Part shown: piece by piece, positions 1-52,207 of the stretch
How the letters are laid out: every line of letters begins with the position of its first letter
Position numbering within the stretch: the first letter of the stretch is position 1
NCBI GenBank assembly: GCA_003820645.1
Contig: RPOR01000011.1
Coordinates: 1 to 52,207, forward strand
Reading direction: 5' to 3'
DNA length: 52,207 bases
From: Betaproteobacteria bacterium
GTDB lineage: Bacteria > Pseudomonadota > Gammaproteobacteria > Burkholderiales > SG8-41
The notes under the pieces: generated by a model
Seen by the model: the letters and a program-made list of their open reading frames with translations, nothing else
Databases searched by the model: none
What the model was told of the DNA's origin: nothing
Program-made: the position numbers and the translations under genes

Positions 1-14
1 CACCGCTCACTCGC

Positions 15-620
15 TCAATACTGATGCGGTGGCCTGCGCCGCCACTGTCGAATCAGCAGATAGCCCCCGAGCATGCCGCCCAGGTGCGCAAAATGCGCAA
101 TGCCCGCGGCCGTGCCGGTGACGCCGAGGTAGAGTTCGAGCAGACCATAGAGGGTGACGAACAGCCACGCCGGCATCGGTATCGGCGGAAACAGCAGCAT
201 CACCGTACGCCGCGGAAAGAACAGGCCATAGGCCAGCAGCAGGCCGAATACGCCGCCGGAGGCGCCGACGGTCGGGAACGGCGGACTGCCGCTCAACGCC
301 GACATGGCGAGCTGTGCCAGTGCCGCGGAGAACACGCAGCCGAGGTAATAAATCAGGAAGCGCCGCGAGCCGAACACCTGTTCAATCTGCCCGCCGAACA
401 TGTACAGCGCCAGCATGTTGAAGCCGATATGGACCAGCCCGCCGTGCAGAAAGCCGTAGGTCAGCACCTGCCACGGCAGAAAACCCGCGCCGAATTCGGC
501 AGGCGTGTTGAACGGCCACAGCGCGAACCAGACGATCAGCAGATCGCCGAATACGAATTGCAGCAGGAAAACCGCGACATTCGCGATCAGCAGCAGGCGG
601 GTGACGGGCGGCATCATCAC
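15..620 (-). CDS. Rhomboid family intramembrane serine protease
   Basis: 201-aa hydrophobic multi-TM ORF with the GASG serine motif (VGASGGVFGLL), HxxxN-type segment (HIGFNMLALYMFG) and terminal HxxH-type region (AHFAHLGG). Confidence 0.9.
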   Translation of the reverse strand: MMMPPVTRLLLIANVAVFLLQFVFGDLLIVWFALWPFNTPAEFGAGFLPWQVLTYGFLHGGLVHIGFNMLALYMFGGQIEQVFGSRRFLIYYLGCVFSAALAQLAMSALSGSPPFPTVGASGGVFGLLLAYGLFFPRRTVMLLFPPIPMPAWLFVTLYGLLELYLGVTGTAAGIAHFAHLGGMLGGYLLIRQWRRRPPHQY

Positions 621-652
621 CCCGATGGTACTACGGCTGCGCGTTGGTTACC

Positions 653-1798
653 TCAGGCCAGCACCGGCGGCAGTTGCGGTGCGAGTTTCGCGCGCTCCGC
701 GGTGGCGGTGCCGTTCAAGGCGAAACCGAGCAGCCTGCCGTCGGCATCGACGAACAACGATTTCACGCTGTCGGCGCCGGCTTCGACCTGCCAGCGGCCC
801 GCGGCGCCTGCGGACGGCGGTGCGACGATGGTCGGACAGGCGGGCGTTTTGACCATCACCGGCATCGCCGGAAACACGGCCGCTGTGCGTTTGCCGCTCA
901 ATGTCTGTGCCAGTGCCCGCATCGCGTGCATGATCGGCATCACGTAGGGCATCACCAGGCCTTCGATTTCGGCGCAGTCGCCCAGCGCGTAGACATCGGG
1001 TGCGCTCGCCTCGAGGTGGCGGTTGACGACGATGCCGCGATTGACCTGGAGGCCGGCGGCCGCAGCCAGCGCGGTGCGTGGCTTGAGGCCCACGGCGGAG
1101 AGCACGACATCGACCCGCAACATGTTGCCGTTCGCGAGTGTGACGGCATAGCCGTGCTCCGCGCGGTCCACGGCCTGCGCGCTGGTGCCGAGGTGCCATT
1201 GTACGCCGAGCGCAGCGAGCTTCTGCTGCAGCAGCGCGCCGCCCGCGGGCGGCAGCAGCCGGCCGAGCGCCTGCGGCGCAATGTCGATGATGTCCACGCC
1301 GTAGCCGCCGGCAGCGAGGTCGTTGGCGAATTCGCACCCGATCAGGCCGGCGCCGATGATGGCGACGCGTTTCTTGCCGGCAATCGCGGCACGAAAGCGC
1401 GCATAGTCGTCGAGGTCATTGACGGTGAGTATGCCGGCGGCGCCGCTGCCGGCGATCGGCAGGCGGATCTGGTCGGCGCCCAGCGCCAGCACCAGTTTCG
1501 AATAGGCCAGGGTTTCATCCCCGATGCACAGCGTGTGCGCGGCAGTGTCGATGGCGTCGACGCGGGTGTGCACGCGCACCGTGGCATGCAGTTGCGCGGC
1601 CATCTGTTCCGGCGAATTCAGCGCGATCGCCTCCGGTGTTTTTCCGGAGGCCAGCGCATTTGACAGCATCGGTTTGGAGTAAAACGGGCCGCTGTCGGCG
1701 GAAATGATGACCAGCGGCGTGGCGGTGTCGAGTTTGCGCAGCTCTTTCGCGGTGTTGTAGCCCGCGAGTCCGCTGCCGACGATGATGATCGGATTCAT
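653..1798 (-). CDS. FAD-dependent oxidoreductase, rubredoxin-NAD(+) reductase type
   Basis: N-terminal GSGLAGYNTAKELR dinucleotide fold, FYSKPMLSNALASGKTP, GAGLIGCEFANDL second Rossmann motif, YALGDCAEIEG; rubredoxin gene lies in the same gene run. Confidence 0.85.
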   Translation of the reverse strand: MNPIIIVGSGLAGYNTAKELRKLDTATPLVIISADSGPFYSKPMLSNALASGKTPEAIALNSPEQMAAQLHATVRVHTRVDAIDTAAHTLCIGDETLAYSKLVLALGADQIRLPIAGSGAAGILTVNDLDDYARFRAAIAGKKRVAIIGAGLIGCEFANDLAAGGYGVDIIDIAPQALGRLLPPAGGALLQQKLAALGVQWHLGTSAQAVDRAEHGYAVTLANGNMLRVDVVLSAVGLKPRTALAAAAGLQVNRGIVVNRHLEASAPDVYALGDCAEIEGLVMPYVMPIMHAMRALAQTLSGKRTAAVFPAMPVMVKTPACPTIVAPPSAGAAGRWQVEAGADSVKSLFVDADGRLLGFALNGTATAERAKLAPQLPPVLA

Positions 1799-1815
1799 GA
1801 TGCCTTCTGGAAAAG

Positions 1816-2721
1816 TCAGCGCAGGATGGTATCAAACAGCATCATCAGCACAAAGCCGCCGATGAGGCCAATGGTCGCCACCCGCTCGTTGCCGTTGCGG
1901 TGGGTTTCGGGAATGATTTCGTGGCTGATCACGAACAGCATCGCGCCGGCGGCGAAGGCGAGTCCCCAGGGCAGCATGGCCGCGGCGTAACTGATGGCGC
2001 TGGCGCCGATCAGGCCGCCGAGCGGCTCCGCCATGCCGGTCGCCAGCGCAAGCGCCGCGGCTTTCCAGCGCGAAATGCCCAGCGCGACCAGCGCGATGGC
2101 GACGATCAGGCCTTCGGGCATGTTCTGGATCGCGATGCCCAGTGTAATCGCGGCACCACCGCTGCTGCCCTGGGCGACACCGACGGCGAGCCCTTCCGGA
2201 ATGTTGTGCAGCGTGATCGCGGTGACGAACAGCCACAGACCGGCCGCGGTGCGCACCGGCATGCCTTCGCGGCCCCCCTCCCTGCCTTTGATGAAATGCT
2301 CGTGCGGGAGCCAGCGGTCGCTGGTCATCAGCACCGCTGCACCGATGATGACCCCTGCCGCGACGATCATGACGCCGCCGAGCGCGCTGCCGGCGGTTGC
2401 GGCGCCGGTGGCCAGGGCAGGTGCGAGCAGCGAGAAGAAACTCGCGGCCAGCATTACGCCGGCGCCGAAGCCGAGCAGGCTGTCGCGCGCCGCGTCCGAA
2501 ATTCTGCGCACGAACAAGACCGGCAGTGCGCCGGCCCCGGTGGCGAGCGCAGTGAACAGGGTTGCGGCCAGTGCGGCGCCGACGGCTGGACTGGAAGATG
2601 TCGCCTCCGCGATGCTGATGCCCGCGGCCACTGCGAGCATTGCGATGACGAGGAACGCCGCCAGCCGCTGCCAGGAAGGTTCGGCGACAAGGCGGCGTGC
2701 GGTGATAATCATCTCGGCCAT
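1816..2721 (-). CDS. ZIP family divalent metal transporter
   Basis: Multi-TM protein with the ZIP signature HNIPEGLAVGVAQG and a second motif NMPEGLIVA. Confidence 0.88.
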   Translation of the reverse strand: MAEMIITARRLVAEPSWQRLAAFLVIAMLAVAAGISIAEATSSSPAVGAALAATLFTALATGAGALPVLFVRRISDAARDSLLGFGAGVMLAASFFSLLAPALATGAATAGSALGGVMIVAAGVIIGAAVLMTSDRWLPHEHFIKGREGGREGMPVRTAAGLWLFVTAITLHNIPEGLAVGVAQGSSGGAAITLGIAIQNMPEGLIVAIALVALGISRWKAAALALATGMAEPLGGLIGASAISYAAAMLPWGLAFAAGAMLFVISHEIIPETHRNGNERVATIGLIGGFVLMMLFDTILR

Positions 2722-2740
2722 GGCGGCGGGGTCCGTTGCG

Positions 2741-3223
2741 TTATTTCTCGAGCAGACTGCGCAGCATCCACGCGGTCTTCTCGTGGACCTGCATGCGCTG
2801 GGTCAGCAGGTCGGCGGTGGGCTCGTCATTGGCTCTGTCGACGACCGGGAAAACCGAGCGCGCAGTGCGCACGATGGCCTCCTGGCCTTCGACCAGCAAT
2901 GCGATCATTTTCTCCGCCTTGGGCACGCCGGCGGTTTCCTTGATCGATGACAGTTTGACGTAGTCGGCGTAGGTGCCCGGCGCGGGATAGCCCAGCGCGC
3001 GGATGCGCTCGGCGACCTGATCGACGGCGAGCGCCAGCTCGTTGTACTGGGCTTCGAACATCAGGTGCAGCGTCTGAAACATCGGTCCGGTGATATTCCA
3101 GTGGAAATTGTGGGTTTTCAGGTACAGCGTGTAAGTGTCTGCCAGCAGCCGCGACAGGCCGTCGGCAATCGCCTTGCGGTCCCTGTCCTTGATGCCGATG
3201 TCGATTTTTGCAGTCTTTGCCAT
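2741..3223 (-). CDS. dps: Dps/ferritin-like DNA-binding protein from starved cells
   Basis: Internal start chosen at [13 protein letters not shown] (160 aa); Dps ferroxidase signature [26 protein letters not shown]. The longer ORF to 3463 runs antisense into the rubredoxin region. Confidence 0.9.
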
Positions 3224-3300
3224 GCCAGTTCCTTTCGTTTCGTGCCAGTTTGAACCGTGCAGCGCCCGTCCCGCGCAGGCGGGACGGACATCCTTCGCGA

Positions 3301-3483
3301 TCAGGCTGCTTTCAGTACCATCTCGAAGTCGGCTTTGCTGATCCCGCACTCCGGGCAGGTCCAGTCCTCCGGGATGTCTTCCCAGCGGGTGCCGGCCTTG
3401 ATGCCGTGTTCCGGATCGCCGGTGGCTTCGTCGTAGACGTAACCGCAGACGATGCATTCCCATTTGCGCATTTCAGTGGTCAT
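3301..3483 (-). CDS. Rubredoxin
   Basis: 60 aa with two CxxC iron knots: [40 protein letters not shown]. Confidence 0.97.
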
Positions 3484-3500
3484 GTTGATTTCTCCTTGAG

Positions 3501-3971
3501 TCAGGCATTGACCCGCGCCAGCGTGGCACGGTAGTGGTTGGCGTGGCGTTCTTCGACCTTGGCCAGCGCGGCGAAGCGCTTCGCGGCCTTGGCGAGCGTC
3601 TGCTTGAAGCGCGCCGCGTGTTCCTTCGACTCTTCGATCTGGTCGTCCATTTCCCTGACCGCGGCGTGGTTGCCTTCCTGTTCGGCCAGGTGGCGGAACT
3701 GCGGATACATCTCGGTGTACTCGTAGGTCTCGCCGGCGATCGCCATGTCCAGCGCTTTGGCGGGGGTCAGCTCGGCTTTCGGGTAGAGCAGGTCGAGATG
3801 GCCGAACGCGTGCTGCACTTCCTGCGCGGCGGTTTCCTCGAACACTCTTGCGGTCTCGACATCGCCTTGTTCGCGGCAGATTTTGGCGAAGTACATGTAC
3901 TTGATGTGCGCCATGGACTCGCCGGCGAAAGCGGCTTCGACGTTCTTGATAGTGACCGATTCGGGTTTCAT
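3501..3971 (-). CDS. Rubrerythrin family protein
   Basis: [58 protein letters not shown]; ferritin-like diiron motifs. Start chosen with AGGAG spaced 6 nt upstream; ATG at 3977 is an alternative. Confidence 0.88.
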
Positions 3972-4073
3972 TTGCATCTCCTGTCGTTGGGTAAGTGGCG
4001 CGTTTCGCAACGCTTGGAGTGCATGGTAGAGACGGGCCAACGATTATTCAAATTGATTGTTTTTAATAAATTG

Positions 4074-4088
4074 ATAGCTTAAAACTAT
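4074..4088. promoter_or_regulatory. Candidate OxyR operator half (ATAGcttaaaaCTAT)
   Basis: Matches every specified position of the 15-bp OxyR half-operator consensus ATAGntnnnanCTAT; about 100 bp upstream of the rubrerythrin start and beside an oxyR-like gene. A second well-matched half is not obvious. Confidence 0.55.
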
Positions 4089-4131
4089 ACTCCGGGCGGA
4101 GTGCTGCAAGCCATTGTTTTCAAGGGGGATG

Positions 4132-5061
4132 TTATTTTTTTACCGGCGTGGTGCCGGCGAGCTCACAGGCCGCAACGGCAGCGCGAATGACGTCCAGCGC
4201 CGCTGTACGCGGGAAACTCGAACGCGATGCCAGCACCACGCGGCGGTCAGGCACCGGGCGCGAGAACGGGATATAGGTCAGCAGGTCGGCGTTCACGCGC
4301 CGCACCGGCACCGCGGAGGCCGGCAGCACGGTGAGGCCCATGCCCGAGGCGACCATCAGCCGGATGGTTTCCAGCGAAGAGCCTTCGACGGTTTTCTGCA
4401 GCGAGCCCGGGGTGGCACTGGAGCGGTTCAGCGCCGGGCAGGCATTGAGCACCTGGTCGCGGAAGCAGTGACCGGTGCCGAGCAGCAGCAGGCGTTCGCG
4501 CGCGAGTTCATCGGCGGCGATGGTCTTGCGCGTGGCCCAAGGGTGGGTTTTTGCCAGCGCGACGACAAAAGTCTCGTCGTACAACGGCGTGACCACGATG
4601 CCCGGCTCGGTGAAGGGCAGCGCGACGACGGCGGCATCGAGGTCGCCGCGTTTCAGCCGCTCCGCCAGCGTCGTCGTGTAGTTTTCCTCGAGGATCAGCG
4701 GCATTTTCGGTGCGCGCCGGTGCAGCACCGGAATCAGCTGGGGCAGCAGGTACGGCGCAATGGTGAAAATGGCACCGAGCCGCAGCGGGCCTTCCAGCGG
4801 ATCGCCGGTGGCCCTGGCGATGGACTTGATCTTGTCCGCTTCTTCCAGCGTGCGCTGCGCCTGCTCGACCACGCGTCCGCCGGCGGCGGTGACGGTGAGT
4901 TCGCCCGGGCCGCGCTCAAAAAGCTGCACGCCGAGCTCGTCCTCGAGCTTTTTTACCGCCACCGACAGCGTCGGCTGGCTGACGAAGCAGACCTCGGCGG
5001 CGCGGCCAAAATGGCGCTCGCGGGCGAGGGCGACGATATAGCGCAGTTCGGTAAGTGTCAT
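4132..5061 (-). CDS. oxyR: LysR-family hydrogen peroxide-inducible regulator OxyR
   Basis: LysR HTH (HFGRAAEVCFVSQPTLSVAVKKLEDELGVQLFER); redox pair in GHCFRDQVLNAC with the 9-residue spacing of E. coli C199/C208 (GHCLRDQAMGFC). Confidence 0.92.
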   Translation of the reverse strand: MTLTELRYIVALARERHFGRAAEVCFVSQPTLSVAVKKLEDELGVQLFERGPGELTVTAAGGRVVEQAQRTLEEADKIKSIARATGDPLEGPLRLGAIFTIAPYLLPQLIPVLHRRAPKMPLILEENYTTTLAERLKRGDLDAAVVALPFTEPGIVVTPLYDETFVVALAKTHPWATRKTIAADELARERLLLLGTGHCFRDQVLNACPALNRSSATPGSLQKTVEGSSLETIRLMVASGMGLTVLPASAVPVRRVNADLLTYIPFSRPVPDRRVVLASRSSFPRTAALDVIRAAVAACELAGTTPVKK

Positions 5062-5094
5062 GGCGAGGGAACTTTGCGAAAAACCGCGAGTCTA

Positions 5095-5221
5095 TTTTCA
5101 CGTGAGCATTGTGCCCGACAGGGGGCTGATTTCAAAAGCATTGAGGAATCAACAACCTGCGCAGAATGCGAGCGAACGCATGTAGGAACCTCATGGGCGC
5201 TTCCCCGGCGCCCATTTTTTT
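5095..5221 (+). ncRNA. Candidate small RNA divergent from oxyR, ending at an orphan terminator
   Basis: Non-coding interval with a plus-strand terminator, an internal ATGCG-agcgaa-CGCAT hairpin (5166-5181) and no plus-strand gene upstream. The 5' end is a guess. Confidence 0.35.
5193..5221 (+). terminator. Rho-independent terminator, plus-strand orientation
   Basis: ATGGGCGC-ttccccg-GCGCCCAT perfect 8-bp stem followed by a T-run; no plus-strand CDS precedes it. Confidence 0.75.
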
Positions 5222-5296
5222 GGCGCTGCGGAACTGCACGTGGATCGGGCAGGGGCCGCCGTGCGCCGCTAGGCCGCGCCAGCCGACGACGCTTGT

Positions 5297-6778
5297 TCAG
5301 CGTGCACCGGGAATGGCCCAGGCCTCTTCTTTCGATACACCCGGTGGCGGCGTGAACAGGATCTGGGTTTCACCGAGCAGCCTGGCGGCGCCACCCCAGG
5401 CATCTGCCGCGGCGCGCTGATCGGCCTTCGCCCGGGCATCGACCGTTTCCGGATTGCAGACTGTGCGGAGTTTTTGCTCGAGCGCCCCGACGGTGGCGGG
5501 ATCGGTTGCGGCGAGATCGCAGGTTTCATCCGGATCGCTTGCGAGATCAAATAGTTGCGCCGGCATGCTGACGTGGTAGATGAGTTTCATCGCGCCGTCG
5601 CGGACCACGAACGCGCCGGCTTTCGAGCCTTGCGCATGATATTCGGCGAAAGCGATCCGCCGGGTTTCCCGGCCTCCGATCGCAGGCCACAAGTCGATGC
5701 CCGGCAGATCGTCGTCCATGGCCGTGAGCCGGGCACCGGCGCCGGCGACCAGGGTCGGGAACAGGTCGACATGGGAGGCGAACTGTTCCACCACCCGGCC
5801 ACGGGGCACGCCGGGGCCGGCGATCAGCAGCGGCACACGGATGGCCCCTTCGTAAAGATTCTTTTTGCCAAACATGCCCTGCGCGCCGAAGAGTTCGCCA
5901 TGATCACTGGTATAGGCGATGCGGGTGTGGCCGAGCAGTCCCAGTTCCTCGGCAGCCTTCAGGACTTCGCCGATCTGTTCGTCGAGATGGGTAATCAGTC
6001 CGAAGTAGCCCGCCGCAATGCGGCGCAGCGCCGCTTCGTCGGTCATCACGCGCATGCCGTCCATGTGGCGCAGGAATTCGACCGCCGGATGCTCGGGGCG
6101 CTCGCCTGGCCGGAAGGCGGGCGGCAGCGGCATGTCGCTTGCCGGATAAAGATCCCAGAAGCGCTGCGGCACCGTGAACGGCGGATGGGCACTGATGTAG
6201 GAGACGTACAGCACCCAGGGCTTGCCGTCGTTCTGTGCGTGCCGTTTCAGCCATGCCACGGCTTTGCTGGTGATGTCCCGGTCGTAGTCCTGGTAGTGCG
6301 TCGCGCCGACGCCGGAACGTTCGATATAGAGTTTCCAGAAACTGCCATCGTCCTTCGGCGGTTCGGAGCCGTAGCCGCGCAGCAGATTCTTGATCGCGCC
6401 CTTGCCCTCGTGCAGATGCATGGGCACGATTTCCTCGCTGAAACCGTTGTCGTCCTCGCTCGAACGGTAATGCAGTTTGCCTACGGCAACCACGGTATGG
6501 CCCTGCTCGCGCAGGCGGTGGTGCCAGCTCGGTACACGTCCGTCGTAGGTGAGCGCGTTGTCCCAGTAGCCGGTCTGGTGCGGGTAACGACCAGTGGCTA
6601 GGCTGGATCGCGAAGGGCAGCACAACGGGCTGGTGCAGTAGGCGTTGGCGAAGCGCACGCCGCTCGCGGCGATGCGATCGATGGTTGGCGTCTTGACGTA
6701 GGGATGGCCGTAACAGCCGGCAAGCTGGCCGTTATGGTTGTCGGACTGGAACAGGATCAGATTCGCGGGTTGGGTCAT
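5297..6778 (-). CDS. Sulfatase / alkaline-phosphatase-superfamily arylsulfatase-like hydrolase
   Basis: SDNHNGQLAGCYGHPYVKTPTIDRIAASGVRFANAYCTSPLCCPSRSSLATGRYP; formylglycine motif C-C-P-S-R. ATG start at 6778 (ORF track uses a TTG at 6790). Confidence 0.92.
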   Translation of the reverse strand: MTQPANLILFQSDNHNGQLAGCYGHPYVKTPTIDRIAASGVRFANAYCTSPLCCPSRSSLATGRYPHQTGYWDNALTYDGRVPSWHHRLREQGHTVVAVGKLHYRSSEDDNGFSEEIVPMHLHEGKGAIKNLLRGYGSEPPKDDGSFWKLYIERSGVGATHYQDYDRDITSKAVAWLKRHAQNDGKPWVLYVSYISAHPPFTVPQRFWDLYPASDMPLPPAFRPGERPEHPAVEFLRHMDGMRVMTDEAALRRIAAGYFGLITHLDEQIGEVLKAAEELGLLGHTRIAYTSDHGELFGAQGMFGKKNLYEGAIRVPLLIAGPGVPRGRVVEQFASHVDLFPTLVAGAGARLTAMDDDLPGIDLWPAIGGRETRRIAFAEYHAQGSKAGAFVVRDGAMKLIYHVSMPAQLFDLASDPDETCDLAATDPATVGALEQKLRTVCNPETVDARAKADQRAAADAWGGAARLLGETQILFTPPPGVSKEEAWAIPGAR

Positions 6779-6786
6779 GGCTTTGC

Positions 6787-7752
6787 TCAATCGAGGACGA
6801 TGCCGGCCTGTTTGCCGACATTGGCGATGCGGGCACGCTCCGCTTTCATGAAGGCGAGAAACGCGGCCGGCTGTTCGGGGCTGGGCGTCGCCCCGTTCTT
6901 GTTCATCAGTGCCTTCGCATCAGCGGTGTTCAGCGCGATCATCAGTTCCTGGTGCAGGCGCTGGACGATTGTCGCCGGCGTGGCTTTGGCCACGGACACG
7001 CCCCACCATTGCACGATTTCGTAGCCAGGCACGGTTTCGGCCATGGTCGGCAGTTCGGGCAGCAGCGGATCGCGCTGTGCGCCAGTGGTCGCCAGCACCT
7101 TGATGCGGCCAGCGCGGCCATGCGGCATCGCCACCAGCGGCGAGGTGATCAGGAACTGGATCTGGCCGCCCAACATGTCGGACAGCGCCGGCGCGGCGCC
7201 TTTGTACGGCACATGCGTGGTTTTGACGCCGGCGAGCACGTTGAACATGGCGCCGGCGAGGTGTGCCGGCGAACCGTTGCCCGCGGAACCGTAGTTGAGT
7301 TGACCCGGCTTGTCTTTGGCCAGTTTCACCAAGTCGGCAACGGAATTGACGCCGAGTCCGGCGTTGACCGTGGCCACATTCGCCACCCAGGCGATGCGCG
7401 ACAGGTGCGCAAAATCACGATCGACGTCGTAGGGCAGTTTGCTTTTCAGCGCCGGCAGCGAGGCGAAGATGGTCGATGTGGCCAGCAGCAGGGTGTAGCC
7501 GTCGGGCGCCGCGTTCCTGACGATTTCGACACCGATGACGCCGCTGGCACCGGAGCGGTTGTCGATGATCACCTGCTGCTTCAGCTGTTCGGACAGGCGG
7601 GTGCCGACGATGCGCGCGAGGATGTCCGGGGAGCCCCCGGCGGGACTCGGCACCAGGAAGCGGATCGGCTTGTTCGGATAGTTTTGTGCGAGCGCCGCAG
7701 TGGCCAGCACCAGCAGGATGACGGTAACAACGTGACGCAGGACGTGATGCAT
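6787..7752 (-). CDS. Bug/TctC family tripartite tricarboxylate transporter substrate-binding protein
   Basis: Signal peptide (MHHVLRHVVTVILLVLATAALA) then QNYPNKPIRFLVPSPAGGSPDILARIVG, and NYGSAGNGSPAHLAGAMF, THVPYKGAAPA. Confidence 0.93.
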   Translation of the reverse strand: MHHVLRHVVTVILLVLATAALAQNYPNKPIRFLVPSPAGGSPDILARIVGTRLSEQLKQQVIIDNRSGASGVIGVEIVRNAAPDGYTLLLATSTIFASLPALKSKLPYDVDRDFAHLSRIAWVANVATVNAGLGVNSVADLVKLAKDKPGQLNYGSAGNGSPAHLAGAMFNVLAGVKTTHVPYKGAAPALSDMLGGQIQFLITSPLVAMPHGRAGRIKVLATTGAQRDPLLPELPTMAETVPGYEIVQWWGVSVAKATPATIVQRLHQELMIALNTADAKALMNKNGATPSPEQPAAFLAFMKAERARIANVGKQAGIVLD

Positions 7753-7784
7753 GGTCTCCTCCCTGTCGTTATGTTTTTTCGAAC

Positions 7785-9242
7785 TCAATAATACGCGGCC
7801 TTGGCGCCCGGGGGCGGCGAATAGCGGAAGGTGCCGCGCTTGAGGATGGCCTCCTCGCCGCCGAATTTCGCGATCATCGCCTTCTGGTCTGCTTTTGCCA
7901 GTTTGTCGGCGGCTTCCGGATCGACGACCTTGCGCAGCGCCTGTTCGCATTCGGCGATCACGGCCTGATATGCGGGATCGCGGCCAAGATCCCTGCGTTC
8001 ATAAGGATCCGCGCCAAGGTCGAACAGCATGGGCGGCAGCGTCGCGTAATGGATGTACTTCCATTTTCCGTGGCGGATCATGTAGGCGCCGCAGACGGCA
8101 CCGGCGGCGTGGTATTCGGAGAGCACGGTGCGCGGTGGCACCTTGCCCTGTGCGACATCGATCAGCGATACGCCGGGCAGCGTATTGTCGTCGGGATGCG
8201 CCTTGGCGCCCAGTGCATGGATGAAGGTCCGGAAGCCGTCGGCCAGCGTCACCGGCGTGTCGCAGACGCTGCCCCGGGGCACGCCGGGTCCGGCGAGAAT
8301 CAGCGGGATGCCCGCGGATTCTTCGTACATCGTCGATTTGCCCCACATGCCACGGGTGCCGAGGTTGTCGCCATGGTCTGATGAATAGACGACGCGCGTG
8401 TGGTTCATCAGTCCGGTTTCTTCCAGCGTGCGCAGGATCTGGCCGATGTTGTCATCGAGGAAGGACGTCAGCCCGAAATAGGCGGCGATCGCACGGCGCA
8501 CCATCGGCGCATCGAAGGCGTCGTCGTAACACAGGCATTTGCGCATGGCGTCGGTGAACGGGTGCTGCGGCCGCTGCTCTTTCTCGTACATGTCGGGCCA
8601 GGGCACCGCGTCTTCGGGATACAGGTCGTAGAATTGCGGTGGCGCGATCAGCGGGAAATGCGGCGAGACGAATCCCACATACAAAGCCCACGGTTTCGCC
8701 TTCAGCGCCGGCGCCTTCTGCTTCAGCCATTTCACGGTTTCGGCCGCGATGCTGCGGTCGTACCTGGTGTATTCCGATTCGCCGCGACCGGCTTCGGGGC
8801 CGAGGTTCGCGGAACCCGGACGGCGCGGCAGTTCCTCGCGAATGAGTCCCAGCAGGTCGCCGACGCCGTTGACGATATGCAGCGGCAGGATTTCCTCGTC
8901 GAAGCCGTTGCGTTTGGCGTCCGAATCCAGGTAGTGCAGTTTGCCGATGGAGGCAACGTGGTGGCCCTGCGCCATCAGGCGGTGGCCCCAGGTCGGGATT
9001 TTGCCGTCATAGGCAATGGCGTTGTCCCAGTAGCGGATCTTGTGCACGTACTGGCCGGTGGCGAACGACGCGCGCGCCGGCACGCAGATCGGGCAGTTGG
9101 TATAGGCGGAAGTGAAGCGCGTGCCGCGGGCGGCCAGTGCGTCCAGGTTGGGCGTCTTGATCATCGGATGGCCAGAGCTGCCGAGCACGCGTTTGTTGTG
9201 CTCGTCGGACATGATGAATATCAGGTTGGTCGCTTCGCTCAT
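7785..9242 (-). CDS. Sulfatase family hydrolase, paralogue of 5297-6778
   Basis: MSEATNLIFIMSDEHNKRVLGSSGHPMIKTPNLDALAARGTRFTSAYTNCPICVPARASFATGQY; formylglycine motif C-V-P-A-R; shares YWDNA.YDG.(I/V)P.W.HRL..QGH.V...GKLHY with its neighbour. Confidence 0.92.
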   Translation of the reverse strand: MSEATNLIFIMSDEHNKRVLGSSGHPMIKTPNLDALAARGTRFTSAYTNCPICVPARASFATGQYVHKIRYWDNAIAYDGKIPTWGHRLMAQGHHVASIGKLHYLDSDAKRNGFDEEILPLHIVNGVGDLLGLIREELPRRPGSANLGPEAGRGESEYTRYDRSIAAETVKWLKQKAPALKAKPWALYVGFVSPHFPLIAPPQFYDLYPEDAVPWPDMYEKEQRPQHPFTDAMRKCLCYDDAFDAPMVRRAIAAYFGLTSFLDDNIGQILRTLEETGLMNHTRVVYSSDHGDNLGTRGMWGKSTMYEESAGIPLILAGPGVPRGSVCDTPVTLADGFRTFIHALGAKAHPDDNTLPGVSLIDVAQGKVPPRTVLSEYHAAGAVCGAYMIRHGKWKYIHYATLPPMLFDLGADPYERRDLGRDPAYQAVIAECEQALRKVVDPEAADKLAKADQKAMIAKFGGEEAILKRGTFRYSPPPGAKAAYY

Positions 9243-9267
9243 AGTTTGCAGTCTCCTCTTGGTGATT

Positions 9268-9380
9268 TCGTCATTCCGGCGAAAGCCGGAATCCAGGGGT
9301 TTGCCAGCCTCGCTCTGGTTTCCGGCTCGCCCCCCAAGGGGACTTCCTTCGGGGCACGCTGCGCTTGGCCGGAATGACGA
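9268..9380. repeat. Short inverted-repeat element (MITE/REP-like)
   Basis: Perfect 13-bp terminal inverted repeats TCGTCATTCCGGC (9268-9280) and GCCGGAATGACGA (9368-9380), with internal GAAAGCCGGAATCCAGGGG typical of dispersed proteobacterial intergenic repeats. Confidence 0.75.
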
Positions 9381-9387
9381 TAGTGGT

Positions 9388-10116
9388 TCATTTGTATTTT
9401 GTCTTGAGAATGTCACCGATGCCGACACCGGCATCGATGTCGGCCTTGCGTTTGCTGTCGCCGGCATCGATCTTGCGCGCGGCCTCCAGCACCTGCGCGG
9501 CCTTCTCGCGCGGGATCACCGCCACGCCGGCGTCGTCGGCGCAGACGATATCGCCGGGTCTGACGGGGATGCCGCAGATCTGCACCGTGCCGTTGACTTC
9601 GACGGTCTGCATGCGCCATTTGCCGGTGATCGGCGTGAAGCCCTTGCACCACACCGGCCAGTCCATGCCGCGGTACTGGTCGGGGTCGCGCACCGTGGCA
9701 TCGACGATGGCGCCGATGAAACCCTGGCGCCTGGCAATGGTCGCCGACTGCCCGCCCATGTTGGAGCAGCCCATCACGCCTTCGATGACCAGCACGTCGC
9801 CGGGTTCGGCGAGGTTATGCGCCTCGGTTTCGCCCTGGGTGTTGACCTTGTCCTGCGCGGCCTTGTGGATCTGCACGTCACGGGCGATGTTGCGTACGGT
9901 CAGCGCCGGGCCGACGATGCGCTTGCCGAGGTTGACCGGCGGCAGCACGTAACCGGGAATCACGGCGACGATGCCCAGTTCGTCGCAGGCGTCGGACAGC
10001 GTGCCGGTGAGATCGACGAGATTGCGGAAACCGCCGATGATTCCGGGTGCGACCCGCGGCAGTTCCAGCATGCGGATGGCGTCGCGCGGCAGCTTGCCGA
10101 GGGTGGTTTTGGCCAT
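9388..10116 (-). CDS. RraA-like / 4-hydroxy-4-methyl-2-oxoglutarate aldolase family protein
   Basis: GKRIVGPALTVRN...VLVIEGVMGCSNMGGQSATIARRQGFIGAIVDATVRDPDQYR...VCADDAGVAVIPREKAAQVLEAA; RraA fold signatures. Confidence 0.85.
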   Translation of the reverse strand: MAKTTLGKLPRDAIRMLELPRVAPGIIGGFRNLVDLTGTLSDACDELGIVAVIPGYVLPPVNLGKRIVGPALTVRNIARDVQIHKAAQDKVNTQGETEAHNLAEPGDVLVIEGVMGCSNMGGQSATIARRQGFIGAIVDATVRDPDQYRGMDWPVWCKGFTPITGKWRMQTVEVNGTVQICGIPVRPGDIVCADDAGVAVIPREKAAQVLEAARKIDAGDSKRKADIDAGVGIGDILKTKYK

Positions 10117-10204
10117 TGTTCTCCTCCGGGTGAGCGGAGGATATTACTACGCGCCGCCGCAGCGGCGCGCAGTCAGCATCGCATGCGGGCTGTGGTGACG
10201 GCGT

Positions 10205-13093
10205 TCAGCCGCATGCCCCCGTGTAGCCACAGGCCGTGCAGTAATCGCAGCCGTCCTTGCGGATCAGGGTCTGGTTGCCGCACTCGGGGCAGCGGCTGCC
10301 TTTCATCACGCGGGGCGATTCATTGCTGCCCGCCGGCGTCTCGAGTATGCCCATTTGCGTCAGCGGCGCGCCGTTCTCGTCGAGGACGCCGAGCATCGCG
10401 TAGCGGTGCAGGATCAGCCGCGCGACGTAGGCAACGGTGGAGGGAAACGTCGCCTGTTTGCGGGTGCCGGGCACGAAGGCCATGAAATCGCCCAGCGGCT
10501 CGGGGAATTCGAGCAGCTTCTGCAGCTTCATGCCGATCCACGCCGGATCCATCACACGCATGTCGAGCGACAGGATCTTGCACAGCCCGTCGAGTGCACG
10601 CGGATATTCACCGGACAGCCACATCGAGTAGGGGCGCGTAACGCCGGCGTTCTTGCCGTTCCCGGGCAACGTGATTTCCTTGAGTCCCAGCACGAAATCG
10701 TCGCCGGTGCGCGGGTTAAGTACATCGACCGTCCACGACATCGTGCCGTCGGTGCCGGTCTTCGGTTCCTTCAGCGAGAACATCGCATCGAGCACGGGCG
10801 TCAGCGACTGGCCGAACAGCGGTGCACCCGGCTGCGTCAAGCCACCGAGCTGGTCGACGCGCCAGCGCACGACCTGGGCGAAGGCGGCGACCACCGAGGG
10901 CATGCGCTTCACTTCACCGAGCGGCGGGAAGGCCATGTCGAACGGCTCATCGCCGCCGGCCTTGGCCAGCGTATCGAGCTTCACCTGCAGCCAGCCGGGA
11001 TCGCTCGCCCGCATGTCCATCGACAGTGTCTTGGCGACGGCGCCGAGGCCCCGCGGTTGTTCGCTGCCGTTGACCCAGACTTCAAAGGCGTGTTTGTGGT
11101 CGTTCTCGACATGGCCGACGAACACCGCGAATGCGCCATGCGGGTGTTCGATCATGTAGGTCCATGCCGGATTGCCCGCGGTCATCGCCGGGCGGCCCGG
11201 CCAGCGCAGGCTGGAGAGCACCGGCGCCGGCAGGTTCTGGATCAGGATGCGGCGGTTGACGTCGTCGCTGCGGAAATCCTGCGGCGCCTTGTCTTTGTCG
11301 GACGGTTCCACCGACAGGACCGAGCCGAGCACGCTGTTGGGACGATAGGTGGCAAGTCCTTTCAGCCCCGACTTCCAGGCGCGGAAATACAGATCCTGGA
11401 ATTCGCCGTAAGGATAGTCTTCCGGCACGTTCACGGTCTTCGAGATGCTGGTGTCGATGTAGGGGGCGACGGCGGCGACCATTTCTTCGTGGGCGGTTGC
11501 CGAAATTTCGAGTGCGGTGACGAACCACGGCGGCAGTTGCGCGGTATTGCCGCCCAGAGCACGCCAGCGCCGCCAGGCATGGTCCTCGACGGCGAATTCG
11601 CGCATGGTGTTGTCGGGCATGCGCTTCTTGCGGGTGTAGGTCCAGGAGAACGGCGGCTCGATGCCGTTGGAGGCGTTGTCGGCAAAGGCGAGGCTGATGG
11701 TGCCGGTGGGCGCGATCGACAGCAGGTGGCTGTTGCGGATGCCCTGTTTGCGGATCGACTGCTTGATGTCGTCCGGCAGCCGCGCGGCAAAGCTGGTGCC
11801 CGACAGATAGAGATCAGCGCTGAACAGCGGAAACGCACCGCGCTCGCGGGCGAGGTCGGCGGAAGCACGGTAGGCATAATCGCGCATGGCCGCGGAAATC
11901 TGCGCGGCGACCTGCCGCGCCTCCGGTGTGTCGTAGCGCTGGCGCAGCATGATCAGCGCATCACCCAGTCCGGTGAAACCGAGGCCGACGCGCCGCTTGG
12001 CGGCGGCTTCTTCCTGCTGTTGTTTCAGCGGCCAGGCGGTGACGTCGAGCACGTTGTCGAGCATGCGCACGGCGACGGCGACGACACGGCCGAAATGCTC
12101 GTAATCAAAGCTCGCGTTTTCAGCAAACGGCTGCTTGACAAAATGGGTGAGGTCAATCGAGCCCAGGCAGCAGCAGCCGTACGGCGGCAGCGGCTGTTCG
12201 GCGCAGGGGTTGGTGGCCTCGATGGTTTCGCAGTAATTGAGGTTGTTGTCACGATTGATGCGGTCGAGAAACAGGATGCCCGGCTCGGCGTGGTCGTAGG
12301 TCGAGCGCATGATCTGTTCCCACAGCTCGCGCGCCGGCACCTTGCGGTATACCCACTGCCCGTCCTCGCGTTGCCAGGCGCCGGCGGCCATCTGGCGGGC
12401 ATTGGGCTTGGCGCGGTGCGCGAGTTCGACATCCTTGTTCTGCGCGACGGCTTCCATGAAAGCGTCGGTGACACCGACGGAGATATTGAAATTGGTCAGG
12501 TCGCCCTTGTCCTTGGCGTGGATGAATTCCTCGACGTCGGGGTGATCACAACGCAGCACGGCCATCTGGGCGCCGCGGCGAGAACCGGCGGATTCCACGG
12601 TCTCGCAGGAGCGGTCGAACACGCGCATGTACGACACCGGGCCGCTGGCGCTGGACTGCGTGCCTTTGACTTCCGCACCCTTGGGCCGGATCGAAGAAAA
12701 GTCATAGCCGACACCGCCGCCGCGGCGCATGGTCTCCGCGGCTTCCTGCAGCGCGATGTAGATGCCGGGGCGACCGTCGACGATTTCCGAAATCGAATCG
12801 CCGACCGGCTGCACGAAACAGTTGATCAGCGTCGCCTGCAGCGGGATGCCGGCGGCGGAGTTGATCCGGCCGGCGGGTATGAAGCCGTCCTCCTGCGCCT
12901 GCAGAAAGCGGCGCTCCCATTGCGCGCGCTGCTCCTCGGGTTCGGCCTGTGCCAGCGCGCGCGCCACGCGGCGGCGCACGTCGGCAATGCTGGATTCCTT
13001 GCCCTTGGCGTATTTCTCGAGCAGCGAATCGCGGCTGATTTCCTGCTCGGGCAGCGTGATCGCCGTGGGGGTGCCAAGGGCGGTGTCTTTCAT
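10205..13093 (-). CDS. nrdJ: Adenosylcobalamin-dependent (class II) ribonucleoside-diphosphate reductase
   Basis: 962 aa; [80 protein letters not shown], duplicated C-terminal TSCPD-like domains and CPECG...[14 protein letters not shown] tail. Confidence 0.93.
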
Positions 13094-13199
13094 GCGTGGA
13101 CCTTTCTGTGGTGGGGCGCGCGGGGCGCGCCCGGGTTATGCGAGAGCGATTTTGGCGTGCAGTATGCGCCCCGGCGTACCGGCTGAAAAGACTCTCGGT

Positions 13200-13213
13200 T
13201 TGACTTTAATCAA
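13200..13213. promoter_or_regulatory. Candidate FNR/Anr-type box TTGACtttaATCAA
   Basis: One mismatch to TTGATnnnnATCAA; in the gap between nrdJ and the enoyl-CoA hydratase gene. Confidence 0.5.
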
Positions 13214-13219
13214 GGATTC

Positions 13220-13229
13220 CAACATATTG
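13220..13229 (-). promoter_or_regulatory. Candidate NrdR-box core (CAATATGTTG on minus strand)
   Basis: 9 of 10 core positions match CwAtATaTwG; about 130 bp upstream of nrdJ. No second box was seen about 31 bp away. Confidence 0.35.
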
Positions 13230-13364
13230 TTTTTGCGTCGATTGTGCAGGGCGTCCCGTACCTGCCCGGATGACCCACCGGGGTTGACAAATTCAATAGT
13301 TATGCTTTCCCGGGTGCGCACTGCGGACGCGAACGACGACAACCCATACCGGAAAGACGCCGCC

Positions 13365-14153
13365 ATGTATCAGACCATCCAGTGGGAAATCCGCGAACAT
13401 ACGGGCGTGCTGACGCTCAACCGGCCGGAGCGGCTCAATGCCATCGACAATGTGATGCGCGGCGAACTTGAGGCGGTGCTGCGCGGCGCGGAAGCCGATC
13501 CGGAGGTGTGGACCCTGATCGTCACGGGCAACGGCCGCGGCTTCTGTTCCGGCGCCGACCTGAAGGCGCGTGCCGACGCCGAGAAGGCGGGCGGCGCGAC
13601 CACCGCGCCGCAGCCGCTGTTCGACATGAAATATTACTACGCGATCGGCTTCAGCCAGATCAACAAGCCGGTGATCGCCGCCGTCAACGGCGTCACCCGT
13701 GGCGCCGGCTGCAACATGGCCTTCGCCGCCGATTTCCGCATCCTCAGCGAGCAGGCGAACTTCGGTGTCAATTTCGTCGAGCGCGGGCTGATGGGGGAGA
13801 CCGCGACCTGGTATCTGCCGCGTCTGGTCGGTCATGCCAGGGCGGCCGAGATCTGCCTGCTCGGCGAACCGTTCGACGCGCAGCAGGCACTGGCCTGGGG
13901 GCTGGCAACGAAGGTCGTGCCGCACGACCGGCTGATGGACGAGGCGATGGCGCTGGCGCAGAAGCTCAACAGCAAGGCGCCGATCGCGGTGCAGATGACC
14001 AAGATTGCACTGCGCCGTGCGTGGCAGCAGGACGTCGAGCAACAGCTCGAGCTGCAGAACACCATGAACAACAAGCTGCGCGGCACCGATGACACGAAAG
14101 AGGCGCTGCGCGCCTTCATCGAAAAACGCGCACCGGTATTCCGCGGGACGTGA
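13365..14153 (+). CDS. Enoyl-CoA hydratase/isomerase family protein
   Basis: MYQTIQWEIREHTGVLTLNRPERLNAIDN...GNGRGFCSGADLKARA...NGVTRGAGCNMAFAADFRILSEQANFGVNFVERGLMGETATWYLPRLVG; crotonase fold. The upstream extension of the track ORF is antisense to nrdJ. Confidence 0.93.
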   Translation: MYQTIQWEIREHTGVLTLNRPERLNAIDNVMRGELEAVLRGAEADPEVWTLIVTGNGRGFCSGADLKARADAEKAGGATTAPQPLFDMKYYYAIGFSQINKPVIAAVNGVTRGAGCNMAFAADFRILSEQANFGVNFVERGLMGETATWYLPRLVGHARAAEICLLGEPFDAQQALAWGLATKVVPHDRLMDEAMALAQKLNSKAPIAVQMTKIALRRAWQQDVEQQLELQNTMNNKLRGTDDTKEALRAFIEKRAPVFRGT

Positions 14154-14247
14154 CCGGGTGTGGCTGCTGACGCATTGCGCCTTGCCTCGCCTGGTGCCTT
14201 CCGCTATCGTGCAGGACTGATTTTTACTGCCCCAGCGGAAATTTCTC

Positions 14248-15999
14248 ATGGCCCAAAAGAAGCAAGGCGGCGTGCGCCGCAAGACCGGCATGCGCAAAGG
14301 CCTCACGGCGTACGGCGACGAAGGTTTTTCGCTGTTCCTGCGCAAGGCCTTCGTCAAGGCGATGGGCTATACCGATGACGCGCTCGACCGGCCGATCATC
14401 GGCATCACCAACACCTTCAGCGGTTTCAACGCCTGCCACCGCAACGTACCGGAACTGATCGAGGCGGTAAAACGCGGCGTGATGCTCGCCGGCGGCCTGC
14501 CGGTCGAATTCCCGGTGATCACGCTGCACGAATCGTTTGCGCACCCGACCAGCATGTATCTGCGCAACCTGATGGCGATCGACACCGAAGAGATGCTGCG
14601 CGCGCAGCCGGTCGACGCCGCGGTGCTGATCGGCGGTTGTGACAAGACGGTGCCGGCACTGCTGATGGGCGCGGCCAGTGCCAACGTGCCGTCGATCATG
14701 CTGGTCACCGGACCGATGATCACCGGCGACCACAAGGGTGAGCGGCTGGGGGCCTGCACCGACTGCCGCCGTTTCTGGGGACGTTACCGTGCTGGCGAGA
14801 TTTCCGAGCAGGAAATAGGCGAAGTGAACAACAAGCTCGCGCCGTCGGCGGGCACCTGCATGGTGATGGGCACGGCGAGCACGATGGCGCTGTGTACCGA
14901 GGCCATGGGCATGATGCTGCCCGGCGGCGCCTGCGTGCCGGCGGTGATGGCCGACCGCCTGCGCCAGGCCGAAGCGAGCGGCGCCCGCGCGGTGGCGATG
15001 GCGAAGGAACGGCTGACGCCGGACAGGATCATGACGGTGGAAGCGTTCGAGAATGCGCTGCGCGTGCTGTTCGCCATCGGTGGCTCGACCAATGCGATCG
15101 TGCATCTCGCGGCGATGGCAGGACGGCTGGGCATCAAGCTCGACTTGGACGCCTTCGATAAAATGGGCCGCGAAACCCCGGTGCTGGTCGATCTGAAGCC
15201 GACCGGGCAGGGCTACATGGAAGACCTGTACAAGGCCGGCGGCCTGGCGGTGATCCTGCGCGAACTGAAACACCAGTTGAATCTGAAAGCGCTCACGGTC
15301 ACCGGCAGTACGCTCGGCGAAGACCTTGCCGCTGCACCGCCGTCGTGGGATCAGAAAGTGGTGCGCCGCTTCAAGGACCCGGTGTTCGCCGGCGGCAGCA
15401 TCGCCGTGCTGCGCGGCAACCTCGCGCCGGGCGGTGCCATTATCAAACAGGCGGCGATGGATCCGAAACTCACGCGCCATGAAGGCCGCGCGGTCGTGTT
15501 CGAATCGCTGCAGGACCTGGCGGACCGCGTCGATGACCCGAAGCTCGACGTCGACGCCGACGACATCCTGGTGCTGAAGAACGCCGGCCCGATCGGCGCA
15601 CCGGGCATGCCGGAAGCGGGTTACCTGCCGATCCCGAAAAAACTCGCGGCGAAAGGGGTCAAGGACATGGTGCGGATTTCGGACGCGCGCATGAGCGGCA
15701 CCGCGTTCGGCGCCATCGTGCTCCATGTGACGCCGGAGTCCGCACTGGGCGGCACGCTGGGACTGGTGCAGAATGGCGACCGCATCCGGCTCGATGTGCC
15801 GGCACGCAAATTGGAACTGCTGGTCAGTGACGCCGAACTTGCCGCGCGGCGCGGGCGCCGGAAAGCACCGCAGCGGCGCAGGGATGACAGTCGCGGTTAC
15901 CGCAAGCTGTTCATGGACCAGATCACGCAGGCCGACGAGGGCTGCGATTTCTCCTTTTTGAAACCGGCAATCACCACTCAGGCTCCCCGCAAGCGATGA
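14248..15999 (+). CDS. IlvD/Edd family dehydratase (dihydroxy-acid or sugar-acid dehydratase)
   Basis: 583 aa; GITNTFSGFNACHRNVPELIEAVKRGV, AAVLIGGCDKTVPALLMGAASANVPSIMLVTGPM, GACTDCRRFW, DARMSGTAFGAIVLHVTPES. Confidence 0.9.
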   Translation: MAQKKQGGVRRKTGMRKGLTAYGDEGFSLFLRKAFVKAMGYTDDALDRPIIGITNTFSGFNACHRNVPELIEAVKRGVMLAGGLPVEFPVITLHESFAHPTSMYLRNLMAIDTEEMLRAQPVDAAVLIGGCDKTVPALLMGAASANVPSIMLVTGPMITGDHKGERLGACTDCRRFWGRYRAGEISEQEIGEVNNKLAPSAGTCMVMGTASTMALCTEAMGMMLPGGACVPAVMADRLRQAEASGARAVAMAKERLTPDRIMTVEAFENALRVLFAIGGSTNAIVHLAAMAGRLGIKLDLDAFDKMGRETPVLVDLKPTGQGYMEDLYKAGGLAVILRELKHQLNLKALTVTGSTLGEDLAAAPPSWDQKVVRRFKDPVFAGGSIAVLRGNLAPGGAIIKQAAMDPKLTRHEGRAVVFESLQDLADRVDDPKLDVDADDILVLKNAGPIGAPGMPEAGYLPIPKKLAAKGVKDMVRISDARMSGTAFGAIVLHVTPESALGGTLGLVQNGDRIRLDVPARKLELLVSDAELAARRGRRKAPQRRRDDSRGYRKLFMDQITQADEGCDFSFLKPAITTQAPRKR

Positions 16000-16574
16000 C
16001 TCAACAGAAAACCCGCAAGACAGATAAAAAATCGTTAAAAAACAAAAAGTTACAAAATAAACGCGCAACGACCAGGACCACCGCAGCGCGGCACGCTGTC
16101 GCGAGAAAAACGGCGACTGCGCAGAACGCCAAACCGCGTGTCGTCGTGCGTAATTCGCCGATTCATGGCCGAGGCGTGTTCGCGGTGAACGCGATCGCCA
16201 AAGGCGCACGCATCCTCGAATACACCGGTGAGCGCATGTCGCATGCCGAAGCCGATCGCCGTTACAGCAAACTCCACGAAGGCTCTTCGCACACCATGCT
16301 GTTTGCGGCGAACGATGAAGTGGTGATCGACGCCACCAGGCGCGGTGGCCCGGCCCGCTGGATCAACCACTCCTGTGCGCCGAACTGTGAAGCCGATGAG
16401 GAGGATGGCCGGGTGTTCATCAACGCCATCCGTGCGATCAGGCCAGGCGAGGAATTGTCCTACGACTACAACCTGGTGCTGGAGGAGCGGCACACGCCCA
16501 AGCTCAAACGCGAACATCCCTGCCATTGCGGCGCACGCCAGTGCCGCCGCACGCTGCTCGGCAGCAAGCGCTGA
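15996..16574 (+). CDS. SET domain-containing protein-lysine methyltransferase-like protein
   Basis: RNSPIHGRGVFAVNAIAKGARILEYTGE, RWINHSCAPNCEA, GEELSYDYN and a post-SET CxCx4C (CHCGARQC); K/R-rich N-terminal tail; 4-bp ATGA overlap with the IlvD gene. Confidence 0.93.
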   Translation: MTQQKTRKTDKKSLKNKKLQNKRATTRTTAARHAVARKTATAQNAKPRVVVRNSPIHGRGVFAVNAIAKGARILEYTGERMSHAEADRRYSKLHEGSSHTMLFAANDEVVIDATRRGGPARWINHSCAPNCEADEEDGRVFINAIRAIRPGEELSYDYNLVLEERHTPKLKREHPCHCGARQCRRTLLGSKR

Positions 16575-16635
16575 GGTTCAATTCCGCGGCGATTGCCGCA
16601 AAACGGGGCTCGATCAGGCCCGGGTGCCTGCCGGC

Positions 16636-17964
16636 TCAGTGGCGCGATTTCAGGACCCGCAGCGCGCGCACCTGCGGTGATGCGAAGATCGTGCCGTGCT
16701 TGACGAATGCTTCATGGTTGGTGATGACGTTATCGAGGTCATATAGATAATTGACCATGAAACCGGCGCCGTTGCTGAGCCCCTTTTCGGAGGTATCGCC
16801 AAGCCAGCGCACTTCTTCAATGCCGGCACCATTGCCCAGGTGGAAACGGGCGACCGGATCGACCGGGCGTCCATCGCCGTTTTTCGCTTCGAGCAGGTAT
16901 TCGGCCATGCGATCGTTCAGCACGGGCCGCAGCTGCTCGGCAAGCGCGGGGTCGGCATGCCAGTGCGGACGCGCGAGGTCCTGCAGCAGCGGCATATCGG
17001 GGCCGGTGCGGCGCAGCCAGGCCATGAACCCGGGCACCGGCGACAGCGTGACGAAGGTACGCAGTTGCGGGAAATCGCGGTTCAGTTCTGCGGCCACCTG
17101 TTTGATCAGGAAGTTGCCGAACGAGACGCCCTTCAATCCCTTCTGGCAGTTTGAAATCGAATAGAACACGGCAGTCCGTGCCGTGCGCGGATCTATTGGC
17201 GTGCGGCCGTCGGCGAGCAGCGGGGCGATGGCGCCGGGGACATCCTCGGTCAATGCGACTTCGACGAAAATCAGCAGGTCATCGGCGAGCGTGGGGTGGA
17301 AGAACGCAAAACACTTGCGGTCCGGCGGATCGAGGCGTCGCCGCAGGTCGCTCCAGCCGGAAATTTCGTGCACGGCTTCGTAACGGATGATCGTTTCGAG
17401 CAACACCGCCGGGGTGTGCCAGTCGATCGGCCGCATCTGCAGGAAGCCGCGGTTGAACCACGAACGGAACAGATGCTCGAAGTCGGCATCGACTTCCCCG
17501 AGTTCGGGATGCTGCGGCAGGAAATCGAGCAGGTCTTCGCGCATGTGCAGCAGCGCGGCAGTACCGCTGGGCGCAAAATTGAGCCGGCGCAGCACTTCCT
17601 GGCGTCGCGATTCAGCCGCATTGTGCAGCAACTGTGCCGCGGCGGGACCGGGATGCGCGGTGTACTCGCGGATGGCGGCGTCGAGCCGCGCGGTGTCCGT
17701 GGAAAAGCGCGCAGCCAGCGTCAGCAGGAAATCGAGTTTGGCCTGCGGGGGCAGGGCCGCGTAGCGCTCGAGGATGCGCCGCGCGAGCGCGACGCCCGAT
17801 GCTTCACCGAGTTCCGAGTACAGGGTTTCGGCGGCTTGGGCGAGCCACTGTTGCTGGCGCCGCTCGCGCAGCGTGCGGCCGCGCTCGGCGATGCCGTGCC
17901 AGAGACGGGCAAACAGGCCGCCCGTCTCCGGCGGGGTTGCTACATCAGTTCTCGACCTTGGCAC
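16636..17964 (-). CDS. Malonyl-CoA decarboxylase family protein
   Basis: MCD catalytic-domain motifs: FAFFHPTLADDLLIFVEVALTEDVPGAIAPLL, AVFYSISNCQKGLKGVSFGNFLIKQVAAEL, TFVTLSPVPGFMAWL. Confidence 0.92.
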   Translation of the reverse strand: MPRSRTDVATPPETGGLFARLWHGIAERGRTLRERRQQQWLAQAAETLYSELGEASGVALARRILERYAALPPQAKLDFLLTLAARFSTDTARLDAAIREYTAHPGPAAAQLLHNAAESRRQEVLRRLNFAPSGTAALLHMREDLLDFLPQHPELGEVDADFEHLFRSWFNRGFLQMRPIDWHTPAVLLETIIRYEAVHEISGWSDLRRRLDPPDRKCFAFFHPTLADDLLIFVEVALTEDVPGAIAPLLADGRTPIDPRTARTAVFYSISNCQKGLKGVSFGNFLIKQVAAELNRDFPQLRTFVTLSPVPGFMAWLRRTGPDMPLLQDLARPHWHADPALAEQLRPVLNDRMAEYLLEAKNGDGRPVDPVARFHLGNGAGIEEVRWLGDTSEKGLSNGAGFMVNYLYDLDNVITNHEAFVKHGTIFASPQVRALRVLKSRH

Positions 17965-18925
17965 CTGAAGCCTTGACGACCTTGCCCCAGGTCGCGATTT
18001 CCTGTTTTACGAATTTGTCGAACTCGGCCGGGGGCTGGCCGCCGGCGGTGGCGCCCAGCGATTCCCAGACCTTCTTGATTTGCGGCAGCGTCAGCGCCTT
18101 GGATACCGACTGGTACATGCGGTCGATGATCGGCTGCGGCGTGCCCTTCACGCCCCACAGCGCGTACCACGTCGTCACGTTGATGTTGACGCCGGATTCC
18201 TGCAGTGTCGGCACCTCGGGCAGCAATTCCGAGCGTTTCGCAGTGGTGACCGCGAGCGCGCGCAGCTTGCCGGCCTTGATGTTGGGCGCAGCAGTACCCA
18301 TGCCGTCGAAGGCCATCGCGACTTCACCGGAGATCAGCGCCGGCGTCAGCGGGCCGGCGCCCTTGTACGGGACGTGCACCAGTTTGGTCCCGGTAATCAG
18401 GTTGAACAGTTCGCCGTTCATGTGGTGCGTGGTGCCGTAACCGGCCGAACCGTAGTTGATCTGGCCGGGCGTGCGCTTGTCGAGCGCGATCAGTTCCTTG
18501 ATGGTTTTGGCCGGAATCGACGGGTGCACGACCACTGCGCTGGGCACCGAAGCGGCCAAGGTCACCGGAATGAAGTCATTCACCAGGCTGTAGCTGAGTT
18601 TGGTGTACAGCGTTTCGGCGATGGTGTGATGAACCGCGCCCATGAACCAGGTATAGCCATTACCCGGTGCCCGTGCCGCCACACCGGCACCCAGCGTGCC
18701 GCCCGCACCGCCGATATTCTCGATCAGCACCTGCTGGCCGATATCGTTGGGCATCACTGCGGCAAGGGGACGGGCGAAGGCGTCAGTGCCGCCGCCCGCG
18801 GGGAAGGGGTTGATGATGCGGACGGCACGGGTCGGCCAGTTCTGCGCGGCCGCGAGGCCGGGCAATGCAGCAACCGTCAGCCCGATGACGCCGAGCACCA
18901 GCAATTTCCGGGAATTCTCCAACAT
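17945..18925 (-). CDS. Bug/TctC family substrate-binding protein
   Basis: Signal peptide then QNWPTRAVRIINPFPAGGGTDAFARPLAAVM, INYGSAGYGTTHHMNGELFNLITGTKLVHVPYKGAGP. Confidence 0.93.
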   Translation of the reverse strand: MLENSRKLLVLGVIGLTVAALPGLAAAQNWPTRAVRIINPFPAGGGTDAFARPLAAVMPNDIGQQVLIENIGGAGGTLGAGVAARAPGNGYTWFMGAVHHTIAETLYTKLSYSLVNDFIPVTLAASVPSAVVVHPSIPAKTIKELIALDKRTPGQINYGSAGYGTTHHMNGELFNLITGTKLVHVPYKGAGPLTPALISGEVAMAFDGMGTAAPNIKAGKLRALAVTTAKRSELLPEVPTLQESGVNINVTTWYALWGVKGTPQPIIDRMYQSVSKALTLPQIKKVWESLGATAGGQPPAEFDKFVKQEIATWGKVVKASGAKVEN

Positions 18926-19054
18926 GATCTCCTCCGATCGATTTTGGTATGTGGTGGCTCATTTTATGGAACTTGCCGGGGCTTGTATATCCTGAAAGTG
19001 CGGATTTCCGTGTCCCGCGAAGTCGGCAGTTTGCCGCTTGACCCGGGATCCCAT

Positions 19055-22000
19055 TCAATCGAAGCGCAGCGTGAACAGGATGTCTCCGGCGTTCTCGGCC
19101 CCGGCGGTGCCGCGCAGCCGCCATCTCTCGGACAACATATAGTCCATTCGCAGCAGGCTGCCGGCGGTGCCGCCCAGCGTTTGTTCCAGCCGGATGCTGA
19201 GTTGCTCAGTCAGTTTCTTGCCCAGTGTGACCGCGCCGAGCGCGCTGTTCTCGCTGCCGGCGAAGCCGATTTCGTCGAGCCCCACGCCCTGGGCAATTTG
19301 ACGTTGTATCGGCGTGCCGCCACTGCTGGTCAGGCCGAGCGCCGCTGCCTGCAATACGGCCAGTTGCGCACGGTCGGTGCCGGCCGGGTCGCGACCGAGG
19401 ATCAGCCAGGCCAGGCGGTCGGTATCCGACATGTCGGGGACCGACACCAGCTTCACCGAAGGACGCTGCAACGACCCGGTGACCTCGACGCCGACCTCGA
19501 CGGTCTGGATTTTGCGTATCGCCCGCAGATCGAGTCCGGGATCGGTCAGCGGACCGGCAAAGGTGAGTGTGCCGCGTTCGATGTCGAGCTGCTGTCCGAA
19601 TACCGAATACTGTCCGCGTACCGTGCGCACATCGCCGAGGGCCGCCAGCGCGGCACCACGGGTGGTGATGCGGAGCGAGCCGCCAAGCAGCGCGTCAAGT
19701 CCGTTACCGCGCACCGTGAGCTTGTCCTTGAGATCGATGCTGACGTCGAGTTTCACGGGCAGCGCGGCAGACTTCACGGCCGTTTCCGGTTTGGCGGAGC
19801 GCACGATGACGTCGTTGCCGAGTCGAGGTTTGCTCCTGGTGCCGGGGTCGTAGCGGCCTTCATCGAGGCTGAACTTGCCCTCCAGCGTGACCGCGCGGTC
19901 GCGCAATCCCAGGCGCCCGGTGCCGTCGATGGTGGCGGACCACTGGGGCGCCAGCAGAATCTGCGCGTGTTCTGCGCGCGCCTGCAGTTCCACGCTGTGC
20001 AATCCGCCAGCCAGTTCGGCAGTGCCGCTGGCGGTAATGCGCCCCTTTCCCGCCTTGAGTTCGAACTCGTCCAGCCGAAACTGCTTGCCGTCCAGCGTCG
20101 CCCGCAGCCGGCCCTCGCGCAGATCCACACCGGCGCCGACCGCTCGCAGCGCGATGCGGTCGCCGGTGATGGTGCCGACCAGGTGCGGTGCAGCTATGGT
20201 GCCGTCGGCGCGTAGCTGCACCGCCAGTTGTCCCTCGACACGGTCCACGCCGGGCAGCATGGCACGCAGCCAGGCCAGTGAGCGGAAGTCGAGGTTGGCG
20301 CTGCCGGTCAAGGGCGCGTCGGCCGGTAGCAGCCAGCCGCTGTCGCGGTGGAACATGCGGGTCTGCAGCCGTGCTGCAGCTGTGCCCATGGTCTCGCTGT
20401 CGATGTCGAGGGCGATGCTGATCGCGCTGTCTGCGGCAGCGAGATTGAGCAATGCCTTGCGCAGCGCCAGGGGCACCGGTGTCCCACCGCCGAGCGTGAG
20501 GTCGCCGCTCTCGCGATAGAGGCTGACATCGCCGTTCACTACATCGTCGAGCTTCAGCGACCATTCCCCACCGAGACGCAGGTTGTTCGATTCAAGGCCG
20601 TTGCCGTGCGGGAGCAGGCGTCCGGCGGCAACGCCGCGGAACGCACCTTGCGTGTCGATGCGCCCGTTCTCGGCGCGCAGCGAGGCTGGTCCGAATTCGC
20701 CGTCGAACAGTGTCCCGCGGAGTTGTTCGATGATCAGCAGATCGCGGCCGGCGGTAATCTGCGCAGGACCGTTCAGCCGCAGCGGCCACGGCAGCCCCGT
20801 TTCGAGCTGGTCCAGCGTGCCGATCCAGCGTGCATGCGGATCAATGCCGCCGGTGGCGCGCAGCACAGCCGTGGCGTCGCGTCCCTTGGCCGAGCCTTCC
20901 AGCACATGCCGGGCGCGGGTGCCGTTGCCGGACAGCTGCAGCGTGTCGATGCGGGTTTCCGCGAGTTGCAGGCCGGTCGCGTTCACCAAAAACTGCAGCG
21001 GACCTTCACGCCCGGCGGCGAGCGTACCCCGGCCGTGAAGGCGGGCGATGCGATGCTTTCCGGCCACCAGTTGCTGTCCGTCGACCGTGAAGTCCAGCGC
21101 GAGTCCGTCTGTTGCGCCGGTCACTGTGCCGCGCCCGCTGAGGCGTCCGCCCAGCGTGGGATCCAACGCACGCAGATCTTCGGCGGCGAGGGTCCAGTTG
21201 AGCTGGTCCTGCGGATGGCCATAGCTGCCTTTGATCTCCAGGCGGTTGCGCCCGATTGCGGCCTGTGCGGTGCCTTCAAACCAACGGGATTTTTGGGTAG
21301 AGAACGCGGCGGCTGCAGTGAACGGCAGATTGCGCCAGCGGCTGTCTGCAAGATCAACGGTGACTTGCGCCTGCCACTGCGGATGAATGTTGCCACTCGC
21401 CGAAATCCGGCCGTTCAGCAGCGCGGAAGGAACGGCTGCCAACCGCGACGGGTCCAGCCGGCTCACGCTGCCGCGCAGGGTAAAGGCCCGGGCTGCCGTC
21501 AGCCCCAGTTGTCCGGTGAATTCGGCGCTGCCCGTTCCGGCCTGCAGACGGGCGCTGTCAATCGTCAGCAGATCGCCGGCATGTTTTGCGGCCAGCTGCA
21601 ATTGCAGGCCGGCGCCGTCGAGTCTGGCGGTAACCTGTTGCGCTTTGGTGTTTCCGGACAGTTTTGCGGTGCCGGATACTCTGACGGGACGCAACCGGCT
21701 GTCGATGCGTGCGGGATCAATGTCGCGCAGTTGCACATCCATGGTGCCGTTGTCACCGCGCAATGCCGCGCTGCCGGTGATGCGTCCGCCCCCGGACACC
21801 TGCAGCTCAAGCGCGGGCAATGTCCAGTCGCGGCCACTGCCGGAGTAGCGGGCGCTGATTGCGGACAGCGGCAGTCGTCCGCTGTCCTGCGTGCCGGCCT
21901 CAGCATTTTCCGCACGCAGTGTGCCGGTCAGCCTGCTGTCGATGGTCTGTGCGTTCGCATCCACGGTCAACCGCGTCCGCGGCAGCTCTGTGGCCCAGGC

Positions 22001-22768
22001 GGACAAATCAAGTTCGCGTGCCTGTGCTTCGAACCTGGCAACCGGCTGCTCGGCATAGGGGTGCAATACGGCGGACGATTGCATGGTCGCACCGCGTCCG
22101 CTGCCGGTGATGGCGATCTGCAGTTCTTCCAGCGTTCCGGTCACTGTTGCCCTGGCCTGCAGCGCACGGGTTGTTGCGTCGCGCACCGCCTGTAACTGTC
22201 CCGTGATCGGGAAAGGACTCAGCGTGGCGATCTGCAGTGTGCCATCGACGTTCCATCCTGCCGACTGTGTCTGCAGCAGGCGGATGTCATGCGTGGTGCG
22301 CCCGCCCGAATAACCCAGCCGCAGGTTGTCAATGGCGGGCAGGCCGCCGATCTCCAGACGGCTGATCTCAAGCGCTGCGATGGAGAGATCGAAGGGGAGT
22401 GCCAGCGATGCCGGTGGCTTTGCCGGCGCGGTCGACAGGCTTTGGTAACGCAGGGTTGTAGCCGAGGCGCGGCCAAAATGAAGCCCGCCACGCAGCAGGG
22501 CGGCAGGCTGCCAGTTCAAGACGAACATGTCGGCTTCGAGCCTGAAATCACCGCCCAGGATCTGCAGTCGCCTGCCCCGTACTTCGCCGAGCAGTGATCC
22601 CTCGATACCCTCGACCGTGACTGCGCCGCCGCCCAGCTGTACTACTTTTCGGGCGGCCCATGCCAGACCTTGGCTGCTGCCCAGCCAGGCGGTTGCGGCG
22701 ACAATGGCGCATGCTGCGACGGCGGCTGCGGTGGCGGCGATGCGGATGGTGCGTGTCCGGCGCGTCAT
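19055..22768 (-). CDS. tamB: Translocation and assembly module subunit TamB (AsmA/DUF490-like)
   Basis: 1237 aa, N-terminal TM anchor, long beta-rich body, C-terminal TamB domain (DRLAWLILGRDPAGTDRAQLAVLQAAALGL...LSIRLEQTLGGTAGSLLRMDYMLSERWRLRGTAG); directly downstream of a TamA homologue. Confidence 0.9.
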   Translation of the reverse strand: MTRRTRTIRIAATAAAVAACAIVAATAWLGSSQGLAWAARKVVQLGGGAVTVEGIEGSLLGEVRGRRLQILGGDFRLEADMFVLNWQPAALLRGGLHFGRASATTLRYQSLSTAPAKPPASLALPFDLSIAALEISRLEIGGLPAIDNLRLGYSGGRTTHDIRLLQTQSAGWNVDGTLQIATLSPFPITGQLQAVRDATTRALQARATVTGTLEELQIAITGSGRGATMQSSAVLHPYAEQPVARFEAQARELDLSAWATELPRTRLTVDANAQTIDSRLTGTLRAENAEAGTQDSGRLPLSAISARYSGSGRDWTLPALELQVSGGGRITGSAALRGDNGTMDVQLRDIDPARIDSRLRPVRVSGTAKLSGNTKAQQVTARLDGAGLQLQLAAKHAGDLLTIDSARLQAGTGSAEFTGQLGLTAARAFTLRGSVSRLDPSRLAAVPSALLNGRISASGNIHPQWQAQVTVDLADSRWRNLPFTAAAAFSTQKSRWFEGTAQAAIGRNRLEIKGSYGHPQDQLNWTLAAEDLRALDPTLGGRLSGRGTVTGATDGLALDFTVDGQQLVAGKHRIARLHGRGTLAAGREGPLQFLVNATGLQLAETRIDTLQLSGNGTRARHVLEGSAKGRDATAVLRATGGIDPHARWIGTLDQLETGLPWPLRLNGPAQITAGRDLLIIEQLRGTLFDGEFGPASLRAENGRIDTQGAFRGVAAGRLLPHGNGLESNNLRLGGEWSLKLDDVVNGDVSLYRESGDLTLGGGTPVPLALRKALLNLAAADSAISIALDIDSETMGTAAARLQTRMFHRDSGWLLPADAPLTGSANLDFRSLAWLRAMLPGVDRVEGQLAVQLRADGTIAAPHLVGTITGDRIALRAVGAGVDLREGRLRATLDGKQFRLDEFELKAGKGRITASGTAELAGGLHSVELQARAEHAQILLAPQWSATIDGTGRLGLRDRAVTLEGKFSLDEGRYDPGTRSKPRLGNDVIVRSAKPETAVKSAALPVKLDVSIDLKDKLTVRGNGLDALLGGSLRITTRGAALAALGDVRTVRGQYSVFGQQLDIERGTLTFAGPLTDPGLDLRAIRKIQTVEVGVEVTGSLQRPSVKLVSVPDMSDTDRLAWLILGRDPAGTDRAQLAVLQAAALGLTSSGGTPIQRQIAQGVGLDEIGFAGSENSALGAVTLGKKLTEQLSIRLEQTLGGTAGSLLRMDYMLSERWRLRGTAGAENAGDILFTLRFD

Positions 22769-22769
22769 C

Positions 22770-24530
22770 TCAGAACCTCACGCCCAGAGTGAAATGCAGG
22801 CGCACCTTGCCGGCATCTTCGGGTTGCGCGATGTCGAGGTTCAGTGAACCGGCCGGCGTGATCCAGCGCACGCCGACGCCATAGCCGTAGACCGGCCGCA
22901 ACTCCGACGGCGAATCCGCTGCATTGCCGGCGTCGATGAACATGGCGCCGCCCCATTGCGCGGTGAAGTCGTGCTGGTATTCAATCGTGGCGACGCCGAG
23001 GAAGCGGCCGCCGACCACCGCTGAGCCCTCCCGGACGCCGAGGGATTCGTAATCATAGCCGCGGACCGATTGATCGCCGCCGGCGCGGAACAGGAACTCG
23101 CTGGGGATGCCGTCCCTCGCGCTGGCCCAGACGGCGCCGAGTTCGCCGCGCAGGTGGACCCGGTCGGCGCGTCCGACAGGCAGGATATACAGGCCGCGAC
23201 CGTAGCCGCGCATGAAGGAACGCGTGGACAGCAGTGCGGCGGAGGCGCCGCCCAGTTGCAGGTTGATCATATGGCCGCGTCGCGGGCGCAACAGGTCATC
23301 GACTCCGCGCAGGGTCCATGCGTAGTTGAGCGAGAGGGCGCTCAGGTTGTCCACAGGGCCGGCGGTCAGCGATTGTTCCTCAGTCTGGAATTTCAGCGCC
23401 CAGTTGTGCTCCTCTTCCGGCGTGCGCCATGCGCGCTGCGCCGTCAGGCCCAGCGTGCGGCTGACGAGGTTCTCGATATCGCTGCGCTCGGCCTCCACGC
23501 CCAGCCGGTTGCGCCAGCCGCCCGGTTCGGGTGTCAGCGCCAGTTCGGCGTTGACGGCCTGCTTCTTGCTGTCGAGCCGCAGTTTTGTCGAACTCTGCCA
23601 GCCGGGTTGCAGCGTGTTGTGGTGCGTGAACGAGGCCTCGCCCCGGAGCCCGGTGTCGGTACTGAAGCCGGCGCCGAGATCGATTTTCATCAGCGGATGT
23701 TCGACGACACGAACGCGCACTGGCGCGGCTGCGGCCTGTGCCGGGTCTGTGTCGACGGCAACCGAGGCGCTGCGAAAAAATCCGCTGGTCTGGAGTTCCG
23801 TCTGGTACCGCACCACGGCCTCGTAACTGTACCGCTCGCCACTGCGAAAACGCTGCAGGTTTTCTACGATGTTGCGGGGGTAACGCTGCAGGCCGTCGAT
23901 TTGCGTGGCGCCGTAACGGAACAAGGGACCGCTGTCGATGGCGACCTTGATGGTTACGCGCGCAGCTTCAGGATCGACTTCCGCGGCACTGCTGGTGATG
24001 CGCGCCGCAGGGTAGCCATCGAACCGGAATTCGCGCAGCAGTGCCTCCTTGGCATCGTCCCATGCGCCCTGGCGAAAGGGCGTTTCAACCTTGAGGCGCC
24101 AACGCTGTTTGGCGCGTGCGATGCGTTCGACCTCGTTCGGCTCACCGGCGATCGCGCCGGTGACGCTGATGTCGGCTGCGGCGACGCGTGCGACCGGCCC
24201 GGTGATGACACGGATGAGCACCGTCGTCATGCCGGCGGCGGGCGTTCCCGTCACCTCGATCTGCGGCGAGAAATAGCCTGCGGTGGCGAGGAGCGCCTCC
24301 GCGTCCGCCGCCGCGCGCGCGACCAGCCGCTGCAGCATGGCAGCATCAACCCCCGGGCGTCCCCGGTAGCGGTAAACGTCGAGATGTTCCTCGAGCAATG
24401 ACTGCACTTCGACCGGCGCATCCAGTTCGATGCGCCATGCCACGGCGCCATCCTGCGCCAACGCCGGGCTTGTCCACAATGCGGCGGCCAGGAGCAGGGC
24501 GCGTAGGCGCAGGGTGCTGCGGAGCTTCAT
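22770..24530 (-). CDS. tamA: Outer-membrane assembly protein TamA (BamA/Omp85 family)
   Basis: Signal peptide MKLRSTLRLRALLLAAALWTSPALAQ, POTRA-like repeats, Omp85 barrel end (RAGGDQSVRGYDYESLGVR...GAMFIDAGNAAD...GYGVGVRWITPAGSLNLDIAQP...VRLHFTLGVRF). Confidence 0.92.
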   Translation of the reverse strand: MKLRSTLRLRALLLAAALWTSPALAQDGAVAWRIELDAPVEVQSLLEEHLDVYRYRGRPGVDAAMLQRLVARAAADAEALLATAGYFSPQIEVTGTPAAGMTTVLIRVITGPVARVAAADISVTGAIAGEPNEVERIARAKQRWRLKVETPFRQGAWDDAKEALLREFRFDGYPAARITSSAAEVDPEAARVTIKVAIDSGPLFRYGATQIDGLQRYPRNIVENLQRFRSGERYSYEAVVRYQTELQTSGFFRSASVAVDTDPAQAAAAPVRVRVVEHPLMKIDLGAGFSTDTGLRGEASFTHHNTLQPGWQSSTKLRLDSKKQAVNAELALTPEPGGWRNRLGVEAERSDIENLVSRTLGLTAQRAWRTPEEEHNWALKFQTEEQSLTAGPVDNLSALSLNYAWTLRGVDDLLRPRRGHMINLQLGGASAALLSTRSFMRGYGRGLYILPVGRADRVHLRGELGAVWASARDGIPSEFLFRAGGDQSVRGYDYESLGVREGSAVVGGRFLGVATIEYQHDFTAQWGGAMFIDAGNAADSPSELRPVYGYGVGVRWITPAGSLNLDIAQPEDAGKVRLHFTLGVRF

Positions 24531-24547
24531 CGGGAGCCGGTGCTGAC

Positions 24548-24952
24548 CTAGTCGGGCCGATTGCGCATCCAGTCGGCAGTGCCGTAGAACGCCTTCAGCA
24601 GCGCCATGCGCAGGGTTTCCTCGACGCCGGTGTCTTCCATCGCCTGCAGCATGCAGGCGAGCCACGCGTCGCGTTCGGCAATGCCTATCGGAAAGGGCAG
24701 GTGCCGGGCACGCAGCATCGGGTGCCCGTATTTTTCCACGTACAGCGGCGGGCCGCCCAGCCAGCCGGAGAGAAACAGATAGAGCTTTTCGCGCGACCCG
24801 GAGAGCTCCTGCGGGTGCAGTTTGCGGATGCAGTGGTATTCCGGCACTTCGTCCATCAGGTCGTAGAAACGGTCGACGAGGCGCCGCACGGCGGCGTCGC
24901 CGCCGAGCAGCGCGTACGGCGTATCTGCCGCCGATTCCTGCGGGGCGCTCAT
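24548..24952 (-). CDS. Group II truncated haemoglobin
   Basis: MSAPQESAADTPYALLGGDAAVRRLVDRFYDLMDEVPEY...FLSGWLGGPPLYVEKYGHPMLRARHLPFPIGIAERDAWLACM; group II signature with conserved Trp. Confidence 0.9.
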   Translation of the reverse strand: MSAPQESAADTPYALLGGDAAVRRLVDRFYDLMDEVPEYHCIRKLHPQELSGSREKLYLFLSGWLGGPPLYVEKYGHPMLRARHLPFPIGIAERDAWLACMLQAMEDTGVEETLRMALLKAFYGTADWMRNRPD

Positions 24953-24971
24953 CCCCTGATCCTTTGCCACT

Positions 24972-25847
24972 TCATGACGTTTTGCCGGCCTCGCGGTTAA
25001 CCAGTGCGACGCCGGCAACTGCGATCAGCATGCCGATGATCGCCACCACGCTCAGCGTTTCATCGAACATCAGCCATGCCATCATCGCGGTCACCGCCGG
25101 TGTCAGGTAGAACAGGCTGGTCACGCGGGTGGCCGCGCCGCGTTCGATCAGCCGGAACAGCAGCGTCGTCGCGCCTGCTGACAGTACCAGCACCAGCCAG
25201 CCCAGTGCAATCAGGAACTCGCCCGTCCACCGCACCTCCCCGGTTTCCAGGGTCAGGGCCAGCGGCAGTGTGACCACCAGTGCCGCAGCGAACTGGATTA
25301 CGGAGCCCGTGCGGGGGTCGAACGAGGGACAGTAACGTTTCTGGTACAGCATGCCGAGGGTAATGCTGGCCAGCGCCAGCAAGGCAAGGGCCAGGCTGTG
25401 CATGGCCATGCCGTCCAGCGACATTTTCTGCCAGACCACCAGCGCGACGCCGGCAAGACCCAGCGCGAGGCCGCACCATTGCAGCAGCGCAACGCGTTCG
25501 CCGAGCAGGCGCCCTGCAGCGGCGGCCGTCAGCAACGGTTGCATGCCGACGATCAGTGCGACCACGCCGGCGGACATGCCGGCATGCACCGCACTGAATA
25601 CGCCACCGAGATAGCCGCCCTGGATCAGGACGCCGGCGGTGGCGATATGCCGCGCCCCTTCCAGCGTCGCCGGCCAGCGCGCGTGCAGCGCCAGCGCGAG
25701 CGGCAGCATCAGCGCAAGTACTCCAACATAGCGCAGCGTGAGGAAGGTCAGCGGCTCGGCGTGGGGCAGACCCAGTCGGGCGCCGATGAAACCGGTGCTC
25801 CACAGCAGTACGAACAGCGCCGGCACCGCGACCGCTGCCGGCGACAT
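24972..25847 (-). CDS. DMT superfamily (EamA) transporter
   Basis: About ten TM segments; LLWSTGFIGARLGLPHAEPLTFLTLRYVGV and second EamA repeat. Start placed at MSPAAV to limit overlap with typA. Confidence 0.87.
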   Translation of the reverse strand: MSPAAVAVPALFVLLWSTGFIGARLGLPHAEPLTFLTLRYVGVLALMLPLALALHARWPATLEGARHIATAGVLIQGGYLGGVFSAVHAGMSAGVVALIVGMQPLLTAAAAGRLLGERVALLQWCGLALGLAGVALVVWQKMSLDGMAMHSLALALLALASITLGMLYQKRYCPSFDPRTGSVIQFAAALVVTLPLALTLETGEVRWTGEFLIALGWLVLVLSAGATTLLFRLIERGAATRVTSLFYLTPAVTAMMAWLMFDETLSVVAIIGMLIAVAGVALVNREAGKTS

Positions 25848-25860
25848 CCCGGAACTGCGG

Positions 25861-27702
25861 TCAGGCGGCGGTCGCCTGGTCGACACGGCTCGCCCGCTTG
25901 CGGTCGTGCTCCTTCAGATGACGCTTGCGGATGCGGATGGACTTCGGTGTGATCTCGACCAGTTCGTCATCGGCAATGAATTCGATTGCCGACTCCAGCG
26001 TGACCTGGATCGGCGGCACCAGGCGCACGGCTTCATCGGTGCCGGAGGCGCGCACGTTGGTCAGCTGCTTGCCCTTGATCGGATTGACGACGAGATCATT
26101 GTCGCGGCTGTGGATGCCGATGATGATGCCTTCATAAAGCGGGTCGCCGGGGCTGACGAACATGCGGCCGCGCTCCTGCAGCTTCCACAGCGCGTAGGCG
26201 ACGGCGTTGCCGTCTTCAGCGGAAATGAGCACGCCGTTGCGGCGCTCTTCCATGTCGGGTTTCATCGGGCCGTAATCATCGAATACGTGGCTCATGATGC
26301 CGGTGCCGCGCGTCATGGTCATGAAGTCGGACTGGAAGCCGATCAATCCGCGCGCCGGAATGCGGTAATCGAGGCGTACCCGGCCCTTGCCGTCCGACTG
26401 CATGTCCTGCAGGTCGCCGCGGCGGGAGCCCAGTGCCTCCATGACCGCGCCCTGATTGGCCTCGTCGACGTCGACGGTGAGCATTTCGTACGGTTCCTGT
26501 TTCTCACCGTTGACTTCGCGGATTACCACACGCGGACGTGAAACGGCGAGTTCGTAGCCTTCGCGCCGCATGTTTTCCAGCAGGATGGTCAGGTGCAGTT
26601 CGCCGCGACCGGAAACCTCGAACACATCGGCGTCCGCCGTCTCCTCGACCTTCAGTGCGACGTTGCTCATGACTTCGCGCTGCAGGCGTTCGCGCAACTG
26701 GCGGCTGGTGACGTATTTGCCTTCGCGGCCGGCGAGCGGCGACGTATTGACCTGGAAATTCATGGTCAGTGTCGGCTCGTCCACTTTGAGCATCGGCAGC
26801 GCTTCCGGGCGCTCGGGGTCGGTCAGCGTGATGCCGATGCCGACTTCATCGATGCCGTTGACCAGCACGATGTCGCCGGCCTGGGCTTCGGTGATCTGCA
26901 CGCGCTCGAGGCCGCGGAAGCCAAGGATCTGGTTGACCTTGGCCATGACCGGGGCCGACCCGGGCCCCTTGAGCACGGCGACCTGCTGGCCGGGACGGAT
27001 GCGTCCGCGATTGACGCGGCCGATGCCGATTTTGCCGACATAGCTCGAATAATCGAGCGAGCAGATCTGCAGCTGCAGCGGGCCATCGGCATCGTCTTTG
27101 CGCATCGGCACGTTGGCAAGTATGGCTTCGAACAGCGGCTCCAGCGTGCCTTCGCGCGCAGCGGGATCATTGCTGGCATAACCATTCAGCGCCGAGGCGT
27201 AGACCACCGGGAAATCCAGCTGCTCTTCGGTCGCGCCGAGCTTGTCGAACAAATCGAAAGTCTGGTTGACCACCCAGTCGGTGCGCGCGCCGGGACGGTC
27301 AATCTTGTTGACGACGACGATGGGTTTGAGGCCGAGCGCCAGCGCCTTGCGGGTGACGAAGCGCGTCTGCGGCATCGGGCCTTCAACGGCATCGACCAGC
27401 AGCAGCACGCCATCCACCATCGACAGCACGCGCTCGACTTCACCGCCGAAATCCGCATGGCCGGGCGTATCGACAATATTGATCAGCGTGCCCTTCCAGG
27501 TGACGGCGCAGTTCTTGGCGAGGATGGTGATGCCACGCTCGCGCTCGAGGTCATTTGAATCCATTACGCGCTCGGCAATCTGCTCGTGCGCGGCGAAAGT
27601 GCCGGACTGGCGCAGCAGTTTGTCGACGAGGGTGGTCTTGCCGTGATCGACGTGAGCGATGATGGCGATGTTGCGTAACGGGCGTTGCTCGGTGGCGGAC
27701 AC
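25861..27702 (-). CDS. typA: Ribosome-associated translational GTPase TypA/BipA
   Basis: [67 protein letters not shown]; 613 aa. Confidence 0.97.
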
Positions 27703-28078
27703 GGGGGAGGGGCCTTGAAAAAAGGGGCGGATTGTAGCACGAGCAACGTGCTATTGCCTTGAATTTCCGGACTTTTCCGAGGGGGCGTCAGTTGCCGCCA
27801 TGGTCGGTGCTGTTGCTGTTTCCCGGAAAAACCTCGCTATTTCCAGCACTTGCAGGTATAGTGCGCGCACTTTGCAGCGACCTTGGGCCGTTTGTCGCTG
27901 TCGAATGCATCTGTCCCTGACCCCTTCGATTTCAGCTCCCTTCCCTGAATAGCTGCTTCCGCCACGGTTAGCGACGATACCCGTGCGCCGGTGGCCGCAG
28001 CCGCGATTTGTTCGCGGCCTGCCTCACAGCTAGTGGCATCTCCTGCGCGTTTATTGCTGGAAAACTTCCTGGCTTTCG

Positions 28079-28169
28079 AGCCACGGAAGTCACGGAGTTC
28101 ACCGAAACAGGAATGCCGCGTCGGCCCGGCCACGCGAGCGATCCTGATTTTCCGGTGTTCCTCGTGGCT
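28079..28169. repeat. Imperfect inverted-repeat element in the typA/helicase intergenic region
   Basis: AGCCACGgaagtCACgGA... at 28079 against ...tccggtgttcctCGTGGCT ending 28169; 7-bp perfect tips with degenerate interior. Confidence 0.35.
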
Positions 28170-28214
28170 GATCTGCGGTTTTCCGGTTGCTGTGCTTTTA
28201 GAAAGTAATTACTC

Positions 28215-29486
28215 ATGTCTTTTGCCTCATTGAACCTGAATCCCGAACTCGTACAGGCGCTTGCCGCCGCGGGTTACACCGAACCGACGCCCGTGCAGGC
28301 GAAATCGATTCCGCCTGCGCTGACCGGTTTTGACCTGATGGTCTCGGCCCCCACCGGCACCGGCAAGACCGCAGCCTTCGTGCTGCCGGCGCTGCAACGC
28401 CTGGCACTGGCCCCGGCCAAGCATGGCCGTGGCCCGCGCGTGCTGGTGCTGACACCGACGCGCGAACTGGCGATGCAGGTGACCGCTGCCGTCGACAAGT
28501 ACTGCAAGTTCATGCGCCATATGCGCACCGGCACGGTGCTCGGCGGCATGCCCTACCCGAAACAGCGCCGGCTGCTCGAACAGTCGCTCGATGTGCTCGT
28601 CGCGACACCCGGCCGGCTGATCGATTTCATCGACCAGGGTAAGGTCGATTTCTCGCGCCTCGAACTGCTGGTGCTCGACGAAGCCGACCGCATGCTCGAC
28701 ATGGGCTTCATCGAGCCGGTCAAGCGCATTGCCGCAAAAACCCCGGCAACGCGCCAGACCATGCTGTTCTCGGCCACTCTCGACGGCAATATCGCGAAGC
28801 TTGCCCGCGAACTGCTGCGCGATCCGCAGCGCATTGAAGTCGCGGCGCCTGAGCAGAAGCACGAAAACATCGCGCAGCGCCTGCATTATGTCGACGACGG
28901 CAGCCACAAGCATCGTCTGCTCGAGCACGTGCTCAGCGAAGAAGGCCAGGCGCAGGTCATCGTGTTCACCGCGACCAAGCATGGTGCAGACCGCCTTGCC
29001 GACAAGCTGTTCCACGGCGGGCATGATGCCGCAGCGCTGCACGGCAACATGAACCAGTCACAGCGTAACCGCACGCTGGCGCGGCTGCGCAGCGGCGCGG
29101 TGCGCGTGCTGGTGGCCACCGACGTCGCCGCGCGCGGCATCGACGTGGCGAGCATTTCGCACGTGATCAATTTCGACCTGCCGAAGGTGGCCGAGGACTA
29201 TGTCCACCGCATCGGCCGCACCGGCCGCGCCGGCGCATCCGGCACGGCGATCTCCTTTGCTTCGTCGGACGACGTGCGCCAGCTGAAACAGATCGAGCGC
29301 TATATCGGTCGCACCATCGAGCGCTGGTCGGCGCCGGGCTTCGAGGCAAAGAATCCGCTGCGCACTGACAGTGCCAAACGCACCGACCGCCGTCCGCCGC
29401 CCGGCGCACGGCGCGGTGCGCCGCCGGCACGCGGCGGTTTCCGCTCCGACAACCGCCGTGGCGCGGGTGCCGGTCGCGCACGTTAA
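28215..29486 (+). CDS. DEAD-box ATP-dependent RNA helicase (RhlE-like)
   Basis: GYTEPTPVQAKSIPPALTGFDLMVSAPTGTGKTAAFVLPAL, VLTPTRELAMQV, LVLDEADRML, LFSATLD, VATDVAARGIDV, YVHRIGRTGRAG; basic C-terminal tail. Confidence 0.96.
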   Translation: MSFASLNLNPELVQALAAAGYTEPTPVQAKSIPPALTGFDLMVSAPTGTGKTAAFVLPALQRLALAPAKHGRGPRVLVLTPTRELAMQVTAAVDKYCKFMRHMRTGTVLGGMPYPKQRRLLEQSLDVLVATPGRLIDFIDQGKVDFSRLELLVLDEADRMLDMGFIEPVKRIAAKTPATRQTMLFSATLDGNIAKLARELLRDPQRIEVAAPEQKHENIAQRLHYVDDGSHKHRLLEHVLSEEGQAQVIVFTATKHGADRLADKLFHGGHDAAALHGNMNQSQRNRTLARLRSGAVRVLVATDVAARGIDVASISHVINFDLPKVAEDYVHRIGRTGRAGASGTAISFASSDDVRQLKQIERYIGRTIERWSAPGFEAKNPLRTDSAKRTDRRPPPGARRGAPPARGGFRSDNRRGAGAGRAR

Positions 29487-29532
29487 GGCCAACCGCGGCC
29501 GCCTGCGCAGTATCTGCAGACCAGCAGGCAAG

Positions 29533-29567
29533 TCCCCCGATGCCGCAAGGTGCCGGGGGATTTTTTT
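29533..29567 (+). terminator. Rho-independent terminator downstream of the DEAD-box helicase
   Basis: TCCCCCG (29533-29539) / CGGGGGA (29554-29560) stem followed by T7. Confidence 0.8.
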
Positions 29568-29591
29568 CATCTCATCGGGTGGCCGTTTTGA

Positions 29592-29620
29592 TTGATTTTC
29601 GCGGGGTGTGCCATTACAGT
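29592..29620 (+). promoter_or_regulatory. Candidate sigma70 promoter for the CoxG/Mo-hydroxylase operon
   Basis: TTGATT - 17 bp - TACAGT, 27 bp before the CoxG-like ATG; 4/6 matches in each hexamer. Confidence 0.35.
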
Positions 29621-29646
29621 AAACCGCTTTCACTGCGGCATCCATC

Positions 29647-30111
29647 ATGAAATTCAGCGGGGAGATTCTGGTCGCTGCACCGCGCGACGCGGTGTTTGCG
29701 AAACTGCAGGACATCCGTTTTTTTGCATCCTGCATCGACGGCGTGCGCGACCTGAAACCGCTCGACGAAAAACGCTTCGACGCGGTGCTGGAGACCAAGG
29801 TGGCTTATATGCGCTTCAAGTTCAAGGTGACCGTGGAGTTGACCGAGGTGGTGGCGCCGGAGTTGATTGCTGCAAAAATCGAAGGGGCGCCGATGGGTCT
29901 GGTCGGGCGGCTGACTGCAACCTCGGCAACGCGGTTGATCGCGGCGGGCGAGCAGACGACGATCCGGTACGAAATCGATACCGCGCTGACCGGCAAGCTG
30001 GGCAGCATCGGGCAACCGGTACTGAAGGCCAAAGCGAAGGACATGGAAAAACAGTTTGCGAAAAATCTGGGCGCCGCATTTGCGCCGGCAGCAGCGCAGG
30101 GGGCGGCATGA
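29647..30111 (+). CDS. CoxG-like SRPBCC family protein
   Basis: MKFSGEILVAAPRDAVFAKLQDIRFFASCIDGVRDLKPLDEKRFDAVLETKVAYMRFKFKVTVELTEV; followed by Mo-hydroxylase subunits. Confidence 0.85.
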   Translation: MKFSGEILVAAPRDAVFAKLQDIRFFASCIDGVRDLKPLDEKRFDAVLETKVAYMRFKFKVTVELTEVVAPELIAAKIEGAPMGLVGRLTATSATRLIAAGEQTTIRYEIDTALTGKLGSIGQPVLKAKAKDMEKQFAKNLGAAFAPAAAQGAA

Positions 30112-30965
30112 ACCCGTTTGAACTCGCCGAGCCGCGTTCGCTGAAAGCAGCATTGAAACTGCTGGATGCCGGCGACGAGTCGGTGCGCGTTTTCGGCGGT
30201 GGCACTGCGCTGATGCTGATGATGAAGGCCGGCGTTTTCCAGCCGACGCGGCTGATCAGCCTGCGTGGCGTCGAATCGCGTTACGCGAGGGTGACGGCAG
30301 CCAAAGACGGCAGCCTGCACATCGGTGCGCTGACGACGTTGACGACACTGGGTCGCGCGGCGGCCGTGCGCAGCAAGGCGCCGGTCATCGCCGGCACGCT
30401 GCAGACGCTGTCCAATGTCCGCGTGCGCAATGTGGCCACGCTGGGCGGGCATCTCGCGCATGCCGATCCGCACATGGACCTGCCGCCGGTGCTGATTGCG
30501 CTCGATGCTCAGGTGGTGACGGCAGCAACCGCCGGATTGCGTACGCTGGCGGTGGCTGATCTCTTCACCGGTTATTACGAAACCGCGCTGGCACGCAATG
30601 AGCTGATCAGCGAGGTGATCGTGCCGGCGCAAACCGGTCGCCGTTCCGCCTATGTCAAACTGACCACGCGCGCGGCCGACGACTGGCCGACGCTGGGCAT
30701 TGCGGTGTCGCTGCAGACGGACGGCAGGGTCATCGAGGACGCGCGATTCGTCGTCGGCGCCGCCACCGAAAAGCCGCTGCGCCTGCCGTCAGTGGAGGCT
30801 GTGCTGCGCGGCGCAACGGCAGATGACGCGGTGCTGGCGCGCGCCGGCGAAGCGGCCGCGGCGGCAGCGGAACTGGTGGGTGATGCCCGCGGTTCAGCCG
30901 CTTACAAGACCGAACTGCTGCGGGTGTACGCAGGGCGCGCGGTGCGCAAGGCGCTGGCCGCCTGA
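30108..30965 (+). CDS. FAD-binding (CoxM-like) subunit of a molybdenum hydroxylase
   Basis: FGGGTALMLMMKAGVFQPTRLISL, ATLGGHLAHADPHMDLPPVLIALDAQV; ATGA overlap with the CoxG-like gene. Confidence 0.9.
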   Translation: MNPFELAEPRSLKAALKLLDAGDESVRVFGGGTALMLMMKAGVFQPTRLISLRGVESRYARVTAAKDGSLHIGALTTLTTLGRAAAVRSKAPVIAGTLQTLSNVRVRNVATLGGHLAHADPHMDLPPVLIALDAQVVTAATAGLRTLAVADLFTGYYETALARNELISEVIVPAQTGRRSAYVKLTTRAADDWPTLGIAVSLQTDGRVIEDARFVVGAATEKPLRLPSVEAVLRGATADDAVLARAGEAAAAAAELVGDARGSAAYKTELLRVYAGRAVRKALAA

Positions 30966-30986
30966 TCCGCTTCCAGGAGCAAAGCT

Positions 30987-33293
30987 TTGGCAACCACATC
31001 AGGCAACAGCAAATCCGGCGCGGCCGAATTTTCGGCGCTCGGCCGTTCGATCCCGCGCGTCGAGGCGCGGGCCAAGGTCACGGGGCGCGCCGAGTATGTG
31101 CACAATCTGCGCCTGCCCGGCATGCTGTACGGGAGGATCCATCGCAGTACGGTGGCACATGCGCGCATCCGCAGCGTCGACGTCTCGGCGGCACAGGCCG
31201 TGCCCGGCGTCTACGCGGTCTACACCGCTGCCGACGTCCAGAGACTGATCCCCGAGCCGTATTACGGCCCCGCGTTCCACGACCAGCCCATACTCGCGCT
31301 CGGCAAGGTGCATCATGTCGGGGAGCCGGTGGCGCTGGTGCTGGCGGCCGATCCGCATGTCGCTGACGCCGCCGCGCAGCTGATCGTCGCGGATTACGAG
31401 GAACTACCGGCCGTGTTCGACGAAGTCGAGGCGATGACCTCGGCAGCCGTCGTGCATGAGGTGCTGAAGCCGGCGGGCACGTTTCCCGACCTCAAACACC
31501 TGAAGGGCAAACGCGACACCAATATCGCGCTGGATTTTCACCTGCGCCGGGGTGATGTGCAGAAAGCGTTTGCCGAAGCCGACCACGTGTTCGAACACAC
31601 CTTCCGCACCCAGCAGGTCCTGCATCTGCCGCTGGAGCCGTTCGTCACGGTTGCCGATCCGACGCCCAGTCAGCTGGTGATTCATACCGCGTCGCAAAGC
31701 CCGTCGTTTGTGCGCATCGAGATCGCGCGTCTGCTCGGCTGGCCGGAGAACAGGGTGCGGGTAAAAGTGCCGTATCTCGGCGGCGGTTTCGGCGCCAAGC
31801 TCTACATCAAGCTCGAAGCGCTGGCGGCGGCGGCGGCCCTGCTTGCCGGGCGGCCGGTGAAAATCGCCCTGACCATGGAAGAGCAGTTCTACACGCTGAC
31901 CAAGCACGCGACGACGCTGCGCATCAAGAGCGGCGTGACCAAGGACGGGAAAATTACCGTCCGCGAATGCGAAGTATGGTGGAACGGCGGCGCCTATGCC
32001 GACATCGGGCCGCGCATTACGCAGAAATCCGGATTTACCGCGCCGGGACCGTACGACATCGACCATGTCAGCATTGACTCCTACTCGTTGTATACCAACC
32101 TGCCGCCGGCTGGAGCGCTGCGCGGCTTCGGCATTCCGCAGCTGGTGTGGGCTTATGAAAGTCACACCGACATGATCGCGAAAGCGCTGCACATGGATCC
32201 GCTGGCGATCCGCCGCATCAACATCCTGCGTGAAGGCCGGCCGCAGGCAACCGGCACGCTGATGCGCGACGCCGGGATTGACCCGGTGCTCGAGCGCCTG
32301 GCGCAGCGCATGGCCTGGGAAAAGCCGTTCGACAAAGGCTCCGGCACCATCCGTCGCGGCCGCGGCATCGCCATCGGTTTCAAGGCGAGCATTTCGCCGA
32401 CGACCTCGGTGGCCATCGTCAATATCAGCGCCGACGGCAGCTGCAACGTGTATTGCAGCACCGTGGACATGGGGCAGGGCTCGGACACCGCGATGGCGCA
32501 GATCGTCGCCGAGGCGCTGGGCATCCCGGTGGCATCGGTGACGCTGGTGCATCCCGACACTGATGTCACGCCGTACGACATGGCGACGCTGGGCTCGCGC
32601 TCGACCTACCACATGGGCCATGCGGTGAAGAACGCGGCGGAAGATGCGCGCGACAAACTGTTGCAGCTCGCGCGCGATGTCGGCCTGTCGGCGGAGACCA
32701 CGCCGATCCCCGACATCTTCCGCAAGAAATACGGCATGCAGGCCGGCAACATCGTCGGCGTCGGCAGCTTCATCCCGCCCTATACGCCGCCCGAATCCGG
32801 CACCGGGCAGACGCCGGACGCGACGCCGTTCTGGATGATCGGTGCCACCGGCGCCGAAGTCGAAGTCGACACCGAGACGGGTGAATTCAAGGTCACGCGG
32901 CTGGTGAACCTGGTCGACGTCGGCCGGCCGGTCAACCCGGCGATCGTCGAGACCCAGATTTCCGGTGCGACCATCATGCAACTGGGTTTCACGCTGTCAG
33001 AACGCATGGATTTCGATGCCGGGCAGGTGACCAATGCCTCGCTGGCCGATTACAAGATTCCGGGCATGCGCGACATCCCGGCGATGATGGAAAACGAAGC
33101 CGTCGACATGGTCCAGCATTCCGGTCCGTTCGGCGCCAAGGGCGTCGGCGAGAGCGGTACCTTCGGTGTCTCGCCGGCGATCGCCAGCGCCATTGATGAC
33201 GCAGTCGGCGTGCGGCTGACCAGCCTGCCGCTGACCGCGGAAGCGGTTTATCGCGGCTTGCGCGCGCAAGCGGGCAAGCCGCTGCAGGATTGA
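30987..33293 (+). CDS. Xanthine dehydrogenase-family molybdopterin-binding large subunit
   Basis: GRSIPRVEARAKVTGRAEYVHNLRLPGMLYG, GGGFGAK, GALRGFGIPQ, DMGQGSDTAMAQIVAEALG, KGVGESG. Confidence 0.93.
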   Translation: MATTSGNSKSGAAEFSALGRSIPRVEARAKVTGRAEYVHNLRLPGMLYGRIHRSTVAHARIRSVDVSAAQAVPGVYAVYTAADVQRLIPEPYYGPAFHDQPILALGKVHHVGEPVALVLAADPHVADAAAQLIVADYEELPAVFDEVEAMTSAAVVHEVLKPAGTFPDLKHLKGKRDTNIALDFHLRRGDVQKAFAEADHVFEHTFRTQQVLHLPLEPFVTVADPTPSQLVIHTASQSPSFVRIEIARLLGWPENRVRVKVPYLGGGFGAKLYIKLEALAAAAALLAGRPVKIALTMEEQFYTLTKHATTLRIKSGVTKDGKITVRECEVWWNGGAYADIGPRITQKSGFTAPGPYDIDHVSIDSYSLYTNLPPAGALRGFGIPQLVWAYESHTDMIAKALHMDPLAIRRINILREGRPQATGTLMRDAGIDPVLERLAQRMAWEKPFDKGSGTIRRGRGIAIGFKASISPTTSVAIVNISADGSCNVYCSTVDMGQGSDTAMAQIVAEALGIPVASVTLVHPDTDVTPYDMATLGSRSTYHMGHAVKNAAEDARDKLLQLARDVGLSAETTPIPDIFRKKYGMQAGNIVGVGSFIPPYTPPESGTGQTPDATPFWMIGATGAEVEVDTETGEFKVTRLVNLVDVGRPVNPAIVETQISGATIMQLGFTLSERMDFDAGQVTNASLADYKIPGMRDIPAMMENEAVDMVQHSGPFGAKGVGESGTFGVSPAIASAIDDAVGVRLTSLPLTAEAVYRGLRAQAGKPLQD

Positions 33294-33814
33294 TCGTTAC
33301 CAAAATGCGCATGACTAAAATGAACGTGACCAAAATGAGCATGAGCACAACGCACAAGAACATTTCCTTCCAGTTGAACGGCCGCCCGGCCACGGCGCAC
33401 GCCGGCAACCACCAGAACCTGGTCGAGCTGCTGCAGGGACAGGGCCTGTTCGGCGCGCGCGAGAGCTGCGGGCAGGGACTCTGCGGCTGCTGCACGGTGG
33501 TGGTCAATGGCACTGCAGTGTCCGGTTGTTTGACCATGGCGACGCTTGTCGACGGCGCCGACGTGCGCACCATTGAAGACAGTGCCGATGGCCAGCTTGA
33601 TGCCGTGCAACGGGCCTTTATCGATACCGGGGCTTTCCAGTGCGGCTTCTGCACCCCTGGCTTCATCCTGATGACGCGGCAATTGCTCGAGGAGCATCCC
33701 GATCCGACGGACGACGAAATCCGCCATTACCTCGCGGGCAACCTGTGCCGCTGCGCGGCGTATACGGAAATCATCAAGGCCGTGCGGCTGGCGGCGCAGA
33801 AGCGCAAGGAGTGA
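33290..33814 (+). CDS. (2Fe-2S)-binding (CoxS-like) subunit of a molybdenum hydroxylase; start codon ambiguous
   Basis: ESCGQGLCGCCTVVVNG, CGFCTPGFIL, GNLCRCAAYTEI. Possible starts at 33290 (TTG), 33305, 33311, 33320, 33335 and 33341. Confidence 0.92.
   Translation: MIVTKMRMTKMNVTKMSMSTTHKNISFQLNGRPATAHAGNHQNLVELLQGQGLFGARESCGQGLCGCCTVVVNGTAVSGCLTMATLVDGADVRTIEDSADGQLDAVQRAFIDTGAFQCGFCTPGFILMTRQLLEEHPDPTDDEIRHYLAGNLCRCAAYTEIIKAVRLAAQKRKE
33299..33343 (+). repeat. Three 15-bp tandem units at the 5' end of the 2Fe-2S subunit gene
   Basis: accaaaatgcgcatg / actaaaatgaacgtg / accaaaatgagcatg. Confidence 0.85.
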
Positions 33815-33816
33815 TC

Positions 33817-35274
33817 ATGAAACGTCCGGCCGGCAATGCCCTCGACCTGCGCGCGTGGCTGGACACCGCCCGCGCGCTGGGCGAACTGCGGGACGTGCGC
33901 GGTGCCGACGCCAGGCTCGAACTGGGCGCGATCAGCGAACTCAACGTCAAGATCGACGGCGCGCCGGCGCTGTTGTTCGACGACATCCAGGGGTGCCCCA
34001 GGGGTTTCCGCGTGGTCACCTGCACCACGGCCAGCCCGGCGCGGCTGTCGTCGATACTGCGCCTGCCGGTTGAACGCAGCCACCATGCGTTGGTACAGAA
34101 ACTGCGCGGCCGGCCCAAGGACTGGCAGACGGATGCGCCGAAATACGAACCGGTGGTCGTCGAGACCGGCCCGGTGCTGGAGAATATCCAGTCGGGCAAG
34201 GACGTCGACATCAACATTTTTCCGTCGCCACTGTGGCACGAGAAAGACGGCGGCCCCTACATCGGCACCGGCTGCTGCGTGGTGACCAAAGACTTCGACA
34301 GCGACTGGGTCAATGTCGGTACCTATCGCGTGATGGTGCATGACAAAAACCATGTCGGCCTCGACATGATCCCGGGCAAGCACGGCGCGATCCAATACGA
34401 GAAATACATGAAAGCCGGCAAGCCGTTCCCGGTCGCGATCGTCGTCGGCTGTGATCCGCTCGGCTACCTGATCTCCGGCATCGAGGTGCCGTTCGGCATG
34501 TGCGAATACAACTACATCGGCGCGATCCTCGGCGAATCGGTATCCGTGGTGCACGGCGAACTGACCGGCCTGCCGATGCCCGCCGGCGCGGAAATCGTGC
34601 TCGAAGGCCACTGTTATCCCGGCGATGTCAGGATCGAAGGGCCGTTCGGCGAATTCCACGGTTATTACCCCGGCAAGGAAGGCACAGCGCCGGTGCTGAC
34701 CGTCGAACGCGTCTATTACCGCAATGACCCGATCATCGTCGGCAGCCCGCCGGCGAAGCCGCCCAACGACTATTCCTATTCCAAGGCGGTGATGCGTTCG
34801 GCACTGCTGTTCGATGCGCTGCTCGCCGCCGGCGTGCCCGACGTACACAGCGTGTGGGCGCATGAAATCGGCGGCGCGCGCATGTTCAACGTGGTGGCAA
34901 TCAAGCAGCGCTATGCCGGCCACGCGCGCCAGGCGGGGCATATCCTCAACCAGTGCGGCGTCGGCGCCTACATGTCGCGCTACACCGTGGTGGTCGACGA
35001 GGACATCGATCCGTCGAACCTGCAGGAAGTGATGTGGGCGGTGGCCACGCGCAGCGATCCCGAGGTCGACATCGACATCATCAAGCGCGGCATGGGCTCG
35101 AAGAACGATCCGATGTTCGTCGCCTACCGTTACAACGCGCCGTACAACTCCAAGGCCATCATCGATGCCTGCCGGCCGTATGATCACCTGCACGAGTTTC
35201 CGGCAGTGGCCGAAGCCAGCAAGCAGCTGCAGGAACAGGTCAAAGCCAAGTGGAAAGATTTGTTCAAGTCATAG
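33817..35274 (+). CDS. UbiD family (de)carboxylase
   Basis: 486 aa; LGELRDVRGADARLELGAISE, LLFDDIQGCPRGFRVVT, HEKDGGPYIGTGCCVVTKD, EGPFGEFHGYYPGKEGTAPVLTVERVYYRNDPIIVGSPPAKPPND. Confidence 0.93.
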   Translation: MKRPAGNALDLRAWLDTARALGELRDVRGADARLELGAISELNVKIDGAPALLFDDIQGCPRGFRVVTCTTASPARLSSILRLPVERSHHALVQKLRGRPKDWQTDAPKYEPVVVETGPVLENIQSGKDVDINIFPSPLWHEKDGGPYIGTGCCVVTKDFDSDWVNVGTYRVMVHDKNHVGLDMIPGKHGAIQYEKYMKAGKPFPVAIVVGCDPLGYLISGIEVPFGMCEYNYIGAILGESVSVVHGELTGLPMPAGAEIVLEGHCYPGDVRIEGPFGEFHGYYPGKEGTAPVLTVERVYYRNDPIIVGSPPAKPPNDYSYSKAVMRSALLFDALLAAGVPDVHSVWAHEIGGARMFNVVAIKQRYAGHARQAGHILNQCGVGAYMSRYTVVVDEDIDPSNLQEVMWAVATRSDPEVDIDIIKRGMGSKNDPMFVAYRYNAPYNSKAIIDACRPYDHLHEFPAVAEASKQLQEQVKAKWKDLFKS

Positions 35275-35308
35275 TTTTATATAAGTTATTGATTATAAAT
35301 GATATTTT

Positions 35309-36271
35309 ATGAAAGCATCGATTGCTGCCGTCATTGGCAGTGTGTTCGCCTTTGCGGTGCAGGCCGCGGAATATCCGACCAAGCCGATCCGCGTGCTGGT
35401 GCCGTTTGCGCCGGGCGGCGTGGTCGATACCTCGGCCCGCATCCTCACCAACAAGATTTCAGAAATGAAGGGCTGGCAGTTCGTGGTCGACAATCGTCCG
35501 GGCGCCAACGGTTTCATCGCGGTCGGCACCACGGCACGCGCGAATGCCGACGGTTACACGCTGCTCGCCGCGCACACCGGCGAGTTTTCGGTGAACCCGA
35601 TGCTGTTCAAGAACGTGCCCTACGACTTCGAGCGGGATTTCACCTCCATCGTCATGGTCAGCGATGCGCCGATGCTGGTGGTGGTGAACGCCAGTTCGCC
35701 GTTCAACAACCTGAAGGACCTGATTGCCGGCGCCAAGGCCAAGCCGGGCCAGCTGACTTTTGGTTCGCCGGGCACCGGCTCGGTGAACCACATGGCCACC
35801 GAATGGCTGATCAATGCGGCCGGCGCCAAGGCATTGCATGTGCCCTACAAGGGCGGTGCCCCGGCAGTGTCCGCCGTGGCCGGTAATGAAGTGGTGTTTA
35901 CCGTGGCCGGCCTGCCGGGTGTGCTGCCGCACCTGCAGGCGAAACGCGTCAAGGTGCTGGGTGTGACCACGGCGAAACGTTCGCCGCAGGTGCCCGACTA
36001 CATGTCGGCGCAGGAAGCCGGCATCCCCGGCGTCGATGCCTCGATCTGGGTCGGCCTGTTCGCGCCCAAAGGCACGCCGAAGGATGTCGTCGCCAAACTC
36101 TACCAGGCCTCGGTTGAAGTGCTGAAGTTGCCGGACGTGAAACAGCGTTACGCTTCGGTCGGCGGCGCGGAGACCACGACCATGGGTGGCGCTGAATTCA
36201 ACAAGCGGATCAGTGCCGAGCTGGAGCGCTATCGCAAGGTCGCGGCGCAGGTGGGGATACCGCAGCAGTAA
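35309..36271 (+). CDS. Bug/TctC family substrate-binding protein
   Basis: Signal peptide then AEYPTKPIRVLVPFAPGGVVDTSARIL, FGSPGTGSVNHMATEWL, LHVPYKGGAPAVSAVAG. Confidence 0.93.
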   Translation: MKASIAAVIGSVFAFAVQAAEYPTKPIRVLVPFAPGGVVDTSARILTNKISEMKGWQFVVDNRPGANGFIAVGTTARANADGYTLLAAHTGEFSVNPMLFKNVPYDFERDFTSIVMVSDAPMLVVVNASSPFNNLKDLIAGAKAKPGQLTFGSPGTGSVNHMATEWLINAAGAKALHVPYKGGAPAVSAVAGNEVVFTVAGLPGVLPHLQAKRVKVLGVTTAKRSPQVPDYMSAQEAGIPGVDASIWVGLFAPKGTPKDVVAKLYQASVEVLKLPDVKQRYASVGGAETTTMGGAEFNKRISAELERYRKVAAQVGIPQQ

Positions 36272-36391
36272 TTGCTGCGCCAGTCGATCGTTCGCACGGG
36301 CCGGGTTTTCCCGGCCCGTGCTGTTTCCGGCGCCGTACTTGCGTTCCGGACGGCATCTGCCACCACGGCAGGCTGCCATCCGGTGTTGCCG

Positions 36392-37381
36392 CTACTGCTT
36401 CGGTATCCTGGCGTCACGGGCGACTTTCTCCCAGCGCGCGATGTCCCGCTGGATCTGCGCCGCAAATTCCTCCGGCGTATTGCCGATGACTGCAGCGCCT
36501 TCGCTGGCGAGCCGCTGTCTGACGTCGGGCAGCGCGAGGATGCGCACGGTCTCCGCATGCAGTCTCGTCACCACATCTCGTGGCGTCCCTGCCGGCGCGA
36601 GGATGCCGTACCAGGACCCGGCCTCGAAATTGGTCAATCCGGCCTCGGCGAACGTCGGCATGTCGGGCAGCGTCGGCGCGCGTTTCGCTGCGGCCAATGC
36701 CAGTGCGTGCAGCCTGCCGGATTTGACGTGCGGCAGCACCGCCGGCAGGGAATTGAACATCAGTGCCACGTGGCCGCCGATGAGGTCGTTCAGCGCCGGC
36801 GGCCCGCCCTTGTAGGCGACGTGTACGATGTTGATGCCGGCCATCGTGCGCAGCATCTCGCCGGCGAGATGGGCCGAACTGCCGATGCCGAAGGAGGCGT
36901 AATCGAGCTGGCCAGGGCGTGCCTTGGCCAGCGTGATCAGTTGCCTGAGGCTGCTCGCAGGCACCGACGGATGCACCACCAGCAGGAACGGCGAGTCGGC
37001 GAAATTGCTGACCGGCGCGAAGTCCCTGACCGGATCGTAGGGCAGCTTTGCATACACGGCCGGGTTGGTGGTGTGCGTGCCCGTGGTGCCGAACAGCAGC
37101 GTATAGCCGTCGGCGGGGGACTTGGCGACGAACTGGGTGCCGATGATGCCGGCGGCGCCTGCGCGGTTGTCGATCACCGGGGTCTGTTTCCAGGCATCGC
37201 CGAGCTTTTGCGCATAGGCACGCGCAAAAATGTCGGCGTTGCCGCCGGCCGGGAACGGTACCACGATGCGTATCGGTTTGGCGGGGTAGGGCTGTGCGGC
37301 TGCGATGGTCACAGTACCGAGGCCGACCGCGAGCGGGACGGCGACAAGGCTGCGCAGTACGAGTTTTACGGTTGAGGGCAT
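36392..37381 (-). CDS. Bug/TctC family substrate-binding protein
   Basis: AQPYPAKPIRIVVPFPAGGNADIFARAYAQKLGDAW, YASFGIGSSAHLAGEMLRTMAGINIVHVAYKGGPPALNDLIGG. Confidence 0.93.
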   Translation of the reverse strand: MPSTVKLVLRSLVAVPLAVGLGTVTIAAAQPYPAKPIRIVVPFPAGGNADIFARAYAQKLGDAWKQTPVIDNRAGAAGIIGTQFVAKSPADGYTLLFGTTGTHTTNPAVYAKLPYDPVRDFAPVSNFADSPFLLVVHPSVPASSLRQLITLAKARPGQLDYASFGIGSSAHLAGEMLRTMAGINIVHVAYKGGPPALNDLIGGHVALMFNSLPAVLPHVKSGRLHALALAAAKRAPTLPDMPTFAEAGLTNFEAGSWYGILAPAGTPRDVVTRLHAETVRILALPDVRQRLASEGAAVIGNTPEEFAAQIQRDIARWEKVARDARIPKQ

Positions 37382-37477
37382 GGTGTCTCCGGTTACGGTT
37401 GCGTTTGTGTCTGTGTCTGCCTGGCCGGTCCTGCCGTACGATCGCGGCCGTGGCGCCGGTGCATCCGCGCTGCGGCT

Positions 37478-38515
37478 TCAGGCGGCCGCGGCGGTCTTCA
37501 TCGGGATGCCGCCGTCGCGCACCCAGCGATAGCGGCCGGCCAGTGCATCCGCCAGCGGCCTGCGCCGCGCGTCGGGCACGGCGATCCACATCCGCAACAG
37601 ATGGCGCTGGCGCCCGGGTTCGGGGTAATCCTCGTAGGCTTCGCGCGCGTGCATCATCGTGTGATTGTTGATCAACTGGATGTCGCCTTCCTGGAAATCC
37701 ATGGTCAGCATCAGTTCGGGCCGGTTGGCGATTTCCTGCACTGCTTCGAGGGCCGCGCGCTGCACGGCGGTGGGCCGGTACTGCTCGCCGAAGCGGGCCG
37801 CGGATTCGTAATAGACCAGGCTGCAGATGCGCGCAGTGACCTTCCCCTGGCAGGCGCTGAACATCGGCAGCGTGAACCAGGGTTGTTCGCCCGCCGGTTC
37901 CTCGCCGCGCCAGTCGAGGTGGAACAGGCCGTACAAGGCTTCCAGCAGATCGGGGTGTTCCGCGCGCAGCACGTTATGGATGGTCAGCGCGCTGGTGAGC
38001 TTGCTGGCACCGCCGGATTTGGCGGTGCGCATGCAAAACAGGCCGAGCACGTCGATCGGCAGCAGGTCGGTGTGGAAATCCATGCGCTGGTTGGTCTGGT
38101 AGGCACGGGCATTGGGGTCGGCCAGCACGCGGCCCTCGTCGCGCACATGGCCCAGGCGGTGACCGCGGGCATTCTGTGACACCGGAGTGCCGAGGTGTGC
38201 ACCCAGCCCCCAGTAGATCAGTTCGCACTCCCCGTCGCTGTAGCGGTGGCGCGGGATACCGCGGATCAGCTTGAAGCCGCGGCCGTTCTCGAGTTCCTCG
38301 AGTATGCCGTCGAGTGCTGCGGCGAAGCGGGGCAGCGGGAAGGATTCCGCGGCAAACGGGATCTGCGCGCCGCTGCGCCGGACCTGGACCAGGGCCGCGT
38401 CAATCTCGGCTACAGCCGCGGCATCCAGATGATGAATCCACGATGGGTCATGCTGGATGTCCGATCCAGTCCAGGCATCGGGGCTGGTGATCTGCTTGCG
38501 TGGCGTAGGTGTCAT
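37478..38515 (-). CDS. TauD/TfdA-like Fe(II)/2-oxoglutarate-dependent dioxygenase
   Basis: HxD in QRMDFHTDLLPIDVLGLFCMRTAKSGGAS and distal His region DIQLINNHTMMHAREAYEDYPEPGRQRHLLRMW. Confidence 0.88.
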   Translation of the reverse strand: MTPTPRKQITSPDAWTGSDIQHDPSWIHHLDAAAVAEIDAALVQVRRSGAQIPFAAESFPLPRFAAALDGILEELENGRGFKLIRGIPRHRYSDGECELIYWGLGAHLGTPVSQNARGHRLGHVRDEGRVLADPNARAYQTNQRMDFHTDLLPIDVLGLFCMRTAKSGGASKLTSALTIHNVLRAEHPDLLEALYGLFHLDWRGEEPAGEQPWFTLPMFSACQGKVTARICSLVYYESAARFGEQYRPTAVQRAALEAVQEIANRPELMLTMDFQEGDIQLINNHTMMHAREAYEDYPEPGRQRHLLRMWIAVPDARRRPLADALAGRYRWVRDGGIPMKTAAAA

Positions 38516-38561
38516 CGACTGGGTGCTGCGAATGAGAGGGTTGGCAGGGGTCGGCTGCTGT

Positions 38562-39461
38562 TCAGTGGACGGCCGGCAGTGGCGCCTCCCCCTTGACCTG
38601 GGTGCGGTACAGCGTGCGCCGGTGCGTCGGCGCGTACGGTGTGGCGCGATGCAGCGTGCAGCGGTTGTCCCATACCAGCACGTCGCCAGCCTGCCATTTG
38701 TGCGAGTAGATCCGTTCGGGGCGTGTGGCGAAGGCTTCGAGTCCGTCGATCAGCGCACGACTCTCCTGCTGGGACATGCCCACGATCTGCGACACCACGT
38801 CCTTGGCGACGAACAGCGCCGGGCGGCCGGTCGCCGGATGGATGCGCACCAGCGGGTGCTCAACCGGCGGTACCTTGGCGATCTGTTCCGGCGTCAGCGG
38901 CGGCCGTTCCGGATAGAGGGCGGCGTAGCGGTAATTGCGGTCGTGCACGGCGCGCAGGCCCTGCAGCCGGCGGCGCTGTTCATCCGGCAGCTCGTCAAAA
39001 GCCGCGTACATGTCGGCAAACTGCGTGTCTGCGCCCTGCGGCGGGCATTCGACCGCATACAGCAGCGTGACCAGCGCCGGACGGGGCTTGTAGGAAAGGT
39101 CGGAGTGCCAGTGCATGCCGCCCTTGGTGATGCCGATCGACCTGCCGTCTTTTTTTACATTGGAGAGCACGCGCACCTGCGGCAGGTGCGGGAATACATG
39201 CTCGGTCATGTGATGCACGTCGAGCTCGCCGAAGCAGGCGCTGAACGCTGCAAGTTGCTCCGGCGCCAGGTTCTGGCCGCGAAAGAAAATCACGCCGCGC
39301 CGGTGCAGGACGCCGAGGATCTGCGCGAAGCTCGCCGCGGTCAGCGGGGTCGACAGGTCGACGCCGCGGATTTCGGCGCCCAGCGGTGCCGCCATCGGCA
39401 CTGCCGTGATCACGGATTCGCGGGGACTGTTCGCGGTGACGTTGACGTTCATGCGCTGCAC
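38562..39461 (-). CDS. TauD/TfdA family Fe(II)/2-oxoglutarate-dependent dioxygenase
   Basis: PLGAEIRGVDLSTPL, LHRRGVIFFRGQNLAPEQLAAF, GGMHWHSDLSYKPRPALVTLLYAVECPPQGADTQFADMYAAFDELP, DVLVWDNRCTLHRATPY. Confidence 0.95.
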   Translation of the reverse strand: MQRMNVNVTANSPRESVITAVPMAAPLGAEIRGVDLSTPLTAASFAQILGVLHRRGVIFFRGQNLAPEQLAAFSACFGELDVHHMTEHVFPHLPQVRVLSNVKKDGRSIGITKGGMHWHSDLSYKPRPALVTLLYAVECPPQGADTQFADMYAAFDELPDEQRRRLQGLRAVHDRNYRYAALYPERPPLTPEQIAKVPPVEHPLVRIHPATGRPALFVAKDVVSQIVGMSQQESRALIDGLEAFATRPERIYSHKWQAGDVLVWDNRCTLHRATPYAPTHRRTLYRTQVKGEAPLPAVH

Positions 39462-39495
39462 TCCTGCCAGTGGGCTTGTGCCGGCTTGTCGATCT

Positions 39496-40473
39496 TCAGT
39501 TCAGTTTGATGCCCGCCGCCTGCGCGGTTTGCCGGTAGTTCGCGACGTTCGTTTTCAGGAACGCCGCGAATTGCGCCGGCGTTTCGGCATAGGCATCCGC
39601 GCCCTGCGCATCCAGTTTTTTCTTGACGCCAGCGGACGCGGTGATGCGCTTCAACTCGGTTTCGATCCGGGCGAGGATCCGTTTCGGTGTAATTTGCGGG
39701 GCGACGATGCCGTAGAACTGCGAGACTTCGTAGCCGGGCAGACCGGCCTCGGCCGTAGTCTGCAGATTTGGCAGATGCGCCGAGCGCTTGGCTGCGGCCA
39801 CCGCCAGAGCGCGGAAGCGGCCGGCCTGCACCTGCGGCTTGGCGGAGATCATGTTGACGATCATCAGCTGCACTTCGTTGCCGAGCAACCCGGTCACCGC
39901 CAGCCCGCCGCCCTTGTACGGCACATGCTGGATGTCGGTGCCCGTCATCTGCGAGAACCGCGCGCCGGCAAAGTGCGTGGTGCCGCCGACGCCGCCGGAC
40001 CCGTAGCGGTACTTGCCGGGATTCGCCTTCAGCAGCGCGATCAGCTGGGTGAGCGTACCGGCCTGGAGCCCGGGGTTGACGACGACCACGTTGTCGAGCG
40101 ATGCCACGCGCATGAGCGGTGCGAAATCCCGAAACAGGTCATACGGCGTTTTGCGCTCGACTGCGGCGAGTATCGTATGGTTGTCGCCGAGCATGCCGAT
40201 GGTGTAGCCGTCGGCGGTGGCCTTGGCGAGCATGTCGGCACCGATGGTGGCGCTGGCACCGGGGCGGTTCTCGATGATGATCGGCTGTTTCAGCGCCTCG
40301 CTGAGCCCTTCGCCGACGATGCGCATGATGGTGTCGTACGATGCGCCGGCGACATAAGGCACGATGACGCGGATCGGACGTTCCGGGTAGGTCTGCGCAT
40401 GCACGCCGGCTGCTGCAAGCCCGGACAATACGCAGGCGGCCGCACCGGCTGCAGTACGCTTCAGGGAATTCAT
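39496..40473 (-). CDS. Bug/TctC family substrate-binding protein
   Basis: Signal peptide (MNSLKRTAAGAAACVLSGLAAAGVHAQ) then TYPERPIRVIVPYVAGASYDTIMRIVGEGL, IQHVPYKGGGLAVTGLLGNEVQ. Confidence 0.93.
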   Translation of the reverse strand: MNSLKRTAAGAAACVLSGLAAAGVHAQTYPERPIRVIVPYVAGASYDTIMRIVGEGLSEALKQPIIIENRPGASATIGADMLAKATADGYTIGMLGDNHTILAAVERKTPYDLFRDFAPLMRVASLDNVVVVNPGLQAGTLTQLIALLKANPGKYRYGSGGVGGTTHFAGARFSQMTGTDIQHVPYKGGGLAVTGLLGNEVQLMIVNMISAKPQVQAGRFRALAVAAAKRSAHLPNLQTTAEAGLPGYEVSQFYGIVAPQITPKRILARIETELKRITASAGVKKKLDAQGADAYAETPAQFAAFLKTNVANYRQTAQAAGIKLN

Positions 40474-40657
40474 GATTTCCTCTTCCTCCTCCGTCGTATA
40501 GTTTTCGGGAACGATCGGGCAGCGCTGCGGATTGCATTGTCGCCATATCGGTTCGCTGCGGTCAATCGTTATGGCGCCAATGGCGTCCACTGGTTGGGCG
40601 TTTCCCCGGGGAACGGCGTGCCGATTGCTGTCACCCGCGATTGCGACAGCGCCGGAG

Positions 40658-41536
40658 TTACTTCAACCGCGGATTCAGCACATCCCGCAACTGATCGCCG
40701 ACCAGGTTGATCGCGACGATGGTCAGCAGCAGTGCAATGCCGGGGAAAAAGCTGATCCAGTATTTGCCGGACAGCAGGTGGGTGTAACCGTTGGCGATCA
40801 GCAGGCCCAGCGAGGGCGAGGTGATCGGCATGCCCAGGCCGAGGAAGGACAGTGTGGCTTCGAGCGCGATGGCGTGGGCGACCTGCACGGTGGCGACGAC
40901 GATCAGCGGCGGCAGCACGTTGGGCAGCACGTGGCGGAACAGGATGCGCGCGCCGCTGTAGCCGGCGCAGACCGCCGCATCGACATATTCCCTGCGCAGT
41001 TCGACCAGCGCCGCGCCGCGCACGGTGCGCGCGTAATAGGCCCATTGCACGACGATCAGCGCGATGACGATCTTGTCGACGCCCTGGCCTACCAGTGCGA
41101 GCAGGATCAGCGCGACCAGGATCGACGGGAACGACAATTGCAGGTCGACGATGCGCATGATCAGCGCATCCAGCCAGCCGCCGGCGCGCGCGGCGATCAG
41201 GCCGATGACCAGGCCCAGTCCCAGCGCGACGACCGTGGACAACACGCCGACGCCGAGGCTGATGCGCAGGCCGTAGAGGATCGCCGAGGCCATGTCGCGG
41301 CCCTGGTCGTCGCTGCCCAGCCAGTAGGTGTAGCCGGCGGCGCTTTGGGCGCCCGGCGCGAGTTTGGCGTCGAGGATGTCGAGTTGGGCAAGGTCGTACG
41401 GATTCTGCGGCGTGACCAGCGGCGCGGCGAGGGCGGCCAGCAGCAGCGCGCACAGCATCCAGAACGCGGCCAGCGCAATGCGGTCGCGGGCATAGCCGGC
41501 GACGAACGCACGGGTCGTCGACAGTGCTGCGCTCAT
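40658..41536 (-). CDS. ABC transporter permease, DppC/OppC-like
   Basis: YTYWLGSDDQGRDMASAILYGLRISLGVGVLSTVVALGLGLVIGLIAARAGGWLDALIMRIVDLQLSFPSILVALILLALVG; EAA-loop EATLSFLGLG. Confidence 0.93.
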   Translation of the reverse strand: MSAALSTTRAFVAGYARDRIALAAFWMLCALLLAALAAPLVTPQNPYDLAQLDILDAKLAPGAQSAAGYTYWLGSDDQGRDMASAILYGLRISLGVGVLSTVVALGLGLVIGLIAARAGGWLDALIMRIVDLQLSFPSILVALILLALVGQGVDKIVIALIVVQWAYYARTVRGAALVELRREYVDAAVCAGYSGARILFRHVLPNVLPPLIVVATVQVAHAIALEATLSFLGLGMPITSPSLGLLIANGYTHLLSGKYWISFFPGIALLLTIVAINLVGDQLRDVLNPRLK

Positions 41537-42510
41537 GAGGTGGTGTGACCCGGACGCAGCCGCGGGTCGAGCGCGGTATAGAGCAGATCGACCAGCAGAT
41601 TGATGACGATGAACAGGCTGACGATCACCAGCAGGTAGGCGACGATCACCGGACGGTCGAGCATGTTGATCGAGTCGATCAGCAGCTTGCCCATGCCCGG
41701 CCATGCGAACACGGTTTCGGTGATGATGGCGAAGGCAATCAGCGAACCCAGTTCGAGGCCGGCGACGGTGACGATCGGGATCAGGATGTTGCGCAGCACG
41801 TGCACGCGCACGACGTCGCGCTCGGGCACGCCCTTGGCGCGCGCATAGCGCACGTAGTCCTGCAGCATGGCTTCGCGCGTGCCGGCGCGGGTCAGGCGCA
41901 GCAGCAGTGACAGTTCGAACAGTGCGAGGTTGGTGGCCGGCAGGAGCAGATGGCGCAGGCCGTCCCAGGTCAGGAAACTGACCGGGATGCCGCAGAGGTC
42001 CACGGTCGCGCCACGGCCGGTGCTCGGCAGCCAGCCGAGCTGTACCGAGAACACCAGGATCAGCATCAGCCCGACCCAGAACGTGGGCAGCGAGAAACCG
42101 AGGATGGAGCCCGCCATGATGGTGCGGCCGACCCACGAACCCGGTTTCAGTCCGGCGAGCAGGCCCAGCGGGATGCCCAAGACGATGGCGATGGCCATCG
42201 CCACGAACGCCAGCTCCAGCGTTGCCGGCATGCGTTCGAGGATCAGGTCGATGGCGGGCACGCTGGCGACGAAGGATTTGCCGAGGTCGCCGCCCAGCGC
42301 GCCCTTGAGGAAGATCCAGTATTGCTCCCACAGCGGGCGGTCGAGGCCGAGCTGGGCGATGGTCCGGGCGATCTCCGTCTGGTCGGCCTGCGGGTTGATC
42401 AGGATGTCGACCGGATTGCCGATCGCATAGACGCCGGCGAATACCAGCAGCGACATTGCAACCAGTGCGGCGAGGCTGCCGGCGAGGCGGCGCAGCAGGT
42501 AGTTCAGCAT
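41533..42510 (-). CDS. ABC transporter permease, DppB/OppB-like
   Basis: MLNYLLRRLAGSLAALVAMSLLVFAGVYAIGNPVD, YVRYARAKGVPERDVVRVHVLRNILIPIVTVAGLELGSLIAFAIITETVFAWPGMGKLLIDSI. Confidence 0.93.
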   Translation of the reverse strand: MLNYLLRRLAGSLAALVAMSLLVFAGVYAIGNPVDILINPQADQTEIARTIAQLGLDRPLWEQYWIFLKGALGGDLGKSFVASVPAIDLILERMPATLELAFVAMAIAIVLGIPLGLLAGLKPGSWVGRTIMAGSILGFSLPTFWVGLMLILVFSVQLGWLPSTGRGATVDLCGIPVSFLTWDGLRHLLLPATNLALFELSLLLRLTRAGTREAMLQDYVRYARAKGVPERDVVRVHVLRNILIPIVTVAGLELGSLIAFAIITETVFAWPGMGKLLIDSINMLDRPVIVAYLLVIVSLFIVINLLVDLLYTALDPRLRPGHTTS

Positions 42511-42564
42511 GACGGGCACGCGCAGGCGGCGGACTGGTTGCGGGCCGCCGCTTTATGCCGGGTA

Positions 42565-43515
42565 TCAGACAAAGCGGCCGAGGCGCACGGCGGTCTGCCC
42601 GCGATAGAGCCGCTTCGATGGCATCACCAGCACGCAGCGGTCGTACGGCGTGCGGACTTCGCGCTCGCCATCCCATCCCACGAGGGTTCCGGCATGGTCG
42701 ATGACCTCCAGTCCGGTGAACGGGCGCGCAAAGCGGAATGCCTCGGACTCGATGGTGACCGGATGGGTGACTTCCACCACGCTCTGCGTAAGAGGTATAT
42801 CGGCGAAGCGGAACGGCCCCCGTTCGGCGTCGATCATGCCGAAGCGGGCGAGGAAGCGCAGCGTGGTTTCACGGGCGACTGCGGCGGTGCGCCGCGCCCA
42901 ATGTTGTCCGCATTCGACCAGCAGCGCATTTTTGGGGCTGGCGGGATCCCCGAAGGCGGCGTAATCGCGCATGCGTCGGCCTGCGGCATGTCCCGCGTCG
43001 CAGACCGCCAGCGCGGGGTAGCCGATCTCGCGGGCCAGCGCGCGACCTTTGGCGAGCGGTCCGGCGAGCAGCAGCGGTGCTGACGGGTGCTGCATCGAAT
43101 GGATGTCGAGCAGGCAATCAACGGTATCGAGGACGGGCCGGAAGACCCGGGCGCGGCGCAGTTCGACGCTGTCGCGGCGGCTGTCGAGCACCTCGGCGGT
43201 CCACAGCCGGTTGAAGTCTTCGTCGACCCAGCGCGACGCTTCGGGGTCGGCCGGGTCGAATCGCTCGAACGCGGCAACGTTGCAGAACGCGAGGGTCAGC
43301 CGGCCGCGCAACGGGCGGATGCCGGCGCGAAACAGTTCATCGAGGACGATCGCGCCGCAGATTTCGTTGCCGTGCGCCAGTGCGGAGAGCATCACGTGGG
43401 GTCCGGGATTCCCGCTGTCGAGCGTGGTGACGTATTCGACGCCGGAATTGCCCGCGCGATAGGGGGCGATGTCCGGGGGCGTGAGTTCTACGGTGTAGGC
43501 GTTGGGGTCAGTCAT
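42565..43515 (-). CDS. Succinylglutamate desuccinylase/aspartoacylase (AstE/AspA) family zinc hydrolase
   Basis: PGPHVMLSALAHGNEICGAIVLDEL (HxxE), RWVDEDFNRLW, LLDIHSMQHPSAPLLLAGPLAKGRALA. Confidence 0.88.
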   Translation of the reverse strand: MTDPNAYTVELTPPDIAPYRAGNSGVEYVTTLDSGNPGPHVMLSALAHGNEICGAIVLDELFRAGIRPLRGRLTLAFCNVAAFERFDPADPEASRWVDEDFNRLWTAEVLDSRRDSVELRRARVFRPVLDTVDCLLDIHSMQHPSAPLLLAGPLAKGRALAREIGYPALAVCDAGHAAGRRMRDYAAFGDPASPKNALLVECGQHWARRTAAVARETTLRFLARFGMIDAERGPFRFADIPLTQSVVEVTHPVTIESEAFRFARPFTGLEVIDHAGTLVGWDGEREVRTPYDRCVLVMPSKRLYRGQTAVRLGRFV

Positions 43516-43530
43516 TGGGCGGTGAGCGTG

Positions 43531-45120
43531 TCAGGGTACGCGCGGCGTGACATGGTGCGCAAACGTAAACTCGTCGGTGCGCGGCGTGTAACTGAGGCCG
43601 GTGCGCATCGCCCAGCTGACGACCTGGTGGTGGAGCGGAATGACGGCCAGATCGTTCATTGCCAGCGTGTTGGCTTCGCGCGCCAGCGCTTCGCGTTGCG
43701 GGCGGTCAACGCTGGCCAGCGCCCGCTCGATCAGTGCATCGACCTTGGGGTTGCTGGAACGCCCCCAGTTCCATGCGCCGTACCCTTTCTCGGGATCGGG
43801 CGCGGCGACCAGCGAGCGCAGTGCCAGGTCTGCCGCGAACGAGCCCCAGCCCAGCAGCGCGAAGCTGGTGTCTTCCTTGCGCACGCGGCCGAGAAACGCC
43901 GACATCGGCGCGGCGTCGACGCGGGTGACGATGCCGACGCGCGTCAGTAGCTGCGCAACCGTCTGCAGCACCTGTTCGTCGTTGATATAGCGGTTGTTCG
44001 GGCCGGCGAGCGTGACGCGAAAACCGTTGGCATAACCGGCTTCTGCGAGCAGCCGCTTTGCGCCCTCGGGGTCGTACGGCTCGGCTTTCAGCGCCGGGTT
44101 GTGGCCGAATACGCCCGGCGACACGATGTTGGCCGCGGGCACCGCGAGGCCCTCCATCACGCGGTCGGCAATGGCGGCACGGTTGATGGCCTTCGACATC
44201 GCGCGGCGCACGCGCACATCCATGAATGGATTGTTCGCCAGCGCCTTGCCGCTGCCGTCGGTGACGCCCGGCGGCTGCCGGCGGTACTGGTCGAGGTGCA
44301 GCAGGATGGTGCGCCAGGAGGTCGTTTGCATGACGCGCAATTTATTGTTTTTATTGAGATTTTTTATATCTGCCGAGGGCACATGCTCAATCACGTCGAG
44401 TTCGCCGGCGAGCAGCGCCGCGGTGCGCGACGGATCCGCCGGCATGATGCGCAGCGTGACCCTGTCCCACGCGGTGCGCTGGCCCCACCACTGGTCATGG
44501 CGCGCAAGTTCCAGCCGGTCGCCGCGCTGGTAGCGCACGAATTTGTACGGCCCGGTGCCGACCATCGCGCGGCCGGCATCGAAGTCTTCCGGACCGGCAT
44601 GCTGCGCGTGTTTTTTCGATACGATCAGGATCGAGTTCAGTTCCTCGGGCAGTGCACCGTACGGATATTTGGTTTTGACGCGCAGCGTGTGCGCATCGAC
44701 GACGGTGGTGGAAGCGACGGCACGCACGTACGACGCGAAGCCGCCGGGGCTGCCCTTGATCGCCAGCGGCCGCCGAATGGAATGCGCGGCATCCTCGGCA
44801 GTGAAGGCGGAGCCATCATGAAATTTCACGCCGCGGCGCAGGTTGAATTCCCAGGTCGTGGCGTCGATGGCCCGCCAGCGCTCGGCGAGCCCGGGAATCA
44901 GTTTCGTCTGCGGATCGATGTCCGTCAGCGATTCGAACACATGGCGCGCGACCGTCAGATTGGGTTGTGCGGCAAGGAAGTGCGGGTCAAGCGAAGTGAC
45001 TTCGCCGGAGAGGCCGATGCGCAGGGCGGCGGCGGCAGCGCCTGCGATGGTGACGAGAAATACGAATGCCGTGCGGAGCAGTGCGTTCCAGCAGCGTAAC
45101 AATGGTCGTGAGCTCGGCAT
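43531..45120 (-). CDS. Peptide/opine-type ABC transporter substrate-binding protein (SBP family 5)
   Basis: Signal sequence then LRIGLSGEVTSLDPHFLAAQPNLTVARHVFESLTDIDPQTKLIPGLAERW, WEFNLRRGVKFHDGSAFTAEDAAHSI. Confidence 0.92.
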   Translation of the reverse strand: MPSSRPLLRCWNALLRTAFVFLVTIAGAAAAALRIGLSGEVTSLDPHFLAAQPNLTVARHVFESLTDIDPQTKLIPGLAERWRAIDATTWEFNLRRGVKFHDGSAFTAEDAAHSIRRPLAIKGSPGGFASYVRAVASTTVVDAHTLRVKTKYPYGALPEELNSILIVSKKHAQHAGPEDFDAGRAMVGTGPYKFVRYQRGDRLELARHDQWWGQRTAWDRVTLRIMPADPSRTAALLAGELDVIEHVPSADIKNLNKNNKLRVMQTTSWRTILLHLDQYRRQPPGVTDGSGKALANNPFMDVRVRRAMSKAINRAAIADRVMEGLAVPAANIVSPGVFGHNPALKAEPYDPEGAKRLLAEAGYANGFRVTLAGPNNRYINDEQVLQTVAQLLTRVGIVTRVDAAPMSAFLGRVRKEDTSFALLGWGSFAADLALRSLVAAPDPEKGYGAWNWGRSSNPKVDALIERALASVDRPQREALAREANTLAMNDLAVIPLHHQVVSWAMRTGLSYTPRTDEFTFAHHVTPRVP

Positions 45121-45239
45121 ATGCAGATGGTCCTCCACGCGGGATGGCCAAGGATACCGCATCGACCCAACCCGGAACGGGGCGCGTTGACAGTGCCGGC
45201 ACGCCTGCCTATGCTGACCCTTTAACGACGGACGTTGTG

Positions 45240-46421
45240 ATGAAGCCGAATGTCGCGCCCGCCGCGGAGACGCTGGAACTGATCCGCACGCTGATTGCCT
45301 TTCCCACAGTCAGCCGGGATTCCAATCTGCAGTTGATCGATTATGTGCGCGAGCTGCTGCGACCCCTCGATGCGGAAGTCCGGCTGACTTTCGACCGCGA
45401 CAAACACAAAGCCAATCTGTTTGCAACGCTGGGCCCGCGTGGCGTGCCGGGCGTGGTGCTCTCCGGTCACACCGACGTGGTCCCCGTGGACGGCCAGGAC
45501 TGGGCAACCGATCCGTTTGTGGTCACCGAGCGCGACGGCAAACTCTACGGGCGCGGTACTTCCGACATGAAAAGTTTCATCGGTTGCGCGCTGGCCGTGG
45601 TGCCGGAATTCGTGGGGCGCGGACTGCAGACGCCGGTGCACCTGGCGTTCAGTTACGACGAGGAGGTTGGCTGCCTGGGCGTGCGCGGACTGCTGGCGGA
45701 CATGGTGCAGGCAGGCATCCGCCCGAAATCCTGCATCGTCGGCGAGCCGACGGAGATGTGCCCGGTGATCGCGCACAAGGGCAAGCGGAGTTACCGCTGC
45801 ACCGTGCGCGGGCTCGCATCACATTCGGCTTACGCGCCGTACGGCGTCAATGCGGTGGAGGCGGCGGCCGAAGCGGTGGCTTTCCTGAAGCAGCTCGCGC
45901 GGCGGCACCGCGACCGCGGGCCGTATGACCGCGGCTTCGATGTCGCCTACACCACGGTACACACCGGCGTGATCCGCGGCGGCACGGCCCTCAATATCGT
46001 GCCCCACGAGTGCGTGTTCGATTTCGAGTTCCGCTGCCTGCCGGGGGATGACCCGGACGCGCTGCTACGCGAATTCGAAGCGCATCTACGTACGGTGATC
46101 GAGCCGGAAATGCACGCAGTGGATCCGCGCAGCGGCTTGAGTATCGTCAAGATGTCGGAAATCCCGGCACTCGATACCGGTGCCGAAGCGGAAATCACCG
46201 CGCTGGCGCAGGAGTTATCGGGCAACGGCGACATTGCCAAGGTGTCGTTCGGCACCGAAGCCTCGCAGTTCCAGGTGGCGGGTGTGCCGACGGTGGTGTG
46301 CGGACCGGGTTCGATCCGCGAGGCACACAAGCCCGACGAGTTCGTCACGCTGGCGCAGGTCGCGCGGTGCGAGACTTTCCTGCGCGGGCTGCTGGGCCAG
46401 TTGTGCCGGCCTGCCGGCTGA
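45240..46421 (+). CDS. argE: Acetylornithine deacetylase-like M20 family peptidase/deacylase
   Basis: PGVVLSGHTDVVPVDGQDWATDPF, GRGTSDMKSFIGCALAVVPEF, YDEEVGCLGVRGLL, ARRHRDRGPYDRGFDVAYTTVHTGVIRGGTALNIVPHECVFDFEFR. ArgE versus a related M20 deacylase not resolved. Confidence 0.85.
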   Translation: MKPNVAPAAETLELIRTLIAFPTVSRDSNLQLIDYVRELLRPLDAEVRLTFDRDKHKANLFATLGPRGVPGVVLSGHTDVVPVDGQDWATDPFVVTERDGKLYGRGTSDMKSFIGCALAVVPEFVGRGLQTPVHLAFSYDEEVGCLGVRGLLADMVQAGIRPKSCIVGEPTEMCPVIAHKGKRSYRCTVRGLASHSAYAPYGVNAVEAAAEAVAFLKQLARRHRDRGPYDRGFDVAYTTVHTGVIRGGTALNIVPHECVFDFEFRCLPGDDPDALLREFEAHLRTVIEPEMHAVDPRSGLSIVKMSEIPALDTGAEAEITALAQELSGNGDIAKVSFGTEASQFQVAGVPTVVCGPGSIREAHKPDEFVTLAQVARCETFLRGLLGQLCRPAG

Positions 46422-46527
46422 GGCACGTTAATAGTCGCAAGCGGCCGTGCACGATGCGCGAATTTCGTGCGACACTGCGCGGCAGCATTCGGGCTTCAAC
46501 CCACAACCGCAACAGGAGGAGAGATTG

Positions 46528-47487
46528 ATGAACAGGTTACCCGCAGTCCTGGTATTGCTGGCTGGCATGACGGCGCTCGGCGCCGGTGCGGCAACGGTGA
46601 AAGTAACGCCGCTGGGCGGACAAGAAGGCGAGTTTTGCCGGCAGGACCGCGCACTGATTTTCGAGGATCCAAACGGCACGCGCATACTCTACGACGCCGG
46701 TCGGACGGTCGCTGGGCCAAACGATCCCCGGTTGGGCAAGATCGACATCATCCTGGTCAGCCACATGCATGGCGACCACGTGGGCAACTCGCATAACAAG
46801 GCGCCCAATTCGGGCACCTGCGACAAGCCTGACATGTCGGTATCGGCGCTGCCGAATTCGAGCTCGGTGAACATCGCGCTGGCGAAGAAGGCCAAGATCG
46901 TCACCGGCAGCGAAATGCCCCCGTTTTTCGCCGGCAAACTGAAGGCGAATGGCGGCGATCCGAAGAATTCGATCCTCACCCGCTTTGGCGGCAGCGTGAC
47001 GATCGGTGGCGTGATGATTGCGACGGTGCCCGCGATACACAGCAACGGCCTCGATCCCGATTATATCGGCGGCGACCTGGGCAAGCACATGAAGGACGCG
47101 GGAATCGCCGGCTATGTCGGCGAGGCGACCGGTTATGTGCTGAAGTTCAGCAACGGCCTCGTCGTCTATCTTTCCGGCGATACCGGTATCACGGCTGCGC
47201 AGGACAAGGTCGTTCGGGGCTACTACAAGGCGGCGCTCGCCGTGATGAACATCGGCGACGGGTTTTCCACGGGCCCGAAGGAAGCGGCCTATGTGATCAA
47301 CGACATGGTCAAGCCCGTTTCGGTGATCGCATCGCACGCGAACGAAGTCGCAACCAAGGGCGGCAAGGTGCTGCCCGGAACCAAGACCGAGACGTTCATG
47401 AAAGCGGTCAAGGTGCCGGTGCATGTTCCGTTGAGCGGCAAGACCATGGAGTTCGACGACGGCGGCCGCTGCACGGCAGGTTGCTGA
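46528..47487 (+). CDS. Exported MBL-fold metallo-hydrolase
   Basis: Signal peptide MNRLPAVLVLLAGMTALGAGA; metal motif HMHGDHVGN; LSGDTGI; strong AGGAGGAGA RBS. Confidence 0.9.
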   Translation: MNRLPAVLVLLAGMTALGAGAATVKVTPLGGQEGEFCRQDRALIFEDPNGTRILYDAGRTVAGPNDPRLGKIDIILVSHMHGDHVGNSHNKAPNSGTCDKPDMSVSALPNSSSVNIALAKKAKIVTGSEMPPFFAGKLKANGGDPKNSILTRFGGSVTIGGVMIATVPAIHSNGLDPDYIGGDLGKHMKDAGIAGYVGEATGYVLKFSNGLVVYLSGDTGITAAQDKVVRGYYKAALAVMNIGDGFSTGPKEAAYVINDMVKPVSVIASHANEVATKGGKVLPGTKTETFMKAVKVPVHVPLSGKTMEFDDGGRCTAGC

Positions 47488-47507
47488 AGCAAGTGTGCGC
47501 CGCCGGC

Positions 47508-47537
47508 AAAAACCCCGCGCCACGGCGCGGGGTTTTT
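47508..47537. terminator. Bidirectional intrinsic terminator between convergent genes
   Basis: AAAAACCCCGCGC-cacg-GCGCGGGGTTTTT perfect 13-bp arms with A-tract and T-tract. Confidence 0.93.
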
Positions 47538-47595
47538 GCGCTCCACGCCGTCGGTTGACGGCACGGGCATATCAATAACTTGTTGTTATTGACAT

Positions 47596-47985
47596 TTATG
47601 TCGTAGCGACGAACGTCGGATCGTCCTGGTGCTCGCGCTCGAACTGCAGGAACTCGTAGTAACCGCAACGCTTGCCTTCCGGGTAATCGCGGCACACGCC
47701 GGGCCGTGATTCGTACACCGTGCACTGGCGCTTTTTGGTGTCGAACAGTTTGCAGATGCGGCCGAAGTGCTCGTCTTCCTGCTGGCGCAGCGAACGCACT
47801 TTTTCGCTTTTGTCGAAACGCGTGTAACGGGTTTCGGCCTGCGCGTAGCTGATGCCGAAGTGTTTTGCCAGGCGCTGGATATCGCGCTTGCCGACTTCGA
47901 TCAGCGGATAGCTGCAGCAGTAGCCGGGACATTTGCTGCAGTCGTACTGGTTGCCAGATTTCCTGGCGGTCTTGCCTGAAGCCAT
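47596..47985 (-). CDS. YkgJ family cysteine-cluster protein
   Basis: YDCSKCPGYCCSYPLIEVGKRDIQRLAKHFG...CKLFDTKKRQCTVYESRPGVCRDYPEGKRCGYYEFL. Confidence 0.9.
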   Translation of the reverse strand: MASGKTARKSGNQYDCSKCPGYCCSYPLIEVGKRDIQRLAKHFGISYAQAETRYTRFDKSEKVRSLRQQEDEHFGRICKLFDTKKRQCTVYESRPGVCRDYPEGKRCGYYEFLQFEREHQDDPTFVATT

Positions 47986-48072
47986 GATTGCATGTGCGCC
48001 AGCGGAGCGGCGCTTCCTGTGAAAAGCGCGCATTCTACCCGTGCCCCTGCGCGCGGGCCACAGCGGCGGGCG

Positions 48073-48807
48073 TCAGTGATGCAGGATTTTCGACAGGAAC
48101 TGCTGGGCGCGTTCGGAGCGCGGAGTGCCGAAGAAGTCGGTCTTGGTGGCGTCTTCGACGATTTCACCCTGGTCCATGAAGATTACGCGGTGCGCGACCT
48201 TGCGCGCGAAACCCATCTCGTGGGTTACGCACATCATGGTCATTCCTTCCTGGGCGAGTTCGACCATGACGTCGAGCACCTCGTTGATCATCTCCGGGTC
48301 GAGCGCGGAAGTCGGTTCGTCGAACAGCATTGCAATCGGATCCATCGCCAGCGCGCGGGCAATCGCGACGCGCTGCTGCTGTCCGCCCGAGAGCTGGCCG
48401 GGAAATTTCCGCGCATGGTCGATCAGGCCTACGCGCTGGAGCAGGGCGCGCGATTTCTCGGTGGATTCCTCGGGGCTGCGACCAAGCACCTTGACCTGGG
48501 CCAGATTCAGGTTGGCGGTGACGCTCATGTGCGGGAACAGCTCGAAGTTCTGAAACACCATGCCGATTTTCGCCCGCAGTTGCGGCAGATTGGTCGTCTT
48601 CGCGCCCACCGACTGGCCGTTGACGATCAGTTCACCCTGCTGGAAGGGTTCCAGTCCGTTGACGCATTTGATCAGTGTCGATTTACCCGAGCCCGACGGT
48701 CCGCAAACGACGATGACCTCGCCTTTCTCGACCTTGGTGGTGCAATCCTTCAGCACCTGGAAGCTGCCGTACCATTTGCTGACGTTCTTGAATTCGATCA
48801 TGGCCAT
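48073..48807 (-). CDS. gltL: Amino-acid (glutamate/aspartate-type) ABC transporter ATP-binding protein
   Basis: [88 protein letters not shown]. Start at 48807 or 48801. Confidence 0.94.
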
Positions 48808-48829
48808 GATGGGATTGCCTTCCTCGATG

Positions 48830-49519
48830 CTAGCGCGGCGGCGTGATGCGCGACTGCAGCCGTTTGACGAAAAATGACGCGAGGTAACACAGGATGAAAT
48901 AAATCAGCGCGGCGAACAGGTACATCTCGACCAGCCGCCCGTCGCGCTGTGCGACTTTGCTTGCTGCGCCCATGAAATCGGTCAGGCCGACGACATAAAC
49001 CAGCGAGGTGTCCTGGAACAGGATGATTCCCTGGGTCAGCAGGATGGGCACCATGTTGCGGAAGGCCTGCGGCAGCACGACCTGCAATGTAGCCTGCCAG
49101 TAGTTGAGGCCCAGCGCCTGGGCGGCTTGGACCTGGCCGGCAGGCACGCTCTGGATGCCGGCACGGATGATCTCGCAGTAATACGCAGCCTCGAACAGCG
49201 TGAACGCGATCAGCGCCGAATGGAAGGGGCCGATGCCCTGGGCATAACTGTCGCCGGTGATGTGCTTGACCGCGATCGGTACCAGAAAATAGAACCAGAA
49301 AATCACCAGGATCAGCGGCGTCGAGCGCAGCAGGTTGACATAAGTGCCGGCCGGCACGCGCAGGACCTTGTAGCTGGAGAGGCGCATCAGTGCGAGCAGC
49401 GTGCCGAGCACGATGCCGCCAACCATGGCGAGCAGCGTCAGGCCCAGCGAAAACATCATGCCCTGCCACAGGTAGGGCAATGCGCGCTCGATGACGTCGA
49501 AATCAAAGTCGGTGAACAC
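48830..49519 (-). CDS. gltK: Amino-acid ABC transporter permease
   Basis: [95 protein letters not shown]. Confidence 0.93.
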
Positions 49520-49522
49520 GAC

Positions 49523-50248
49523 CTATTTCCCGGTGCCGATAAAGCCGGGCACCCGCAGGCGGCGCTCGACCAGTTGCATCAGGACCGTCACCGCCATCGT
49601 GATCAGCACGTAGACCACGGTGGCGAGCGTGAAAATTTCAAACGTGCGGAAGGTGTATTCGGAAATCGTCCGTGCCTGGGCGGTCAGCTCCAGCACGCCG
49701 ATGGTCAGCGCCACCGAGGAATTCTTGAATATGGTCAGGAATTCCGAGGTCAGCGGCGGAATCACGATGCGATAGCCCATCGGCAGCAGCAGGTGGCGGT
49801 AGACCTGGGGCATGGTCAGGCCGGTGGCAAGTGCGGCATGGGTCTGGCCGACGGGAATCGACTGGATGCCGGAGCGTACCTGTTCGGCGACGCGCGAGGC
49901 GGTGTAGAACCCCAGCGCAAAAACCGCGCTCCAGAATTCCGGCATCGGCATGCCCTGCTTCAGCCACATGCCCAGGGTTTTCGGCACGATTTCGGGTACC
50001 ACGAAGTACCAGATGAACATCTGCACCAGCAGCGGGACGTTGCGGAACAGTTCGACGTAGGCGGTGGCGGGGCCTTTCAGCCACCATAATTTCGTTGTGC
50101 GCAGTACGCCGAGCACGGAGCCGAGCGTGAAGGCGATGACCCACGCACAAATCGATACCAGCATCGTCCATTTGATGCCGGAGAGGACCCAGTCAAAATA
50201 AGTGCCGCCACCGGAGAATGCCGGCTGGCTGAGGAAGCCGAAGTCCAT
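49523..50248 (-). CDS. gltJ: Amino-acid ABC transporter permease
   Basis: GPATAYVELFRNVPLLVQMFIWYFVVPEI, ASRVAEQVRSGIQSIPVGQTHAALATGLTMPQVYRHLLLPMGYRIVIPPLTSEFLTIFKNSSVALTIG. Confidence 0.93.
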   Translation of the reverse strand: MDFGFLSQPAFSGGGTYFDWVLSGIKWTMLVSICAWVIAFTLGSVLGVLRTTKLWWLKGPATAYVELFRNVPLLVQMFIWYFVVPEIVPKTLGMWLKQGMPMPEFWSAVFALGFYTASRVAEQVRSGIQSIPVGQTHAALATGLTMPQVYRHLLLPMGYRIVIPPLTSEFLTIFKNSSVALTIGVLELTAQARTISEYTFRTFEIFTLATVVYVLITMAVTVLMQLVERRLRVPGFIGTGK

Positions 50249-50275
50249 GCTGCAGTGTAACGCGAAAGCCGGCGC

Positions 50276-50306
50276 AAAAAAAACCGGGGAGCCGCGGCTC
50301 CCCGGT
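50276..50306 (-). terminator. Intercistronic intrinsic terminator/attenuator between gltI and gltJ
   Basis: ACCGGGGAGCC-gc-GGCTCCCCGGT perfect 11-bp stem; the adjacent A8 on the plus strand is a U-tract for minus-strand transcripts. Confidence 0.88.
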
Positions 50307-50341
50307 GGTGTGGCGTGCTGTGGTGTTGATTCAGTATTGCA

Positions 50342-51262
50342 TCAGCATTTCATTTTGCCGCAGGCGCCGACGCCCGTGTCGTTGGGGTTCTTGATGGATT
50401 CTTTCAGGCTGTCCGACATCGGGAAATTCAGGTTGATGCCCTTGGGCGGAATCTTCGACTGGAACCACTTGGTGTAGATCTTGTTGATCTCGCCGCTCTT
50501 GTAGAGGCCGGCGACCGTGCTGTCGACCAGCTTCTTGAACGCGGGGTCGTCCTTGCGCAGCATGATCGCGTACGGGTCGTCGGACAGAAACTCGCCGATG
50601 ACCTCGTAATCGTTCGGGTTCTTGGCGCCGGCTTTCAGGCCGTAGAGCAGGATGTCGTCCATCGGGAAGGCGACAGCCCGCCCGGTTTCCACTGCGAGGA
50701 AGGATTCGGCGTGATCCTTGGACGGGATGAAGTTGATGCCGAGCTTCTTCTCGTCGTTATAGGCCTTCATCGCGCGCTCGTTGGTCGTGCCCTGGGTGAA
50801 GACGACGGTCTTGCCCTTGAGGTCGTCGTAGCCTTTGATGCCCGAAGATTTCTTGACGATGATCTTGGTGCCGGTCATGAAATAAGTGGGCGCGAAGGCG
50901 ACCTGCTTCTGGCGCTCCACCGAATTGGTGGTCGAACCGCATTCCATGTCGATATTGCCACCCATCAGAATGGGAATCCGGGTCTGCGAGGTTACCGGCA
51001 CGAATTCGACTTTCAGTTTCGGCATTTTCAGTTCGGCCTTGATCCGGTCGACGACTTTCATGCAGATGTCGACGCCGTAGCCGATCGGCTTCTGCTTGTC
51101 GTCGAGGTATGAAAATGGCACGGACGCGTCGCGATGGCCGACTTTGACGACACCGGTATCCTTGATTTTCTTCAGCGTGCCGGTCAGTTCGGCGGCGTGC
51201 ACGGGTGCGGTGAGCAGGCCCGCGGCCGCAATGGCGGCAAACAGATGGGTAATGCGCAGCAT
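50342..51262 (-). CDS. gltI: Glutamate/aspartate-type ABC transporter substrate-binding protein
   Basis: Signal peptide MLRITHLFAAIAAAGLLTAPVHA; VKVGHRDASVPFSYLDDKQKPIGYGVDICMKVVDRIKAEL, GNIDMECGSTTNSVERQKQVAFAPTYF. Confidence 0.93.
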   Translation of the reverse strand: MLRITHLFAAIAAAGLLTAPVHAAELTGTLKKIKDTGVVKVGHRDASVPFSYLDDKQKPIGYGVDICMKVVDRIKAELKMPKLKVEFVPVTSQTRIPILMGGNIDMECGSTTNSVERQKQVAFAPTYFMTGTKIIVKKSSGIKGYDDLKGKTVVFTQGTTNERAMKAYNDEKKLGINFIPSKDHAESFLAVETGRAVAFPMDDILLYGLKAGAKNPNDYEVIGEFLSDDPYAIMLRKDDPAFKKLVDSTVAGLYKSGEINKIYTKWFQSKIPPKGINLNFPMSDSLKESIKNPNDTGVGACGKMKC

Positions 51263-51431
51263 GAGGGTCTCCTGTAGCAAAGGTATGTCGGGGCCGCCGT
51301 CGGGGGTGACGGCAATGGAGCGTTGCGGCTCCAATCTAAGTGAGGCAGTCGGTTTTGTCCAGTTTTCCGGGGACGCGCAACACTGCGCGCCGGCAGGCCG
51401 CGCCGCGCGCAATGCCTGATTCCCGGGCTGT

Positions 51432-52136
51432 CTAAAAGCCGAACAGGTTGCGTCGTGCGTGCTGCAGGTGGGCGAGCATCGCGGCGCGGGCCAGCTCGGC
51501 ATCACGCGCCTTCAGCGCGGCGACGATCGCGCGGTGTTCGGCCTGGTACTTGAGGCGCCGCTCCGGCGTGACCACGCGGTCTTTCAATTTGCCCCATTCG
51601 GTCTGGTGACGAACCGCGGTCGCCATGTCGAAGACGCGGGTGACGAAACGGTTGTGGGTGGCCGCTGCCAGTGCCTGATGCAGCGCGGCGTCCCAGACTT
51701 CGAAGTCGTCCAGCGTTGCGCCGCGCTCGGCGCGATCAAGGCAGGTTTCCATGCGTTCGAAATCGGCCGGTGTGGCATTGGTGACGATCAGTTCGGCCAT
51801 GGCCGGCTCCAGCCGCATGCGTGCCTCCATCAGTTCGGCCGGGCTGGTGTGGGTGATGCTGTCGGCGGGAAAACCGCCGGTATCTGCGAGAAACGTGCCA
51901 CGGCCGACATGACGGGTAATCGCGCCCTCGGCTTCGAGTTGAGCCAGCGTCTTGCGCACGGTGTTGCGTGGCAGCGCGAAGCGCGTCGCGAGTTCACGCT
52001 CGGTCGGCAGCTTGCCGCGGGGGCCGACCGCCCCTTGCACCACCGCGTCGAGCAGGAAGGCGCGGATTTCCTGTGCGCCGTCGCGCTTGCTGTTGCGGCG
52101 AGCGGGGGAGGTATCAGGGCGGCGGATGGTCGTCAT
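51432..52136 (-). CDS. GntR family (FadR/FCD subfamily) transcriptional regulator
   Basis: GNTR HTH (GKLPTERELATRFALPRNTVRKTLAQLEAEGAITRHVGRGTFL) plus C-terminal FCD helical domain. Start 52136 or 52166. Confidence 0.92.
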   Translation of the reverse strand: MTTIRRPDTSPARRNSKRDGAQEIRAFLLDAVVQGAVGPRGKLPTERELATRFALPRNTVRKTLAQLEAEGAITRHVGRGTFLADTGGFPADSITHTSPAELMEARMRLEPAMAELIVTNATPADFERMETCLDRAERGATLDDFEVWDAALHQALAAATHNRFVTRVFDMATAVRHQTEWGKLKDRVVTPERRLKYQAEHRAIVAALKARDAELARAAMLAHLQHARRNLFGF

Positions 52137-52207
52137 GGCGATCGTTGTCTGCCCGGGATTGTGCATCGCCTTACCAATCAGGTCAATTGGTTCAGAATAA
52201 TTTGTGC

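Follow-up and report, generated by a model that had tools for sequence, protein, structure and literature searches.

What does a SET-domain methyltransferase that begins with a lysine-rich, histone H1-like tail modify when it is encoded beside a metabolic gene in a bacterial genome? Most work on bacterial SET proteins has treated them as weapons directed at the chromatin of a host. The gene considered here lies in a contig of 52,207 nucleotides from a free-living Betaproteobacteria bacterium (RPOR01000011.1); the whole contig is referred to below as the window. We established by computation the fold, that the catalytic and zinc motifs are intact, that the tail is translated, how the family is distributed, and which genes lie nearby. 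The reading that we favor, in a judgement about evenly balanced between right and wrong, is that the product is an endogenous SAM-dependent lysine methyltransferase that would be tethered to nucleic acid by its tail and would act on lysine-rich nucleoid proteins, possibly including itself.

A KMT2-like SET protein with a predicted complete active site

The SET gene (positions 15996-16574, plus strand) encodes a protein of 192 amino acids, followed by a stop codon, that matches the complete Pfam SET profile (positions 1-105 of 105; 83.3 bits against a cut-off of 22.4; E = 1.9e-23). The open reading frame, the motifs HGRGVFA, RWINHSCAPNC, GEELSYDYN, and CHCGARQC, the last of which is an exact post-SET CxCx4C, and the basic tail are all as an earlier note on this DNA had described them. 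The catalytic core (residues 58-159; 16167-16472, plus strand), delimited by the Pfam boundaries and invariant residues, contains both catalytic signatures, NHxCxPN (as RWINHSCAPN) and ELxYDY (as ELSYDY). The NHSC motif (16365-16376, plus strand), which aligns with that of MLL1/KMT2, comprises the SAM-binding N124 and H125 and the zinc-type C127, and the post-SET motif (16521-16544, plus strand) comprises C176, C178, and C183. Among the columns without variation in an alignment of 29 relatives, some of them from Chloroflexi and Acidobacteria, are N124, H125, C127, Y156, D157, Y158, C176, C178, and C183 (full-length numbering). Thus, no residue for SAM binding, catalysis, or zinc has been lost, and the KMT2-type zinc set, consisting of the NHxC cysteine C127 and the three post-SET cysteines, is complete. 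Y156 occupies the position called the F/Y switch in eukaryotic SET enzymes, where a tyrosine predicts mono- or dimethylation.

A sequence search of the PDB placed KMT2D, KMT2C, KMT2A, and yeast Set1 on top (E-values from 7e-28 to 1e-23), and a profile of the whole family again found KMT2 to be nearest by sequence. KMT2/Set1 proteins were also returned by a fold search with the AlphaFold model (E = 1e-14, TM about 0.6-0.7), the mean pLDDT of which is 82; most of the core falls between 85 and 97, and the tail is modeled as a low-confidence helix (pLDDT about 60). The Pfam match, the invariant residues, and the fold match to KMT2 bear out the previous identification of a SET methyltransferase with a post-SET motif, and the prediction of a bacterial SET lysine methyltransferase with a complete active site and post-SET region is well supported. 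The protein is of a known bacterial kind of SET lysine methyltransferase, in a variant that carries the H1-like tail.

Evidence that the lysine-rich tail is translated

Residues 1-48 (15996-16139, plus strand) form a K/R-rich, H1-like tail with a net charge of about +15. Immediately upstream lies a gene for an IlvD/Edd-family sugar-acid/dihydroxy-acid dehydratase (ilvD-like; 14248-15999, plus strand), identified with Pfam and NCBIfam (PRK06131, E = 6.4e-259). The TGA stop codon of the dehydratase gene overlaps the ATG of the SET gene as ATGA (15996-15999), an arrangement indicating probable translational coupling of the two genes. In all 20 loci examined from the genus of the window (15 of them distinct), the ATGA start and the SET core share one reading frame, and this frame is kept regardless of the distance from the ATG to the core, which takes eight values among these loci. 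Third codon positions hold 77 of the 139 tail differences between close pairs, not all of which are independent. Because of the in-frame ATGA coupling and this third-position excess, the 48-amino-acid tail is evidently translated; the same two observations rule out a frame artefact or a wrongly chosen start.

The A-rich patch that had been pointed out as unusual in this GC-rich window was confirmed as AT-richness beyond what the amino acids require: the GC content of the tail is 0.49 compared to 0.60 expected from the codon usage of the neighboring genes, and 0 of 5000 simulations gave a value as low. A mere effect of lysine codons is thereby ruled out as the source of the patch. The tail uses 8 AAA versus 2 AAG codons and contains two TTA codons, against one TTA per 396 leucines in the neighboring genes. 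The start region is weakly structured (-5.1 kcal/mol, which is no weaker than in shuffled sequences of equal composition), and no clear Shine-Dalgarno sequence was seen at the SET start. Such weak structure would fit a translation-start ramp, and therefore, the extra A-richness may aid initiation.

Lysine-rich tails recur across the family

At least 8 lysines within a 25-amino-acid terminal window were found in 29% of 109 SET genes versus 0.7% of 817 other genes from the same loci, that is, lysine-rich termini are about 40-fold enriched in SET genes over their neighbors. N-terminal tails occur in the window's genus and in several others (L022, L136, and L137), C-terminal tails in L071, L101, L107, L111, and L112, and the L143 protein has a tail at both ends. 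A tail is present on 38 of the 115 bacterial cores placed in a quick tree, on which this distribution requires 23 state changes, a count that poorly resolved forks and the tail threshold may inflate. A long tail is absent in 77 of the 115 members and therefore is not essential to the function of the core.

The tail is of low complexity, with length and terminus varying between lineages. It is apparently labile in evolution, being N-terminal here, C-terminal in other lineages, and absent in most. Given that the end, length, and sequence vary while the charge recurs, the tail fits a generic cationic, H1-like nucleic-acid tether rather than a conserved H3 mimic, and lysine-rich termini at either end are as expected if charge, not a specific sequence, matters. 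The N-terminus had been called histone-tail-like; the basic tail itself stands, but its lability and low complexity make it H1-like and not similar to the tails of H3 or H4. A topoisomerase III encoded near one of the SET genes (L146:9926-10999) also ends in an H1-like tail of its own (KKTAAKKAPAKKTAARKTAVKTAA).

Distribution and origin of the family

By the family profile search, 84 of 399 complete Burkholderiales genomes, spread over 14 families and 44 genera, encode the KMT2-like form, and the family is also found in two further families of the class (f56 and f65). The general statement in the earlier note that SET methyltransferases occur sporadically in bacteria thus does not apply to this family in Burkholderiales. 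Plasmids of Paraburkholderia, Caballeronia, Burkholderia, and one Xanthomonas carry homologs for which the annotation reads "SET domain-containing protein-lysine N-methyltransferase." There was no match among 50,697 phage records, which speaks against a phage origin. In the quick tree of the 115 bacterial cores, three eukaryotic (KMT2) rows fell outside the bacterial group. The phylogeny of SET domains with post-SET homologs that had been proposed as a check accordingly sets the bacterial group apart from KMT2, albeit weakly, with three eukaryotic rows on long branches; to the same limited extent, recent transfer from eukaryotes is countered. A second SET copy in one genome (G187:C5:139060-139491) is broken by a TAG stop and is probably a pseudogene.

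Gene neighborhood of the SET genes

In the family to which the window belongs, SET often follows the dehydratase gene. Several families have SET in or near the arrangement dnaA-dnaN-gyrB-SET-topB. In genomes of 1.7-2.1 Mb (L117-L119, also L175-L177), the order is dnaA-dnaN-gyrB-SET, and gyrB is separated from SET by 4-6 bases; in L148 and L150, this order is followed by a convergent topB, and in L054-L074 and L125-L132, SET is divergent from topB. The identities of gyrB, dnaN, dnaA, and topB were confirmed with NCBIfam. Of the 76 SET genomes, 33 have topB within 20 kb of SET, a count that leaves out wrap-around in the circular genomes G396 and G417, both of which probably have topB within this distance, and 15 have it within 1 kb; by chance, roughly 1% would be expected for the 20 kb distance, which covers 40 kb in a genome of about 4 Mb.

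This neighborhood is consistent with an ancestral place of SET beside the origin and the topoisomerase genes, and does not by itself prove a functional link. The lineage of the window has apparently lost the topoisomerase neighborhood. Because SET in this lineage lies beside a metabolic dehydratase, the neighborhood link is not obligatory and may reflect an ancient ori-proximal position.

Two other observations concern the loci themselves. A DUF3717 protein, a further conserved neighbor, is encoded next to or near SET in small- and large-genome members of family f31 (L117:5627-5848 and L121:2595-2903). In the window, a 943-amino-acid frame (10355-13186, plus strand) runs opposite to the gene for ribonucleotide reductase (10205-13093, minus strand) and is a typical high-GC shadow frame, not a gene.

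Candidate substrates and proposed function

The same genome encodes a K/A-rich, H1-like protein (L163:1923-2243, on G000:C12) directly downstream of nrdB. This protein matches HC2 (3.4e-8) and NF038053 (8.7e-9), in both cases below the cut-off, and is apparently a short member. Hc1 (PF07432) had no match in this genome and was accordingly dropped as a candidate substrate. HC2-type proteins are encoded in 61 of the 84 SET genomes versus 120 of the 315 others (Fisher test, 1.7e-8, a statistic that ignores ancestry) and are also widespread in genomes without SET. This co-occurrence hints at a link but is only suggestive and, being confounded by ancestry, is not counted as proof. Lysine methylation of a nucleoid or ribosomal protein had been proposed: the nucleoid part is plausible in view of the gyrB, topB, and dnaA neighbors and the H1-like protein in the same genome, whereas for the ribosomal part, no pointer to a substrate was found in this analysis. 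Automethylation of the tail is possible by analogy with the chlamydial SET protein NUE, which is described as automethylating at a lysine pair near its C-terminus and as not methylating Hc1 in vitro, an activity reported for the Chlamydia pneumoniae homolog (PMC2904774).

From the computed features, we infer activity, tethering, substrate, and physiological role as follows. The gene product would be a KMT2-like, SAM-dependent SET protein-lysine methyltransferase, predicted to be active and to function within the bacterial cell itself. Its catalytic core would add one or two methyl groups, as the tyrosine at the F/Y switch suggests, to lysines of lysine-rich basic proteins, and the disordered H1-like tail would tether the enzyme to nucleic acid and hence to the nucleoid. 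H1-like nucleoid proteins, including the one encoded in the same genome, would be the likely substrates, possibly along with the tail itself. Through methylation, the enzyme would modulate DNA binding and the compaction or topology of the chromosome.

SET enzymes often act on non-histone substrates, and the enzyme could instead methylate a non-nucleoid protein, such as a translation factor, a ribosomal protein, gyrase or topoisomerase, or another enzyme, with the tail doing no more than promote solubility or binding to RNA or the ribosome. The adjacency to gyrB and topB could equally mark GyrB or TopB as substrates, and the tail would have affinity for RNA as well as for DNA. However, no specific non-nucleoid partner is indicated, the tests singled out no substrate, and among solved structures the nearest relatives methylate histone tails, so that we consider this alternative doubtful, if deserving of attention.

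Less probable still, and in our view unlikely, is a role as an effector that the bacterium would inject into eukaryotic cells (protists) to methylate host histones there, the tail serving as a nuclear localization signal, as in BtSET and LegAS4/RomA. The best matches by sequence and fold are indeed H3K4 methyltransferases, and the Burkholderia SET protein BtSET is secreted by a type III secretion system (T3SS) and methylates H3K4 by report (PMC7819608, PMC3980110). The LegAS4/AnkI model (NCBIfam NF043024) matches weakly and locally, with 44 bits against a cut-off of 550 and over the SET part only; Pfam detected no ankyrin repeats in the 192-amino-acid protein. Searches of the genome of the window, which is 92% complete, gave no match to the T3SS/flagellar gate HrcV/FlhA or to VirB4, which speaks against the effector reading. 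HrcV scored above the curated cut-off in only 6 of the 76 SET genomes, and 22 of the 76 had no match to either gate; furthermore, SET is apparently coupled in translation to a dehydratase here and adjoins gyrB elsewhere. Given this scarcity of T3SS in SET genomes, the effector role reported for BtSET is not the general function of the family.

Methylation of a small molecule, as by BurB of Burkholderia thailandensis, which converts methionine to S-methylmethionine and proves such action possible for a bacterial SET fold (PMC12542666), is highly improbable here even though the neighboring dehydratase is metabolic, given that BurB was outside the best 60 PDB matches of the window protein and of the family profile despite being in the library, that the window protein is KMT2-like throughout, post-SET included, and that relatives of its gene sit in unrelated neighborhoods. 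A second, divergent SET protein of the same genome (L002:1459-1953; G000:C44:10539-10922; 164 amino acids) matches BurB at 4.8e-8 and KMT2C at 1e-11. Because, among the best hits, BurB matches this second protein and not the window protein, a BurB-like role of the latter is unlikely.

The favored reading, an endogenous methyltransferase of lysine-rich nucleoid proteins, can be extended, tentatively, to a native chromatin modification in many Burkholderiales. A KMT2-like SET protein, ancestrally encoded in dnaA-dnaN-gyrB-SET-topB and having repeatedly acquired H1-like tails at either end, would methylate H1-like nucleoid proteins and itself and so tune chromosome compaction; under this view, BtSET would be a conserved enzyme with a housekeeping role, its activity on host histones being secondary. 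The family occurs in a fifth of the complete Burkholderiales genomes, including small ones of free-living bacteria without detectable T3SS, and its genes often lie beside gyrB or topB. With this distribution, these neighbors, and its recurrent H1-like tails, the family makes an internal methylation mark on H1-like proteins directly testable in bacteria. It also comes with a warning, namely, that the roles as effectors reported for SET proteins of Burkholderia may differ from their ancestral function.

Comparison with known systems

The window protein shares with KMT2/MLL and yeast Set1 (COMPASS) the SET core, the NHSC and YDY motifs, and the post-SET CxCx4C. Unlike these enzymes, it is a small bacterial protein that stands alone, lacking COMPASS partners, in a cell with no histone H3. 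The link to KMT2/COMPASS is one of resemblance, not membership.

BtSET, a SET protein from the same order, is likely orthologous to the window protein, with which it was compared by description. The mono- and dimethylation of H3K4 reported for BtSET (PMC3980110, PMC7819608) is compatible with the tyrosine switch of the window protein. BtSET is, however, described as a T3SS effector, a LegAS4-like nucleomodulin, whereas the genome of the window has no detectable T3SS. The chlamydial proteins NUE and cpnSET, also compared by description, are bacterial SET methyltransferases too, but are T3SS-secreted effectors of intracellular pathogens, for which the consulted parts of the source describe no long H1-like tail and present the action on the H1-like Hc1 as debated (PMC2904774). 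BurB has the bacterial SET fold and comes from Burkholderiales, as does the window protein, but acts on methionine and is not a close sequence match. Finally, the H1-like proteins of Burkholderiales (HC2, PF07382; NF038053) share the composition of the tail, with repeated K, A, T, and P, but have no catalytic domain, and are candidate substrates of the SET protein rather than its relatives.
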